DNA of 59,338 nt, from the NCBI GenBank assembly GCA_040877935.1, contig JBBDNB010000049.1:1-59338 (forward strand). Reading direction: 5' to 3'. The notes beneath the pieces are model-generated. The model saw only the letters and a list, made by a program, of their open reading frames with translations. It ran no database searches and was not told where the DNA came from. Each line of letters starts with the position of its first letter. The first letter of the stretch is position 1. Position numbers and translations under genes: made by a program. This stretch comes from Chitinophagales bacterium. Its GTDB lineage: Bacteria > Bacteroidota > Bacteroidia > Chitinophagales > CAIOSU01. This document shows positions 1 to 59,338 of this stretch, one piece after another.

Positions 1-186
1 TCAAAATCAAAATTAATTAAAAATACTCTTGGTTATTAACACAGAATCTTTGTGGTTTTACAATTTATATTTAAATAGCTAAGTGTTTTTCCTCCAAGCT
101 TTATTTTGCTTTCTAAGCTTGGGGACTTATTGGTTTTACATAATTTTGCCTTCTTCTTAGAGTTTAATTTTACGCATAATTCAAAC

Positions 187-627
187 ATGGCTCCTTTGGA
201 ATTAAATTATACGCTTAATAAAATTGAATACACTGCAAATAAGGTATTGGAGCTTTGTAAAAACAGATATTTTTTTGCATTTTACGGTGAAGTAGGCAGC
301 GGAAAAACCACCATGATCAAAAGCATCTGTATGTTGTTGGGATCTAAGGATACATTTTCCAGCCCTACTTACGCACTTGTTAATGAATACAGTTTGCCTC
401 CCGGAATGAAGAAGGAAAAAATTTTTCATATTGACCTTTATCGATTAAAAAATCCGGAAGAGGCACTGGATATAGATATAGAATCATATTTTTACAATGA
501 AAATGCCTTTGTATTTGTAGAGTGGCCTGAAATGCTTGAATTTCTGTTTCCCCAAAAGGCTGTTTCGCTTTACTTTACAAAACGAAATGCACTGGAACGC
601 AATGTTAAAATAATTCACAATGAGTGA
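187..627 (+). CDS. tsaE: tRNA threonylcarbamoyladenosine biosynthesis ATPase TsaE
   Basis: TsaE is the small ATPase that works with TsaB, TsaD and TsaC to make the t6A37 modification on ANN-decoding tRNAs in the cytoplasm. The protein (146 aa from this start) has a Walker A motif GEVGSGKTT at about residues 34-42 (Lys40), then the family signatures SSPTYALVNEY and HIDLYRL, and a Walker-B-like FVEWPE near the end. The frame stays open to a TTG-type start at 106, but residues before Met187 do not look like family sequence, and 146 aa is the usual length, so I chose the ATG at 187. The stop overlaps the ald start by 8 bases, which suggests translational coupling. Confidence 0.93.
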   Translation: MAPLELNYTLNKIEYTANKVLELCKNRYFFAFYGEVGSGKTTMIKSICMLLGSKDTFSSPTYALVNEYSLPPGMKKEKIFHIDLYRLKNPEEALDIDIESYFYNENAFVFVEWPEMLEFLFPQKAVSLYFTKRNALERNVKIIHNE

Positions 628-1846
628 GAAAAAACCTTCCTCCTTTTCCGGTTATGAAGTCCAGTTTGGACTATCTACCCAGGAATCTCCCGCAAAAATT
701 GACAAAGGGGAAGAAAAATTATTTATTGGCATTCCCAACGAAAAATCCTTCCAGGAAAAACGCATAGCATTAACTCCCGAATCAGTAGAAATACTTGTGA
801 GCCACGGGCATCGGGTAATGATAGAAAGTAAAGCAGGAAGCGGCTCCAATTTTACCGATAGAGATTATACAGAAGTGGGCGGAGAAATCGCTTACGATCC
901 CAAAAAAATATTTGAAGCAGAAATTATCTTAAAGGTAGCCCCGCCCAGTGAAGATGAAGTCGATTTGCTAAAATACCACCAGATTTTAATCTCTCCCCTG
1001 CATTTGCCCACAATCAAAGAAAATTTTATTCCACATCTGATGCGTAAAAAAATTACTGCACTGGCACTGGAATACATCAAAGACGAATCGGGAACTTTCC
1101 CTTTTGTGCGCTCTATGAGTGAAATTGCCGGTAGCTCTGTGATGTTGCTTGCTGCAGAACTCTTGAGTAATACCAGAAACGGACAGGGTGTACTACTGGG
1201 CGGGATATCTGGTGTGCCACCTGCAAAAGTTGTTGTTTTAGGGGCTGGTGTAGTAGGGGAATTTGCCGTAAATACAGCACTGGGACTTGGTGCCAATGTA
1301 AAAGTATTTGACAATAATATCTATAAACTCATGCGCCTGCAAAACAATGTAGGGCAAAGAATATACACTTGCAGTCTTTTCCCTAATATCCTGGCCAAAG
1401 AACTGGAAACTGCCGATGTAGTAATTGGCGCTATACATTCCGAGTCGGGGCGATCACCGTTAATTGTTACAGAAGAAATGGTCTCTAACATGAAAGCAGG
1501 GGCAGTAATTGTAGATGTAAGCATAGATCAGGGTGGTATATTTGAAACCTCTGAAGTGACCAGTCATCAAAACCCTACTTTCAAAAAATACGATGTCATT
1601 CATTACTGTGTCCCAAATATTGCTTCGCGCGTGGCACGTACTGCTTCTTATGCCATGAGCAATGTACTAACTTCGCGTTTGCTCAAAGCTGTAGAACTCG
1701 GTGGAATTGACAAATCACTGCACTATGATGTGGTTTCCAGAAATGGCATTTATATCTACAAAGGCTGCCTGACCAACAAACACCTTTCAGAACGCTTCAA
1801 TATCAAATACACCAATATAGACTTGCTTTTCACTTCGGGGATGTGA
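620..1846 (+). CDS. ald: Alanine dehydrogenase
   Basis: Converts L-alanine, NAD+ and water to pyruvate, ammonium and NADH. The protein has 408 aa. After about 30 variable residues comes the AlaDH/PNT N-terminal domain (IGIPNE, EKRIALTPE, the substrate-binding Arg/Lys region). A Rossmann NAD-binding domain follows, with VVVLGAGVVGEFA at about residues 205-217, and then the closing segment HYCVPNIASRVARTAS, which is typical of the family. It is somewhat longer than the classical 370-aa enzyme, as is common in Bacteroidota. It overlaps tsaE by 8 bases, so the two are probably one transcript. NAD(P) transhydrogenase alpha is the nearest relative, but no beta subunit is present. Confidence 0.93.
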   Translation: MSEKKPSSFSGYEVQFGLSTQESPAKIDKGEEKLFIGIPNEKSFQEKRIALTPESVEILVSHGHRVMIESKAGSGSNFTDRDYTEVGGEIAYDPKKIFEAEIILKVAPPSEDEVDLLKYHQILISPLHLPTIKENFIPHLMRKKITALALEYIKDESGTFPFVRSMSEIAGSSVMLLAAELLSNTRNGQGVLLGGISGVPPAKVVVLGAGVVGEFAVNTALGLGANVKVFDNNIYKLMRLQNNVGQRIYTCSLFPNILAKELETADVVIGAIHSESGRSPLIVTEEMVSNMKAGAVIVDVSIDQGGIFETSEVTSHQNPTFKKYDVIHYCVPNIASRVARTASYAMSNVLTSRLLKAVELGGIDKSLHYDVVSRNGIYIYKGCLTNKHLSERFNIKYTNIDLLFTSGM

Positions 1847-1939
1847 CTTTAGATGGTTTGGTAGTTTTATGGTTCGATTTTGGCCAGGACGAAACAATCT
1901 AAGTAGTGATTTCTAATTATCAACTCCATCTTTATTCCT

Positions 1940-1947
1940 TATATTTG
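1940..1947 (+). promoter_or_regulatory. Candidate -7 element (TATATTTG) for the lipoprotein gene
   Basis: TATATTTG matches the Bacteroidota -7 consensus TAnnTTTG in all fixed positions and lies 30 bases before the ATG at 1977. No good TTG -33 box is seen 19-21 bases upstream, so this is a moderate call. Confidence 0.4.
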
Positions 1948-1976
1948 GAAACTTCTAAACTTTAAAAAATCAAAAG

Positions 1977-2396
1977 ATGAAATTTTATTTTCTGTCCTTA
2001 CTTGCTCTTATTGTGTTTAATGCCTGCAATTCAATTGAAAACAAAGAAGTTCAAACAGAAAAATACGAAGAGTTGAAACAAAAAATTGAAGCAGATCCAT
2101 CCTGCGCTTTCGAAATGAAAAGAATCTTTTCCTCCCCGGATAAAGCATATAATATTACTTCCGGTTATCGCATCTGTAAAGAAGAAATCCTGACAAATGA
2201 AGTAATTGTTTTTAATAAAGATGAAGCCCTGGGAAATAAAGAAAGTAATGTCTATGTAAGCGAAGACCTTCGCCCTATTGAAGTTAAATGGGAAGGAGAT
2301 TCACTGCTAATATATCACTATTACAAACCTGCTCCATTAAAGAAAGCAAGTTCGGTATATGATGTGAAAGTAGTTTACAAGCAAGCAGAAGAATAA
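1977..2396 (+). CDS. Small hypothetical lipoprotein
   Basis: 139 aa. The N-terminus is a lipoprotein signal peptide (Lys2, a hydrophobic stretch LSLLALIVF and the lipobox FNAC with Cys17), so the mature protein is expected to be a lipid-anchored envelope protein. The mature part is charged and has two further cysteines (in DPSCAFEM and YRICKEE) that could form a disulfide. I do not recognise a domain. It stands between ald and the thiolase gene with gaps of 130 and 30 bases, and has its own candidate -7 element. The short gap to the thiolase allows co-transcription, but nothing else links their functions. Confidence 0.75.
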   Translation: MKFYFLSLLALIVFNACNSIENKEVQTEKYEELKQKIEADPSCAFEMKRIFSSPDKAYNITSGYRICKEEILTNEVIVFNKDEALGNKESNVYVSEDLRPIEVKWEGDSLLIYHYYKPAPLKKASSVYDVKVVYKQAEE

Positions 2397-2426
2397 TCAT
2401 ACAATAAAATTATAAAATACAAAGCC

Positions 2427-3707
2427 ATGAGTAAAAAAGTAGTATTTATAGATGGAGTGCGTACACCATTTCTGCGCTCTAACACAGATTACCAAGACCT
2501 AATGTCCTATGAGCTGGGCAAATTCGCCATTAAAGGGCTATTGCACAAAACGGGCATAGATCCCAATATTATTGACACCGTAATTATGGGAACGGTGATT
2601 TCCAATGTAAGAACCAGCAATGTGGCGCGCGAATCTGCTCTCACAGCAGGCGTTCCCACACATGTGCCCTGCCATACCGTAACCCAGGCCTGTATTTCTG
2701 CCAATCAGGCGGTGGCAAGTGGCATCAATGCAGTAATGAACGGACAGGCTGACGTTTTTATAGCCGGGGGAACAGACAATGTAAGCGATGTTCCCATTCA
2801 ATTTAAGAAGAAAATGCGCAAAAAATTAATGGCCGCACAAAAGCTTAAAGGCCCTGGCGATATTTTAAAATTTGTCTTGTCGCTGCGTCCCGGAGATTTT
2901 GTGCCCGATGCACCACAGGTTGCCGAGTTTATTACCGGTCGCACTATGGGGCAGGATTGTCAGTTGATGGCCGACCGTCTTGAAGTCAGCAGGGAGGAAC
3001 AGGATGAATTTGCCGCCCGTTCGCATCAGTTGGCAGGAAAAAACAAAGACAAGCTGGCCAGGGAAATCGTACCTGTAGAAATTTCCCCGAAATTCAAAGC
3101 CATTACGGAAGACAATGGCGTGCGTGGTGATACTACGGTAGAAAAAATCAGCAAACTGAAACCCGCTTTTTCAAAACCACATGGAACACTTACTGCGGCC
3201 AATTCATCTTTCTTAACCGATGGTGCAACAGCAGGACTATTTATGACCGAGGAAAAAGCCAAGGAATTGGGACTCAAACCCAAAGCCTATGTGCATGATT
3301 TCTGTTTTTCAGCACAGCGATTGGATGACGAACTCTTGCTCGGCCCAACATATGCCACTTCTAAGTTGCTTAAAAAAACCAATCTGCAGCTTTCTGATAT
3401 TGATGTTTTTGAATTTCACGAAGCTTTTGCCGGACAAATTATGAGCAATCTAAAATGCCTGGCTTCTGATACTTTTGCCAAGGAAAACCTGGGCAGGGAC
3501 AAAGCCGTGGGTGAAATTCCAATGGACAAATTCAATCTTTGGGGTGGATCACTTTCCATTGGGCATCCATTTGGTGCAACGGGAGTACGGCTTGTAACCA
3601 CCGCTGCCAATCGCTTGATAGAAGAAAATGGAAAATACGCCCTACTGGCTGCCTGCGCTGCCGGAGCACATGGGCATGCAATGATTTTGGAAAAATACCC
3701 CGAATAA
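2427..3707 (+). CDS. Acetyl-CoA C-acyltransferase (3-ketoacyl-CoA thiolase, FadI/HADHB-like)
   Basis: Catalyses thiolytic cleavage of 3-ketoacyl-CoA, the last step of beta-oxidation, or the reverse condensation. The 426-aa length is that of the FadI/trifunctional-protein-beta group rather than the roughly 390-aa acetyl-CoA acetyltransferases. The nucleophilic cysteine is in VTQACISANQA (near residue 90), the catalytic histidine in GHPFGATG, and the C-terminal cysteine/glycine motif is AACAAGAHGHA. The partner hydratase/dehydrogenase gene follows at 4286, so the two probably form an alpha/beta beta-oxidation complex. The pair is interrupted by the four-helix-bundle gene at 3755. Confidence 0.92.
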   Translation: MSKKVVFIDGVRTPFLRSNTDYQDLMSYELGKFAIKGLLHKTGIDPNIIDTVIMGTVISNVRTSNVARESALTAGVPTHVPCHTVTQACISANQAVASGINAVMNGQADVFIAGGTDNVSDVPIQFKKKMRKKLMAAQKLKGPGDILKFVLSLRPGDFVPDAPQVAEFITGRTMGQDCQLMADRLEVSREEQDEFAARSHQLAGKNKDKLAREIVPVEISPKFKAITEDNGVRGDTTVEKISKLKPAFSKPHGTLTAANSSFLTDGATAGLFMTEEKAKELGLKPKAYVHDFCFSAQRLDDELLLGPTYATSKLLKKTNLQLSDIDVFEFHEAFAGQIMSNLKCLASDTFAKENLGRDKAVGEIPMDKFNLWGGSLSIGHPFGATGVRLVTTAANRLIEENGKYALLAACAAGAHGHAMILEKYPE

Positions 3708-3711
3708 AATT

Positions 3712-3739
3712 CTAAGCACTAAGCACTAAATCCTAAACA
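3712..3739 (+). repeat. Four heptamers of the CTAAxxx type before the IVP gene
   Basis: Four consecutive 7-mers, CTAAGCA, CTAAGCA, CTAAATC and CTAAACA, start 5 bases after the thiolase stop and end 15 bases before the four-helix-bundle ATG. Related CTAAAxx sequence occurs, partly inverted, after that gene. I read these as the boundary repeats of the inserted IVP unit. Confidence 0.55.
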
Positions 3740-3754
3740 ATACTCAATTTTATA

Positions 3755-4132
3755 ATGGAAAATTTACCAAACAGTCCTAAGAAAAAGAAATTCTTCGATT
3801 TAGAAGAGCGTACTTTTCTGTTTGCTAAAAATGTAAGGGCATTCACGAAAAAACTTCCAAGGACAATTGAAAACGTTGAGGATATTAGGCAGTTGGTAAA
3901 AGCATCAGGATCTCAAGGCGCAAACTATATTGAAGCAAACGAAGCTTTGAGCAAAAAGGATTTTCTAATGCGTATTAAAATATGTAGGAAAGAGGCAAAA
4001 GAAAGTACTTTTTTTCTAAAGTTAGTGGATACTAACAACGACAAAGAATTAGAAGAAGAAAGAATGACATTGATTAAAGAGTCGATTGAATTAACCAAGA
4101 TATTTGGTGCAATCGTCACAAAATCACAGTAA
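3755..4132 (+). CDS. Four-helix-bundle protein (23S rRNA intervening sequence protein / S23 family)
   Basis: 125 aa, predicted almost all helical. The pattern matches the S23/IVP (bIVP) family: DLEERTFLFAKNVRAF, then LPRTIENVEDIRQLVKASGSQGANYIEAN, then a helix rich in Lys/Arg and Glu (KICRKEAKESTFFLKLV) and a final helix ELTKIFGAIV. Members were first found in intervening sequences of 23S rRNA genes; relatives include the Avd protein of diversity-generating retroelements. The function of free-standing copies is unknown. Here it sits between two genes that normally abut, flanked by CTAAxxx heptamers and an imperfect hairpin. That fits insertion of a small IVP element into the operon. No reverse transcriptase or variable repeat is nearby, so it is not a DGR. 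Confidence 0.85.
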   Translation: MENLPNSPKKKKFFDLEERTFLFAKNVRAFTKKLPRTIENVEDIRQLVKASGSQGANYIEANEALSKKDFLMRIKICRKEAKESTFFLKLVDTNNDKELEEERMTLIKESIELTKIFGAIVTKSQ

Positions 4133-4138
4133 ATTGTC

Positions 4139-4276
4139 AAACCCTAATCATAAAACTCTAAATACTAAACAATAATAAATTTCAAATACTCAATATCAAA
4201 ACAGGAAAAGTTTAAAGCATTTGAATTTTTGATTTTGAATTTGTTTAGCATTTAGATATTAGAATTTAGCATTTAA
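4139..4276. repeat. Imperfect inverted repeat after the IVP gene
   Basis: The 153-base gap before the hydratase gene holds AT-rich sequence whose left part (about 4139-4202, with CTAAATACTAAACAA) and right part (about 4227-4276, with GTTTAGCATTTAG) are imperfect reverse complements and can fold as a long hairpin. The CTAAA words echo the heptamers at 3712-3739. This probably marks the right edge of the inserted IVP unit. Confidence 0.5.
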
Positions 4277-4285
4277 AAAACAATT

Positions 4286-6421
4286 ATGGAAAGACAAGAT
4301 TTCGTATCAATCGACATAGCTGACAATGGTGTCGCAACCGTTTGGCTCGATCAAAAGGATGAAAAAGTCAACAAGATTTCGCCAGAAGTCATTGAGCTAT
4401 TTGACGGCATTATCAGCGATTTAAAAAATGATGCTAAAGTCAAGGCAATAGTTTTGATCAGCAAAAAGAAAGATTTCATTGCCGGGGCTGATATCGATGC
4501 TTTTAAGCAAGTAAAAAAACCCGGGGATTTTGAGCCCATCACCCGTCAGGGACACCGTATTTTGCAGGAAATGGAAGACTCCAAAAAACCTATTGTTGCT
4601 GCCATTCACGGCTCCTGCCTGGGTGCCGGACTGGAAATAACATTGGCCTGCACAGCGCGCATGGCCAGCGATGATAAATCCACAAAAATGGCGCTGCCCG
4701 AAGTTCAGCTCGGTCTATTGCCGGGTGGTGGTGGCACCCAGCGCTTACCTCGATTGGTTGGTATTCAAAAAGCCCTGGACATGATGCTGACCGGGAAAAA
4801 TATTTTTGCCAAACCGGCCAAAAGAATGGGGCTGGTAGATCGCCTGATACACAAGGAAGCCCTGCACCGCGCAGCCTGTGAATTTGCGCTGGAGCTTTGC
4901 AAAAAACCGATCAAAAGAAAGGACAGCCGAAAATTGCCCGAAAAATTACTGGAAAGCAATCCCATTACCCGCAATATCATTTATAAAAAAGCAGGGGAAA
5001 TGGTCATGAAGCAAACGCAGGGCAACTACCCCGCTCCTTTTAAAATTTTGGAATGCGTAAAAACCGGCATGGAAAAAGGCCGAAAAGCCGGATTTGATGC
5101 CGAGGCCAAATTGTTCGAAGAACTGATTCTCACGCCCGAAAGCCGGCAGTTGATCAATATTTTCTTTGGCATGACCGAGAAAAAGAAAAATCCCTGGGAA
5201 GGTGCTCGCCAAGTAAACACCCTAGCCATGCTCGGTGCCGGATTTATGGGCGAAGGCATTGCCGAAGTCAGTGCCAACAAAGACATCAAAGTGCTGCTCA
5301 AGGATCTGAAAATGGAAGGCATTGCCACTGCCAAAGCCAATATCTGGAAAAGCATGGAGCAAAAAGTCCGCAAAAAAATAATGAGCAAACCCGAGGCCGA
5401 TGCTGTTGTCGATCGCATTCACGGCCAAACGGATTATTCCAACTTCGAGCGTGCCGATATTGTAATTGAGGCGGTATTCGAAGACATCAACCTGAAAAGA
5501 AAAATCCTGGCAGAAACGGAATCCGCTACCCGTGAAGATTGCATTTTTGCTTCCAACACCTCTGCCCTGCCCATTGCCTCCATTGCCAAAGAGGCCAAAA
5601 GACCGGAACTGGTCGTGGGCATGCACTACTTCTCCCCTGTTCCCAAAATGCCTTTGCTGGAAATCATCCGCTACGAAAAAACGGCAGACTGGGTAGTGGC
5701 CACCGCCTACGAACTGGGCAAACGCCAGGGCAAAACCTGCATAGTGGTCAATGACGGCCCCGGGTTTTACACCACACGCATATTGGCCACCATGTTCAAT
5801 GAATGCCTGCTGGTGCTGGAAGAAGGAGCCGATGCCCTGTTTGTGGACCGCGCGCTGAAGAAATTCGGCTACCCGGTGGGGCCGGTCACATTGATCGATG
5901 AAGTGGGCATAGATGTGGGCGCCAAAATCATGAAGGGCGAATTGATCGAGCATTACAAACAGCGCCCCGGAGCCAAAACCAGTGATGTACTGATCAAAAT
6001 GAACGATGCCGGATATTCAGGCCGCAAAAACAAAAAAGGCTTTTACCAGTACGATGAAAATGGCAAAAAGAAAAGCGGGGAAATCAACCCCGAGATGTAC
6101 CAGTTCTTTGGCGGCACAGAGCGCAAAAAATTCGATGAAACAGAAGTACAACTGCGCCTCGGCTTTGCTATGGTTAATGAGGCATTGATCTGTCTGGAAG
6201 AAGGCATTATCAGCTCTCCTTTGGATGGCGATATCGGAGCGGTCTTTGGCCTGGGCTTCCCGCCTTTCCGTGGCGGCCCCTTCCGCTATGTGGATGCATT
6301 GAACCCCAGAAAAGCAGTGGAAATTCTAAACGACCTAAAAAGCAAATATGGCGAACGCTTTAAGCCAGCCGATGTACTGGCAAAAAAAGCTGCTGCGGGT
6401 AAGTTGTTTTATGGGGAATAG
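4286..6421 (+). CDS. Bifunctional enoyl-CoA hydratase / 3-hydroxyacyl-CoA dehydrogenase (FadJ/HADHA-like)
   Basis: Carries out the middle two steps of beta-oxidation: hydration of trans-2-enoyl-CoA and NAD-dependent oxidation to 3-ketoacyl-CoA. The protein has 711 aa. Residues 1-200 form a crotonase domain with the oxyanion-hole segments IAGADIDAF and HGSCLGAGLE, and the catalytic glutamates lie in GAGLEITLAC and LPEVQLGLLPG. The NAD-binding motif MLGAGFMGEG is near residue 315. The dehydrogenase signature GMHYFSPVPKMPLLEII follows, with catalytic His, and then two C-terminal 3HCDH domains. It works with the thiolase at 2427. Reading-frame GC is higher than in the flanking intergenic DNA, as expected for a conserved core gene. 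Confidence 0.93.
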   Translation: MERQDFVSIDIADNGVATVWLDQKDEKVNKISPEVIELFDGIISDLKNDAKVKAIVLISKKKDFIAGADIDAFKQVKKPGDFEPITRQGHRILQEMEDSKKPIVAAIHGSCLGAGLEITLACTARMASDDKSTKMALPEVQLGLLPGGGGTQRLPRLVGIQKALDMMLTGKNIFAKPAKRMGLVDRLIHKEALHRAACEFALELCKKPIKRKDSRKLPEKLLESNPITRNIIYKKAGEMVMKQTQGNYPAPFKILECVKTGMEKGRKAGFDAEAKLFEELILTPESRQLINIFFGMTEKKKNPWEGARQVNTLAMLGAGFMGEGIAEVSANKDIKVLLKDLKMEGIATAKANIWKSMEQKVRKKIMSKPEADAVVDRIHGQTDYSNFERADIVIEAVFEDINLKRKILAETESATREDCIFASNTSALPIASIAKEAKRPELVVGMHYFSPVPKMPLLEIIRYEKTADWVVATAYELGKRQGKTCIVVNDGPGFYTTRILATMFNECLLVLEEGADALFVDRALKKFGYPVGPVTLIDEVGIDVGAKIMKGELIEHYKQRPGAKTSDVLIKMNDAGYSGRKNKKGFYQYDENGKKKSGEINPEMYQFFGGTERKKFDETEVQLRLGFAMVNEALICLEEGIISSPLDGDIGAVFGLGFPPFRGGPFRYVDALNPRKAVEILNDLKSKYGERFKPADVLAKKAAAGKLFYGE

Positions 6422-6679
6422 AATCTTGGATTTTTCCCACTCAGCCCCTGAAATAATCAAATAACCAAATAAAAAAATGCCCAAATAAACCAGGGCGTGC
6501 CCCTTCGGGTCGGGCTATCCGCTACAAGTCCTCGCTCGTACCTCGCTGTGGGCTTTTCGCTACTATCCCTCACGCGGGTTGGCGTTTTTGAATGATATTT
6601 ACGGAAACAAGGTCATTAAGCTTGCCTGCTGCAAAGGCAGATGATCATGAGAAATCGGGTTGTATCAAAATAAACTGCT
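6422..6679. repeat. Gap without a gene: GC-rich dispersed-repeat-like block at 6490-6584
   Basis: No credible reading frame lies between the hydratase stop and cas9 (about 545 bases). The first part holds a block of about 95 bases at 6490-6584 that is much richer in G+C than its surroundings. It contains GGGCGTGCCCC, TTCGGGTCGGGC and CTTTTCGCTACTATCCC and ends in CACGCGGGTTGGCG. I recognise this style of block as a dispersed intergenic repeat in Bacteroidota genomes, from memory and not from a search. The remainder is plain AT-rich sequence. Confidence 0.5.
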
Positions 6680-6712
6680 AAACCTTCAAGGTTTTGGAAA
6701 CCTTGAAGGTTT
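6680..6712. repeat. REP-like palindrome, 15-3-15 (AAACCTTCAAGGTTT family)
   Basis: Left arm AAACCTTCAAGGTTT at 6680-6694, spacer TGG, right arm AAACCTTGAAGGTTT at 6698-6712. The arms are perfect reverse complements, and each arm is itself a 7+1+7 palindrome. It is the leftmost of the palindromes scattered through the cas locus. Confidence 0.85.
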
Positions 6713-6865
6713 TCTCATCATTTTTGTGGTTTGCTCTTGGTTTTATTCTGCATTATCTGACAACTAAAAGAATAATTTTCATATATTTACTTCATCCCTG
6801 TAAAGTGATAGATACTTCCCCTTTTTACTAAAATTTGAAGTTGATTTTCAATTAACAGATGCTTT

Positions 6866-6945
6866 AGAAAAAGAAAACCCCACCGAAGCGGGGTTAAAGG
6901 TTAAAACCTACGGCATATAGCCTTATTGTGATAAGATTGTAAAGT
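6866..6945 (-). ncRNA. tracrRNA: tracrRNA of the type II-C CRISPR system
   Basis: Read on the minus strand, 6943-6925 is an anti-repeat of 19 nt. Against the repeat start GTTGTGGTTTGATTGTAAA, 15 positions pair by Watson-Crick, two by G-U wobble and two mismatch as an internal bulge. Downstream come ACAATAAGGC, a motif shared with known II-C tracrRNAs such as that of Neisseria, then the small hairpin GGCTATATGCC (6912-6922). A terminator hairpin follows, AACCCCGCTTCGGTGGGGTT (6876-6895), and then TTTTCTTTTT. The gene is divergent from cas9 and starts about 25 bases before the cas9 ATG. The exact 5' end is inferred. Confidence 0.88.
6876..6895 (-). terminator. Rho-independent terminator of tracrRNA
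   Basis: AACCCCGC / GTGGGGTT stem with a TTCG-type tetraloop, followed on the minus strand by TTTTCTTTTT. In II-C systems this hairpin also forms the 3' stem of the mature tracrRNA. Confidence 0.85.
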
Positions 6946-6976
6946 GAAAATACTAAATAAAAAATTATGAGCAAAA
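6945..6976 (-). promoter_or_regulatory. Weak candidate tracrRNA promoter overlapping the cas9 start
   Basis: On the minus strand TTTTG (6976-6972) is followed after 19 nt by TATTTTCA (6952-6945), which matches four of six fixed positions of TAnnTTTG. It would start transcription at about 6940, right at the anti-repeat. The -33 box lies inside the first codons of cas9, so the two divergent transcripts would share this DNA. Confidence 0.3.
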
Positions 6977-9900
6977 TTCTTGGATTAGACTTGGGAACAA
7001 ACAGTATTGGATGGGCTGTGGTGGAACGTGAAGATGGTGAACTTAATCTTGCGAAAGAAAATGGACAACCTACAAAAGGAGTAATCATTTTTCCAGAAGG
7101 TGTAAATATTGAAGCCAAAACCGGAAGTATGAAATCCCGCGCTTCAGAGCGTACTGGTTTTAGAAGTGCTAGAAGATTAAAGTTTAGGAGAAAACTCAGG
7201 AAATATGAAACTCTTTTAGTGCTTGTAAAAAATGGAATGTGCCCCCTATCAATTGATGATGTAGAATTATGGAAAAGCTCTGGTTTCAAGAAGTATCCTG
7301 AAAATGAAGACTTTCTAAATTGGCTTAAAACAGATGATAAGATCAATAAAAATCCATATCAATTTAGAGACAAGTTTTCACGGAATAAATATGATTGGGA
7401 AAACAAGCAAACACTTAAACATGAGTTAGGCAGAGCAATTTACCACATGGCTCAGCGCAGAGGATTCAAAAGCAATCGATTAGAGCAATCAGATGAAAAT
7501 GCTATCTCAGATTTCAAAGATCAGTTTCAACTTATCATTGATGAATCCACTAATACTTCTGAGTTACACATTGAAATAGAAAAGTTTTTGGAAGGTTATG
7601 AATTAAATGGAAAGAAAAACGATGATTTAGATAACACGCAACAAAAAATAAAAAGCATTCTAAATTATGCTAAAAAAGTAGTTGCCAATAAAGTAAAAGG
7701 AAAGGATTACAATGATTTCAATTCCATTAAAATTGAAATTGACAGATATATCAACAGACCTGAAAATCTTGGAGCTGTAAAAAAAGGTATAAAAGAACTG
7801 AGCGAAAAAATCAAAGAAGCCAAATGTGATACTTTAGGTCAATATTTTTGGTATTTATATCAAGGAAATAGAAATGACATAAAGAATAAAATCAGAACGC
7901 TATACACTGATAGGGAAAATCATTATGAGGAAGAATTCAATAGAATTTGTGAAACGCAAAGCATACCTAAGAATCTAAAAATAGCCTTATACAAAGCTTT
8001 ATTTTTTCAGCGCCCACTAAAATCCCAAAAAGGCTTAGTAGGCAAGTGTACTTTTGAAAACAATAAACCAAGATGTCCAATTTCAAGACCGGAATTTGAA
8101 GAATTCAGAATGTGGTCATTCATCAACAATATTAAAATCAAAACTGCCGAAGATGAAAGTTTAAGAAGGCTAAATGAAGATGAAATTGAAAAGATTATTC
8201 CAAGGTTTTACTTGCAAAGAAGCACTTTTAAGATGCAAGACCTTGCAAATGAACTTTTCCCAAAAGGAGTTACTCCGCTATACTACAAAGACAGCGAGGC
8301 AAAAGGGTTTCCTTACGTGATAAACTACAAACTAAACACTACAATATCAGGCAGCCCTGTATCAGCAGCTTTCAAGAAAATTTTAGGTGAAGATTGGAAA
8401 ACCAAAACATACACTTATCAGACCCTTGATGATAAAGGGAACACCGTAACAAGAAATGTGGACTACAAAGATTTATGGCACATTTTGTTCACATATGAAG
8501 ATGAAAAAAAGCTAAAAGACTTTGCTATCAATAATATAGGGCTTAGTAAAATAGAAGCGCAAAAGTTTTGCAAAATACCATTGTCACAAGGATATGCCAG
8601 CTTAAGCCTCAAAGCAATCAGCAATATACTTCCTTGGCTGAAAAAAGGACTTAAATATTCCCATGCTGTTTTTATGGCCAATTTGGGAAAAGTAATCAAA
8701 GAAAAGTACTGGAAAGATGCGGAAAGCAGATCTGCTATAGAAGCAGGCATAGGGTCAGTACTGGACAACCACAATTTAGAAGTAAAAAAACAATTGGCTG
8801 TCAATTCACTAATCAAAACCTACAAAACACCTGAAACTAAAGCAGAGATTTCAGATGAAGCTGAAGAATATTTCAGAAAAGATTTAGAAGAAAAACTCAG
8901 TTCAATTTTTGGTAAAAAATTCTGGGCTGAAAGAGAAAACAAAGATGAATTACTGAACGATGCTTTTGAACAACTGAAAAAGCAAATGAAAAAAATCAAC
9001 TCAAAAGATGCTTTTTTAAAAATCAAAAGAATAGATGATAGTGTCAAAGATTTTTTGTTGGACAATGATTTTGTTAAAGGAGCCAAAAAAGAGGAACATG
9101 AAAAAACAATCAAAAACCTATACCATCCATCTGATTTAGAAAGCTTTAAGCCAGTTGCTGCAAAAGATAAAAATGGAAATGAAATTTTGGTGAAAGGCGA
9201 AGCACTGAAACTGCTGCCACTTCCTAAAAGCGAATCTATCAAAAATCCCATTTTGATGCGCGCCATGCATCAACTCAGGAAATTAATTAACGAACTGTTG
9301 CTAAATGGGGTAATTGAACCAAAAACAAGAATTCATATAGAACTGGCAAGGGAAGTAAATGACATCAATAAAAGGAAGGCCTGGAAAGAATGGCAGGATG
9401 AACTTAGAAACAAGAGAGAAAATGCAGTAACTGAGATCAAAAAACTATACAAGGCTGAGTCTGGTAAAGAAATTGAGCCTTCAGAAGATGATGTGCTGAG
9501 ATATTTACTGTGGGAAGAGCAAGGTAAAAAAGAAATATACGAATTGAATAGCACAAATATTTCTATCTGCGACATTGTTGGCCCAGATCCAAAATATGAT
9601 ATAGAACATACCATTCCAAGAAGCAGGTCATGGGACAACTCAATGATGAACAAAACACTCTGTTCAAAAAAATTCAACCGTGAAGAAAAGAAAAATCAAA
9701 TTCCATCTGAGTTAGATAATCATTCAGATATCCTACAAAGAATCGAGCATTGGGAGAAAAAATACAATGATCTTGACAATCAAATCAAAAAGATAAATGC
9801 CAGTAATATCACAGATATAGAGGCAAAAAATAGGGCTATAGTCAAAAGACATGTCCTTACGTTTGAAAGGAACTATTTGAAAGGCAAGCATGAAAGATTT

Positions 9901-11565
9901 ATCATGAAGCAAGTACCCGAGGGTTTCAAAAACAGTCAAACTACCGATACAGGATTAATCACAAGATTTGCCCGTAATTACCTTAGCTGTTTGTTCAGAA
10001 CGCATAGTGATAACAGTAATGTACGTGTAGTTAATGGGGTAGCAGTTTCAGAATTTAGAAAAGCATGGGGAATCCAAAAAGAGTACGAGAAAAAATCAAG
10101 AGCGAACCATATTCACCATTGCATGGATGCAGTTACAGTAGCTTGTATGACCAAAGATAAATATGATGCTTTTGCCGAAGAATGGCGAAAAGCTGAAGAA
10201 GAAAGCAAATATGATGTCAAAAATAAATTCAGTCATCTAAAGCCTTGGTCAACCTTTACTGAAGATGTGCTTAATCTTCAAAATGAAGTTTTGATAGTAC
10301 ATGCACATAAAGACAATGTCCCCAAACAAACAAAAAAGAAATTAAGGAAGCGAGGTAGAATCCAATACCTTGTGGAATATCAAAAAGACAGTCAAGGAAA
10401 CTTTATTAGAGACGAAAAGGATAATAAAAAACCTGCCAAAGATGCAAACGGTAAAATCATTTACAAGCTAGATAAGAAGGGCAATAGAATTCCAATCTAT
10501 CAGCAAGGTGATACTGCGAGAGGTAGCCTACACCAAGATACTTTTTATGGAGCTATTAAATTACCTGAAATAGACGATAAAACTGGTAAACCATTGAGAA
10601 ATGACGATGGATCATTTGTTTTGAAAACTGATAAAAAAGGAAATGATGAGGTAAAATATGTAGTAAGAAAGAAACTCTCAGATCTAAGTGATAGCGATCT
10701 GGATAAGATTATAGATCCAACAATAAAAGAAATTTCTAAAAAAGGTAGGGTTCAAGAAAAATCACTGAAAAAAGAAATAGAATCCTTAAACAAGGAACTG
10801 AAAAAAGCTGAGAATGAACAAGAAGCTATCTTAAAGACTCAAATCAAAAAACTCAAGCATCAAATAGAAAATGAGCTGTATATAATACCTCCCAAGAAAG
10901 GTAAAAATATTTTTACTCCAATTAAGAAAGTTAGAATAAAAGCTCATTTATCTGAACCTCTTCCCGAATTTAAACAACATAGAGATAAGGCTAAAAATAT
11001 TGATGGTACTGAAAAACATCCCCACAAAAAATGGATTTATGCTCAAAACGAAAGGAATTATTGTTTGGCAATCTATGAAAATAATGATCAAACTAAGAGG
11101 GCTGCTTTAAGTGTTAGGCTAATTGATGCAATTGATTATTTTAAAGAAAGTAATAAAATATACAGAAAAAACCATCCTCTAATTCCAGATAAAAATGGAA
11201 TGAATATAAAAGGCTTTCTTAAACCCAATACTTTAGTACTATTATATGAAAATCATCCGGAAGAATTATGGGATTTGAAAAAAGAAGAAAAGCGAAAACG
11301 ACTCTACTTTGTTAGAAAAACCAATAAAGATGGTAGAATCACTTTACAATATCACCAGGAGGCACGCAACGATGATCAATTAAAAACAGATTATGAAAAT
11401 GAATTTGGGGTAAAACCACCAGCATCTCTAACAAATGGAGAATCAAGTGTCGACTTCGAGCAACTACCTATTCCCAAGTTACTTTTGAGTCCATTAAAAA
11501 TGACTTTGTTAATTGAAGGGTTTGAATTTAAACTTACAACTACTGGTGATATAGTTAAAGTGTAA
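6967..11565 (+). CDS. cas9: Type II-C CRISPR-associated endonuclease Cas9
   Basis: RNA-guided double-strand DNA nuclease that acts with crRNA and tracrRNA. The 1532 aa place it among the long Cas9 proteins typical of Bacteroidota. RuvC-I is KILGLDLGTNSIGWAVVE with Asp8. The Arg-rich bridge helix starts near residue 58 (ERTGFRSARRLKFRRKLRK). A large recognition lobe follows. RuvC-II is RIHIELAREVN with Glu792. The HNH domain has YDIEHTIPRS with His881 and DNSMMNKTLCSKKFN. RuvC-III has HIHHCMDAV with His1051 and Asp1054. About 470 C-terminal residues form the WED/PAM-interacting part and include a Lys/Glu-rich predicted coiled coil near 1250-1300. All nuclease residues I can check are present, so it is probably active. 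The absence of csn2 and cas4 supports subtype II-C. The PAM cannot be read from this window. Confidence 0.96.
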   Translation: MSKILGLDLGTNSIGWAVVEREDGELNLAKENGQPTKGVIIFPEGVNIEAKTGSMKSRASERTGFRSARRLKFRRKLRKYETLLVLVKNGMCPLSIDDVELWKSSGFKKYPENEDFLNWLKTDDKINKNPYQFRDKFSRNKYDWENKQTLKHELGRAIYHMAQRRGFKSNRLEQSDENAISDFKDQFQLIIDESTNTSELHIEIEKFLEGYELNGKKNDDLDNTQQKIKSILNYAKKVVANKVKGKDYNDFNSIKIEIDRYINRPENLGAVKKGIKELSEKIKEAKCDTLGQYFWYLYQGNRNDIKNKIRTLYTDRENHYEEEFNRICETQSIPKNLKIALYKALFFQRPLKSQKGLVGKCTFENNKPRCPISRPEFEEFRMWSFINNIKIKTAEDESLRRLNEDEIEKIIPRFYLQRSTFKMQDLANELFPKGVTPLYYKDSEAKGFPYVINYKLNTTISGSPVSAAFKKILGEDWKTKTYTYQTLDDKGNTVTRNVDYKDLWHILFTYEDEKKLKDFAINNIGLSKIEAQKFCKIPLSQGYASLSLKAISNILPWLKKGLKYSHAVFMANLGKVIKEKYWKDAESRSAIEAGIGSVLDNHNLEVKKQLAVNSLIKTYKTPETKAEISDEAEEYFRKDLEEKLSSIFGKKFWAERENKDELLNDAFEQLKKQMKKINSKDAFLKIKRIDDSVKDFLLDNDFVKGAKKEEHEKTIKNLYHPSDLESFKPVAAKDKNGNEILVKGEALKLLPLPKSESIKNPILMRAMHQLRKLINELLLNGVIEPKTRIHIELAREVNDINKRKAWKEWQDELRNKRENAVTEIKKLYKAESGKEIEPSEDDVLRYLLWEEQGKKEIYELNSTNISICDIVGPDPKYDIEHTIPRSRSWDNSMMNKTLCSKKFNREEKKNQIPSELDNHSDILQRIEHWEKKYNDLDNQIKKINASNITDIEAKNRAIVKRHVLTFERNYLKGKHERFIMKQVPEGFKNSQTTDTGLITRFARNYLSCLFRTHSDNSNVRVVNGVAVSEFRKAWGIQKEYEKKSRANHIHHCMDAVTVACMTKDKYDAFAEEWRKAEEESKYDVKNKFSHLKPWSTFTEDVLNLQNEVLIVHAHKDNVPKQTKKKLRKRGRIQYLVEYQKDSQGNFIRDEKDNKKPAKDANGKIIYKLDKKGNRIPIYQQGDTARGSLHQDTFYGAIKLPEIDDKTGKPLRNDDGSFVLKTDKKGNDEVKYVVRKKLSDLSDSDLDKIIDPTIKEISKKGRVQEKSLKKEIESLNKELKKAENEQEAILKTQIKKLKHQIENELYIIPPKKGKNIFTPIKKVRIKAHLSEPLPEFKQHRDKAKNIDGTEKHPHKKWIYAQNERNYCLAIYENNDQTKRAALSVRLIDAIDYFKESNKIYRKNHPLIPDKNGMNIKGFLKPNTLVLLYENHPEELWDLKKEEKRKRLYFVRKTNKDGRITLQYHQEARNDDQLKTDYENEFGVKPPASLTNGESSVDFEQLPIPKLLLSPLKMTLLIEGFEFKLTTTGDIVKV

Positions 11566-11568
11566 TCC

Positions 11569-11724
11569 ATGAACCGCTCAGAATTTCTTAAGAGTATTGG
11601 CTTGGGGGCAAGCGGATTAATCTTGCCCAAAAATTTGGATTTGCCCTTTAAGCTCGTAAAAATCTATGAGAATTATGAGCATCCCACCCCTGACAGGAGA
11701 AAAAACCCTGTCAGGGTTAGCTAA
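11569..11724 (+). pseudogene. Short remnant after cas9: Tat-like N-terminus, possibly of a HIRAN-type protein
   Basis: A 51-codon frame starts 3 bases after the cas9 stop and ends at TAA 11722-11724. It begins MNRSEFLKSIGLGASGLILP, which resembles the N-terminus of twin-arginine-type Bacteroidota proteins, and continues with LVKIYENYEH. From memory, this is similar to the start of HIRAN-domain proteins of this phylum. After HPTPDRRKNP the reading runs into a palindrome of the CCCTGACAGG / CCTGTCAGGG family (about 11688-11718), and the frame stops. I infer a gene truncated by a repeat insertion or deletion. The parent family is uncertain. Confidence 0.4.
11688..11718. repeat. REP-like palindrome (CCCTGACAGG / AACCCTGTCAGGGTT)
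   Basis: The right arm AACCCTGTCAGGGTT at 11704-11718 is a perfect 7+1+7 palindrome. The left part CCCCTGACAGGA is a diverged arm. It belongs to the second palindrome family in this locus (compare 13481-13515 and 33879-33893) and lies between cas9 and the RAYT gene. Confidence 0.7.
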
Positions 11725-11786
11725 ACCAAAGCACAAATATTTATTGATTTTTATTTCATAGCTTTATATAAATTAATGTAATTGCT

Positions 11787-12479
11787 ATGAGTAACAAAAT
11801 CATAGAATTAGAACCTAAAAAAAGATACCATATCTTTAACCGGGCCAATGGCAATGAAAGCTGCTTTCTTTCAGATGACAACTATAGATACTTCCTAAGA
11901 AAATATAAAACACACATCTACCCTATTGCAGATACCTACACTTATTGCCTGATGCCCAATCATTTTCATTTTGTGGTGAAAATTAAAAAAACCGAGGATA
12001 TAGAAACATACATCAAAAAGAATCCCAAAACTTTTCCAAAGTTCCAAGCTATGGAAAATCAAGATTCAGAAACAACCCTGACAGAGTTCCGAACCTCGAA
12101 AAACCTTCAAGGTTTCAAAAACCTTGAAGGTTTGGTATCGCAACAATTCAGCAACTTTTTTAACGCCTATACCAAAGCCTTTAACAATCAGCAAAACCGT
12201 AAAGGCAGTTTATTTATGCACACCTTCAAAAGAAACCCCATCATCACCGACCAATATTTTTGCAAAGCCATCCACTATACCCACTACAATCCCGTTGAAG
12301 CAGGCCTTTGCAAAACTCCTGATGAATGGAAGTTTTCCTCTTACAATGCCATCATCAGCAACAAAGACTCACTGATCAAAAAAGAAGAAGTACTTGACAG
12401 CTTTGGAGGCCTGGAAAATTTCATCCACTGCCATACAGAGCCTCCAAATTTAACAGGAATAGATTTGAAGTTTACGTAA
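11787..12479 (+). CDS. REP-associated tyrosine transposase (RAYT, Y1/HUH family)
   Basis: Single-strand DNA transposase-like enzyme of the TnpA-REP group, whose known members act on REP palindromes. The protein has 230 aa. The HUH motif is NHFHFVVK with His59 and His61, preceded by YCLMPNHFHF, a family hallmark. The catalytic tyrosine is probably Tyr128 in FSNFFNAYTKAFN, and KGSLFMHTFKR and YTHYNPVEAGLC are further RAYT signatures. Residues of about 105-116 (KNLQGFKNLEGL) are encoded by a 33-base palindrome of the same family that surrounds the gene. The gene stands in cas-operon orientation between cas9 and cas1, an unusual place. It looks intact and could be active; it is not a known CRISPR component. 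Confidence 0.88.
   Translation: MSNKIIELEPKKRYHIFNRANGNESCFLSDDNYRYFLRKYKTHIYPIADTYTYCLMPNHFHFVVKIKKTEDIETYIKKNPKTFPKFQAMENQDSETTLTEFRTSKNLQGFKNLEGLVSQQFSNFFNAYTKAFNNQQNRKGSLFMHTFKRNPIITDQYFCKAIHYTHYNPVEAGLCKTPDEWKFSSYNAIISNKDSLIKKEEVLDSFGGLENFIHCHTEPPNLTGIDLKFT
12101..12133. repeat. In-frame 15-3-15 palindrome inside the RAYT gene
   Basis: Left arm AAACCTTCAAGGTTT (12101-12115), spacer CAA, right arm AAACCTTGAAGGTTT (12119-12133). Total 33 bases, which keeps the frame. Just upstream, 12075-12089 (AACCCTGACAGAGTT) looks like a single arm of the second palindrome family. Confidence 0.85.
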
Positions 12480-12491
12480 CCCACATTTTAA

Positions 12492-12526
12492 AAACCTTCA
12501 AGGTTTCAAAAAAACCTTGAAGGTTT
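12492..12526. repeat. REP-like palindrome, 15-5-15, between RAYT and cas1
   Basis: Arms AAACCTTCAAGGTTT (12492-12506) and AAACCTTGAAGGTTT (12512-12526), spacer CAAAA. It starts 12 bases after the RAYT stop and ends 20 bases before the cas1 ATG, which is where RAYT-associated REPs usually lie. Confidence 0.85.
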
Positions 12527-12545
12527 GAACCAAAAACACCAAACC

Positions 12546-13466
12546 ATGCTCAAACGCACCTTACTCTTCAGCAATCCGTACCACCTCAGCACAACAAGCA
12601 ATCAACTGGTGGTAAATACAAAAGGAAACGGAACGTCCAGAACAGTGCCCATAGAAGACCTGGGCTTTGTTGTATTGGAACACCCACAGATCACCTTTAC
12701 CCAAAGCGCGATGCAATTGCTATCAGAAAACAATACAGCAGTGGTATTTTGCAATAACAAATACCTACCTGTTTCTATGCTGCTCAACCTCAATGCCAAT
12801 ACCGTACAAACAGAAACCTTTCGCTATCAGCTCAACGCCAGTGAGCCTTTGAAAAAACAAATCTGGCAGCAGACCATTAAAGCTAAAATTAGGAATCAGG
12901 CAGCAGCCCTGGACTTGGCAAACTTTTCCAAAGTTGAGAACTTTGGAAAAGTTGGGCTTGGAAACGAAGCCCTACTGCACATCGCCAAAAACGTAAAAAG
13001 CGGAGATGTCACCAACAGGGAAGGCGAGGCAGCCCGAAGGTATTGGCCTTTGTTCTTTGGAAGGGATTTCGCGCGAGAACGCTTTGGGGAAAGCCCCAAC
13101 CCGGCATTGAATTACGGCTATGCTATTATCAGGGCTGCAACTGCAAGAGCACTATCAGGCTCAGGCCTCCTCCCTATCCTCGGTATCCACCATCGCAATA
13201 AATACAACGCCTATTGCCTGGCAGATGATATTATGGAGCCCTATCGCCCAATAGTGGATTTACAGGTAAAGGATATGCTGGAAAACGAAATGGACTGTGA
13301 AGATCTCAAGCAGGATTCAAAAGCTTGTCTATTGGAGTTGCTCAGTGCGGATGTGCAAATGGGAAAGAATAAAAGGCCACTTATGGTGGCTCTTTCTGAA
13401 ACCACAGCCTCGCTGGCAAAGGTATTTAAGGGAGAGAGCAAAAAAATGAAATACCCTCAACTCTGA
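12546..13466 (+). CDS. cas1: CRISPR-associated endonuclease Cas1 (type II)
   Basis: Metal-dependent integrase that, with Cas2, inserts new spacers into the array. 306 aa from the ATG at 12546; a TTG at 12525 in the same frame lies in the palindrome arm and is unlikely. The N-terminal beta domain includes DLGFVVLEHPQITFTQ. The helical domain has the family motifs KAKIRNQAAAL, SGDVTNREGEAARRYW (metal-ligand Glu159) and GIHHRNKYNAYCLADDIMEPYRPIVD (His215/His216 and acidic residues). Residues 126-136 (NFSKVENFGKV) have no counterpart in Cas1 proteins I know. They are encoded exactly by a 33-base palindrome, between two helices where a loop is expected. The enzyme is probably still functional, since the frame and active-site residues are kept. 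Confidence 0.95.
   Translation: MLKRTLLFSNPYHLSTTSNQLVVNTKGNGTSRTVPIEDLGFVVLEHPQITFTQSAMQLLSENNTAVVFCNNKYLPVSMLLNLNANTVQTETFRYQLNASEPLKKQIWQQTIKAKIRNQAAALDLANFSKVENFGKVGLGNEALLHIAKNVKSGDVTNREGEAARRYWPLFFGRDFARERFGESPNPALNYGYAIIRAATARALSGSGLLPILGIHHRNKYNAYCLADDIMEPYRPIVDLQVKDMLENEMDCEDLKQDSKACLLELLSADVQMGKNKRPLMVALSETTASLAKVFKGESKKMKYPQL
12921..12953. repeat. In-frame 15-3-15 palindrome inside cas1
   Basis: Left arm AACTTTTCCAAAGTT (12921-12935), spacer GAG, right arm AACTTTGGAAAAGTT (12939-12953). The arms are perfect reverse complements. The 33 bases coincide with codons 126-136 of cas1. Confidence 0.88.
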
Positions 13467-13480
13467 CAAGGGGAGACTTC

Positions 13481-13515
13481 AACTCTGATAGGGTTCAAAA
13501 AACCCTGTCAGAGTT
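13481..13515. repeat. REP-like palindrome, 15-5-15, between cas1 and cas2
   Basis: Arms AACTCTGATAGGGTT (13481-13495) and AACCCTGTCAGAGTT (13501-13515), spacer CAAAA. The arms differ by one base from perfect complementarity. A partial third copy (AACTCTGACAAGGGG) begins at about 13459, overlapping the end of cas1. It lies 18 bases before the cas2 ATG. Confidence 0.8.
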
Positions 13516-13533
13516 TGGTTCAAAGTAAAAATT

Positions 13534-13872
13534 ATGCGACACAGCAGACTAAACGCTTATCATATTATGTGGCTATTTGTATTTTTCGATTTGCCTACCA
13601 ATACCAAGACCGAGCGCAAAAACGCTTCCGGTTTCAGGAAAAAACTAATGGCTGACGGTTTTACCATGATGCAATACAGTGTATATTCCAGGCATTGCGC
13701 CAGCCGAGAAAGCTCGGCTGTTCATATCAAGCGGGTAAAATCCTTTGTCCCCAGCAAAGGACAGGTGAGCATTATGGAAATCACCGACAAACAATATGGC
13801 ACTATTATGAATTTTTGGGGCAAAAAAACCGATCCATTGCCCGAAGGGCCTAAGCAGTTGGAGTTGTTTTAA
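13534..13872 (+). CDS. cas2: CRISPR-associated protein Cas2
   Basis: Structural partner of Cas1 in the spacer-integration complex. 112 aa, normal for type II Cas2. The ferredoxin-like fold starts with RLNAYHIMWLFVFFDLPT (conserved Asp19), continues with a basic helix (TERKNASGFRKKLMADGF), MMQYSVYSRHC and the beta strand GQVSIMEITDKQYGTI, and ends LPEGPKQLELF, a common type II Cas2 tail. The start at 13534 keeps the residues before IMWLF that other type II Cas2 proteins have. It is the last cas gene; the array begins 253 bases downstream. Confidence 0.93.
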   Translation: MRHSRLNAYHIMWLFVFFDLPTNTKTERKNASGFRKKLMADGFTMMQYSVYSRHCASRESSAVHIKRVKSFVPSKGQVSIMEITDKQYGTIMNFWGKKTDPLPEGPKQLELF

Positions 13873-13879
13873 CCCAAAA

Positions 13880-14016
13880 AAACCTTCAAGGATCACGAAA
13901 AAACCTTCAAGGTTTAACACCCGCATGACAAACATCCTCAACTCGAAAAACCTTGAAGGTTTCATGTCTCCTTCCACAAAAACCTTCAAGGTTCAAGAAA
14001 AAAACCTTGAAGGTTT
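13880..14016. repeat. Cluster of five AAACCTT-type palindrome arms after cas2
   Basis: Five 15-mer arms in 137 bases: 13880-13894 (AAACCTTCAAGGATC), 13901-13915 (AAACCTTCAAGGTTT), 13948-13962 (AAACCTTGAAGGTTT), 13980-13994 (AAACCTTCAAGGTTC) and 14002-14016 (AAACCTTGAAGGTTT). The second with the third, and the fourth with the fifth, can fold as hairpins. A frame running through this stretch from 13925 is translated repeat, not a gene. Confidence 0.85.
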
Positions 14017-14027
14017 GGGACTAAAAA

Positions 14028-14068
14028 AACGGCAGCAGCAAAGGCTTTCCCAATGCAATACTGCCGTT
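14028..14068 (-). terminator. Terminator-like hairpin on the minus strand between array and cas2
   Basis: Read on the minus strand: stem AACGGCAG (14068-14061), a 25-nt loop, stem CTGCCGTT (14035-14028), then a run of T. It would end transcripts leaving the array toward cas2. That supports minus-strand crRNA transcription and keeps array transcripts out of the cas operon. Confidence 0.6.
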
Positions 14069-14125
14069 AAATACTTTGATATTTCTTTCCAATTCAATGA
14101 TATACAAGCGATTATCAGGCGCTGT
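14069..14125. promoter_or_regulatory. Probable leader of the CRISPR array
   Basis: AT-rich stretch directly next to the first perfect repeat and on the side opposite the decayed repeats, so new spacers should enter here. CTTTGATATT at 14074-14083 is an exact inverted copy of the first ten bases of the repeat and might be an anchoring signal for Cas1-Cas2 or only a remnant. Confidence 0.5.
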
Positions 14126-16994
14126 AATATCAAAGATCAATTTTTACAATCAAACCACAACCTTTAAAAGCTTTATTGCATAAGTGGCACTAATATCAAA
14201 GATCAATTTTTACAATCAAACCACAACTTTTGCGCCTGGCTTTTCGCTTGGAACGTCAATATCAAAGATCAATTTTTACAATCAAACCACAACCTACCTT
14301 ATCAGCCACTATTTTGGCGTCAAAATATCAAAGATCAATTTTTACAATCAAACCACAACCCTGATCATCCGTATGCGCTCCTGGAAGCGAATATCAAAGA
14401 TCAATTTTTACAATCAAACCACAACTGCAAATGGCAGTTATAACGAGAGCTTTCGAATATCAAAGATCAATTTTTACAATCAAACCACAACCTTTGCAGA
14501 ACAATTATAGAACTGTTGGTCAATATCAAAGATCAATTTTTACAATCAAACCACAACACTTTTCTTCTTATTCTCATTTCCTTGTTAATATCAAAGATCA
14601 ATTTTTACAATCAAACCACAACTTCGTTTCTCCTCATACTAAAACACGCAAAAATATCAAAGATCAATTTTTACAATCAAACCACAACTGTTTGGTGGCG
14701 TTTTTATTCCGTTGTACTAATATCAAAGATCAATTTTTACAATCAAACCACAACTGGGTAACGACAAGCTAAACAACGTGGCTCAATATCAAAGATCAAT
14801 TTTTACAATCAAACCACAACTGCTCCTGGCTGTTCTTAGCTCTAATTTCAAATATCAAAGATCAATTTTTACAATCAAACCACAACCACGCCTGCCGTGC
14901 GCAGTTCAAACTGCCGAATATCAAAGATCAATTTTTACAATCAAACCACAACACAGGCTTGATAACAGGCGGCTGGGCTGATAATATCAAAGATCAATTT
15001 TTACAATCAAACCACAACTCTGGCCCATTCCTCGGCAGCGAAATCCCAATATCAAAGATCAATTTTTACAATCAAACCACAACAACTTAAAAGCAAATGA
15101 GAAGAAAGGACATAATATCAAAGATCAATTTTTACAATCAAACCACAACCTCTGGGGCTCGTTAAGTGTCACACCAACAAATATCAAAGATCAATTTTTA
15201 CAATCAAACCACAACAAGGAGCTGCCTCAAAGACAGACATTCCGGAATATCAAAGATCAATTTTTACAATCAAACCACAACATTTCCGTCTCCACTACTT
15301 TAATAACCTTAAATATCAAAGATCAATTTTTACAATCAAACCACAACCTACTGTGGCCGTTCCTGTGGCCTGGTTGGAATATCAAAGATCAATTTTTACA
15401 ATCAAACCACAACCGAAGGGTATGGGCTATAGCGTGTGTTAGAAATATCAAAGATCAATTTTTACAATCAAACCACAACTCTATGTTGACTCTTGTCGGG
15501 CCCACACCGAATATCAAAGATCAATTTTTACAATCAAACCACAACCCGCTTATGGCTACTGTTATTTGAGGTGCTAATATCAAAGATCAATTTTTACAAT
15601 CAAACCACAACATTTCCGTCTCCACTACTTTAATAACCTTAAATATCAAAGATCAATTTTTACAATCAAACCACAACCTACTGTGGCCGTTCCTGTGGCC
15701 TGGTTGGAATATCAAAGATCAATTTTTACAATCAAACCACAACTAATAGCATATTCAACACCTTATTGAAATCAATATCAAAGATCAATTTTTACAATCA
15801 AACCACAACAGGCAGGACGTTATCAGGAAAGTTGACTGAATATCAAAGATCAATTTTTACAATCAAACCACAACAAGGCTTTGTTGGTGGACAGGATTGG
15901 CGAAAATATCAAAGATCAATTTTTACAATCAAACCACAACCCAATTGCACACGTGGGCCACTATCTCTGAAATATCAAAGATCAATTTTTACAATCAAAC
16001 CACAACTAACAACGGCTTATACACCATAAAAGCAATAATATCAAAGATCAATTTTTACAATCAAACCACAACTTTCTTCTCGTTCTTTCTTTAATTTAGC
16101 TTAATATCAAAGATCAATTTTTACAATCAAACCACAACTTTCTTTAGCATCTTCTTCTTCAAATTCTCAATATCAAAGATCAATTTTTACAATCAAACCA
16201 CAACATCAAATAATACATATACATCAGATAAAGAATATCAAAGATCAATTTTTACAATCAAACCACAACTGAAGATGAACCGACTGCCGAGGATGCAAAA
16301 ATATCAAAGATCAATTTTTACAATCAAACCACAACCTGCTAACAGCGTATATAAGAAATGGCACAAATATCAAAGATCAATTTTTACAATCAAACCACAA
16401 CAATTTCCTTACAATATGATGCGTTTGCCAAATATCAAAGATCAATTTTTACAATCAAACCACAACACTGGGTTTCCGGCAACCGTTAAAGTTATTAATA
16501 TCAAAGATCAATTTTTACAATCAAACCACAACCTGTGCGCAAATATCGGCTATAAATTTTCCAATATCAAAGATCAATTTTTACAATCAAACCACAACCA
16601 AGCCCCTGTATCGGCAACAGAAGCCGCAAATATCAAAGATCAATTTTTACAATCAAACCACAACAGCACTACTGCATATAACGGCATTCCCCTGAATATC
16701 AAAGATCAATTTTTACAATCAAACCACAACTAGGCCAGCAGTGCATATTTCCACTCCAAAAATATCAAAGATCAATTTTTACAATCAAACCACAACCTCA
16801 AAGCGAAGGGATAAAAACGGATATGAAATATCAAAGATCAATTTTTACAATCAAACCACAACAATCCTGATCCTGTGGCCTGCAATGCAGCAAATATCAA
16901 AGATCAATTTTTACAATCAAACCACAACCTTCACGAACTTGGCCATTACGTGCTTCAGAATATCAAAGATCAATTTTTACAATCAAACCACAAC
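14126..16994 (-). CRISPR. Type II-C CRISPR array, 44 repeats and 43 spacers
   Basis: The 36-base repeat reads AATATCAAAG...AACCACAAC on the plus strand (GTTGTGGTTTG...TTTGATATT on the minus strand). It recurs identically from 14126 to 16959 (last start), with period 66; five spacings are 65. I count 44 intact repeats and 43 spacers, 38 of 30 bases and five of 29. Two adjacent spacers occur twice: 15282-15311 equals 15612-15641, and 15348-15377 equals 15678-15707, exactly 330 bases apart. I infer the minus strand as crRNA sense from tracrRNA pairing. Reading frames found across the array are translated repeats. Confidence 0.98.
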
Positions 16995-17023
16995 TATGGC
17001 TTGATCAATGTGTGCAGCCAATC

Positions 17024-17148
17024 AATATCAAACTTGCCTGCCGTTTAGAGCAGTACTATTTCTTACACTCCTTTATCATTTATGAAATATATCAAACCTG
17101 CCTCCACCAAATTGCGGCAAGGCAGGGATCAATTTTTACAATCAAACC
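17024..17148 (-). repeat. Decayed terminal CRISPR repeats with an inserted palindrome
   Basis: After a 29-base spacer-like stretch, the first nine bases of a repeat (AATATCAAA) recur at 17024 and a related word (ATATCAAAC) at 17089. The last 22 bases up to ACAATCAAACC recur at 17127-17148. Between the second start and this end lies a short hairpin, CCTGCCT ... AGGCAGG. These are worn leader-distal repeats, one of them split by a palindrome of about 30 bases. Confidence 0.7.
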
Positions 17149-17155
17149 CAATCTG

Positions 17156-17197
17156 GCGCGCATTTTCAGCTTAGCCTGTAGCATAGTAAATGCGTGC
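17156..17197. repeat. 42-base hairpin repeat, copy 1
   Basis: Starts GCGCGCATTTT and ends AAATGCGTGC. The ends pair over ten bases, with GCTTAGCCTGTAGC in the loop. Copy 2 is at 19554-19595 in the same orientation with two differences. It directly follows the decayed CRISPR repeats. Confidence 0.75.
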
Positions 17198-17233
17198 CTG
17201 TGCTAAAACTCTTGAATTTTGTATTTTAGAAAA

Positions 17234-17545
17234 ATGTCTGAGAGCAGTAAAATTCCGCACTCGCTCGCTATGCTGCAAATGCCAAGCGGCAAACGAGCGC
17301 GAGGAAGAAAAGAAAACGTTGTGGAAGGCATAAAAGCTCATAATAAAATAATAAAAACTTGTTTCGATGAAAACATACAATTGGAAAGCATATTTTTTAT
17401 TGACATGAATAATTATCTAACATGTAATGTAAATAACTTCTATGATATATGCCATTTATCATCCAATGGATCGACAAAGTTTGTTTCAATTCTTTTTCCA
17501 ATATTTAAATCAATAGTTGAAAAAAATGACATTTGTACAACATGA
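17234..17545 (+). pseudogene. C-terminal fragment resembling an SGNH/GDSL-type hydrolase
   Basis: 103 codons from the ATG at 17234. The second half (IFFIDMNNYLT ... YDICHLSSNGSTKFVSILF) looks like the end of an SGNH hydrolase with the Asp-x-x-His catalytic pair (Asp and His in DICH). The Ser and Gly/Asn blocks are absent. The first half (SSKIPHSLAMLQMPSGKRARGRK) appears to be translated repeat sequence rich in GAGCGCGAG-like words. I infer a truncated gene whose upstream part was lost next to the CRISPR boundary. The stop overlaps the next ATG in ATGA, so the parental gene was probably coupled to the membrane protein that follows. Confidence 0.45.
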
Positions 17546-19266
17546 AACACACGTTATTTTATTTATGTATTTTACTTCTCGCATTCATATTTACCTTACC
17601 TTGGCATCAGGGTTTACCTCTGGGTGATGATTACATTGGTGCTGCCTATCAATTCTTAAAAGGCAACTGGGACATTTACAATAATTACTATGCAAACAGG
17701 ATTGGCAGTTTTCTACCCTACGCAATCGGTATCTCATTATTAGGAATTAGCGAATGGTTGAATTATATAACAACAGGTATATACATTGGCTTGCTGGTTA
17801 TGGTTTATCTGGTATTAAAAAAAACCGATAAAAAGGTGGCTTTGGTTGCCACTACTTTGTTATCAGTATCCACAGTCATGCATCAAAACGCGGTTGTGGT
17901 GTCGAGTGATATGACAACCGCGCTTACTACAAACGCACTCGTATTGATTTATTATTATTTCAGGTTTCATGCAAAACTTTCTAAGGAAAAGGAAACCCAA
18001 TGGGGGATTATAACAGCAGTAACTTTTTTTACCGCTTTGTTAGTAAAGACAAGTGTGGTGTTTTATTTACCAGTGTTAGCCTGGTTTTTCTTTAAAGATT
18101 ATCAAAGTGGACTACGAAATTATTATTGGGAAATTTTTGCAATGGGATCCGTCTTTTTGGGATTAATTCTTTTAGTAGCCTATTGGATAAAAACGGGCGA
18201 TGCGTTTTTCAGAGTTAGTCAGACGAAATTGTTGCTCAGTGCTAACGAATACAACTATGCTTCTTCCGATTGGAAAACGATCATAAACAGGCTAACTTGG
18301 CAACCGTTCCGATTTTTACTCGAAAACTATTCTTTCGGTACATTACTGCTATTATCATCACTTCAGATATTTTCCATATCAAAATCTAGCTCTGATGAAC
18401 AAAAATTCTTCAAGGTGTTGCAAATCGGTACACTTGGAATGTGGTGGTTTGGCAGTCAAGGTTTGACAAATTACAATCCAGTTGCTTTAACACACCGGCT
18501 CTGGCTGCCGCTGCTAGTTCCTATGGCTATCAATAGCGCTTTTTTTATTTGTAGAGTGATTAAGGGCGTATTTAGCCAAAAAACATTTAAATACATATTT
18601 TTTATTTCTGTTTCTTTTACAGCCTTAAGTGCCATTTCACTTTATTCGACATATCAAAGTTTCAGTCAAATTGGGATTCCCCATCCAAGGGTTTTGATTA
18701 TTTTTGTTTGGTATATTTTATATGCTAGCATTACTATATTGTCATTATATGCGAACCAATTCTTTTTAAAAAAACCATTTCACTACCTTCAGAATATCCA
18801 GAAAATTTTTTTTTTACTCATCATAATTCCCTTTTTATTCGCCAATACTTATTATCTAATACAAATGGGAAAAAATAAATTTAATGGTGTGAAAAATAAT
18901 TTCGAATCAGAAAAGGAAATATTTTTATATACTTTAAACCTAAGACCTGATAGAATAATCACTGATTACAACTTATATTGTTTTTATTATGTGTATACTT
19001 TAGATTTGAATAATAAACTCCCTGTTGTAGATTATAATAATGTAAACCCAGACTCACTACTGATTGGGGATTACATGTTATTAAGTAAGATAAGGCAATA
19101 TGTTTTTGAAAAAAATCTCACACAACCACTCACATATACTAAGGGGAACTTTACAATTCCCACATTTGTGAGGCAACCACAAGATTATTGCTTCGAACTT
19201 ATCAAAGAAAATAAAAGCAATAAGTTATATCGTTTTAATGGAGGAGAAAAATGCTATGAACCTTAG
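17542..19266 (+). CDS. Multi-pass membrane protein, GT-C (family 39-like) glycosyltransferase candidate
   Basis: 574 aa from the ATG at 17542; a TTG nine bases earlier is less likely. It has about ten hydrophobic segments. The first loop carries PLGDDYIGAAYQFLKGNWDIY, an acidic motif at the place where GT-C transferases of the PMT/ArnT type have their catalytic Asp/Glu. The C-terminal 130 residues are soluble. If the reading is right, it transfers a sugar from a lipid-linked donor at the outer face of the inner membrane. Sequence is AT-rich and it sits among dispersed repeats, so transfer is possible. Without a profile search this remains a family-level guess. Confidence 0.6.
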   Translation: MKHTLFYLCILLLAFIFTLPWHQGLPLGDDYIGAAYQFLKGNWDIYNNYYANRIGSFLPYAIGISLLGISEWLNYITTGIYIGLLVMVYLVLKKTDKKVALVATTLLSVSTVMHQNAVVVSSDMTTALTTNALVLIYYYFRFHAKLSKEKETQWGIITAVTFFTALLVKTSVVFYLPVLAWFFFKDYQSGLRNYYWEIFAMGSVFLGLILLVAYWIKTGDAFFRVSQTKLLLSANEYNYASSDWKTIINRLTWQPFRFLLENYSFGTLLLLSSLQIFSISKSSSDEQKFFKVLQIGTLGMWWFGSQGLTNYNPVALTHRLWLPLLVPMAINSAFFICRVIKGVFSQKTFKYIFFISVSFTALSAISLYSTYQSFSQIGIPHPRVLIIFVWYILYASITILSLYANQFFLKKPFHYLQNIQKIFFLLIIIPFLFANTYYLIQMGKNKFNGVKNNFESEKEIFLYTLNLRPDRIITDYNLYCFYYVYTLDLNNKLPVVDYNNVNPDSLLIGDYMLLSKIRQYVFEKNLTQPLTYTKGNFTIPTFVRQPQDYCFELIKENKSNKLYRFNGGEKCYEP

Positions 19267-19410
19267 TTTGATAATTTAGGACAAATTTAATTAATTGGTT
19301 TTTACAGTGTTGTAATTTATATAAGGTTTTTTAGAGGAAAAGCTGTATCCAACCAGCCCTCATCTATAGCCCAGCACCCGTGCTGCGAATGCCTGCCTGT
19401 ACATATTCGG
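19267..19410. other. Start of a 420-base gap without a gene (19267-19686)
   Basis: No reading frame with protein-like composition. The first 145 bases are unremarkable AT-rich sequence. The rest is made of the repeat blocks listed separately at 19411-19538, 19554-19595 and 19600-19653, laid end to end. Confidence 0.6.
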
Positions 19411-19538
19411 AAAAAATCCATTCACCAATTTCCCATTTCAATCACGATAGACTTCCAAAGTCTCAAAGACTTGGGAAGTCTCGCTATAACAAAACCATCC
19501 CCCCCTCCTATCAGTAGCGCCCTCGCTACGGATTAATT
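19411..19538. repeat. Long direct repeat, copy 1 (flanks the SDR-DUF2867 gene)
   Basis: Begins AAAAAATCCATTCACCAATT, contains a 15-3-15 palindrome at 19449-19481 (arms AGACTTCCAAAGTCT and AGACTTGGGAAGTCT, spacer CAA), then AGTAGCGCCCTCGCTACG, and ends GATTAATT. Copy 2 at 21185-21297 has the same order with a 15-base shorter middle. Confidence 0.8.
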
Positions 19539-19553
19539 CCGTCTCCCAATCTG

Positions 19554-19595
19554 GCGCGCATTTGCAGCTTAGCCTGTAGCATAGCAAATGCGTGC
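19554..19595. repeat. 42-base hairpin repeat, copy 2
   Basis: Same element as 17156-17197, also preceded by CAATCTG. The ends GCGCGCATTTGC and GCAAATGCGTGC pair over twelve bases with one G-T. Confidence 0.75.
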
Positions 19596-19599
19596 GGGG

Positions 19600-19653
19600 A
19601 TATTTCCAGGAAGAAAATTGCTGTTTTCTGGCATTTGAAATCCATAAAGCGCA
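19600..19653. repeat. Dispersed repeat (GATATTTCCAGG family), half copy
   Basis: About 54 bases from GATATTTCCAGGAAGAA to CATAAAGCGCAA. They match 55270-55324 with three differences. Here only one arm of the palindrome seen at 55211-55306 is present. Confidence 0.75.
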
Positions 19654-19686
19654 ACACTTTGCTTAAAACTAATGTTAGAAATGTCT

Positions 19687-21111
19687 ATGAAAATTCTACT
19701 TACAGGTGCTACAGGATATATCGGAAAGCGATTGCTCCCTACTTTAGTTGAAAATGGACATAAAGTTGTTTGTTGCACAAGAGATCCCGATAGATTCACC
19801 CCCCCGGAATCACTTGAAGACAACATTCAGGTAATCCAAGTTGACTTACTTGATATAAAGACACTAGAAAATATTCCATTGGATATAGATGCCGCTTATT
19901 ATCTGGTACATTCCATGTCAACATCAGATGAATATGAAGTACTTGAAAAAGAATCTGCCATAAATTTTAGAAATGCCATTGAGAAAACCCAAGCCAAACA
20001 AATAATTTATTTGAGTGGAATTGTAAATGATAACAATTTATCAAAACATTTAAACTCCAGAAAAAATGTTGAATTAGAATTGGCAAAAGGCAGTTATAAC
20101 TTAACCACACTGCGTGCTGGCATTATAATAGGTTCTGGAAGTGCCTCTTTTGAAATCATTAGAGATTTGGTAGAAAAACTACCGATTATGATTGCTCCAA
20201 AGTGGCTCAATACCAAATGTCAACCTATTGGAGTAACCGATGTGATTAAATTCCTGATTAAATCATTGGGAAATAAATCCACTTATAATAAAAACTTTGA
20301 TATTGGCGGGCCCTCTATTTTGACTTACAAAGAAATGCTGCTTGGCTTTGCCAAAGTTAGGGATCTGGGCAGAATAATAATTATTGTCCCGGTAATGACC
20401 CCGCGTATCTCCTCTTACTGGCTTTACTTTGTTACATCTACTTCTTATAAATTGGCCGTTTCTCTGGTCAATAGTATGAAGATTGAAGTCATTTGTAGAA
20501 ATAATGAAATCAACCATATTCTAGGAATTGAACCCATCACTTATCAGGCCGCATTGGAAAAAGCCTTTGCCAAGATAGAAAGCAATGAGATTGTTTCTAG
20601 TTGGAAAGACTCACAAGTAAGCGGTAGGTTGAAATTCAATATTTCAGACTTTATAAACGTGCCCAGCTATGGTTGTTTCAAAGATGTAAGAAAAAGAGAA
20701 TTGAAAGACAGAAAATATTCCATTGAAAAATTATGGGCTATTGGTGGTGAAAACGGTTGGTATTCTGCTGATTTTTTATGGCAATTAAGGGGTGTATTGG
20801 ACAAATTTTCAGGAGGTGTGGGTTTGCGCAGAGGCAGGACCAACAAAACCTCGCTGGAAGTAGGGGATGCTCTGGATTTTTGGCGTGTGCTTTATGCTAA
20901 TAAGGAGGAAGGAAGACTATTGCTTTTTGCTGAAATGAAATTGCCCGGTGAAGCTTGGCTCGAATTTAATATCAAGAACAATGTACTGACCCAAACTGCT
21001 ACTTTTAGACCAAAGGGTTTGTTGGGTAGATTGTACTGGGCTTCTGTACTTCCATTTCACGGAATTGTTTTTAATGGAATGATCAATAGCCTAAGTAAAG
21101 ATATTAACTAA
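19687..21111 (+). CDS. NAD(P)-binding SDR protein with C-terminal DUF2867
   Basis: 474 aa from ATG 19687 (MKILLTGATGYIG); two in-frame ATGs lie 6 and 15 bases upstream. Residues 1-300 are an atypical extended SDR fold: Rossmann motif TGATGYIGKRLLP, then CCTRDP as the probable NADP-binding strand end, AAYYLVHSM and QIIYLSGIV. Residues of about 330-474 match DUF2867 (LRRGRTNKTSLEVGDALDFWRVL, LLFAEMKLPGEAWLEF, LYWASVLPFHGIVFNGMI). Proteins with this two-domain layout occur widely in Bacteroidota; substrate unknown. The gene stands alone between two long direct repeats, 19411-19538 and 21185-21297. Confidence 0.85.
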   Translation: MKILLTGATGYIGKRLLPTLVENGHKVVCCTRDPDRFTPPESLEDNIQVIQVDLLDIKTLENIPLDIDAAYYLVHSMSTSDEYEVLEKESAINFRNAIEKTQAKQIIYLSGIVNDNNLSKHLNSRKNVELELAKGSYNLTTLRAGIIIGSGSASFEIIRDLVEKLPIMIAPKWLNTKCQPIGVTDVIKFLIKSLGNKSTYNKNFDIGGPSILTYKEMLLGFAKVRDLGRIIIIVPVMTPRISSYWLYFVTSTSYKLAVSLVNSMKIEVICRNNEINHILGIEPITYQAALEKAFAKIESNEIVSSWKDSQVSGRLKFNISDFINVPSYGCFKDVRKRELKDRKYSIEKLWAIGGENGWYSADFLWQLRGVLDKFSGGVGLRRGRTNKTSLEVGDALDFWRVLYANKEEGRLLLFAEMKLPGEAWLEFNIKNNVLTQTATFRPKGLLGRLYWASVLPFHGIVFNGMINSLSKDIN

Positions 21112-21184
21112 AGTTTCGGAGTTCCCCGAGCTGGCGCAATTGTGAGCTGGCATTGAGCGGTGGCTTTCTTGTACCTATATTACA

Positions 21185-21297
21185 AAAAAATCCATTCACC
21201 AATTTCCCCTTCCAATGACGATAGACTTCCAAAGTCTCAAAGACTTGGGAAGTCTTACTACCCCTCCTATCAGTAGCGCCCTCGCTACGGATTAATT
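21185..21297. repeat. Long direct repeat, copy 2
   Basis: Matches 19411-19538, with the palindrome at 21223-21255 (arms AGACTTCCAAAGTCT and AGACTTGGGAAGTCT, spacer CAA). It ends one base before the stop codon of the OmpA-family gene on the other strand. Confidence 0.8.
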
Positions 21298-21298
21298 A

Positions 21299-23332
21299 TC
21301 ACCTGTCACTCTCCACCTCATCAGGTCGTATGGATTCAATCACATATTCCTCTGAAACCACTTTAAAGGTAGTGCGCCTGTTTTCCTGGTGCTGTGCTTC
21401 GCTACATTCCACACCATCCTCACATTCATTGACTAATTTGGATTCGCCATAACCTTTGGCGGCCAAACGATCGGGATTTAGGCCGTTAACTATAAGGTAT
21501 TTAACTACCGACTGTGCACGGCCCAGGGATAGCTTCTCATTATAGGCATCGGAACCGCGCGAATCGGTATGTGAACCAATTTCAACAAAAATATCGGGGT
21601 TCACTTTCAGCATGCTGATCAATGTATCTAATACTACTTTGGATTGATCCCTTAAATTGGTTTTGTCATAATCATAGTAAATATTGGGAATGACAATTTC
21701 CTTTTCCTCAAAGATTTTTTCCATTACAATACGCACCTTGATTGTGACATAAACTTTTGATGGATCCTCCTGTCCTACCGTAGTCACATCGGCCGTCTGT
21801 GTAAAATAGCCATCTTTGATACTCAAGAGATTGTAATTGCTGTTTTTATCCAGCGGAAATTCAAATTTCCCCAGCTTGCTACTTCTTGCAGAATCTACAA
21901 ATTCAAGTCCATTGCGCTTTAACCGAAGTTTTATAAGGGCCTGATCTATCAGGTTAAAATCCACTACCGGGCTATTGGGATCATCCGGGTCTTCAAAAAC
22001 TTTTTCAACGACCAAACCTTCCAGGTTGAAAATATTTTCATTCCGGGCTTCAAAACGATAGGTGTCATCTTTGCCCAGCCCCCCCGGCCTGTTGGAAGTA
22101 AAATAACCGGAAAATCGGATAGGGTCATTTTTGTCTTTTGGTGCTTCTTGTTCAAGGATCAAAGCAAAATCATCCGCCCCTGAATTGATGGGCGTGCGCA
22201 TATTTTCCGGTGCCTTCCATACATTTCTTTCCTGTTTGGCTTTGAAAATATCCAAACCGCCCATACCGATATGCCCATCCGATGCAAAATACAAAGTGCC
22301 ATCTTTGGCTACAAAAGGGAACATTTCATCACCGGCAGTATTGATTTCAGAACCGAGGTTTTCTGCTTCATTCCATCCAAAACCGGTTTTCTTCATTATA
22401 TAAAGGTCCTTTCCTCCATAACCGCCTTCCACATCAGAGGAAAAAATCAAAAAGCGCTCTTGTGGATCGAGATAGGGTTGCCCAACATTTACCGTATCAG
22501 AAAACACAGGGAACTGTTCAGGAGTAGTCCACTGATTCATTGCATCAATCCGGGAAGTGTATAAGCTGCAATAATCATTTTCTTTCGAGTCTGAACCACA
22601 GCGGGTAAAAAACATCAGGGTATAATTCTTATTAAAGCTGGGAGAACCATCATTGTAGGCATAGCTGATTTTCTCTTGATAGCGTTCCGGAGCCTGGAAA
22701 GTACCATTCATTTTTTCGGCTATAAAAATGTCCATAAATTTCTCACCGGTCCATTTGTAATCATCAGAACCGGTAGCTGCTTTTCGATCGGAAGTGAAAA
22801 TCAGGCTGCCATTTTTGTACAATACCGGGGCAAAATCTGAGCTCTTGCTATTGATGTGCTCAAGGTTTTCAACACTTACATTGCTCCTGGACTTCCCCCA
22901 TTGAATGGCAGCTTCACAGGCCTGTATTTGCTGCTGCGCTTTCTTTTTATTAAAAGGCTCCATCACTGCATATTCCCTGAATTGTTTAATGGACTGTTCG
23001 TATTTCTGATTGGCCTTCAGCATCAAACCATAATTGTACTTGGCTATTGGGTCATAATTGAGCCGAACAGCATCGGCATACCACTTTTCTGCTGCGTTAA
23101 AATTATTGTTGAAGCGATAACTCTCCGCTGTAAAAAATGCTTTTTTGGCTTTGGTTTCAGGATTTTCAGAACTGTTGAATTCCTGTTCGTACAATGTTGA
23201 TGCCACTGAATAAGCCTTTGATTCAAAAGCCTGATCACCGGTTTTAAAGTTTTGCGAAGACTTACAGGAAAATAAAAAGAGCAATATTGTTAAAAGGGAA
23301 ATATAGTAGATCGATCCGGTAAAATAATTCAT
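21299..23332 (-). CDS. OmpA-family lipoprotein with TPR, PD40 propeller and carboxypeptidase-regulatory-like domains
   Basis: 677 aa. A lipoprotein signal (LLFLFSCKSS, Cys23) is followed by TPR-like helices at residues 30-150 (NFNAAEKWYADAVRLN, YEQSIKQFREYAV). Then comes a PD40/WD40-like propeller (LIFTSDRKAATG, FLIFSSDVEGGYGGKDLYIM, LYFASDGHIGMGGLDIF), a beta-sandwich linker near 430-530 and the OmpA C-terminal peptidoglycan-binding domain at about 545-665 (YYDYDKTNLRDQSKVVLDTL, IGSHTDSRGSDAYNEKLSLGRA). This architecture is typical of Bacteroidota and is related to PorE-like T9SS-associated proteins. I infer an outer-membrane/peptidoglycan anchor without assigning a specific partner. Confidence 0.9.
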   Translation of the reverse strand: MNYFTGSIYYISLLTILLFLFSCKSSQNFKTGDQAFESKAYSVASTLYEQEFNSSENPETKAKKAFFTAESYRFNNNFNAAEKWYADAVRLNYDPIAKYNYGLMLKANQKYEQSIKQFREYAVMEPFNKKKAQQQIQACEAAIQWGKSRSNVSVENLEHINSKSSDFAPVLYKNGSLIFTSDRKAATGSDDYKWTGEKFMDIFIAEKMNGTFQAPERYQEKISYAYNDGSPSFNKNYTLMFFTRCGSDSKENDYCSLYTSRIDAMNQWTTPEQFPVFSDTVNVGQPYLDPQERFLIFSSDVEGGYGGKDLYIMKKTGFGWNEAENLGSEINTAGDEMFPFVAKDGTLYFASDGHIGMGGLDIFKAKQERNVWKAPENMRTPINSGADDFALILEQEAPKDKNDPIRFSGYFTSNRPGGLGKDDTYRFEARNENIFNLEGLVVEKVFEDPDDPNSPVVDFNLIDQALIKLRLKRNGLEFVDSARSSKLGKFEFPLDKNSNYNLLSIKDGYFTQTADVTTVGQEDPSKVYVTIKVRIVMEKIFEEKEIVIPNIYYDYDKTNLRDQSKVVLDTLISMLKVNPDIFVEIGSHTDSRGSDAYNEKLSLGRAQSVVKYLIVNGLNPDRLAAKGYGESKLVNECEDGVECSEAQHQENRRTTFKVVSEEYVIESIRPDEVESDR

Positions 23333-23423
23333 CCTAAAATCCTTGAAGTAAAAAAAGCAATGCTAAAATACGATAAACCCAGCGGATGCTATAAGAATTT
23401 AATAACTCAGGTTTATAGCAAAT

Positions 23424-23456
23424 AAAAAAGTGCCCCGGAAATTAATCTGAGGCACT
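23424..23456 (-). terminator. Terminator of the glutamine synthetase gene
   Basis: On the minus strand AGTGCC (23456-23451) pairs with GGCACT (23434-23429), followed by a run of six T. It begins 26 bases after the glnN stop. Confidence 0.65.
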
Positions 23457-23481
23457 CTTAATTAATATTAGGAATTCTAAA

Positions 23482-25680
23482 TTATCGCATAAACAATAAT
23501 TCTCTGTATTTAGGCAATGGCCAAACTGCATCGTCAACCATTCCTTCCAGCGCATCTACATGCGTCCTTATTTTATCAAAATAGGGTTTAACCTTATCTG
23601 AGCAAGCAATGGCAAAATCGCGGGCATCATCAATTTTTTCAGCCTTATCTATTTCTTTTACCATTTTGTCACAGTTGCTTTTCACTGCATTCAAATGTTC
23701 AGAAATCTGCGAAACAATTTCGAGCTGCGCCTGATAAGTCTTTTTGTCCAAGCCCAATGTTTTTAATCCATTGACATTTTCTACCAGGTTGTTTTGATAA
23801 CGAACAACAGCAGGAACAATATGATTGATTGCAAGGTCTTGAAGTACTGAAGCCTCAATGTCAATTTTTGTTCCGTAATTTTCCTGAAGAATTTCATAGC
23901 GGGCTTCAAGTTCTTTTTCGCTAAATACACCGTGTTTTGCAAAAATCGCTTTAGATGTATCCGTCATAAAGAAATCAAGCGCATGAGGAGTGGTTTTTAC
24001 ATTTGACAAACCTCTTTTTTCAGCCTCTTTTTCCCATTCCTTGCTGTAGTTATCTCCTTCAAATAATATTGCCCTGGATTCCGAAATATACCTTCTCAAT
24101 ACTTTAAGAATGGCAGCATCTTTTTTGTCGCCTTCTTTTTTGATAAGCTTATCTACGTCATTTTTAAACTGGGTCAATTGTTCGGCAACAATGGTATTCA
24201 TCACTGTCATTGGCGAAGCACAGTTGGCAGTAGAACCTACCGCACGAATCTCAAATTTATTGCCAGTGAAAGCAAAAGGAGATGTGCGGTTTCTGTCGGT
24301 ATTGTCCAAAAGCAGATCAGGGATAATTTTATGGATATCTAATTTCAATTCCATTTTTTCCTGCTCATCAAGTTGTTTATCTCCCACTCTGTTTTCAACT
24401 TCATCCAATACTTTGGTGAGGTGCGCACCAATAAAAACTGAAATAATTGCCGGAGGTGCTTCATTGGCTCCAAGCCTGTGATCATTTCCAGGAGATGCAA
24501 TAGCAGCCCTCAACAAATCAGCATTTACATGTACTGCCTTAATTGTATTTACAAGGAAGGTCAAAAATTGCAAATTGGTTTTTGGTGTTTTTCCGGGGGA
24601 AAGCAGGTTTTTACCTTTGTTAGTAGCCATTGACCAGTTGTTGTGCTTTCCACTTCCATTCAGCCCTGCATAGGGTTTCTCGTGGAGCAAGAGTCTGAAC
24701 TTATGTCTGTCGGCCACCCTGCTCATTAAATCCATAAGCAATTGATTGTGATCAACTGCAAGGTTTACCTCTTCAAAAGTAGGAGCCACTTCAAACTGAC
24801 TTGGCGCCACTTCATTGTGTCTTGTTTTCACCGGAATTCCAAGTTTTTGAGCTTCTGTTTCGAAGTCAATCATATAGGCATAAATTCTTTCCGGAATAGA
24901 GCCAAAGTAATGGTCATCTAATTGCTGTCCTTTTGCAGGAGCAAGGCCTACAATAGTTCTACCGGTCATAACAAGATCGGGTCTGTTAAAATACAAAGCC
25001 TCATCTACAAGAAAATATTCCTGCTCCCAGCCCAATGTTGGATATACTTTAGTAGTATTTCTATCAAAATACTGGCAAACTTTCACTGCCGCTTCTTCAA
25101 GGGCGTGTTTTGATTTTAATAAGGGCGCTTTATAATCCAGTGCCTCACCTGTGTAAGAAACAAAAATAGTAGGTATGCAAAGTGTTTTACCCGACCCTAT
25201 TTGCATAATGAAAGCAGGAGAAGAGGGATCCCATGCCGTATATCCCCTTGCTTCGAATGTACTTCTGATTCCGCCATTTGGAAAACTTGAAGCATCAGGT
25301 TCTTGCTGAACCAGTGCAGCTCCATTGAAGCTTTCTATACCATTGCCATCAGGATCTGAGGTGAAGAATGTATCGTGTTTTTCTGCGGTGGCTCCTGTTA
25401 GTGGCTGAAACCAATGCGTAAAGTGTGTAGCTCCTTTATCCATTGCCCAGGCTTTCATGCTCGAGGCGACTTGTTCTGCAATTTTGCGATCAATTTTATG
25501 ACCTGACTCAACTGAAGCCCTTACACTTAGGTAAGCTTCTTCAGTCAAATATTTACGCATGGAGTCATCATTAAACACATTTGACCCGAAAAATTGAGAG
25601 ATTTTTTCCTGGGGGCCTTTTACATTTACTTTTTCGCGCCCCAGAACATTTGCAATTGAATTAAATCGAATATTTGTCAT
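23482..25680 (-). CDS. glnN: Glutamine synthetase type III
   Basis: Makes glutamine from glutamate, ammonia and ATP. 732 aa from ATG 25680; an in-frame TTG ten codons earlier is not needed and the usual length of GSIII is about 725-730. Type III signatures include the N-terminal ANVLGREKVNVKG, FNDDSMRKYL and THFTHWFQPLTG. The catalytic part has GWEQEYFLVD, RHNEVAPSQFEVAP, AGLNGSGKHNNWSMATNKG and TDRNRTSPFAFTGNKFEIRAVGS. It is a single-gene transcript by context, with its own promoter and terminator. No PII or regulatory gene is adjacent. Confidence 0.96.
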   Translation of the reverse strand: MTNIRFNSIANVLGREKVNVKGPQEKISQFFGSNVFNDDSMRKYLTEEAYLSVRASVESGHKIDRKIAEQVASSMKAWAMDKGATHFTHWFQPLTGATAEKHDTFFTSDPDGNGIESFNGAALVQQEPDASSFPNGGIRSTFEARGYTAWDPSSPAFIMQIGSGKTLCIPTIFVSYTGEALDYKAPLLKSKHALEEAAVKVCQYFDRNTTKVYPTLGWEQEYFLVDEALYFNRPDLVMTGRTIVGLAPAKGQQLDDHYFGSIPERIYAYMIDFETEAQKLGIPVKTRHNEVAPSQFEVAPTFEEVNLAVDHNQLLMDLMSRVADRHKFRLLLHEKPYAGLNGSGKHNNWSMATNKGKNLLSPGKTPKTNLQFLTFLVNTIKAVHVNADLLRAAIASPGNDHRLGANEAPPAIISVFIGAHLTKVLDEVENRVGDKQLDEQEKMELKLDIHKIIPDLLLDNTDRNRTSPFAFTGNKFEIRAVGSTANCASPMTVMNTIVAEQLTQFKNDVDKLIKKEGDKKDAAILKVLRRYISESRAILFEGDNYSKEWEKEAEKRGLSNVKTTPHALDFFMTDTSKAIFAKHGVFSEKELEARYEILQENYGTKIDIEASVLQDLAINHIVPAVVRYQNNLVENVNGLKTLGLDKKTYQAQLEIVSQISEHLNAVKSNCDKMVKEIDKAEKIDDARDFAIACSDKVKPYFDKIRTHVDALEGMVDDAVWPLPKYRELLFMR

Positions 25681-25707
25681 GGTGGAATTTTTGTTAAAAT
25701 TAAGGTG

Positions 25708-25739
25708 CAAATATCCAGATATTTTAGTTCAAAATCAAA
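25708..25739 (-). promoter_or_regulatory. Candidate glnN promoter (TTTG-N20-GATATTTG)
   Basis: On the minus strand TTTG at 25739-25736 is followed after 20 nt by GATATTTG at 25715-25708, one mismatch from TAnnTTTG. It would give a leader of about 20-25 nt before the ATG at 25680. Confidence 0.5.
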
Positions 25740-25837
25740 TTTTTTACAAAATCGCTGTAAATTTTACTTACTACCGACACAAAAGCTTAAATTTTTACTT
25801 TTCAAGTATGCCATAGCTTCAAAACACCAATATTCAC

Positions 25838-27136
25838 TTATTTTTTACCAAAATTACGCTGTTGATAATTTCTAAAATTATCCCAGATAAATGCAAAAAA
25901 TAAAACAGAAAACAATAAAGCGGGCATCTTATAACGCACAATTGCACCTAAAACAGGAACGCTAAGCCCAATTAATTGGAAAAGCAGTACAGGATAGATG
26001 AAAAATGCCAAAAACGGAAATGCATTATAAATTTTAAATTTCATTCGCAGCAAGAAAAACAAGGACGATAAAGCCATCAGGTAAAATAGCAAATGTTCAA
26101 AACCGGCCATTTTTATCAATAGCCCGCCTTCCTGCCAGGGCCAGGGCATCAGCCATGTATGTTTGAAGGCATTGAAAAACCATTCCCAAAACTTTTCGGG
26201 CTTTGCTACCTGAGTCGATAACAGACTTCCTGCATTTTCTGCCAATGCCAGTGCAAGAAATTCATTATAGCGAAGCATTAGCAAGTCAATCAGTGATTTT
26301 TCAAAAATCACAAGGCTTACTGCATGTAAAATTAAAATAGATGCTGTTAATCCAAAGACAAGGTTCAATAAAGTATTTGCCCTATTGAACAGGGGTGCTT
26401 TTTTCAGTAAGAATACAAGTATCAGTGGAAACAAAGCCATCAACAGATAAATTTTCAGAAAAAATATAGCCAGGAATGAAATGACAGAAAAGAGCACCGC
26501 CCATTTGTATTTTTTTTGAGCATAAAGGTGTAAAGCATTAAAGAGCATTCCCGTAAAAAATATAAGCAAGGCTTCCTTTAACATACCTGAACTCCAGAAT
26601 AAAACCGAGGGCATCAAAAAAGCGGGAAGTATTAAAAGCGGCTGATTAAAATAAGGCGATAATGCGCGGTATATCCATAAAAAACCAAGTACCGAAAGTG
26701 CATTGAAAACAATACTGTGCACCCAAATATTGGAAAAAGAAAACCAGTGGATCAAAAGGTGGACCCTTGTCATCATGCGATTTCCTGTGCCTCCCCAAAT
26801 AGCACTCGCATCCCAGTGTTGGGTTTCTAAAATAAGTCTGTGTTCTTCTGTATTTAGTGAGAATCCGAATAACAGTTTCAAATAAACTGCAAAATCCGTA
26901 CTTGCAATTTGATGTATGACTAAACTATCATCAAAAAATTTGTAAATATCTGACGTAGCCCTGTCGGTATAATAGTAAGTATATAGCGCAATGAGCCCAA
27001 AGGCCATAGCCAATTTGAGCAGGTAAAAAGCAGAAAACAATTTGCGGCTAAGTGCTATCGATGCGCTTTTTCTGTAATAATCCAGGACTCCAAAAGCAAG
27101 CAATGCATAAAAAATGATCAACAAAATCTCTAACAC
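25838..27136 (-). CDS. Hypothetical multi-pass membrane protein
   Basis: 432 aa starting at GTG; a stop lies four codons upstream in frame and no early ATG exists, so GTG is the likely start. About ten transmembrane segments. Features are YYRKSASIALSRKLF near the N-terminus, SDIYKFFDD in the first large loop and MLPSVLFWSSGMLKEALLIF-like sequence in the centre. The layout (acidic first loop, FWSSGMLKEA motif) recalls EpsG-like or GT-C polysaccharide membrane proteins of Bacteroidota, but I cannot assign a family. It lies alone between glnN and the divergent phosphatase gene. Confidence 0.7.
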   Translation of the reverse strand: MLEILLIIFYALLAFGVLDYYRKSASIALSRKLFSAFYLLKLAMAFGLIALYTYYYTDRATSDIYKFFDDSLVIHQIASTDFAVYLKLLFGFSLNTEEHRLILETQHWDASAIWGGTGNRMMTRVHLLIHWFSFSNIWVHSIVFNALSVLGFLWIYRALSPYFNQPLLILPAFLMPSVLFWSSGMLKEALLIFFTGMLFNALHLYAQKKYKWAVLFSVISFLAIFFLKIYLLMALFPLILVFLLKKAPLFNRANTLLNLVFGLTASILILHAVSLVIFEKSLIDLLMLRYNEFLALALAENAGSLLSTQVAKPEKFWEWFFNAFKHTWLMPWPWQEGGLLIKMAGFEHLLFYLMALSSLFFLLRMKFKIYNAFPFLAFFIYPVLLFQLIGLSVPVLGAIVRYKMPALLFSVLFFAFIWDNFRNYQQRNFGKK

Positions 27137-27217
27137 AGCAATTTTTTATGCCAAAATATTAAAATTAAACGGATAGAATGTAATGCAAGCTCAATACTAA
27201 TAAAATAGTTGGCTAAA

Positions 27218-27296
27218 AGTAAACAACCTCAGGGCAAGTCTGCCTTTGTCAGACAGGTCTCGGAGCATTCAAATCTCGATTATCGAGTAAAAACTG
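27218..27296. repeat. Dispersed repeat (AGTAAACAACCTC family), copy 1
   Basis: Begins AGTAAACAACCTCAGGGCAAG, shares TCTCGGAGCATT and CTCGATTATCGAG with copy 2 at 27452-27547, and lacks its middle part. The CTCGAT-T-ATCGAG end is a perfect palindrome. It fills much of the 273-base gap between the two divergent genes. Confidence 0.7.
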
Positions 27297-27409
27297 CAAC
27301 AATCTCAGCTTATTGGGGTATAATGTAGTTGTGAACAAAAGCTCAATTCACACATTTTATAATTGTCTTTTTCATAAAAAACATGCGCAATACCATAAAA
27401 TAAGCACTT

Positions 27410-29014
27410 ATGCAACAAGACCATTCTACAGCAGCGATTAACTTTAGTACAAGTAAACAACCTCGGGGCAAGCCCACGAGGCATTTATTTGAAAAAAATA
27501 CTTTTGATTACGAGGCAAGCCTCGGAGCATTTAAATCTCGATTATCGAGTAAAAAAAGTGCAAATCCAATACAGGACAAATCAATTTCAATTCAAAACCT
27601 ACTGAGATTGCCGCTAATTCTTTGGAATGTAATTTCCAATATAGGCATCAGGCAGGGCTTGAAAAACAGCATTGTTAAAAAGATAAAGATCAGCAATCAA
27701 TTGAGTGTGTTCATGTTGCTGATTATATCCATCAGCACATTTGTTTTTGCAAGCACAACAAACGACAACAAACTGGTTTATCTTATTGCTTCAATAGTAT
27801 TAGCCCCTGCTATCAGCCTAATATTAAACAAAATGGGGCATACAAAAATCAGTCGTTTGCTCATTAGCATTATTACACCTTTACATATTTTAATCATAAT
27901 AGTATTGCTGAAAAAATGGGGAGATGCCCCGCACTTTGTGATCAATGAATACCACTTTTATACCCCGCGCTACTTTTTAATGGCACTAGGGCTATTGCCT
28001 GTCTTCCTCATTGATTTAAAGGAAAAAGGATACTTTTTCGCAGCACTTTTCATCAATATTCTATGTCTCGCATTGTTTGATATTGTTCACAAACTTGCCG
28101 GTGTAGGGCCTGAAAATTTCGGTTTTGCATTCGACAATTACTACCAGGCCACTATTATGCCCATCGTCTTGCTGGTTTTCCTCTATGGCAGTCTTATCTT
28201 TTATCAGAGCGAAAACAAAAAATATGAAGCACAGATAGAAAAATTACTGGACAAGGAAAAAATGTATTCAGACCGCATTAAAGGGGAAATAGCGATTGCT
28301 AAAACAGTAATTGACGGCTTAATTCCAAGACAACTGCCCAAAATTGAAGGATTGGATATTGCCGGTGAATTGCAATGGTCATCTGAAGTAGGTGGCGATT
28401 ATTACAATGTGTTTCAGATCAGTGATCGGGAATACCTGTTCTTTATTGCCGATGTGGTAGGAAAAGGACTCGGTGCTTCTATTCTTGTGTCAACGGTGCA
28501 TTCAAATATTGAAACTCAAATTGACAACGGCATCAGCGATATACAAGATTTTATTGAAAGGCTAAACGAAGTCCTCTGTAGAATTACAGACCGAAAAAAA
28601 TTCATTACCTGCTGGGCAGGAATATACAATTCTGAAACCCGGGAACTCAAAAGCGTTAATGCCGGGCATCTACCTCCTTTGATTATTTCAAAAGACCGAA
28701 AGGTAACAGGTGAATTGACCAAGGGCGGTCCAATTCTCGGCTTTTTTGACAAAGACGAGGTGAAACACCAAAGCGAAACTATCCTGTTAAAAAAAGGGGA
28801 TGCTGTCTTTTCCTTCACAGATGGTGTAAGTGAAGCCAATTCTGAGAAAGATAAAATGTATGAAAGCAGCAATCGCCTGGAAAATATCATTGCCGGAGAT
28901 TGGATTAGCTCAAAAGAACTGATCAATAACGTCATATTTGACGTGAGAGATTTCAGCAATTCAGATACTTTTGAGGATGATCTCACTTGCCTCATGCTTA
29001 GAAGAATTGCTTAA
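27410..29014 (+). CDS. Membrane-bound PP2C/SpoIIE-type serine phosphatase
   Basis: 534 aa. Residues 1-90 are soluble, and codons of about 15-46 are made of a dispersed repeat. Six to seven transmembrane segments follow (about 95-265), then a short coiled coil (QSENKKYEAQIEKLLDKEKMYSDRI) and a SpoIIE/RsbU-type phosphatase domain at about 295-534. Metal-binding acidic residues are in SSEVGGDYYNVF, FIADVVGKGLGASIL, NAGHLPPL, FSFTDGVSEA and DDLTCLMLRR. Such enzymes dephosphorylate anti-sigma antagonists or act downstream of two-component sensors. No partner is next to it. The true start might be downstream of the repeat, for example after residue 50. Confidence 0.87.
   Translation: MQQDHSTAAINFSTSKQPRGKPTRHLFEKNTFDYEASLGAFKSRLSSKKSANPIQDKSISIQNLLRLPLILWNVISNIGIRQGLKNSIVKKIKISNQLSVFMLLIISISTFVFASTTNDNKLVYLIASIVLAPAISLILNKMGHTKISRLLISIITPLHILIIIVLLKKWGDAPHFVINEYHFYTPRYFLMALGLLPVFLIDLKEKGYFFAALFINILCLALFDIVHKLAGVGPENFGFAFDNYYQATIMPIVLLVFLYGSLIFYQSENKKYEAQIEKLLDKEKMYSDRIKGEIAIAKTVIDGLIPRQLPKIEGLDIAGELQWSSEVGGDYYNVFQISDREYLFFIADVVGKGLGASILVSTVHSNIETQIDNGISDIQDFIERLNEVLCRITDRKKFITCWAGIYNSETRELKSVNAGHLPPLIISKDRKVTGELTKGGPILGFFDKDEVKHQSETILLKKGDAVFSFTDGVSEANSEKDKMYESSNRLENIIAGDWISSKELINNVIFDVRDFSNSDTFEDDLTCLMLRRIA
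27452..27547. repeat. Dispersed repeat (AGTAAACAACCTC family), copy 2, inside the phosphatase N-terminus
   Basis: Contains CCTCGGGGCAAGCCCACGAGG (hairpin), GAGGCAAGCCTC (hairpin) and CTCGATTATCGAG (palindrome). The first 54 bases match 59285-59338 almost exactly. It is read in frame as residues of about 15-46 of the phosphatase. Confidence 0.75.
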
Positions 29015-29119
29015 TTTTATCCGTATTCAAGGTCGAAACAGCAGTTTTTCAATTCCACAGAAATTGAACTGAAGAATTTGCATATATTTTCTGAACTTTG
29101 GGCTTAACAAAATTCAGAC

Positions 29120-30352
29120 ATGCACTACCTAAAAATTATTTTATTCCTGCTGATTTCTTTTTCATTTAATTTATTGTCTGCTCAGGCACCTCAATTATGG
29201 CTCGATCGGTCGCTTAGCGATGAAGAAGAAAATATTCTAAGTTCATTTCACGCTAATTTTAAAAACAATTATGAGCTGGATGAGCTGAAAGCTTCAATGA
29301 TGAGCAAAAGCTCAGATGCTTTTGAAATGGATCTTTTTAAATTTCGAAGCGAGCAATTACAATACATTGAAGAGCAATCTAAATCAAGTACATGGTCATC
29401 TGATTTTAAGGAAAACCTTGAATCATGGGTTCACTACAATTATGCAAGACGCATGTATTCCTACCCTGTAGAGCGCGCAAAAGTAACAGGTGATCAGCGC
29501 ATTCGTGCTCTGCCGGCTATGCTAACTTCAGAATTGTTTCAAAAGGTGCCCCTGCAAAATGAAGCTGCCTTAGAAAGTCCGGTTTATCGGGATTTGATCA
29601 ATTATTACACGACTTACAAAACAGCTGCTGAAAATAATTTCAGTCCATATGAATCGATAGATACCGAACTTAATAAAGCCTTTGAAATCTGCAATCAGCA
29701 TTTCAAAGGACAAGTTCAGGCTTATGCTATGGGACAACAGCTTATTAAATCAGGCGCAGAAGCAGATCCGAAAAACCTGAAAGTTTTGTACAAAGTTTTT
29801 AGTAAGCAAAACAGTGACAAAACTTTAGATAAAGCAGTTTTAGAAGCCTGCGAGGAAAGAATGAATGAAAAGGTATCGAAAAAGAAAAAGCGAAAAAAGA
29901 AACGCGGAAAATCTAAACCCGAGAAAAAAGAGCAGCCTTTTACTTTGACTGACTTAGAGGGGAAAGAAGTCTATTTATCGGATTTTCATGGCAAAGTAAT
30001 TTATGTTGATTTTTGGGCAAGCTGGTGCGGCCCCTGCCGTCAACAATTCCCACATGCTAAAAGACTAAAAGAAAGTTTTAGCGACAAAGAACTGAAAGAT
30101 ATCGTATTCCTTTATATTTCATCAGACAAAACAGAGCAGGTTTGGCGCAATGCCATTGAAAAATATGATATAGACGGCACGCATGTTTGGTCTCCAAATA
30201 ACATCGAAAGAAGTGCCGGAAGTTACTATCAGGTTTACTCTATACCCCGCTATATGCTTTTTGACAAGAATGGTGAAGTTGTCGATCCCAACGCTAAACG
30301 CCCAAGTATGCCGGGCATTAAAGAGGATATTCTAAGATTGTTGGGGCAGTAA
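29120..30352 (+). CDS. TlpA-like thioredoxin-fold protein
   Basis: 410 aa with an N-terminal signal peptide (ILFLLISFSFNLLSAQ). Residues 25-250 are a helical domain without recognised family. A very basic linker follows (KKKKRKKKRGKSKPEKK, about 254-272). The TlpA/AhpC-TSA thioredoxin domain has FTLTDLEGKEVYLSDFHGKVIYVDFWASWCGPCRQQ with redox cysteines 303 and 306, and the cis-Pro loop YSIPRYMLFDKNGEV. It is expected to act as a periplasmic disulfide reductase. The poly-Lys linker is unusual for an exported protein and may bind polyanionic cell-surface material; this is inference. Confidence 0.88.
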   Translation: MHYLKIILFLLISFSFNLLSAQAPQLWLDRSLSDEEENILSSFHANFKNNYELDELKASMMSKSSDAFEMDLFKFRSEQLQYIEEQSKSSTWSSDFKENLESWVHYNYARRMYSYPVERAKVTGDQRIRALPAMLTSELFQKVPLQNEAALESPVYRDLINYYTTYKTAAENNFSPYESIDTELNKAFEICNQHFKGQVQAYAMGQQLIKSGAEADPKNLKVLYKVFSKQNSDKTLDKAVLEACEERMNEKVSKKKKRKKKRGKSKPEKKEQPFTLTDLEGKEVYLSDFHGKVIYVDFWASWCGPCRQQFPHAKRLKESFSDKELKDIVFLYISSDKTEQVWRNAIEKYDIDGTHVWSPNNIERSAGSYYQVYSIPRYMLFDKNGEVVDPNAKRPSMPGIKEDILRLLGQ

Positions 30353-30472
30353 AGTAGAACTTGTATTTAATTCAGTATATCCGTATAGGATATCAATCAA
30401 AGCAGACATGATGTCAGCTTTTTCGGCTAAATATCAAAATTTCATGTCATATAGTCCGGTAGGCTGAAAAAA

Positions 30473-30496
30473 TGTACCAAATATTGAATTGGTACA
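30473..30496. promoter_or_regulatory. Perfect inverted repeat upstream of hsp20
   Basis: TGTACCAA, eight bases, TTGGTACA. The spacing of one and a half turns is that expected of an operator for a dimeric repressor. It lies 60 bases before the Hsp20 ATG. Confidence 0.45.
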
Positions 30497-30555
30497 AAGC
30501 TTGAATGTTGCTTGGTGCATTTAAAAAAAATTGTTTAACCAAAAAACTTAAAGCT

Positions 30556-30993
30556 ATGACACTTGTAAAATGGAACAAACCGAAGAATGAAGCATCACCC
30601 AATGTATTTGGAAATCCTTTTGACTCATTTTTCAATGATGATTTTTTCTCAACAGGTTTAAATACCACTCAACCTGCTGTGAACATCAGGGAAAATGATT
30701 CAGCTTACGGCATCGAAATTGCCGCTCCCGGCCTGACCAAAAAGGATTTTAACATCGACCTGGATCAGGACATTCTCACTGTAAGCGTGGAAAAAAGCAA
30801 TGAGAAAGAGGACAAAGACGATGGCTATACCCGTAAAGAGTTCAGCTATGAGTCTTTTAGAAAATCTTTCACATTGCCCGATTCAGTGAAGGGAGAAAAC
30901 ATCAAAGCTGAGTACCAGGACGGAGTGCTGAAGTTGACACTTCCCAAAAAAGAGGAAGCCAAAGCACTGAAGAAAAAAATCAGCATCAGCTAA
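30556..30993 (+). CDS. Small heat-shock protein, Hsp20/alpha-crystallin family
   Basis: ATP-independent holdase chaperone that binds unfolding proteins in the cytoplasm. 145 aa from ATG 30556 (MTLVKWNKP); the frame opens 51 bases earlier but that part is not family-like. The alpha-crystallin domain runs from PAVNIREND through YGIEIAAPGLTKKDFNIDLDQDILTVSVEK and FRKSFTLPDSVKGENIKAEYQDGVLKLTLPK. The C-terminal anchoring motif is ISIS, which serves as the I-x-I motif. A perfect inverted repeat lies upstream and a terminator follows at 31017. Confidence 0.95.
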   Translation: MTLVKWNKPKNEASPNVFGNPFDSFFNDDFFSTGLNTTQPAVNIRENDSAYGIEIAAPGLTKKDFNIDLDQDILTVSVEKSNEKEDKDDGYTRKEFSYESFRKSFTLPDSVKGENIKAEYQDGVLKLTLPKKEEAKALKKKISIS

Positions 30994-31016
30994 GGCATTG
31001 GCTCAAATTCTTAAAA

Positions 31017-31040
31017 AGGCGAATCGCAAATGGTTCGCCT
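31017..31040. terminator. Bidirectional terminator between hsp20 and the SBBP/T9SS gene
   Basis: AGGCGAA / TTCGCCT stem with a 10-nt loop, flanked by AAAAA on the left and TTTTTTT on the right, so it can serve both convergent genes. Confidence 0.75.
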
Positions 31041-31047
31041 TTTTTTG

Positions 31048-33807
31048 TTAGTATCCGGTAACCACCAATTTTTTGTAGCCGAAAGCATTGCCCGATTTAT
31101 TGATCAGCCGGATATTGTACAAACCTGAGCTCCACTGATCAGTGGAAACATTGAGTATTTCCTGCTCAGCTTCTTTGCTGTAGATCAATTGTCCTACCAC
31201 ATCGTAAATTTCCACTTTGTATAATTGACCATTGTTTTGCTGCATTCCCGATAGGTCAATATTGAAACTGGAGTTTGTAGGATTGGGATATACTTTGAAA
31301 TCAAACTGCTCATATTCTGCAATGCCAACATCCACAGAATCCTCTTCTTCATCTCCTAATAATTCGAGATAAGTAGGGTGCAATAAAAATTGCAAGCTGT
31401 CTTTCTCTGGTTCGCTATTGGTCAATTCAATTTCAGGAGCCAAGCTATTATGCAAAAACGGTTGATCTACCCAAATAGAATAAGTATCATCTTCTGGGAT
31501 ATCATCAAAGGAGAAATAGCCGTTTTCATCTGTTGTAGTCATGGCCACTACTTCCCCATCGCTATTGACCAAGATTACTGTAACTCCACCAGCAGCATTT
31601 CCACTTTTTCCTGCCCCCTGATTGATAAAGCCACCAATAAAACCATCGCCACCGGGATTCACTCCTGCTATGGTTGAGAAGCTAGATTCACAAAATGCCG
31701 GACTTGCACCTTGCCATAATACAGACCCATTGTAATATGTAGGTAGTTCACCAGGGTACAAAACCGAATCCGGTATCACTTTCATGAAAATATTTGGAGA
31801 TTCTTCAACGAATGTAAAAAAGAATATCCCAAGTGAATCTATAAATAAAAGAGAGGAATCTGTGTATGCTGTATCAATCTGAGTCAATGTACTATCCATT
31901 GGGTCAAATTCAATAAGCGATACCTTTGAGTTTAAAATTGGCTCACCTGTGCTGGTAGTTGCAATTCCTACAACCCAACCGTTCAACATAACCAAGAATG
32001 CTTCAACGATACTATCACACCCTCCTGCATTAGTATATGTGTGTGAAAGATCATGAGTACTCAAAATACCATAATTGTTTCCAGAAACAAAATCATAGGT
32101 ATTGCCATCTACTGGCCAGACATAAGTACTGTCACAAATTAGAATCGTATCTCTATTTGTTGGAGCAGGAGAACTATTATTGATCGTCAAATCTACATAA
32201 ACTATGCTATCGCATCCATTTGAAGCTTGTAGGGTAAAAGAAATTGTATCAGTACTTTGATTATAAGCCCCGCCACCACTTGGATTAAACGGATCAAATC
32301 TTGGGGAAAGATAATAATCGCAAGCTTGAATACTAACATACTCAATAGAAGGAGTGCATTGACTTAACTTGTTAATAAATCCATTCAGTGAATTTGAAGT
32401 TATATTTCTTATTCCATTAGTTGGATTAAAATCTAATGTCCCAGAAAATCCACCTATCATATATATATTCCCAAAAAGATCAACATCAAGAAAAGATGTG
32501 TATTCAGGAGTACTAATTCCTTCCAAGTTCTTAACCCATAGAAAATTTCCAAAAGGATTTAATTTAAGCAAATAAATATCCTCATTATAGCTAGGAACCA
32601 AATTATACACATTATCTCCTGAGTTAAAATCGACAGTATCATTAAAAACACCAGAAACATATACATTTCCATACTTATCAATACCAGCTATAGCAGTTTC
32701 TTCACCTGAACTACCAAACGTCCTAACCCAAATCAAATCTCCATTTGGATCTAATTTCAGAATGAAAACATCATCTAACCCATTTGAAGTAATACTAGTT
32801 TGTGTATTTCCATAGCCAACTTCTCTTAGCCCATTAAAAGTGCCCGATACAATTACATCCCCAAACGGGTCAATATGAATTGAATTTCCTTCTGCAAAAG
32901 TATTAAGATTAAGGCTATCCTTAGAATCCATAGCCCAAACAAAACTACCAGCACTATCTAACTTAAGAATAAAAAAATCTGGATAAAAGTAACTATAAGA
33001 GTTCAAGAAAAAATGCCCAACATCAGGGTTGAAATCTATAGTATCAGAAAATATTCCTGTTACATACACATAACCAAACGAATCAACACAAATTGAATTT
33101 CCATTAGCAAAAGCTCCATTGGCATCATCACCTATAGTTTGGACCCATTGAAAATCTCCATTTGGATCTAATTTCAAAACATAAAGATCCCCACCAGAAA
33201 TACTTGAAGTAACGTTAAAAGTATCAAGCCCAGAATCAAAATCTACCTGCCCTCTAAAATCGCCTGTAGCATAAATATACCCATCCATATCTTCTTCTAT
33301 AGAATTAATACCTTCAGTTTCATTTCCCCCTATACTTTTAATCCATTTAAAACCTCCAGTATCACTCAGCTTCATTATATAAATATCTTTACTGCTATTA
33401 TTTGAAAATAAACTAATTGTTCCATTTCCAGTATCAATTGTTAAAGACACGTTGAAATATCCGGAAATCAAGATATCACCATCTCGGTTAATCAAAACGT
33501 CAGTAGCTGAGTTGTAATGTGCATCACCAAAAGTTTCAACCCATTTAAAAACTCCATTCGAATCTAATTTTAATATAAATATATCCCGAATGCCGTTAGC
33601 CACCTCGTTAATAACACCAGTTCCAGGATCAAAATCAACTGTATCTCCAAAATTGCCCACTAAAATCAGGTTTTTTTCCTCATCTACCGTAGATGAAACT
33701 ATTCCAATTTCACTGTCAAAGACTTTTGTCCATTCATATTCAATTGATTGAGACCTTGCAATAAGTAGTCCAAAAACAAACAACACCAAAAACAAAAACC
33801 TTCTCAT
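31048..33807 (-). CDS. Secreted SBBP-repeat beta-propeller protein with T9SS C-terminal sorting domain
   Basis: 919 aa. Signal peptide FLFLVLFVFGLLIARSQS. Residues 20-480 hold about nine SBBP-type repeats, each with a form of ILKLDSNGVFKWV, GYVYVTGIF and DFNPG, predicted to form a propeller. Residues of about 480-620 include CDSIVYVDLTINNS-type repeats. A carboxypeptidase-regulatory-like or SdrD B-like domain lies at about 720-800 (VTVILVNSDGEVVAMTTTDENGYFSFDDIPED). The last 90 residues are a T9SS type A sorting domain (FKVYPNPTNSSFNIDL, VEIYDVVGQLIYS, SSGLYNIRLINKSG). It is expected to be exported across the outer membrane and anchored to or released from the surface. Ligand unknown. Confidence 0.9.
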   Translation of the reverse strand: MRRFLFLVLFVFGLLIARSQSIEYEWTKVFDSEIGIVSSTVDEEKNLILVGNFGDTVDFDPGTGVINEVANGIRDIFILKLDSNGVFKWVETFGDAHYNSATDVLINRDGDILISGYFNVSLTIDTGNGTISLFSNNSSKDIYIMKLSDTGGFKWIKSIGGNETEGINSIEEDMDGYIYATGDFRGQVDFDSGLDTFNVTSSISGGDLYVLKLDPNGDFQWVQTIGDDANGAFANGNSICVDSFGYVYVTGIFSDTIDFNPDVGHFFLNSYSYFYPDFFILKLDSAGSFVWAMDSKDSLNLNTFAEGNSIHIDPFGDVIVSGTFNGLREVGYGNTQTSITSNGLDDVFILKLDPNGDLIWVRTFGSSGEETAIAGIDKYGNVYVSGVFNDTVDFNSGDNVYNLVPSYNEDIYLLKLNPFGNFLWVKNLEGISTPEYTSFLDVDLFGNIYMIGGFSGTLDFNPTNGIRNITSNSLNGFINKLSQCTPSIEYVSIQACDYYLSPRFDPFNPSGGGAYNQSTDTISFTLQASNGCDSIVYVDLTINNSSPAPTNRDTILICDSTYVWPVDGNTYDFVSGNNYGILSTHDLSHTYTNAGGCDSIVEAFLVMLNGWVVGIATTSTGEPILNSKVSLIEFDPMDSTLTQIDTAYTDSSLLFIDSLGIFFFTFVEESPNIFMKVIPDSVLYPGELPTYYNGSVLWQGASPAFCESSFSTIAGVNPGGDGFIGGFINQGAGKSGNAAGGVTVILVNSDGEVVAMTTTDENGYFSFDDIPEDDTYSIWVDQPFLHNSLAPEIELTNSEPEKDSLQFLLHPTYLELLGDEEEDSVDVGIAEYEQFDFKVYPNPTNSSFNIDLSGMQQNNGQLYKVEIYDVVGQLIYSKEAEQEILNVSTDQWSSGLYNIRLINKSGNAFGYKKLVVTGY

Positions 33808-33878
33808 AACCCTTTATTTAAATTTCCTCTAAAGATATACTCATTTCATTAAAAAGTGAAATAAGTGTTTTATACCTA

Positions 33879-33893
33879 AACTCTGACAGGGTT
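33879..33893. repeat. Single palindrome arm AACTCTGACAGGGTT
   Basis: A lone 15-mer of the same family as the arms at 13481 and 13501, in the gap between the SBBP gene and argS. It shows that the family is not confined to the CRISPR locus. Confidence 0.6.
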
Positions 33894-33980
33894 CAAATCC
33901 CCAACAGCCTTTAAATTTCCATCACCCCATTTCTCCCTTAATCTATTTGGACTTAACTTTGCCGCAAAGCAGAGCAATAA

Positions 33981-35756
33981 ATGAGTATCGAGAAAATCCT
34001 GATAAAAGAAAGCAAGGCAGCCCTGAAATCGCTATACAATAGTGAGGTCAACGAAAAGCAAATCCAACTGCAAAAAACCCGCCCTGAGTTCAAGGGCGAC
34101 CTGACACTGGTGGTTTTTCCTTTTCTGAAAATCAGCAAAAAAAATCCCGAAGAAACTGCCAGTGAAATCGGAAACCACCTAATAGAAAAATCCCTGCTGG
34201 TAAAGGATTTTAATGTCATAAAAGGCTTTCTCAACCTGGAAATAGCTGAGCGCTACTGGCTCGATTTTTTTAGAAATGAAATCTACAATCCAAAATTTGG
34301 AGCGGCAGACACTACTGGTCAAAAAATCGTAGTGGAATACTGCGGTCCCAATACCAACAAGCCCCTGCATCTGGGGCATATCCGCAATATGCTGCTGGGC
34401 TATGCCACCGCCAATATCCTGCAAATGGCCGGCAATGAAGTGCACAAAGTGAATATCTACAACGACAGGGGCATTGCCATTTGCAAATCCATGTTGGCCT
34501 GGCAAAAATTCGGCAATGGAGAAACGCCTGAAAGCTCAGGTATGAAAGGCGATCATTTGGTGGGTAAATACTATGTGGAATTTGACAAAGCCTACAAAAA
34601 ACAGATAGAAGAACTAAAAGCCAATGGTGCAACTGAAGAAGAAGCAAAGAAGCAAGCTCCATTAATAAAGGAAGCTCAGGAAATGCTGGTAAAATGGGAA
34701 AATGAAGACCCTGAAACTGTAGCGCTTTGGAACAAAATGAACGGCTGGGTTTATGCTGGTTTTCAGAAGACTTTTGACAAACTGGGCGTGGATTTTGAAA
34801 AACACTACAAGGAATCGGATTATTACCTGGCTGGAAAAAACCTAGTAAACGAAGGCCTGAAAAAGGACATTTTCTACAAAAAAGAAAACGGCTCGGTCTG
34901 GGTGGATCTGCAAAATGAGGGCCTGGACGAAAAGCTTCTGCTTCGGGCAGATGGCACTTCGGTTTACATCACGCAGGACATGGGCATTGCAGAGGCACGT
35001 TATCAGGATTTTAATTTTGACCGCTCGGTTTATGTAGTCGCTAATGAGCAAGATTACCACTTCAAGGTATTGAAATTGGTGCTGGCAAAATTGGGCAAAC
35101 CCTATGCAGAAGGTATTTTCCATCTCTCATACGGTATGGTGGATTTACCCAGCGGCAAAATGAAATCGCGCGAGGGAACTGTAGTGGATGCCGATGATTT
35201 AATTCAAGAAATGATTGACACCGCAGCGCATCACACCAAAGAATTGGGAAAAATTGAAGGTTTTTCAGATGATGAAGCTCAGGACTTGTTCAGAAAAATC
35301 GGATTAGGCGCACTGAAGTATTTTATGCTTCGGGTAGATCCCAAAAAGCGCATGTTGTTCAATCCCGAGGAATCCATAGATTTTCACGGAAACACCGGCC
35401 CCTTTGTACAATATACCCATGCGCGGATTCAATCGGTTTTACGTAAGTCTAGTGCCAAAAATCCTACTATTCCAGAAAATTATGCCATGCATGAAATCGA
35501 AAGGGAGCACATCAAGTTATTGCATGATTTCCCGGGAGTTATCCAGTCTGCTGCCGATGAAATGAACCCGGCTGCTGTGGCTGCTTTTGCCTATGATCTG
35601 GCAAAATCCTACAACAGGCTGTATGCCGAATGCCCGATCCTGAAAGCTGAAGCACAAGAACAGAAAGCTTTTCGCCTGGCTTTGTCTAAATTTACTGCTG
35701 ATATTATTGCCAAAACATTCAAAGTGCTCGGCATTGAAGTGCCGGATAAAATGTAG
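33981..35756 (+). CDS. argS: Arginine--tRNA ligase
   Basis: Charges tRNA-Arg with arginine, class I synthetase. 591 aa, normal size. The N-terminal additional domain (residues 1-90) contains [18 protein letters not shown]. The HIGH-type motif is HLGHIRN in [20 protein letters not shown]. The catalytic domain has [14 protein letters not shown] and [12 protein letters not shown]. The KMSKS-like loop is [11 protein letters not shown] and the DALR anticodon-binding domain closes the protein. The next gene starts 4 or 31 bases after the stop, so the two may be co-transcribed. Confidence 0.97.
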
Positions 35757-35787
35757 CTTTATGTCCAATACCCTAAGCCAGAAAACA

Positions 35788-36924
35788 ATGAACATACCAT
35801 TCCTCGATGTCCCCGGAATCAACACCCGTTTTGAAGAAGCTTTTTTAAAAAAAACAAAAGAGATCATCGGCTCAGGTGCTTTTATCCTGGGAAAACATGT
35901 AGCTGAATTTGAAGAAGCATTTGCAAGCTATTGCGGCACAAAACACGCCATTGGTGTAGGTAGCGGCCTGGATGCTATCCGCCTGATCCTAATGGGCTAT
36001 ATGGAAATGGGTTTATTGAAAAAAGGCGATGAAGTCATAGTTCCGAGCCATACCTACATCGCTACTGTAATGCCCGTAATCGATTGCGGATTGATTCCCG
36101 TATTTGCAGAGCCACATGAAAAATCATTCAATATAAAGCCAAAAAATATTGAGGCCAATATTGGCCCGCGCAGCAAAGCCATAATTGTGGTACACCTATA
36201 TGGCCAATGTGCCAATATGCAGGCCATTAATGATATTGCCCAAAAGCAAAATTTACTGCGTATTGAAGATGCTGCACAGGCGCATGGAGCAGTTTACAAA
36301 GGCAAAAAAGCGGGAAACCTGGGCGATGCCGCAGCCTTTAGTTTTTATCCGGGCAAAAACCTCGGTGCGCTGGGCGATGGCGGGGCGATCACCACCAATG
36401 ACCAAAAACTGTCCGAAACCATTGCTGCACTGCGCAATTATGGTTCGCAAGTGAAATACGAAAATCTTTACAGGGGATTGAACAGCCGACTCGATGCCAT
36501 TCAGGCGGCATTTCTGAACATTAAGCTGAAAAAGTTAGACTCGGACAATCAAAGAAGAGTTGAGATTGCCCGGCAATACACCGAAAAAATAAACAATCCT
36601 TTCATTAAAAAACCGAGATTTAAAAATATTGACTCACACGTGTTCCACCTTTATGTAATCCGAACTACAAAAAGAAAGGAATTGATGGACTACCTCAGTG
36701 AAAAGGGTATCCAAACCCTGATCCACTACCCTATTCCCATGCACAGGCAAGAATCAATGAAGGCATACAGCAGCACCAAACTGCCCCTGAGCGAAGAACT
36801 CGCAGATGAAGTGCTGAGCCTTCCCATCAGCCCTGTGATGAGGGATGAGGAAGTAAATTATGTGATTGATGCTGTAAATGCATTCAACCCGAATGATGCA
36901 TTGGGACTTTGTCATGAAGCTTGA
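35788..36924 (+). CDS. DegT/DnrJ/EryC1/StrS-family PLP-dependent aminotransferase
   Basis: Sugar aminotransferase family that uses PLP to aminate keto-sugar nucleotides, usually for surface polysaccharide or LPS. 378 aa from [12 protein letters not shown]; an in-frame ATG at 35761 gives nine more residues. Motifs include [53 protein letters not shown] and [17 protein letters not shown] with the Schiff-base lysine near residue 190. The C-terminal region has [21 protein letters not shown]. No sugar nucleotide dehydratase is adjacent, so the exact product is not inferable. Confidence 0.92.
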
Positions 36925-36933
36925 AAGCACAAT

Positions 36934-37009
36934 AAAATCAGGCTGTTTGGAAATTTTAGCATAGCATCGCTATGGTGAAATTGAAAACAGCAACGAAGTG
37001 TCTGATTTT
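36934..37009. repeat. Long imperfect hairpin between convergent genes
   Basis: Nested complementary segments: AAAATCAG (36934-36941) with CTGATTTT (37002-37009), CTGTTT with AAACAG, and AATTTTAGCATAGC with GCTATGGTGAAATT around an ATC loop. It can act as a transcript end for both genes, although no T-run follows closely. Confidence 0.55.
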
Positions 37010-37071
37010 GAAGTGATTTCATGCTGCAATAGATTTCCTAATGCATATTTCGGGTTCGAAACAGAATAAAA

Positions 37072-37881
37072 TCAGCTTTTGTTATTGTAGAGTTCTGCAG
37101 CTTGAGTGGCTGAAACTTTAATGCCTTTGATAAAAGCCGAACTGAATCCATTGTGCTCCATTTCATTTAACCCTGCAATTGTGCAACCTTTAGGGGATGT
37201 CACTTTATCGATTTCATCTTCGGGATGTGAATTATTGGCAATCAGCAAACTTGCTGCGCCCTTTGCAGTTTGTGCGGCCATTTTCAATGCTTCACTTGCA
37301 TGGAAATCTATTTCATTACCACCCTGGGAGGCTGCTCGAATTGCTCTTAGAAAGAAAGCAATGCCACAAGCACATAAGGCTGTTGCAGAAGTCATTTGCT
37401 CCTCATTTATCACCACAGTTTCTCCCAGCATTTCAAAAAGATCAATAGCGATAACCATTTTAGATTCAAATGCAGGTACAGTGCACAAACAGGTCATTGA
37501 TTCACGAATAGCAATTGCCGTATTTGGCATTGCTCTTATTACAGGTATATCATTTCCTATACGCTCCTGAATGTGGCTAATCTTGACACCCGAAACCAGT
37601 GAAATCAGCAATTGATCACTCTTTAGCTCTTTAGAAATTTCATCGAGCACTTCATTTATTTTTTGCGGCAAAACTGCTAATACAATAATATCAGCAGTTT
37701 TAATTGCTGCTAAATTATTGCTGCTTATTTCGCAGCCTAATGCTTCAAAAGGGTTTAATTTCAGCACATTTCTTCTTGTTAAAAAGAAATTTGCCGGAAG
37801 GTAATTTTCACTTTGCAGTAATCCTTTTACAAAAGATGTCCCCAAATTTCCGGCTCCTATTATTGCTAATTTAGTCTCCAT
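37072..37881 (-). CDS. proC: Pyrroline-5-carboxylate reductase
   Basis: Reduces pyrroline-5-carboxylate to proline with NAD(P)H. 269 aa. The N-terminal Rossmann motif is LAIIGAGNLGTSFVKGLL, followed by ADIIVLAVLPQKINEVL and LLISLVSGVKISHIQERIG. The catalytic/dimer region has RAMPNTAIAIRESMTCLC and, near the end, DKVTSPKGCTIAGLNEMEHNGFSSAFIKGI, the family signature. It is a stand-alone gene convergent with the aminotransferase gene. Confidence 0.94.
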   Translation of the reverse strand: METKLAIIGAGNLGTSFVKGLLQSENYLPANFFLTRRNVLKLNPFEALGCEISSNNLAAIKTADIIVLAVLPQKINEVLDEISKELKSDQLLISLVSGVKISHIQERIGNDIPVIRAMPNTAIAIRESMTCLCTVPAFESKMVIAIDLFEMLGETVVINEEQMTSATALCACGIAFFLRAIRAASQGGNEIDFHASEALKMAAQTAKGAASLLIANNSHPEDEIDKVTSPKGCTIAGLNEMEHNGFSSAFIKGIKVSATQAAELYNNKS

Positions 37882-38001
37882 ACTTACTATTTATTTGCTG
37901 GCAAATATACACAGGGAAAAATTTGAATAACTTAAACTTTGTAAAGTTTTTTTGAAAATGAAACACTTGAATCAGTATTCCCCAGTTAAAACACTAAAAA
38001 A

Positions 38002-40008
38002 TTATTCTCCTTCAGCTTTTTCAACTGTTTCTATCTTTTCCGCAGGTGGAAAGAAAAATTCCAGTGGTTTGCGCCAGAAACTTCTGAGCAAATAATTAAT
38101 CAGCAAAGTTGTTTTTGTGAAAGCTACTCCACGAGACTCTATTGCCACAAAAATTGCCAGACCGAAACTCACTACAAAATTCATAACTCCTATTCCTAAA
38201 ATCCCAACAACAGTTATCAAAATTGTCTGCCAATCTACACTTGAGCCAAGCGATGCCATAGCCAGGCCAAAATTACCGGAAGCAAAAGTAATGTGGCGGA
38301 TATCTATGGGCAGGCCAAGTATAAAACCCAGAGTACCCATTGAACCCAGGAAAATGCCAAGGAAAAAATTTCCGGCCAGGCTTCCCATGTTATTTTCTAC
38401 ATAATAACTCAGCTTTTGAAGTACCGGAGTGGGTATTGTTTTTATTAAAAATGGATGCTGTCTTAATCGCAATGGTATTTTTCTAAAAACCACTGCATTG
38501 TCGTAATAACCAGAAATTATACCGGACAAAAAGAGACAAACACCAGCAATCCCCGCGTGAAAAAGAGAAAGACTTTTCCAGGGATGCAATTCACTGATCA
38601 GCTTTTCTGCCTTTACTGTTCCAGCAATATGGCCGTCAAAGACCATAAAGAACAACCAGCTTAATGCAAAAGCCACCGGAAATGCAATCAGTATATTTCC
38701 CATAAAAGCAACAAATTGACTGCGAAAAACTTTCACAATTAGAGCGGACAAATTGCGCAAAGCATCGCTTACAGAACCTTCCACATCAAGGGATGAAGCA
38801 ATTTTGGTAGCTGTCATAGCAGGCTGTTTTGTCGCAAGGGTGGAATGTGTCATGTGTATGCCAATAAAGCCCAGCGAATAATTCATACTGTATGCAAAAG
38901 CTTCCCAAAAAGGAGCGAGCTTCAGGTAATACAAGCCCACTTTAAAACAACTCAAAAAACCTACAATTAAACCGCCTCCCATAGAAGAACGCAGCATTTT
39001 CCAATACTCTTTTCTATTATGGGTGATGTAATGATCTCCTGTTTTTCCTGCATGCTCTGTAATTTGATAGGCCAAAAACCCAATATTTTTGGTTATAAAA
39101 TCTTTCAGACTGTGCTTCTGACATTCGGACTTAATCAGTTCCTTATACAAATCAATAACATGCGTAGCCATTTCATCCTGCCTGAACACAAAAAGCAATT
39201 TGAGTAAGGCCCTTACTCTATTCACCCGCTGATACAAGCTTTGCAATAAATATGTGAGTGCAAGATCTGCTCCTTTAATGCGCTGTTCTTCGCGAATGGC
39301 ATAAATAATGCCTTCACAGGAGCTGATACGCCTCACAATCTCCTTATATGCATCACTTGAAATGCCTTCCATTTCTTTATTTTCCAGCGTTTCAAGAATA
39401 GTGATGATCTCCCTGTTCAAATTAAAAAACGGGGAGTCCTGACCCTTGCCTGTCTGAAAACGATCCATGATCAGTGAATGAAGCCCCGTTCCGGTAATCT
39501 GATAAGTCAGCACTTTGGCGGATTTAATCAGGCCTTTTCTAAAATGCTTCAACAACAATTCCGACTGCGTTTTATCTGCCGAAAAAATGCTTTGCATTAA
39601 AAGTTCAATAGAGTGATTCGGCAATTCAGAAATCCATACATAATCACTCTTCCTGTGAAAAATTTTAGCCAAAATATCGCGCAATTCAAGCGGATTAAAT
39701 TCCGAGGGCAAAACAAAATGCCCCATCTTACTAAAAGCCTCTGAAAAAAAGCCTTCGCTTGAAAGAATTCCAGATTGGGAATAAAGCCGGGTATAGGAAG
39801 TTTGAAGAACAATATTATTGATATAGCAAAACAAGGCATTCTGAAGATCAGGATGTCGATTGAGCAAATGGATCAATTCCTCAATGCGTTTTTCCGCCCT
39901 TAAAATGTTCTTAGGATCTTTCGGACGAATTTGATCAATAAGTGCAGCAAGCAATTCGGGATCATTAGATTCCTGCTGACTTGCTATATTTCTTAAAATA
40001 TGTTCCAA
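38002..40008 (-). CDS. Gcr-family membrane protein (annotated elsewhere as 'site-specific recombinase')
   Basis: 668 aa. The N-terminal half (1-330) is helical and soluble, with HPDLQNALFCYINNIVLQTSYTRLYSQSGIL. The second half has about eight transmembrane segments and the family sequence YWKMLRSSMGGGLIVGFLSCFKVG, FGIHMTHSTLATKQPAMTATKIA-like motif and MGSLAGNFFLGIFLG. This is the Gcr family (gonococcal recombinase name). Proteins of this kind look like integral membrane proteins and show no recombinase active site that I can see, so I treat the recombinase name as unsupported. It lies 40 bases from the cystathionine synthase-like gene in the same direction, so the two may be one operon. Confidence 0.85.
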   Translation of the reverse strand: MEHILRNIASQQESNDPELLAALIDQIRPKDPKNILRAEKRIEELIHLLNRHPDLQNALFCYINNIVLQTSYTRLYSQSGILSSEGFFSEAFSKMGHFVLPSEFNPLELRDILAKIFHRKSDYVWISELPNHSIELLMQSIFSADKTQSELLLKHFRKGLIKSAKVLTYQITGTGLHSLIMDRFQTGKGQDSPFFNLNREIITILETLENKEMEGISSDAYKEIVRRISSCEGIIYAIREEQRIKGADLALTYLLQSLYQRVNRVRALLKLLFVFRQDEMATHVIDLYKELIKSECQKHSLKDFITKNIGFLAYQITEHAGKTGDHYITHNRKEYWKMLRSSMGGGLIVGFLSCFKVGLYYLKLAPFWEAFAYSMNYSLGFIGIHMTHSTLATKQPAMTATKIASSLDVEGSVSDALRNLSALIVKVFRSQFVAFMGNILIAFPVAFALSWLFFMVFDGHIAGTVKAEKLISELHPWKSLSLFHAGIAGVCLFLSGIISGYYDNAVVFRKIPLRLRQHPFLIKTIPTPVLQKLSYYVENNMGSLAGNFFLGIFLGSMGTLGFILGLPIDIRHITFASGNFGLAMASLGSSVDWQTILITVVGILGIGVMNFVVSFGLAIFVAIESRGVAFTKTTLLINYLLRSFWRKPLEFFFPPAEKIETVEKAEGE

Positions 40009-40048
40009 TGGGAAATTTGCTCAACTGAAATAAAAAATAACAATTGCA

Positions 40049-41431
40049 TTATACCTTTTCTGCAATAGCCTGTATTAGGTCGTATTCTGTGATAATTTGG
40101 AATTCACCAACAAGATCGCGAACCATTACAGCAGAATTGTCTCTGTTGATGAGTTTCGAAATTTCTTTATCGGTGGTATTGAGTTTTACTTCAGGAAATG
40201 AAACACCCATAAAATCTTTTACCGAAAGACTTTTTCCCGGATTTTCGATAAGGGCATTGAGCAATTTGCCTTCGGTAACAGAACCTAAAATTTTATTTTT
40301 TTCCATAACCGGTAGTTGGGACAAATCGTAGTCTTTCATCAGTTTAATCACATCGCGCACCGAGTTGTTGGGCAGTACACTCATTACTTCCTTTTGTTTT
40401 TTTCCGGAAATAATATCTCTTGCCCGCAATGGCTGGTCTTCTTCATCGAGAAATTGTCGCTCGCGCATCCAGGCATCATTATAAATTTTAGCAACATAGC
40501 GGCTGCCACTGTCGTGAAAAACCACCACTACTACATCGCCTTTCTTAAACTTGTCTTTCATTTGTAAAAGCCCGGCCACGGCAGACCCTGCGGAATATCC
40601 ACAAAACAGACCTTCTTCTTTTGTTATTCTTCTGGCAAGTATTGCGCCATCTTTATCAGTGACTTTCTCAAAATGATCTATCACGCTAAAATCTATATTG
40701 TCGGGAATAATATCCTCTCCAATACCTTCTGTAACATAAGAGTAAACTTCATTTTCATCAAAAATGCCTGTTTCGTGGTATTTTTTAAGTGCAGAACCGT
40801 AGGAATCAATTCCAAGAATTTTGATATCCGGGTTTTTCTCTTTTAAATATTTTGCTGTACCTGAAATAGTGCCGCCTGTTCCTACGCCAACCACCAGGTG
40901 GGTTATTTTCCCATCGGTTTGTTCCCAGATTTCAGGGCCGGTAGTTTCGTAATGTGCCACACGATTTGAAAGGTTAAAATATTGATTGACATAAAAAGAA
41001 TTGGGAGTTTCATCGGCAATTTTCTGTGCCACAGAGTAATATGAGCGTGGATCATCCGGCTCTACATCAGTAGGGCAAACAATCACCTCCGCTCCTACTG
41101 CCTTTAAAATATCTATCTTTTCTTTGGATTGCTTGTCATTGGTGGTAAAAATGCATTTGTAACCTTTTACTATTCCTACCAGCGCAAGTCCCATCCCTGT
41201 ATTTCCGCTGGTGCCTTCTACAATGGTACCACCGGGTTTAATCAGGCCTTTTTTTTCAGCATCTTCAATCAACTTTACAGCTATGCGGTCTTTGATCGAA
41301 TTGCCCGGATTGAAAAACTCAACCTTGGCAAATACCTCGGCAGGAATCTCTTTAGTTACATTATTCATTTTAATCAATGGCGTATTGCCAATTGCTTCTA
41401 CCACATTATTATAAACGCGTTTGTCCTTCAT
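40049..41431 (-). CDS. Cystathionine beta-synthase-type PLP enzyme with C-terminal CBS domains
   Basis: PLP-dependent beta-replacement enzyme that uses serine or activated serine to make cystathionine or cysteine. 460 aa. N-terminal fold-type II domain with AIGNTPLIKM, the PLP lysine in NPGNSIKDRIA (Lys47), the phosphate loop EGTSGNTGMGLA and VGVGTGGTISGTAKYLKEK. Residues of about 340-460 form a pair of CBS domains (VRDVIKLMKDYDLSQLPVMEKNKILGSVTE), which places it nearer to CBS than to CysK/CysM. Nucleotide or SAM binding to the CBS pair is a plausible control point by analogy. Confidence 0.9.
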   Translation of the reverse strand: MKDKRVYNNVVEAIGNTPLIKMNNVTKEIPAEVFAKVEFFNPGNSIKDRIAVKLIEDAEKKGLIKPGGTIVEGTSGNTGMGLALVGIVKGYKCIFTTNDKQSKEKIDILKAVGAEVIVCPTDVEPDDPRSYYSVAQKIADETPNSFYVNQYFNLSNRVAHYETTGPEIWEQTDGKITHLVVGVGTGGTISGTAKYLKEKNPDIKILGIDSYGSALKKYHETGIFDENEVYSYVTEGIGEDIIPDNIDFSVIDHFEKVTDKDGAILARRITKEEGLFCGYSAGSAVAGLLQMKDKFKKGDVVVVVFHDSGSRYVAKIYNDAWMRERQFLDEEDQPLRARDIISGKKQKEVMSVLPNNSVRDVIKLMKDYDLSQLPVMEKNKILGSVTEGKLLNALIENPGKSLSVKDFMGVSFPEVKLNTTDKEISKLINRDNSAVMVRDLVGEFQIITEYDLIQAIAEKV

Positions 41432-41588
41432 ATTTTTATAAATTTTATTCTTTGTGTTTATCTATTGCTTATCACCTTTGAGCTGTTCCTGATAGGACAA
41501 GATTGCCTATTGCTTATTGCACATTGCTTACTTTTTCAATACAACTACATTCAAACATTCCAAAGCAGACTTAGTCATTTTCATTCTA

Positions 41589-42533
41589 TCAGCTTCTTTC
41601 TTTTTTCTCTATAATTTCTACTAAAAACTTTTCGTCTAAGATATTTAAAAATTGAGCAGTAGCCTCGGAAATTTTAATAATAATGCCCGAATTTCGTTCG
41701 GCATCTGGCAATTTGCCAATTACTTTTACATAAACAGTTCTGTTGTTCATTAAGTTACGCACTTTGAGGATACTTCCCAATGCTGCGGATTTATGCTGTG
41801 CAAAAAAGTGCTCTCTGCCGCTATTGCTATAGGCATCTAGCCAGGTACCGACACCTCTTTCCACTTCATAAGATTGGTTTAGTGTATCAATATGTTCAAA
41901 TTTTTTCCGAAAAGCCAGCAATGCCTCTTTGTCAAACTGATCGAAAAAGCTGTGTGTCTTTGCACTGTCTGCTGTTGTGCGCTGTGTAGTGTCTGCTTTA
42001 AAAAGCGCCTTTTCATTGATCTGTGCAGATGAATCCTTTGCGATTTCAAATTGCACAGAAGGGTCGGTTTCCTTTTGAATATCTTCTATTTGTTGTGGGA
42101 TTTCCAATAACATCCCTATTCGCAGAGTGTCGCTTTTCAGGTCGTTCATCAATTTGATCTGTGCTGGGCTCACATTTTCATAAGCTCTTGCAATACTGTA
42201 TAGAGTCTCTCCCTGCTCTACTTTATGTGTAAAAAAAGCAGTACTGGTTTCCTGCATTTCTTGCTGTTCTTCCTTTTCAAGCGCAGCAAAAAGCGGAATG
42301 ATTAAAATTCGGTCAAAATCAATGCTGCTGCTTTCACTTAGGCGATTGGCTTTTTTCAATTCCTCAACAGACAAGCCATATTTTTTTGAAATGGAAAAAA
42401 GTGTTTCTCCCGGTTTTACTTTATGCAGGGTGTACTCATTATTCTCAATAACAATTTTGTTTTCACTTTCTTGAGCCTGTAATGGAGCAAGAAAAAAGAA
42501 AAACAAGCAAGAGATGATTAGAAATTGCTGCAT
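41589..42533 (-). CDS. Secreted LysM protein with RlpA-like C-terminal barrel
   Basis: 314 aa. Signal peptide FLIISCLFFFFLAPLQAQ. Two LysM domains (about 35-78, YTLHKVKPGETLFSISKKYGLSVEELKKAN; and about 98-142, THKVEQGETLYSIARAYENVSPAQIKLMN) for peptidoglycan binding, then a Ser/Thr-rich linker. The C-terminal domain near 225-312 has HKSAALGSILKVRNLMNNRTVYVKVIGKLP, resembling a double-psi beta-barrel of the RlpA type. The catalytic Asp expected in RlpA after the V-K-V strand is not evident, so lytic activity is doubtful. Divergent from the NfeD gene with 70 bases between starts. Confidence 0.85.
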   Translation of the reverse strand: MQQFLIISCLFFFFLAPLQAQESENKIVIENNEYTLHKVKPGETLFSISKKYGLSVEELKKANRLSESSSIDFDRILIIPLFAALEKEEQQEMQETSTAFFTHKVEQGETLYSIARAYENVSPAQIKLMNDLKSDTLRIGMLLEIPQQIEDIQKETDPSVQFEIAKDSSAQINEKALFKADTTQRTTADSAKTHSFFDQFDKEALLAFRKKFEHIDTLNQSYEVERGVGTWLDAYSNSGREHFFAQHKSAALGSILKVRNLMNNRTVYVKVIGKLPDAERNSGIIIKISEATAQFLNILDEKFLVEIIEKKERS

Positions 42534-42551
42534 AAGGAAGGAGATTTGTTC

Positions 42552-42559
42552 TATATTTG
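42552..42559 (+). promoter_or_regulatory. Candidate -7 element (TATATTTG) for the NfeD gene
   Basis: Perfect TAnnTTTG match 45 bases before the ATG at 42604, in the divergent gap. No TTG at the ideal upstream distance. Confidence 0.35.
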
Positions 42560-42603
42560 AATGAACACAAAATTAACCTGTAAATTACTCTATAGTTATA
42601 AAA

Positions 42604-43986
42604 ATGAGTTTCAAATTATTAACAAAGAAAACGCTTCTGTCCATTCTTTTGGTACACATGCTGCTGTTGTGTAGCAATCCATTTCTTTTGGCAGAAGAAA
42701 ATACCGAAAAATCCATTTATCATTTCAGGCTTGATGCTGATATTTTTCCCGCTGCGGAAAGAACAGTGAAAAATGCTTTAGAAGAAGCAGACTCCCAAAA
42801 AAGCGACTGGATTGTTATGGAACTCAACACCTTTGGCGGCATGGTAGATGTGGCCGATAAAATTTCCAGAGCCATTCAGGACAGCAAAATCCCGGTTGTG
42901 GTTTGGATCAATAAAAATGCAGCTTCTGCCGGAGCACTGATCTCGCTTTCCTGCGATTCAATATTTATGGCACCGGGCTCAAGTATTGGTGCCGCCACTG
43001 TTGTGAATCAAACCGGTGAACAAATGCCCGACAAGTATCAATCATACATGCGCAGCACCATGCGTTCACTTGCAGAATCATCTGGGCGCGACCCGAAAAT
43101 AGCTGAAGCTATGGTAGATGATCGCGTGCATATTCCCGGTGTAATCGATTCAGGCTACACTTTGACTTTCACTACTGAAGAAGCTATTGCCAATGGGTTT
43201 TGTGAAGCAAAAATGATCAATAAAGAAGCCGTATTCGAACATATTGCAGGTGAAAATTACCGGGTAAATACGTATGAAGCAAAATTTACCGATAAAGTCA
43301 TTTCATGGCTTACCCACCCTATGGTCAGCAGTGTATTGATTTTACTAATGCTTGGGGGCATATGGTTTGAATTGCAATCTCCGGGACTTGGCTTTCCGAT
43401 TGTTGCAGCGCTTGTTGGTGCAGTACTGTTTTTTATGCCACACTATTTAGAAGGCTTAGCTGAAAACTGGGAAATTCTGCTGTTTGTAGGAGGAATAGCA
43501 TTGCTCGGTGTTGAAATATTTGTTTTGCCCGGTTTTGGTATAGCAGGCATTGCCGGTATTGGGCTGATTGTATTTGCACTCACAATGGCAATGGTGCGCA
43601 ATATTGCTTTCGACTTTCACTTTGCCGAATTAGATGATATTCTTTTTGCACTCTTGAGGGTCGTTGGTATTGGTGGGGTTTTACTTACCGGGCTCTTGTT
43701 TTTTGGCGACAGAATTTTTAAGGGGAAATTGTTTGCAAAACTAATTCTACAATCTTCCCAATACAGATCGGAAGGTTATACTTCCTATAAAACGGAAGAT
43801 ATGGATCTGATCGGCAGAATAGCTATTGCAGCAACAGATATTCGCCCTACGGGAAAAATCAAAATAGACGGCAGGCTCTACAATGCCATAACCGATGGGG
43901 AAATTATTGACAAGGGCACTGAAGTAAAAGTAATGCGCATCAATGCGAGTCTGCTTGAAGTCATAAAAACCAGTGACGTGGCATGA
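42604..43986 (+). CDS. Long-form NfeD membrane serine protease (ClpP class)
   Basis: 460 aa. Signal peptide, then a ClpP/SppA-like domain (about 35-225) with GGMVDVADKISRAI, the catalytic Ser in NKNAASAGALISLSCD and a lysine in the following region (MPDKYQSYMRSTM). Then four to five transmembrane segments (VSSVLILLMLGGIWFELQSPGLGFP, GIALLGVEIFVLPGFGIAGIAG), and a C-terminal OB-fold NfeD domain (LIGRIAIAATDIRPTGKIKIDGRLYNAITDGEIIDKGTEVKV). These proteases cleave stomatin-type proteins; no stomatin gene is adjacent here. Confidence 0.92.
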   Translation: MSFKLLTKKTLLSILLVHMLLLCSNPFLLAEENTEKSIYHFRLDADIFPAAERTVKNALEEADSQKSDWIVMELNTFGGMVDVADKISRAIQDSKIPVVVWINKNAASAGALISLSCDSIFMAPGSSIGAATVVNQTGEQMPDKYQSYMRSTMRSLAESSGRDPKIAEAMVDDRVHIPGVIDSGYTLTFTTEEAIANGFCEAKMINKEAVFEHIAGENYRVNTYEAKFTDKVISWLTHPMVSSVLILLMLGGIWFELQSPGLGFPIVAALVGAVLFFMPHYLEGLAENWEILLFVGGIALLGVEIFVLPGFGIAGIAGIGLIVFALTMAMVRNIAFDFHFAELDDILFALLRVVGIGGVLLTGLLFFGDRIFKGKLFAKLILQSSQYRSEGYTSYKTEDMDLIGRIAIAATDIRPTGKIKIDGRLYNAITDGEIIDKGTEVKVMRINASLLEVIKTSDVA

Positions 43987-44119
43987 AACGAACATGAATA
44001 AATTTCAATCATTTATTTACATATAAGAGTGGTTGAAATTTTTCACGTGAGAGCGAAGCGGTTCCATGTGTGCAAAAATTTTTCTGCATTTTTGGAGCTT
44101 GCAGAAAAATTTTAAAGAC

Positions 44120-44839
44120 ATGAATATAACAGGAATAATTCCAGCGCGCTATGCTTCGAGTCGCTTGCCGGGTAAGCCCTTGCTGAAAATTGCAGGCAAA
44201 CCTATGATTCAATGGGTTTATGAACAAGCCTCCAAAGCAAAAAAACTCGATCGTGTGATTGTAGCTACCGATGATCAAAGAATTATGGATTGTGTAAAAG
44301 GCTTTGGAGGATCAGTGGTAATGACTTCAGCTGAACATAAAAACGGTACAGAACGCATTGCTGAAGTAGCTCAAAAATCCGAGAGTGATGCTTTTATCAA
44401 TATACAGGGTGATGAACCCTTTATAGCACCTGAACAGATTGATCAAATTGCGGCACTTCTTGAATCGGGAGCAGAAATAGCTACACTTGTAAAACAGATT
44501 TCCGCACAAGAAGAAATTCAAGATACGAATACCGTAAAAGTTGTGCGCAGCCTATCGGGTAAAGCATTGTATTTCAGCAGGCATCCCATTCCTTTTTACC
44601 GCAATAGCTCAGGTGAAAAAGTATTTTGGCAGCATATTGGCATTTACGGTTTTAACAAAGCTGTTTTGGCCCAACTTGTACAACTTCCTGTTAGCCCTTT
44701 GGAAAAGGCCGAATCACTGGAACAACTGAGGTGGCTAGAAAACGGATATGAGATTTATACCACAGTGACCAATATCAGCAATATATCCATCGATACCGAG
44801 CTTGACCTGCTACAAGCCCAAAAACTTTTAAAGCAATAA
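44120..44839 (+). CDS. kdsB: 3-deoxy-manno-octulosonate cytidylyltransferase
   Basis: Activates Kdo as CMP-Kdo for LPS inner-core synthesis, so the cell makes Kdo-containing LPS. 239 aa from ATG 44120; the frame opens 54 bases earlier, but MNITGIIPARYASSRLPGKPL is the family start. Further motifs are RVIVATDDQRIMD, TSAEHKNGTERIAEVA, FINIQGDEPFI, ALYFSRHPIPFYR and HIGIYGF. It follows NfeD by 133 bases and is followed by a strong terminator. Confidence 0.96.
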   Translation: MNITGIIPARYASSRLPGKPLLKIAGKPMIQWVYEQASKAKKLDRVIVATDDQRIMDCVKGFGGSVVMTSAEHKNGTERIAEVAQKSESDAFINIQGDEPFIAPEQIDQIAALLESGAEIATLVKQISAQEEIQDTNTVKVVRSLSGKALYFSRHPIPFYRNSSGEKVFWQHIGIYGFNKAVLAQLVQLPVSPLEKAESLEQLRWLENGYEIYTTVTNISNISIDTELDLLQAQKLLKQ

Positions 44840-44869
44840 AAGCCCCTCTCAAAAATGAAAGGGGCTTTT
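44838..44869. terminator. Terminator between kdsB and the first DUF4397 gene
   Basis: AAAAGCCCCT / AGGGGCTTTT stem, symmetric enough to serve both strands. An identical copy is at 46932-46963. Confidence 0.8.
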
Positions 44870-44885
44870 ATAGTAAAAAAGGAAG

Positions 44886-44903
44886 GGCGCACAGCCGTGC
44901 GCC
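44886..44903 (-). terminator. Second hairpin ending the DUF4397 transcript
   Basis: GGCGCAC / GTGCGCC with a 4-nt loop. On the minus strand it is followed by CTTCCTTTTTTA. An identical copy is at 46980-46997. Confidence 0.65.
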
Positions 44904-44911
44904 TCTATAAG

Positions 44912-46756
44912 TTATTGATTACTTACCACAACCGGTTTCACTACAAAACCTTTGTTGTCAATAATCATTTGCATAAAATAAGTACCTGAAGCCAATCCGG
45001 AAACATTGAATTCTTCGTAATTATTTCCTGTAGAAACAGTTCCCAAATCACGTGCTTCTATCAATCTACCTTTGGCATCAACAAATCTGATTTCAAAGGC
45101 ACTGCTTTCTTTCAGGCTGTAATTAACTCTCAGGAATTCAGCACTTGGGTTTGGATAAAGGCTGAGTTCATTAAATACCTCTACTTCTGAAACAGGAAGA
45201 TATAGTGCCAGTTGAAGTGCTGTAGCCACAGAAGCATTTGGGTCTTGGGTATTAACAGGCAATGCAGCATACAATGCAAATGGCGCACCATTTTGATTAG
45301 CATCGATATCTAAAAATCCGCTGGCAAAAACAGTAATCCCAAAAGTACCTGCTTGAGATAAACTAGCAGTATCTGTTACCAAAACATCCTGGGTAGCATT
45401 GTTTATAATATCAACAGTTACATCAACAGGTGTGAAACTGGTATAGCCATTGGGTGAAAAGTCACCGTAAGCGATGTCCTCCACCTCAGTACCCGGAAAC
45501 TCTCTTAAATCAATATCTACTGCTGGTGCATCTGTAGCGCCATGAAAAAACAATACATCTACATTGGTAGGCATTTGAGCCTGTTTTTTTGCCTGCTCAT
45601 AAACAAAAAATTCAAGACCGGTAGATTGTCCATTGGGGTTTGCTTCAAAATTTGCAGGATTTAGTAAACCACTAATTATCATAGAATAATTTTGATTTTC
45701 TACAAAGCCACCAGAATAATCAAGAGTTACCAAACTGTCTTCAATACCATTGCCTGAAGATGTGACAACTATTTTCAAAGGGATTTCCGCTGGTATATCC
45801 AAGTAAACAGAAGCCTGTCTAAAATCCAAGCTTACAGGATCAATTAGCTGATTGAAGTTTCCTGAAGTATCTTCAAAAACATGAACATCAACTGATGATA
45901 AACCAGGATCAGAAACATTATGTATAAATTGTGCAGCTGAATAAACCAGGGTATCACTTGGATTATCATAAACAGCATAAACAGGAAAAGGCAATACAGT
46001 TGCTAAATCTGCATTGGGGTCTTGAAAATTAATAGGTAATGCAGCATATAAAGCAAATGACGGAGCATTTTGATTGGCCGCAGTATCAATAAAACCACTT
46101 GTAAAAACGGTAATACCAGCTCCACCTGCAATTGCTAATGATGCAGAATAAGAAACAATTGAATCTCCTGTAGATTTATTTATTAAATCAATAATTACAT
46201 TCTGAGGTTGAAAGGATTCATAGCCGGAAGAAAAATTCCCATAAGCTATGCTATCAGATTGTGTTCCGGGCAGCTCTCTTATATTTATCTCAATAGACGG
46301 GGCATCAGGCGCGCCATTAAAAGTCAGGATATCAACATTCGTTTGAGGTTGTGCTTCAGGTCTTGCAGGTTGATAAATATAAAGATCAAGTGCAGTTGAG
46401 GCGCCATCTGGATTTGCAGTAAAATCATTTGGGTCTATCACACCATTTACAATAACAGAATAATTTTCTCCATCTATAAGTGAACCAATATTAAAATTTG
46501 CTATGGAACTTGCAACAGTAGTACTTGTATCAGGAGCAATATCAATAGTCACAGACACATTTGCCGGTATAGGCATATATACTGTTGCTTCTCTAAACGA
46601 AAAGTCATCAATACTTAAAACACCATTGACATATACATCAACAGTTTCAGCAGCAGGGTCAGGTGAATTGTGTATCACCTGTACGTTTGCATTTTGAGCT
46701 TGCAGCCCAAAAATCGCCAACAGGGACAACAATAAAGTAATACTTAGTTTTTTCAT
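44912..46756 (-). CDS. Secreted DUF4397-repeat protein with T9SS sorting domain, paralogue 1
   Basis: 614 aa. Signal peptide LSITLLLSLLAIFGLQAQ. Then four DUF4397-like beta-sandwich repeats. The first and third have the form VIHNSPDPAAETVDVYVNG and FIHNVSDPGLSSVDVHVFED; the second and fourth contain FNGAPDAPSIEINIRELPG and FHGATDAPAVDIDLREFPG. The last 90 residues are a T9SS type A domain (ELSLYPNPSAEFLRVNYSL, FVDAKGRLIEARDLG, GLASGTYFMQMI). They are identical to those of the paralogue at 47006, also at DNA level. Expected to be exported to the cell surface; ligand unknown. Confidence 0.9.
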   Translation of the reverse strand: MKKLSITLLLSLLAIFGLQAQNANVQVIHNSPDPAAETVDVYVNGVLSIDDFSFREATVYMPIPANVSVTIDIAPDTSTTVASSIANFNIGSLIDGENYSVIVNGVIDPNDFTANPDGASTALDLYIYQPARPEAQPQTNVDILTFNGAPDAPSIEINIRELPGTQSDSIAYGNFSSGYESFQPQNVIIDLINKSTGDSIVSYSASLAIAGGAGITVFTSGFIDTAANQNAPSFALYAALPINFQDPNADLATVLPFPVYAVYDNPSDTLVYSAAQFIHNVSDPGLSSVDVHVFEDTSGNFNQLIDPVSLDFRQASVYLDIPAEIPLKIVVTSSGNGIEDSLVTLDYSGGFVENQNYSMIISGLLNPANFEANPNGQSTGLEFFVYEQAKKQAQMPTNVDVLFFHGATDAPAVDIDLREFPGTEVEDIAYGDFSPNGYTSFTPVDVTVDIINNATQDVLVTDTASLSQAGTFGITVFASGFLDIDANQNGAPFALYAALPVNTQDPNASVATALQLALYLPVSEVEVFNELSLYPNPSAEFLRVNYSLKESSAFEIRFVDAKGRLIEARDLGTVSTGNNYEEFNVSGLASGTYFMQMIIDNKGFVVKPVVVSNQ

Positions 46757-46931
46757 GATTTAGGGTTTCGGTAAATGGTTGGATTTGATTGAATGCTTAA
46801 ATTTAAAGTAAAAAATCAGAAGCTTTGAATTATTGTCCATAATTAACTATAATGTTTTGAATTATCTTATTCGATACAAATATTCATTGTTTAATCGTAT
46901 AATTTTAATGCAAAACAAACAACGCTAAAGA

Positions 46932-46963
46932 AAAAGCCCCTCTCAAAAATGAAAGGGGCTTTT
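46932..46963. terminator. Terminator after the second DUF4397 gene (duplicate of 44838-44869)
   Basis: Same AAAAGCCCCT / AGGGGCTTTT stem, part of a 311-base block identical to 44838-45148. The second hairpin (GGCGCAC / GTGCGCC) follows at 46980-46997. Confidence 0.75.
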
Positions 46964-47005
46964 ATAGTAAAAAAGGAAGGGCGCACAGCCGTGCGCCTCT
47001 ATAAG

Positions 47006-48814
47006 TTATTGATTACTTACCACAACCGGTTTCACTACAAAACCTTTGTTGTCAATAATCATTTGCATAAAATAAGTACCTGAAGCCAATCCGGAAACAT
47101 TGAATTCTTCGTAATTATTTCCTGTAGAAACAGTTCCCAAATCACGTGCTTCTATCAATCTACCTTTGGCATCAACAAATCTGATTTCAAAGGCACTGCT
47201 TTCTTTCAGGCTGTAATTAACTCTCAGGAATTCAGCACTTGGATTTGGATAAAGGCTGAGCTCATTAAACACCTCTACTTCTGAAACAAAGGTGGGGTCA
47301 TAGTACGGTAATTGAAGTACATAACCAGTACCCAGGGCATTAATAGGCAAAGCAGCAAACAACCCAAAAGTTTCTCCCTGGCTGTCATCCACAAAACCAC
47401 TTGCAAAAACCGTTACTGCTGCGCCACCTGCAATTGACAATGTAGCTGTATGGGAAGTGATCGTATCACCCGTAGTTTCTTCTAAAACATCTAAAATAAT
47501 ATTCTGTGCAACAAAAGAAGCATAACCATTTGGAGAGAATTCACCATAGCTCAGCCCTTCAATCTCTGTACCTTGCAACTCCCGTATATCTATATCAATT
47601 GTAGGGGCATCTGTAGCTCCGTGAAAAGATAATACATCTACTTCTCCAGAGTTCTGTGCCTGGCCTCTGGCTTGATCATAAACATATAGATCAAAATCAA
47701 TTGAAGCTCCATCGGGGTTAGCAGTATAATCGTTTGGATCCAAAACTCCATTTGCAATTACAGAGTATAAAGTATTAGGAGCTGTTCCTGTGGCGCTGTA
47801 ATCCGAAATAACAGCCAATGAGTCTGCAAGGGTACCACCAGCCGGAACTGCTATGATTTTTAAAGGAACTTCAGATGGGAAAGGTGTATAAGGTGTAGCT
47901 TTTCTAAAACCTAGGTTATCAATATATTGAATAATGCCATTGTTTCCCGTCATTTGCTCTACTACATAGATATCAATTTCTTCAGTAGCAGGATCTGCCG
48001 CGTTGTTAATAAACTGTGCAGCAGAGTTAATTTCAGGTATTTTGATTACATCTCCAAGTGGCGTAGCAATATAAAGCCCAAAAGCACTTGATTGAGATTG
48101 ATCTAAAAAACCTGAAGCAAACACCACTCCGTTAGCTTCGTCTAAAAGACTTAAAGCGGCATAAAAAGTTCGAGGTTGCCCCATAAAGCCAGGTATAGGA
48201 TTATTGGACATGTCTCTTAATGTAACTAAACCATCATCAGCAGCTAACCTAACATAGGCAGGATTCCCTCCTTGTGAAGAAAATCCTTTAAAAGGTATAT
48301 TAGGCACTACAGTTCGAAGCGTCTGATCCGTTTCCAAAACAACAACATTCAATGTTGGTGCATCAAGAGCTCCATGTGCTATAAGTAAATCAACTGAGTC
48401 CGGTACTGGCAAAGCACTTGGTCCTCCAGCAGCAATCAACTGAAATGCAGTAGAAATTGTATCAGGATTACTTGGGTAAACAGCTGTATTAATAACTCCT
48501 GTAGCATGCAAAATATAACTCTGACCACTCATCAGTGGACTAAGTGATAATGTATCAAAAGCCGGAGCAGAAGATGTACTTGTATCAGAAGCAATCGCGA
48601 TTTCAATTGGAACACCTGAAGCTACAGTTAAGAATGGGGTAGCCTCTCTAAATGAAATGTTATCTAATTCAGAATAAAGCGAATCATTGATATAAACATC
48701 AAGTGTGGCAACACTAGTATCCGGTGAATTGTGAATCACCTGAACAAACGATTGAGCTTTGAGCCCCGTAAAGGCAAAAAGCGCGATTAATAAAGTAAAA
48801 CTTAATTTTTTCAT
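47006..48814 (-). CDS. Secreted DUF4397-repeat protein with T9SS sorting domain, paralogue 2
   Basis: 602 aa. Signal peptide LSFTLLIALFAFTGLKAQ. DUF4397-type repeats begin with FVQVIHNSPDTSVATLDVYIND, AAQFINNAADPATEEIDIYVVE and FHGATDAPTIDIDIRELQG. The C-terminal sorting domain is identical to paralogue 1 over about 93 residues, while the rest has clearly diverged (extra segments such as DGLVTLRDMSNNPIPGFMG). The upstream regions of both genes also resemble each other (GAATTATTGT ... AATTAACTATAAT), so the unit including its promoter was duplicated. Order and spacing suggest separate transcripts, each with its own terminator. Confidence 0.9.
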   Translation of the reverse strand: MKKLSFTLLIALFAFTGLKAQSFVQVIHNSPDTSVATLDVYINDSLYSELDNISFREATPFLTVASGVPIEIAIASDTSTSSAPAFDTLSLSPLMSGQSYILHATGVINTAVYPSNPDTISTAFQLIAAGGPSALPVPDSVDLLIAHGALDAPTLNVVVLETDQTLRTVVPNIPFKGFSSQGGNPAYVRLAADDGLVTLRDMSNNPIPGFMGQPRTFYAALSLLDEANGVVFASGFLDQSQSSAFGLYIATPLGDVIKIPEINSAAQFINNAADPATEEIDIYVVEQMTGNNGIIQYIDNLGFRKATPYTPFPSEVPLKIIAVPAGGTLADSLAVISDYSATGTAPNTLYSVIANGVLDPNDYTANPDGASIDFDLYVYDQARGQAQNSGEVDVLSFHGATDAPTIDIDIRELQGTEIEGLSYGEFSPNGYASFVAQNIILDVLEETTGDTITSHTATLSIAGGAAVTVFASGFVDDSQGETFGLFAALPINALGTGYVLQLPYYDPTFVSEVEVFNELSLYPNPSAEFLRVNYSLKESSAFEIRFVDAKGRLIEARDLGTVSTGNNYEEFNVSGLASGTYFMQMIIDNKGFVVKPVVVSNQ

Positions 48815-49480
48815 GGTTTAGGGTTTTGGTTAATAATTTGATTTGTTTGAATGGTTAAATTTAAAGTAAAAAAAGAAGGTTTGAATTATTGTTCAAATTA
48901 ACTATAATATTTTGATTTATCATACTCAATACAGGGATTCATTTTTAATCGTGTAATTTCTAAGTACACTAAAGACTCGGAAATTAATTAAATAGTTGTT
49001 TGTATAAGATTATGTAGAGCTTATCAATGAATCAATTTTCTAAAATTAATAAAAAGGGCTTATGCCGAAAAAATAATTCCCTCAAATTTCAGTGGATACT
49101 CCTTCAAAAATCAATGCCAGACAGATGTTTGAAAATGTGGATAAATAGTGGATATTTTCTATTTCCACAGCACGATCCATTGCTGTAATTGACTTTTAAA
49201 AGAAGCCCACCTCCTACTGTTGATAAGAACTTTTCCCGTTCTTCTATCTTAAAATTAATATTGTAATCCAGTTGGTCGAAGGACTAAAAGTTAAAACTTT
49301 TTGGAATGTTTGAGTGGCAATAAGCTCATTAGATGAATGGCTTTTTGCTGAACTCCTTATTGGCACAAGCTTAGGATTAGCAAGTGTTTTGAAAATTAGA
49401 TTTTACACACAAACATTGTTCAAAAGTCAGAACAATGAAGAATAAGAATTAGCGAAATTCAAAAGCAAAATAATCAAATT
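48815..49480. other. 666-base gap upstream of nrdB: DnaA-box-like site and an inverted repeat
   Basis: No reading frame looks coding. TGTGGATAA at 49136-49144 is an exact DnaA-box 9-mer, and a weaker inverted match (TTTCCACA) lies at 49161-49168. CATTGTTC, eight bases, GAACAATG at 49414-49437 is a perfect inverted repeat 44 bases before the nrdB ATG. TAGATTTT at 49397 is a one-mismatch -7 box. These could control the ribonucleotide reductase operon. Confidence 0.4.
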
Positions 49481-50455
49481 ATGGCACACAAAAATGAACC
49501 ATTATTAGAAGAAAGCAACAGCAGATTTGTACTGTTCCCCATTGAGTATGATGAAATATGGAATATGTACAAAAAAGCAGAAGCCAGTTTTTGGACCACT
49601 GAAGAAATCGACCTGAACCCCGATCTCAAAGACTGGGAGAAACTCAATGCCGATGAGCGACATTTTATCTCACATGTGCTCGCTTTTTTTGCTGCAAGTG
49701 ATGGTATAGTGAATGAAAACCTGGTACTCAACTTCATGAAAGAAGTACAGATTCCCGAAGCCCGTTGCTTTTACGGTTTCCAAATTGCCATAGAAAATAT
49801 TCATGCTGAAGCCTATAGTCTTTTGATCGATACCTATATTAAAGATCCGGTAGAAAAGGACAAAATGTTCAATGCCATAGATACCATTCCGTGTGTGAAG
49901 AAAAAAGCAGACTGGGCTATGAAGTGGATAGAAAACGCTCCTTCTTTTGCGCACAGACTGGTTGCTTTTGCAGCAGTAGAAGGCATTTTCTTTTCGGGCA
50001 GTTTCTGTTCTATTTTCTGGCTCAAGAAAAGAGGCCTCATGCCCGGCCTGTCATTCTCCAATGAACTCATTAGTCGTGATGAAGGCCTGCACTGCGATTT
50101 TGCCTGTTTGCTTTTCTCTATGATGAATGAAAAACCCGGTGATGAAGAAGTGCTCAGCATCATTACCGAGGCTGTTGAATTTGAAAAAGAATTTGTTTCT
50201 GACGCGCTACCCGTTTCTTTAATCGGTATGAATGCCGAATTGATGCAACAATACATTGAATTTGTAGCAGATCGCCTATTGATCAGCCTGGGGCAAGACA
50301 AACACTACCACAGCAAAAACCCTTTCCCCTGGATGGAACTCATATCCCTGCAAGGGAAAACCAATTTTTTCGAAAAAAGAGTAGGCGATTATCAAAAAGC
50401 CGGAGTAATGGCCGAAAAGGAAAAGCAGCAAATCACCTTTGACGAAGAATTTTAA
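49481..50455 (+). CDS. nrdB: Ribonucleoside-diphosphate reductase class I, small (beta) subunit
   Basis: Holds the di-metal centre and generates the radical used by NrdA to make deoxyribonucleotides. 324 aa. Ligand-bearing helices are [33 protein letters not shown] (Glu and His ligands, with the Tyr of AEAYS in the radical position), [14 protein letters not shown] and [17 protein letters not shown]. The C-terminus ends in ITFDEEF, the acidic/aromatic tail that docks to NrdA. It is followed by nrdA 48 bases downstream. Confidence 0.96.
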
Positions 50456-50503
50456 TAAGCAATCCCCCAATACAAGAAATTAATCACCCATAAACCCATA
50501 GCT

Positions 50504-52852
50504 ATGTACGTAATTAAAAGAAGCGGAAAAAAAGAGCCGGTACATTTTGATAAGATCACCGCAAGAATCAACAAACTGAGCTACAGCCTTGCGCGCAAAT
50601 ATGTGCAACCAGTAGAAATTGCCAAATCGGTAATTCAGGGCATTTACGATGGTATCAGCACTACACAGTTAGACAATCTGGCTGCAGAAACCGCTGCTTC
50701 AATGACGACAGTGCATCCTGATTATGCCATACTCGCTGCGCGTATTGCTGTTTCAAACCTGCATAAAAACACCCAAAAATCCTTTTCTAAAACCGTAAAG
50801 GATCTGTACAATTATGTAGATCCGAAAACAGGACAAAAGGCCGCATTGATTGCTGATGATGTTTATGAAATTGTAAGCAAAAATGCTGACAAACTCGATT
50901 CGGCAATCATCTACGAACGCGATTATCAATACGATTTCTTTGGCTTTAAAACTTTGGAGCGCGCTTATTTGCTGAAAATGAATGATAAAATTGCAGAACG
51001 CCCGCAGCAAATGTTGATGCGTGTGGCAGTAGGCATTCACAAAGAAGATATTGATGCCGCACTGGAGACTTACTCGCTGATGTCAGAAAAATGGTTTACT
51101 CATGCTACGCCTACCCTTTTTAATGCTGGCACACCAAAGCCACAGCTTTCATCCTGCTTTCTGCTGAGTATGAAAGAAGACAGCATCAGTGGGATTTTCG
51201 ATACATTGACCCAGTGTGCTAAAATCTCGCAATCTGCCGGTGGAATTGGACTAAGCCTGCACAATATACGTGCAACAGGCAGTTATATAAAGGGAACCAA
51301 TGGCGAATCCAATGGAATAGTGCCTATGTTGAGGGTTTTTAATGATACTGCCCGATATGTAGATCAGGGCGGAGGCCGAAGAAAAGGATCATTTGCAATG
51401 TACCTGGAGCCCTGGCATGCGGATATTTTTGATTTTCTTGAACTCAAGAAAAACCACGGAAAAGAAGAACACCGCGCAAGAGATTTGTTTTATGCTTTGT
51501 GGGTACCCGACCTGTTTATGAAAAGAGTAAAAGAAAATGGCGACTGGTCTTTGTTCTGCCCTAATGAAGCACCTGGCCTTTACGATTGCTATGGTAAAGA
51601 CTTTGAAAAACTCTATACCAAATACGAGAAAGAAAAAAAATTCAGAAAGCAGGTAAAAGCCCAAAAGCTTTGGTCAGAAATCATGGAATCCCAAATTGAA
51701 ACAGGCACTCCATATATTCTGTACAAAGATGCCTGCAATGAAAAATCCAATCAGAAAAATTTGGGCACCATTCGCTCAAGCAATTTGTGTACTGAAATTG
51801 TGGAATATACTGCCCCCGATGAAGTGGCTGTATGTAACCTTGCCTCTATTGCACTGAATAAATTTGTTACGGAAGAAGGCGACTTCGACTTTAAACAGTT
51901 GTATGACATCGCTTATACTGTCACTAAAAATCTGAATAAAGTAATTGATGTAAATTATTACCCGGTTCCTGAAGCGGAAAATTCAAATATGCGCCACCGC
52001 CCTATTGGCATTGGTGTGCAGGGACTTGCCGATGCTTTTGCATTGCTCCGTCTTCCATTTGACAGCGAGGAAGCGCGCATTCTTAATAAGAATGTTTTTG
52101 AGACCATTTATTTTGCGGCATTGTCTGCTTCTAAAGATCTGGCTAAAATAGATGGCCCTTATAAAACTTATAAAGGCTCGCCTATCAGCAAAGGTGTTTT
52201 CCAGTTCGACATGTGGAATGTAACACCAAGTGATCGCTGGGACTGGGATGCGCTGAAAAAAGAAATCAAAAAGCACGGTGTGCGCAACAGTTTATTACTG
52301 GCACCAATGCCTACCGCTTCTACTTCTCAGATATTGGGCAACAATGAATGTTTCGAGCCTTTTACTTCAAACCTGTATTCGAGAAGAACCCTTTCAGGAG
52401 AATTTGCCTGCATCAACAAACATTTACTAAAAGACCTGATAGCTGCCGGATTGTGGAGTGATGACATGAAAAATGAACTGATCCGCAACAATGGTTCTGT
52501 GCAAAATATTGATGGAATTCCTGAGGATATCAAAGCATTGTACAAAACCGTATGGGAAATTTCACAGAAAGCAGTGATTGATATGGCTGCCGACAGAGGT
52601 GCTTATATTTGCCAAAGTCAGAGCATGAATCTATTTATTGAAAATCCGAATTTCGGAAAACTGACTTCCATGCATTTTTATGCCTGGGAAAAAGGCCTGA
52701 AAACAGGCATGTATTACCTGCGCTCAAAAGCTGCGGTTGATCCTATTAAGTTTACACTCAATACTGAGAAAAAACAAAAGGATTACACAGCCGAGGAGCA
52801 AATTGCCTGTTCAATTGACAATCCTGATGATTGTGAGGCTTGTGGTTCTTAA
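50504..52852 (+). CDS. nrdA: Ribonucleoside-diphosphate reductase class I, large (alpha) subunit
   Basis: Reduces NDPs to dNDPs. 782 aa. N-terminal ATP-cone ([25 protein letters not shown]) for overall activity control by ATP/dATP. The catalytic barrel has the redox cysteine in [14 protein letters not shown], and [29 protein letters not shown] and [26 protein letters not shown], which carries the active-site Asn, Cys and Glu. The C-terminal tail ends in DDCEACGS with the CxxC that is re-reduced by thioredoxin. It forms an operon with nrdB in the order B-A, common in Bacteroidota. Confidence 0.97.
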
Positions 52853-52879
52853 TTTCATTCAAACCAAATAAATCAGCCT

Positions 52880-52906
52880 TGCCCGGAGTTTGCGCTCCGG
52901 GCTTTT
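52880..52906 (+). terminator. Terminator of nrdBA
   Basis: GCCCGGAG / CTCCGGGC stem with loop TTTGCG, followed by TTTTTG. It starts 28 bases after the nrdA stop. Confidence 0.85.
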
Positions 52907-53159
52907 TGTATTCATGAATTTTTAAAATTTATTGTAGATGCTGAAATTTATCGTGTGTCAAATTGGGTGTACGACAAATTTCCGTGTACTCAAACAAGGG
53001 AGCATGCTCCCTTGCCAAAGAAGTATATTTCCTTGCCCTGTAACTTGTGAATCCATATATCAAACCCGTCTATGGATATTTATCCTACACCCGTCAAATT
53101 GATGTTCATAAAGTTAAAGGGCTTTTATTTATCTTAGTTTCAAACAAATTCAATTTTCA
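52907..53159. other. Gap without a gene; holds a perfect 20-base palindrome
   Basis: CAAGGGAGCATGCTCCCTTG at 52995-53014 is a perfect palindrome. Nothing else in the gap looks like a gene or a known RNA. The palindrome may be part of another dispersed repeat, but no second copy is in this window. Confidence 0.5.
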
Positions 53160-53564
53160 GTGATCAGATCCATATTTTCCGTAATTGCTGCTGCCCTGGT
53201 TGGGTATTTTGTAATTGCTCTTTTGGAAGCAATAATACATCAGGTTACGGGTATTAGTGCAAGCGACCAAAAAAATTTCAAGTTGCAATTGGCTGAAATC
53301 CCTAAACTTGCCCTACTCTTTATATGGAGCGCTTATATTCTCGGCTCAATTACTGCCGGAGCTGTTGCCGCAGTACTTTGCAGGAAATATCAAATAAAAG
53401 CTGCTGCATTTAGTGGCTTGCTCTTGCTTCTTGCAGGATTTATCAACTTATATATGATCCCACATCCCACCTGGTTTATAATTGGCACTACAATTACTTA
53501 TGTACCCTTTGCAGTAATTGGCGGTAATTATGGCAAAAATATTAAGGATAAAAATGTCATTTGA
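53160..53564 (+). CDS. Small hypothetical membrane protein
   Basis: 134 aa starting at GTG (no ATG near the frame start). Four predicted membrane segments: SVIAAALVGYFVIALLEAII, LALLFIWSAYILGSITAGAVAAVLC, FSGLLLLLAGFINLYMI and WFIIGTTITYVPFAVIGG. The pattern is common in small Bacteroidota proteins of unknown role. It lies 21 bases before the next gene in the same direction, so they are probably co-transcribed. Confidence 0.75.
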   Translation: MIRSIFSVIAAALVGYFVIALLEAIIHQVTGISASDQKNFKLQLAEIPKLALLFIWSAYILGSITAGAVAAVLCRKYQIKAAAFSGLLLLLAGFINLYMIPHPTWFIIGTTITYVPFAVIGGNYGKNIKDKNVI

Positions 53565-53585
53565 ATTTGAACACTGGTCTTAATA

Positions 53586-53999
53586 ATGAATCTAAACAAA
53601 ATTGCTCCGCTTTATATCGAACTGCTTGTATTGTTTTTGATTATTGTAATATATAGTAGTGTCAGAGTATATCAATACAATTATTGGGAGCAAACCAAAG
53701 GAGAAGTAGTACAGATTCAGGTAAAAGAACTTAAATCTTTTACCGGTGATGTTCACAATGAAATTCCTGTGATTCGCTATATTGCTAATGATAGACTCCA
53801 CGAGATCAGGGCAACACTTTTGACCGGTTTTAACGATTTGTGGGCAGGCGATGAAGTGCAATTGATTTATCCGAAATCTGACCCGGGAAATGCGCGGGTT
53901 TTAAATTTTATAGGTTTTTGGCTGCCCATTCCAAGTCTAATCATTATGGTCGTTGTTTTTACATTTAGTATTGGAATAATAAGAATACTTACAAGGTAA
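53586..53999 (+). CDS. DUF3592-like membrane protein
   Basis: 137 aa. An N-terminal membrane segment (YIELLVLFLIIVIYSSVRV) is followed by a small soluble domain with WEQTKGEVVQIQV, IPVIRYIANDRLHEIRA and GDEVQLIYPKSDPGNARVLN, the DUF3592 pattern. A second membrane segment ends the chain. The function of the family is unknown. Probably in one transcript with the gene at 53160. Confidence 0.75.
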   Translation: MNLNKIAPLYIELLVLFLIIVIYSSVRVYQYNYWEQTKGEVVQIQVKELKSFTGDVHNEIPVIRYIANDRLHEIRATLLTGFNDLWAGDEVQLIYPKSDPGNARVLNFIGFWLPIPSLIIMVVVFTFSIGIIRILTR

Positions 54000-54016
54000 T
54001 TTTTTAGGACAAGACA

Positions 54017-55114
54017 CTATTTCACTAAATTTTCAAACAATTTAAGGTATTCCTCAACAGTACGTTTGGTATTAAAAACCTGATCGATCCGCTCTTGTGC
54101 ATTCTGTCCGTATTTTTCGCAAAGCTCCGGATTTTCATAGAGCCTGATCATTCCTTTTGCCAATGCTTCCGGATTTTTGGACGGAACTACAATTCCGCTT
54201 TCTCCATTCACGACCAATTCCCTATTGCCCGCTATATCCGTAATCAAAGGTGCTATTCCTATCGACATTGCTTCAATTACAGCCTTGGTAATGGATTCTC
54301 CCGTAATGGAAGCCAGTGCAAAAACATTGCTTGCTTTCACAATATTCAATCCGTCTTTTCTATATCCGGCAAAATGTATTTTGTCTTTATTGGGACTTTT
54401 GTTTACAATTTTTAAAATATCAGGTGAGTCGAGCCCCTTCCCTACCAAAAGCAAATGAAGGGGCATTGCTTGCGGAATATAGTCCATCGCTTTCACCAGG
54501 TATTTTATGCCCTTCATTCTTCTTGCATTGGCCACACAGCTAACCACAAAAGCATTTTCTGGAATCCCAAATTCCGACAGATCGGTTTTTTCAATAGCCC
54601 TGTACCAGTTCAGGTCATGGCCTTTGTTGATGGTTACAGCCTTGCCTTTTTTGAAGAACAATTGCTTTTCGAAAAGCTCCTGAATGGCTTTGGCATTGCA
54701 AATGATCTTATCTACCCTTGGGTGTAAAAATTTGGCATAGGCCGTTGGATCCCACCAGTGGATATTCCCGGTATAGCCGCGATAAAGCACTACTTTCACA
54801 GGCAGGTTTTTTGCAGCTTTTATTCCATTGATAATGGCCTTGCTATTGTAAAGCAGCAAGATATCGTGCTTGCCTTTTTCCAAGCGGTTTTTAATCAGCT
54901 CTACCGATTTTTTGCTAAATTTCTTTTTTGGAAGTGCATCGATTACCGGGATTCCTGCGGCTTTAAACTTTTGTGCGTGTTCACTTTCCGCATCGGTAAT
55001 GATTTCTACATCTACTCCTTTTTGTTTTAATCCCAGAAAAATAGCAGCTTCAGGTCGCGAGGAAACAAAACTATTATAATTGCTGATTACAAGGATTTTA
55101 ATTGGCCTGGACAT
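54017..55114 (-). CDS. Glycosyltransferase, GT4-like (GT-B fold)
   Basis: 365 aa. N-terminal half begins IKILVISNYNSFVSSRPEAAIFLGLKQKGVDVEIIT and includes VVLYRGYTGNIHWWDP. C-terminal half is the Glycos_transf_1 domain (VSCVANARRMKGIKYLVKAM, LLLVGKGLDS, KIHFAGYRKD) with the donor-binding E-x7-E motif in GESITKAVIEAMSIGIAPLITDIAGN. Transfers a sugar from a nucleotide-sugar, probably for a cell-surface glycan; acceptor unknown. No neighbouring polysaccharide genes except the membrane enzyme at 56408. Confidence 0.88.
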   Translation of the reverse strand: MSRPIKILVISNYNSFVSSRPEAAIFLGLKQKGVDVEIITDAESEHAQKFKAAGIPVIDALPKKKFSKKSVELIKNRLEKGKHDILLLYNSKAIINGIKAAKNLPVKVVLYRGYTGNIHWWDPTAYAKFLHPRVDKIICNAKAIQELFEKQLFFKKGKAVTINKGHDLNWYRAIEKTDLSEFGIPENAFVVSCVANARRMKGIKYLVKAMDYIPQAMPLHLLLVGKGLDSPDILKIVNKSPNKDKIHFAGYRKDGLNIVKASNVFALASITGESITKAVIEAMSIGIAPLITDIAGNRELVVNGESGIVVPSKNPEALAKGMIRLYENPELCEKYGQNAQERIDQVFNTKRTVEEYLKLFENLVK

Positions 55115-55584
55115 TTAATTTGTCAATTTTGAACAAACATAGGGAAAAAGGCTGCTGAATGCCACAGATTCATCACCTTAACCTTAGTTCGGAAATTATT
55201 TATTGCTCAGAATGCCAGAAAACAGTGAGATTCGACTGGAAATATTGATGGAATAGCGGGCTATTTTGAGATATTTCCAGGAAGAAGATTGCTGTTTTCC
55301 GGCATTTGAAATCCATAAAACGCAATATGCAGCGTTGCATTTGCTTGGTTTATCCCGATAGACCTTCTCAAATGCGCCTTGCCTATTACGTTTTAGTGAA
55401 TTTCTGAGTTCTTAAATAATTATCGAACTAAGGTTTTTAATTCTCAATTCTAAGTACTTTTACAAAATGTTAAAATTCGCATCATATAATTGAAAAGCAA
55501 TTGTATGATTTGATAAATGAAAACTGGAAGAAAAATTATAAATACTTTTATACATGAGTTGATGAGATGAAAAAGTGACAATAA
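55115..55584. other. 470-base gap without a gene, with a long dispersed palindrome at 55211-55306
   Basis: The arms AATGCCAGAAAACAG ... CTGGAAATAT (55211-55245) and ATATTTCCAG ... CTGTTTTCCGGCATT (55271-55306) are imperfect reverse complements over about 35 bases. 55270-55324 matches the half copy at 19600-19653. No coding frame is credible here. Confidence 0.65.
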
Positions 55585-56355
55585 ATGAATTTTGACAAAA
55601 GCTATTTAATACTTCTATTAATATTCGTTGGCCTGATTCCAATAAAAAGCAATGCACAGCAAATTGTACATGTTGAAAACAAAAGGCTGAAAGCTGATGA
55701 AAGTGGCTGGAGTGGAGATGTCAGCATACAGGTGAATTTCATTCAAAACATCAATGATATTTTCCAAACGGCAAATAATGCTTCATTTCAATACACTTTT
55801 GAAAAGAATACGCTTTTATCGCTGAGCAATTACAATCTCACCATTTTTAATCAAAGTAAAGTTGTAAATGAAGGGTTTCAGCATTTTCGCTACAATCGTA
55901 CCGTTACTGATGTTTTTAGTTGGGAAGCTTTTGGCCAGGCACAGTTCAATGAAATTATCAAAATCCAGTTTCGCAGCTTGTTGGGCACCGGCCCCAGGAT
56001 CAGGATTTTTGAAAACGACAGTTCTAAAACACGCATGTATTTCGGTCCGCTGTATATGTATGAATACGAGGAGGAAACCACAGGAATTATTAACCGGGTA
56101 CACCGCATGAGCGCATATGTTTCGCTGGGAATTCCAATCCACAAAAGGTTTTTTATTGATATGATTGCCTATTATCAACCTAATATTGTGGATTGGAAGA
56201 ATTACAGATCATCAATACAGGCATCACTTGAAATCAGCATCATCAAGAAATTGATACTGGAAATAAGATTGGGCTTGCTTTACAATTCCCGCCCCCCGGA
56301 AGAAATCAGAAACACTTTTTACAACTTCAGCAATGGCCTGAAATTCAGGTTTTAA
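55585..56355 (+). CDS. DUF481-family outer-membrane beta-barrel-like protein
   Basis: 256 aa. Signal peptide LLLIFVGLIPIKSNAQ. The mature part alternates in beta-strand pattern (GDVSIQVNFIQNIND, ASFQYTFEKNTLLSLSNYNL, FQHFRYNRTVTDVFSWEAFGQAQFN, SLLGTGPRIRIFEND) and ends in an aromatic residue (GLKFRF), as outer-membrane barrels do. This is the DUF481 (putative salt-induced outer membrane protein) pattern. Small solitary gene; its exact role is unknown. Confidence 0.85.
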   Translation: MNFDKSYLILLLIFVGLIPIKSNAQQIVHVENKRLKADESGWSGDVSIQVNFIQNINDIFQTANNASFQYTFEKNTLLSLSNYNLTIFNQSKVVNEGFQHFRYNRTVTDVFSWEAFGQAQFNEIIKIQFRSLLGTGPRIRIFENDSSKTRMYFGPLYMYEYEEETTGIINRVHRMSAYVSLGIPIHKRFFIDMIAYYQPNIVDWKNYRSSIQASLEISIIKKLILEIRLGLLYNSRPPEEIRNTFYNFSNGLKFRF

Positions 56356-56407
56356 CCGTGTTGTGTAAAACATCTGCGAATACAAAAAAAGCACTCCGAT
56401 TAGTATT

Positions 56408-59017
56408 TCACAATCCAAAATCAGAATGGTACTGAATTAGAATTGTCCTGACCCTTTGATCTGAATAATATTCCTTTTGCTTCAATTTATCGATTAAATC
56501 AAAATCTTCAAATCTTAAGGATAAATCCCAGGCATGATAGACAATAGCCTTGTCAATTAATTTTTCAAGATGGATTTTCACAAATGGATACAGGGCAATA
56601 TCAAATGAAACTGCTTGTATTTTTTGTGTTTTGATTTGGCGGGCAATTGCTTCTGCTTCCTTTTGTAATTGGTTTTTATCTGCATCTTTCAGCCATGTAG
56701 GCAAATAATAAGAAGTGTGGAAACCCAATTCAGAAAGTTTGGAAAGCTCAGGGATTTTAGCTCCGCTTTCAATTATCGTATTGGATTTTATGCCAAAGTC
56801 CTGATCTAACCTAAGCAGATCTTCTGCAATAGCATCAAGATTATCTGAAGAAAGGTTTTTAATATCAAACCAAATTTTGGGGAGGCTTGAATTTTCAATA
56901 TTCGACAACAAAGAATCAACTGGCATACCGGACATAGCGCTTGCATCATGCCCTACTTCAAAAAAAGCTTTACCCTCCTTCTCTTTAAAAATTAAATCTG
57001 TTTCAAAACCGAGGCCATTAAAATTCACTTCAGCCAAATTCCCCGTAGTATTCACCCGATGTGCTAAAACCCTATTCAATTGTGCTAAAGAGTCCAAAAG
57101 ATAAATATTGTTTGCTCTTACAAAATATCTATTGTCACTGCTTGTATATTTACGCTTACCATCTAAGGTATAGCAGTCTTTTTCTTCTAATTTAAAATCC
57201 TCATTTGAAAGATCATAACGAGCGTCATAGTGTTGAGTATTAATACCTGTCAAGCCTACCATCAGGTCATAAAACAGGTCTGTAGAATAGATGGATTTCG
57301 TCCTGTGTTTTAAGTACCTGTATTTATTCTGATACCTGGTTTTATATTGATCAGAAAAACTCAGAATCATTGGTATTTGAGTCATGGAAAAGGTGAAATT
57401 GCCCGAGTTGTGTTGCAAATGCCGAAGAACCTCCTCTGAATGATCTGCAAAATACATGAATGCTGCTGCTTTATCGGAGCTGTTAAATGCTTTTAATGCT
57501 TTGTCAACTACATAATCATTGTAAAACACGCTATTGTCATAATGATTGATACTCATTTCAGGAAACTTATTATTTCCAAAAACACCTTTATCCAATCTAC
57601 TCCTATACTTTTTAAAATCTTCTGGATATCTTCTTTCATAATATCCGTGGTTGCCCATCAGGTGAACAAAAATAACCGTATTTTTCTCTATTCCTTTTTC
57701 AATTATATCTTCGAGCTTATTTATCAGTCTTCCATCATGAAATTGAGTATTGGTAATCGTACCAATATTGGAATTGATAAAGTAGTGATGATCTGCAGAT
57801 TCCGACAAAGCAGTAATGGCATTGTCCCAGCCTCCATAGCGCACCTGATTGCTGAGCCAATAGGTTTCAAATCCTGCCGATTTCAGTACATTTAATATTG
57901 AAGCTGAAGTATAATATTCCTTATTGTTTTGCAAATTGGCTTCCGTAAGCGCTTTGCTAAGCACAGGAACTGTGTGGGTGTGTGAGGAGAAAGCCCTGTC
58001 AAACCGAAGAATCAAACTGTCATTATACAGGCGTTTTAAACGAGGTGTAGTATTGCGCACATAGCCGTACAAGCTCATGTGGTTCTTATTCAGGGATTCT
58101 CCTATAACAAACACATACAATTCATTCTCTTCTTTTTTTGAAGCAGGTATTTCAACTGTGCCAAGGTCTCGTTTCTTCAGTTCCTTTCTAAACTTTTCAA
58201 GTTCGGTCTTGTAATCTTCAAAGCTTCTTAATATTAATTTAGGGAATGCAGGCAGCTCCCATATATTCAGATTGATAAACAGCAAAAGAGATACGATTAA
58301 TGTGTAGAAGACATTTGCACTTATCTTTTTTCTTTTTACAAACACTTGCACATATACAGCAATAAGCATTAACACAAGCGATACAAGAGTTAATATTATG
58401 TATTCAACATTGAAATAATCCCTGATAAAATCATAGGCTTCCAGTAAATCGGTCTGAAATAAGGCATAAATCTGACCTGTGTCCATTACATCTGTAGATC
58501 GATTGCTGTTAACCGTATGGTGATAAGCAATATTGATCATGGGCAAGAGTGTGATCAATGAGATAATTATGCCTATAATAAGTGCAGAAAGAAATTTCAA
58601 TCTTCTACCAAAAGCATCATAAATCAATAGTGCTATAAGTGAAATTTCTATCAGCAATACAGTGTAATACCATATTTCCGGCTGCGGAACATCTTTATAA
58701 TGAATGGTACTGGTATAAAAATTCATCCAAAAAATCACAAGTGTAAGCCATGAAAGAATGTTGTAGTTGTATTTTTTGAGCAATAAATGATAGGAAGTCC
58801 AAACCAGTGCGTTGACAAGAATCAATCCGAAAATATAGTTTGAAATGAGCAACCCCAGTAGTATAGAAATCGAAAAATATACGCCAGTCTCAATTACAGA
58901 TAACTTCGGAAGGTTTTTATTGAAAACCAGCTGCTTGTTGATGTGTTTTTTGTTTTGAAGCAATTTCACCAAAATCAAAACAGCTACAATTATAATCAGG
59001 ATTCCTTCTATGGTCAT
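56408..59017 (-). CDS. Sulfatase-fold phosphoethanolamine transferase-like membrane enzyme with extra C-terminal GDPD-like domain
   Basis: 869 aa. Residues 1-250 hold about seven membrane segments, with an extra N-terminal one. Residues of about 290-600 form an alkaline-phosphatase/sulfatase fold. Metal and nucleophile motifs resembling EptA/CptA are VIGESLNKNHMSLYGY (Glu), FSSHTHTVPVLSKAL (candidate nucleophile Thr), HLMGNHGYYERRYP (His) and YFADHSEEV (Asp-His). Residues of about 640-869 look like a GDPD/PLC-type TIM barrel: AHRVNTTGNL, GFETDLIF, EVGHDASAMSG and IWFDIKN carry the expected His-Arg, Glu-x-Asp, His-Asp and Asp-x-Lys. Ordinary EptA-type enzymes have about 550 aa. One inference is a bifunctional lipid-headgroup enzyme: transfer plus phosphodiester cleavage. 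Confidence 0.82.
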   Translation of the reverse strand: MTIEGILIIIVAVLILVKLLQNKKHINKQLVFNKNLPKLSVIETGVYFSISILLGLLISNYIFGLILVNALVWTSYHLLLKKYNYNILSWLTLVIFWMNFYTSTIHYKDVPQPEIWYYTVLLIEISLIALLIYDAFGRRLKFLSALIIGIIISLITLLPMINIAYHHTVNSNRSTDVMDTGQIYALFQTDLLEAYDFIRDYFNVEYIILTLVSLVLMLIAVYVQVFVKRKKISANVFYTLIVSLLLFINLNIWELPAFPKLILRSFEDYKTELEKFRKELKKRDLGTVEIPASKKEENELYVFVIGESLNKNHMSLYGYVRNTTPRLKRLYNDSLILRFDRAFSSHTHTVPVLSKALTEANLQNNKEYYTSASILNVLKSAGFETYWLSNQVRYGGWDNAITALSESADHHYFINSNIGTITNTQFHDGRLINKLEDIIEKGIEKNTVIFVHLMGNHGYYERRYPEDFKKYRSRLDKGVFGNNKFPEMSINHYDNSVFYNDYVVDKALKAFNSSDKAAAFMYFADHSEEVLRHLQHNSGNFTFSMTQIPMILSFSDQYKTRYQNKYRYLKHRTKSIYSTDLFYDLMVGLTGINTQHYDARYDLSNEDFKLEEKDCYTLDGKRKYTSSDNRYFVRANNIYLLDSLAQLNRVLAHRVNTTGNLAEVNFNGLGFETDLIFKEKEGKAFFEVGHDASAMSGMPVDSLLSNIENSSLPKIWFDIKNLSSDNLDAIAEDLLRLDQDFGIKSNTIIESGAKIPELSKLSELGFHTSYYLPTWLKDADKNQLQKEAEAIARQIKTQKIQAVSFDIALYPFVKIHLEKLIDKAIVYHAWDLSLRFEDFDLIDKLKQKEYYSDQRVRTILIQYHSDFGL

Positions 59018-59338
59018 TTCAATGTATTAATGGCAATTATCGGTTAATTGATTTTTAAAATTAAATCCAAATTTAGTTATTGAAAATGAAAACCACTGTT
59101 TCGGTAATCTTGTTTGTATAACAATTATTGATTTAAACCCGCATTATGTAATTGAAAAGCAATTTGCAGCAAATTTGAAGAAAAATACAAGCTCTAAAAT
59201 GTCCATAAGGGATCTTCGTCTATTATTCAGCCTCCATTTTTGATATTCCCAAAAACAAGGCTCTTTATATGCAGTGGCATCCAGAGTAAACAACCTCGGG
59301 GCAAGCCCACGAGGCATTTATTTGGAAAAAATACTTTT
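59018..59338. other. Terminal gap; third copy of the AGTAAACAACCTC repeat at 59285-59338
   Basis: No gene is seen in the last 321 bases. The final 54 bases match 27452-27505 almost exactly, with a single substitution and one base of indel in the A-run, and are cut by the window end. Confidence 0.7.

Follow-up and report, generated by a model that had tools for sequence, protein, structure and literature searches.

Known Systems

REPINs consist of two inverted REP hairpins that form one mobile, non-autonomous unit dependent on a RAYT. The elements described here resemble REPs and REPINs in being short hairpins in inverted pairs that are repeated in the genome, with copies flanking a RAYT gene, but the unit, of about 33 bp with a 3-base spacer, is smaller than REPINs as we know them. 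Passages of PMC6006769 report that HuH transposases (IS200/IS605 and TnpA-REP) recognise hairpins in single-stranded DNA, that the foot of canonical RAYT-linked REPs is the tetranucleotide GT[AG]G, and that REPs are inserted in frame in the tnpA-REP genes of subclass 2.4, which is abundant in Bacteroidetes and has the motifs NH[IFV]H and YIxNNP. According to sections of PMC3733652, single and dimeric palindromic REP repeats form in-frame parts of many genes, among them genes for DNA repair and for polymerases; these dimers are GTAG- or CGTC-tagged and most of the inserts have 20–30 aa, unlike the 11 aa found here. In the portion of its section on intragenic REPs considered, cas1 is not named.

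Rickettsia palindromic elements, to which the original prediction had likened the present case, are, as here, palindromic DNA that protein-coding genes have taken up without loss of frame. The likeness holds for this outcome only, as the present element, a REP-like double hairpin, is linked to a RAYT-like gene of its own operon, and the Rickettsia elements are other families set apart from it by their description, RPE-4 and RPE-6 corresponding to CGTC-type repeats and RPE-1 being longer (parts of PMC3733652). A search of the open-access literature found no report of cas operons that contain RAYT genes or of cas1 genes that contain a palindrome. The word CRISPR is absent from the text of PMC6006769, the terms REP-associated, HUH, and RAYT are absent from the parts considered of PMC12669027 and PMC10910872, PMC8934634 mentions RAYT a single time, among listed gene neighbours of reverse transcriptases, and the part considered of PMC5303251 is unrelated in content.

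The 33-bp Palindrome of cas1

The window, that is, the whole stretch of 59,338 nucleotides analysed here, contains a cas operon in the order cas9 (6967–11565; 1532 aa), RAYT-like gene (11787–12479; 230 aa, with HuH and Tyr motifs), cas1 (12546–13466; 306 aa), and cas2 (13534–13872), followed by a CRISPR array of 44 repeats spaced 65–66 bases (14129–16998, the end being approximate), all on the + strand. As to the criteria for II-C, cas9, cas1, cas2, and the array are present, and the frames that lie from cas9 to the array include neither csn2 nor cas4. Cas1 is of type II, with 277 bits against TIGR03639 (cut-off 120), and this full-length family match and the 44-repeat array fit, without proving it, a working system.

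Within cas1, positions 12921–12953 form a perfect 15-3-15 double hairpin, whose arms (12921–12935 and 12939–12953) are 100% complementary around the spacer GAG and which corresponds to codons 126–136 of the frame, encoding the residues NFSKVENFGKV, in agreement with the original prediction on both the arms and the peptide. In 1000 shuffles of the cas1 codons, the longest inverted repeat (loop ≤6) was at most 11 bp, against the 15 observed, and the two five-residue arms allow 24,576 encodings, the single palindromic one being the one used. Among the cas1 genes of 119 relatives, the longest inverted repeat within the same loop limit is ≤13 bp, except in L139, where it reaches 16. The exact arm has seven matches in the 4.03-Mb genome and its reversed control none, and the predicted RNA fold of the 33-mer has −16.3 kcal/mol (z −4.95).

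The 119 aligned relatives comprise eight of ten loci on named contigs (the partial L009 and L010 being left out) and 111 loci from genomes of the same order and class; the partial G467 was retained, seven incomplete or weak matches were left out (G080, two each in G157 and G204, G208, and the second place in G233), and some of the named contigs may duplicate species of genomes in the same set. The nearest complete relatives on named contigs belong to Bacteroidota. Between the NQ and KS columns, 25 residues are found in 101 relatives, 26 in 11, 27 in two, and more in five. The expectation of a short loop at this place in other Cas1 proteins is therefore accurate for 114 of the 119, with 25–27 residues versus 36 in the window, which become 25 once the 11 residues are removed. 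None of the 119 carries NFSKVENFGKV, be it in palindromic or in other codons. The nearest Cas1 proteins compared are 58–63% identical, with no pair of filled and empty sites within one species, and no target duplication is visible at the insert.

An AlphaFold model of Cas1 of moderate confidence (pLDDT 72, nine sequences) places residues 126–136 between helices 100–124 and 138–148, with residues 128–138 under pLDDT 50 and no confident shape for the loop, and the best Foldseek matches of the model are Cas1 chains of Cas1–Cas2 complexes. It is plausible from this model that the insert lies in a flexible loop. Judging from the alignment, the identical copies elsewhere, and the parallel cases described below, the 33 bp are an inserted element, and the idea that cas1 absorbed a palindromic element in frame is supported.

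Double Hairpins in the Operon and in Other Genomes

The palindrome is one of a class of ~33-bp inverted double hairpins that occur in and around genes for RAYT-like proteins. A detector of two inverted self-complementary 13-mers with a spacer of ≤12 found 57 clusters in 298 kb of the loci L244–L279, versus 15 in 894 kb of first-order Markov sequence. Under stricter limits, 33 of the 42 double hairpins in RAYT-bearing cas loci have a 3-base spacer, 29 of them being exactly 15-3-15. The arms differ between loci, and the families named here are A (AAACCTTCAAGGTTT), B (the cas1 palindrome), C (AACTCTGxCAGGGTT-like), and D (GACTTCC-type). The pattern AACCTTSAAGGTT finds 19 arms of family A in the genome, 10 of them within 7.3 kb around the cas operon, and none in the control; a broad pattern, ACTTTNNNAAAGT, was discarded as useless, with 23 matches per strand against 29 in its control.

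In the operon, a type A double hairpin (15-3-15) precedes cas9 at 6680–6712 and a single type C-like arm, AACCCTGTCAGGGTT, lies between cas9 and the RAYT-like gene at 11704–11718. The latter gene contains a decayed type B double hairpin at 12029–12061 (arms 15/15 and 10/15), a single type C arm, AACCCTGACAGAGTT, at 12074–12088, and a type A double hairpin (15-3-15; NLQGFKNLEGL) at 12101–12133, all read in frame, the type A copy between HuH and Y. With its internal type B copy decayed and the intact one of type A, the mover of type B in this genome may be this protein or another. A type A double hairpin (15-5-15) is found at the junction of the RAYT-like gene and cas1 (12492–12526), a type C double hairpin (15-5-15, with one arm mismatch) at that of cas1 and cas2 (13481–13515), and four type A arms downstream of cas2 (13901–14016).

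The protein of the window matches NF047646 with 53.9 bits, below the cut-off of 80, and is therefore named RAYT-like; all 15 aligned members match this family at E ≤ 0.001 (best 4.4e-20), and H59, H61, and Y164 are invariant in all 15. From the Y motif as given in part of PMC6006769, it would follow that Y164 is the catalytic Tyr. The in-frame REP between HuH and Y of subclass 2.4 is paralleled by the type A copy in the window, and the motif NHFH fits that subclass as well, but the Tyr motif follows Y[IT]HxNP in most members and not YIxNNP, with YTHYNP in the window and YIHxNP as the prevalent form elsewhere. Moreover, subclass 2.4 REPs have the GT[AG]G foot, whereas the double hairpins do not: it was detected within 6 nt in two of 124 element ends and further out also in two (62 sites, the insert of the window being counted twice), and the flanks show no fixed base. 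Since the foot is lacking, the element is termed REP-like and not a canonical REP.

Type B double hairpins were found in seven of the 149 genomes searched, including that of the window, and none with the reversed control. With exact arms there are 26 distinct copies, 25 of them with a 3-base spacer of variable letters, and 24 lie outside any frame of ≥120 aa, so that only two are inside a gene by that criterion. Allowing ≤3 mismatches with a 3-base spacer, G095 has 18 copies, G130 has eight, G037, G101, and G107 have two each, and G125 and G000 have one each, G000 having one more with a 4-base spacer. As 33 bp is the usual size of the element outside genes too, divisibility by three alone is no sign of selection on Cas1, and a reading of the length as frame selection was rejected. 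In RAYT-bearing cas loci, a 3-base spacer is present in 22 of 24 intragenic copies versus 11 of 18 others (one-sided Fisher test, p = 0.022, which becomes 0.041 when the unrelated palindrome of L255 is excluded), a weak indication of a frame filter on the intragenic copies there.

The peptide itself recurs. The RAYT-like protein of G283, whose gene is in another cas operon, contains NFSKVSNFGKV, and those of G411 and G529 contain NFSKVLNFRKV. In G095, a frame at L091:1435-2499, which may be read as DnaE-like from its Pfam HHH_6 match, has NFSKVFNFGKV near its end, derived from a type B double hairpin. One DNA element thus gives a near-identical peptide in three unrelated proteins, Cas1, RAYT-like, and DnaE-like.

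Other copies were observed along the way. In the window, two identical type D double hairpins (GACTTCCAAAGTC...GACTTGGGAAGTC) at 19450–19480 and 21224–21254, 1774 bp apart, flank a single gene (19672–21111) with NAD(P)-binding and DUF2867 domains, and a similar one lies beside a broken RAYT-like gene on contig C23 (L125:3143-3173). Elsewhere in the genome of the window, a 1296-aa DUF7948/SBBP protein (C14; L127:203-4093) contains NLQGFENLEGL inside its DUF7948 match, encoded by an in-frame type A double hairpin, and palindromes with the other arms GTGATACTATGAC and CTCATACTATGAC (L123:2927-2957 and 3326-3356) sit in or beside the RAYT-like gene at 27.6 kb of C57.

Parallel Cases in Other cas1 Genes

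The cas1 gene of L139 (genome G303), whose protein is 60% identical, carries AACTCTGTCAGGGTT-TCA-AACCCTGACAGAGTT in the same loop; this 33-bp double hairpin differs from that of the window and is read in the same frame. In L225 (G194), a double hairpin with one arm mismatch is in frame near cas1 codons 176–186, in another loop and another frame. In a Cas1 tree built without the loop, the window pairs with the insert-free L143 (G201; support 0.861) and L139 groups with L141, the insert-free L140 and L142 standing alongside; the node that unites these six has a low support of 0.318. Since the window and L139 group with different relatives, insert-free ones among them, two insertion events in the same Cas1 loop are the likeliest reading of these sequences. 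When the C-type double hairpin of G303 was searched for with a 3-base spacer and ≤3 mismatches, one copy was found in that genome and none in nine others, the genome of the window included; more C-like copies, with other spacers or more mismatches, are present in the G303 operon and in the window. A RAYT-like gene or a remnant of one is near each of the three hairpin-bearing cas1 genes. The original prediction knew of no report of such an insertion in cas1, and none was found in the open-access search, but the case is not unique, as G303 and G194 carry related elements.

Long inverted repeats of other kinds are also found in cas1. In G032 (L059:1888-1968), the Cas1 loop TSPPTPLLKKERGE derives from an 11-3-11 palindrome in the same first loop, where the relatives L062 and L071 contain other long inserts. 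Its pattern (≤2 mismatches, six genomes) occurs once in G032, as the cas1 copy, and once, mismatched, in G066; it was rejected as the same element as that of the window, being a different one that was not seen repeated in G032. L229 (13-4-13) and L153 (12-5-12) have further long inverted repeats, both within conserved coding motifs.

RAYT-like Genes beside cas1

A search of the 119 cas1 extracts with three RAYT-like proteins as queries found open RAYT-like frames beside cas1 in 18 loci. These are 20 frames, all on the cas1 strand, two of them being pieces of one broken gene and one a weak match (E 1.9e-8). Including the window and G194, where a RAYT-like remnant lies 1.3 kb upstream of cas1, 20 of the 120 loci have a RAYT-like gene that adjoins cas1 and shares its strand. 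The linkage is uneven, with none of eight on named contigs (flanks 5 kb), one of 29 in L049–L077 (1.5 kb), six of 28 in L139–L166 (1.5 kb), and 12 of 54 in L186–L239 (≤0.5 kb). Among the 19 loci for which a wider region was read, 16 have the gene upstream of cas1 and four have it downstream (G303, G201, G398, and G155, which also has an upstream one); it overlaps the cas1 frame by four bases in G371 and by eight in G358, and it is decayed in G260, G285, G250, and G194. In G303, a Fic-domain gene (L241:8688-9479) lies between cas9 and cas1 of the type II operon.

In a profile survey of 80 cas1-bearing genomes (84 minus G157, G204, G208, and G467; E ≤ 1e-15), 39 rows became 37 matches after pieces in G000:C23 and G371:C665 were merged, and 20 of the 37 were within 1.4 kb of cas1, distributed over 18 genomes out of the 25 that had a match, although the profile, having been made from cas-linked members, favours such matches. 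By our own estimate, about 0.05 would be expected at random places in genomes of ~3.6 Mb. A RAYT-like gene ~6.5 kb from cas1 on the same contig (L268; G393:C36) was left out of the linked count, and no double hairpin was detected around it. In a tree of 16 cas-linked and 33 other RAYT-like proteins, seven label changes are needed, compared with a mean of 13.8 and a minimum of nine in 1000 shuffles, which rules out a single cas-linked clade, though the members are clustered. Co-inheritance with Cas1 is weak, the Mantel r for n = 15 being 0.24, a value that 327 of 5000 permutations also reached. The clustering outside a single clade, together with this weak correlation of distances, points to repeated gain with some stable lineages.

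The 20 RAYT-bearing cas loci contain the 42 double hairpins mentioned above, of which 21 are inside the RAYT-like gene (in 17 loci), three in cas1, 18 between or flanking genes, and none in cas9 or cas2. In this count, cas9 and cas2 of G194 are unmarked, one of the 42 (L255) has another shape, and the extent of the RAYT-like gene in two broken genes and in G194 is that of the match. Three of the 20 loci have no double hairpin inside the gene, G358 and G260 having none in the operon, and some internal copies lie elsewhere than in the HuH–Y interval or in broken genes. In extracts made alike, 27 double hairpins occur in 46,472 bp of 19 RAYT-positive loci and two, one of them of another shape, in 329,727 bp of 100 RAYT-negative loci, which had limited flanks and a few of which may be misfiled. 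A double hairpin is present in cas1 in three of 20 RAYT-positive and in none of 100 RAYT-negative loci (Fisher p = 0.004, relatedness being ignored).

Origin of the Insert

The 33 bp of cas1 are very probably a non-autonomous REP-like element tied to the RAYT-like gene of the operon and inserted in the part that encodes a loop. The element consists of two copies of one short hairpin, inverted, with a free 3-base spacer. By analogy with the HuH transposases, the RAYT-like protein would recognise the hairpin as single-stranded DNA and mobilise the double hairpin, and short-range hopping from the neighbouring gene could make the operon a frequent target. A copy that landed in the part of cas1 for the loop between two helices would, as the usual element is 33 bp long and free of stops in frame, keep the Cas1 frame and add 11 residues; the loops of Cas1 and of the RAYT-like protein would survive the insertion, and Cas1 may still work.

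The palindrome could instead belong to another kind of mobile element, MITE-like or of the Rickettsia type, with the RAYT-like gene as a bystander. The missing GT[AG]G foot, a RAYT-like protein below the NCBIfam cut-off, its movement of the element being deduced by analogy, and the unrelated 11-3-11 palindrome in the same loop of L059 would all suit this explanation, which is nevertheless improbable, since the element is inside the RAYT-like gene in 17 of the 20 cas loci, type B copies lie on both sides of that gene in G037 and G095, and double hairpins are rare in cas1 extracts that have no such gene.

There is likewise little chance that selection preserves the double hairpins for a structural role in the RNA or DNA of the cas operon (as attenuators, or as signals of RNA processing or stability), that they spread by gene conversion, and that the cas1 copy is kept for its hairpin. 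The stable RNA fold, the copies at several gene junctions of RAYT-bearing cas operons, and the perfect arms with variable spacers, for which the search itself demanded exact arms, are in keeping with such structures. However, these elements also lie scattered through genomes at a distance from cas genes, and they are found with RAYT-like genes outside cas operons as well, inside them in L264 and L272 and on both sides in L267. Moreover, with only two double hairpins in the 100 RAYT-negative extracts, a cas operon can do without them.

That the loop grew by normal substitution or duplication, the palindrome being a coincidence of codon use, is extremely improbable, for, although the loop varies and is longer in L062, L071, and L141 with no double hairpin, chance and ordinary protein sequence are contradicted by the codon tests and the alignment, and the very same arms reappear in genes of unrelated kinds and in further genomes.

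Going beyond a REP-like origin of the insert, the RAYT-like gene might be an accessory gene that recurs in the type II (II-C-like) cas operons of this bacterial class, and not a chance passenger. As a putative single-stranded DNA endonuclease of transposase type encoded with cas1 and cas2 and on their strand, it would perhaps act on single-stranded DNA in spacer acquisition or use the operon as a transferable home, its hairpins being able to remodel Cas1 loops. We regard this broader role as rather unlikely.

Implications

Intragenic REP-like elements are already known; here, it is the CRISPR integrase that is altered, and this in three or more lineages, two of which share the affected loop. 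A RAYT-like gene next to cas1 in about one-sixth of the sampled loci (20/120) also has no earlier report that was found in the open-access literature. Should the link be functional, the adaptation module would have a new partner in an HuH endonuclease derived from a transposase; if it is not, cas operons would be a favoured home of a small mobile system. The natural loop insertions, moreover, offer ready-made variants with which the tolerance of different parts of Cas1 to change can be tested.
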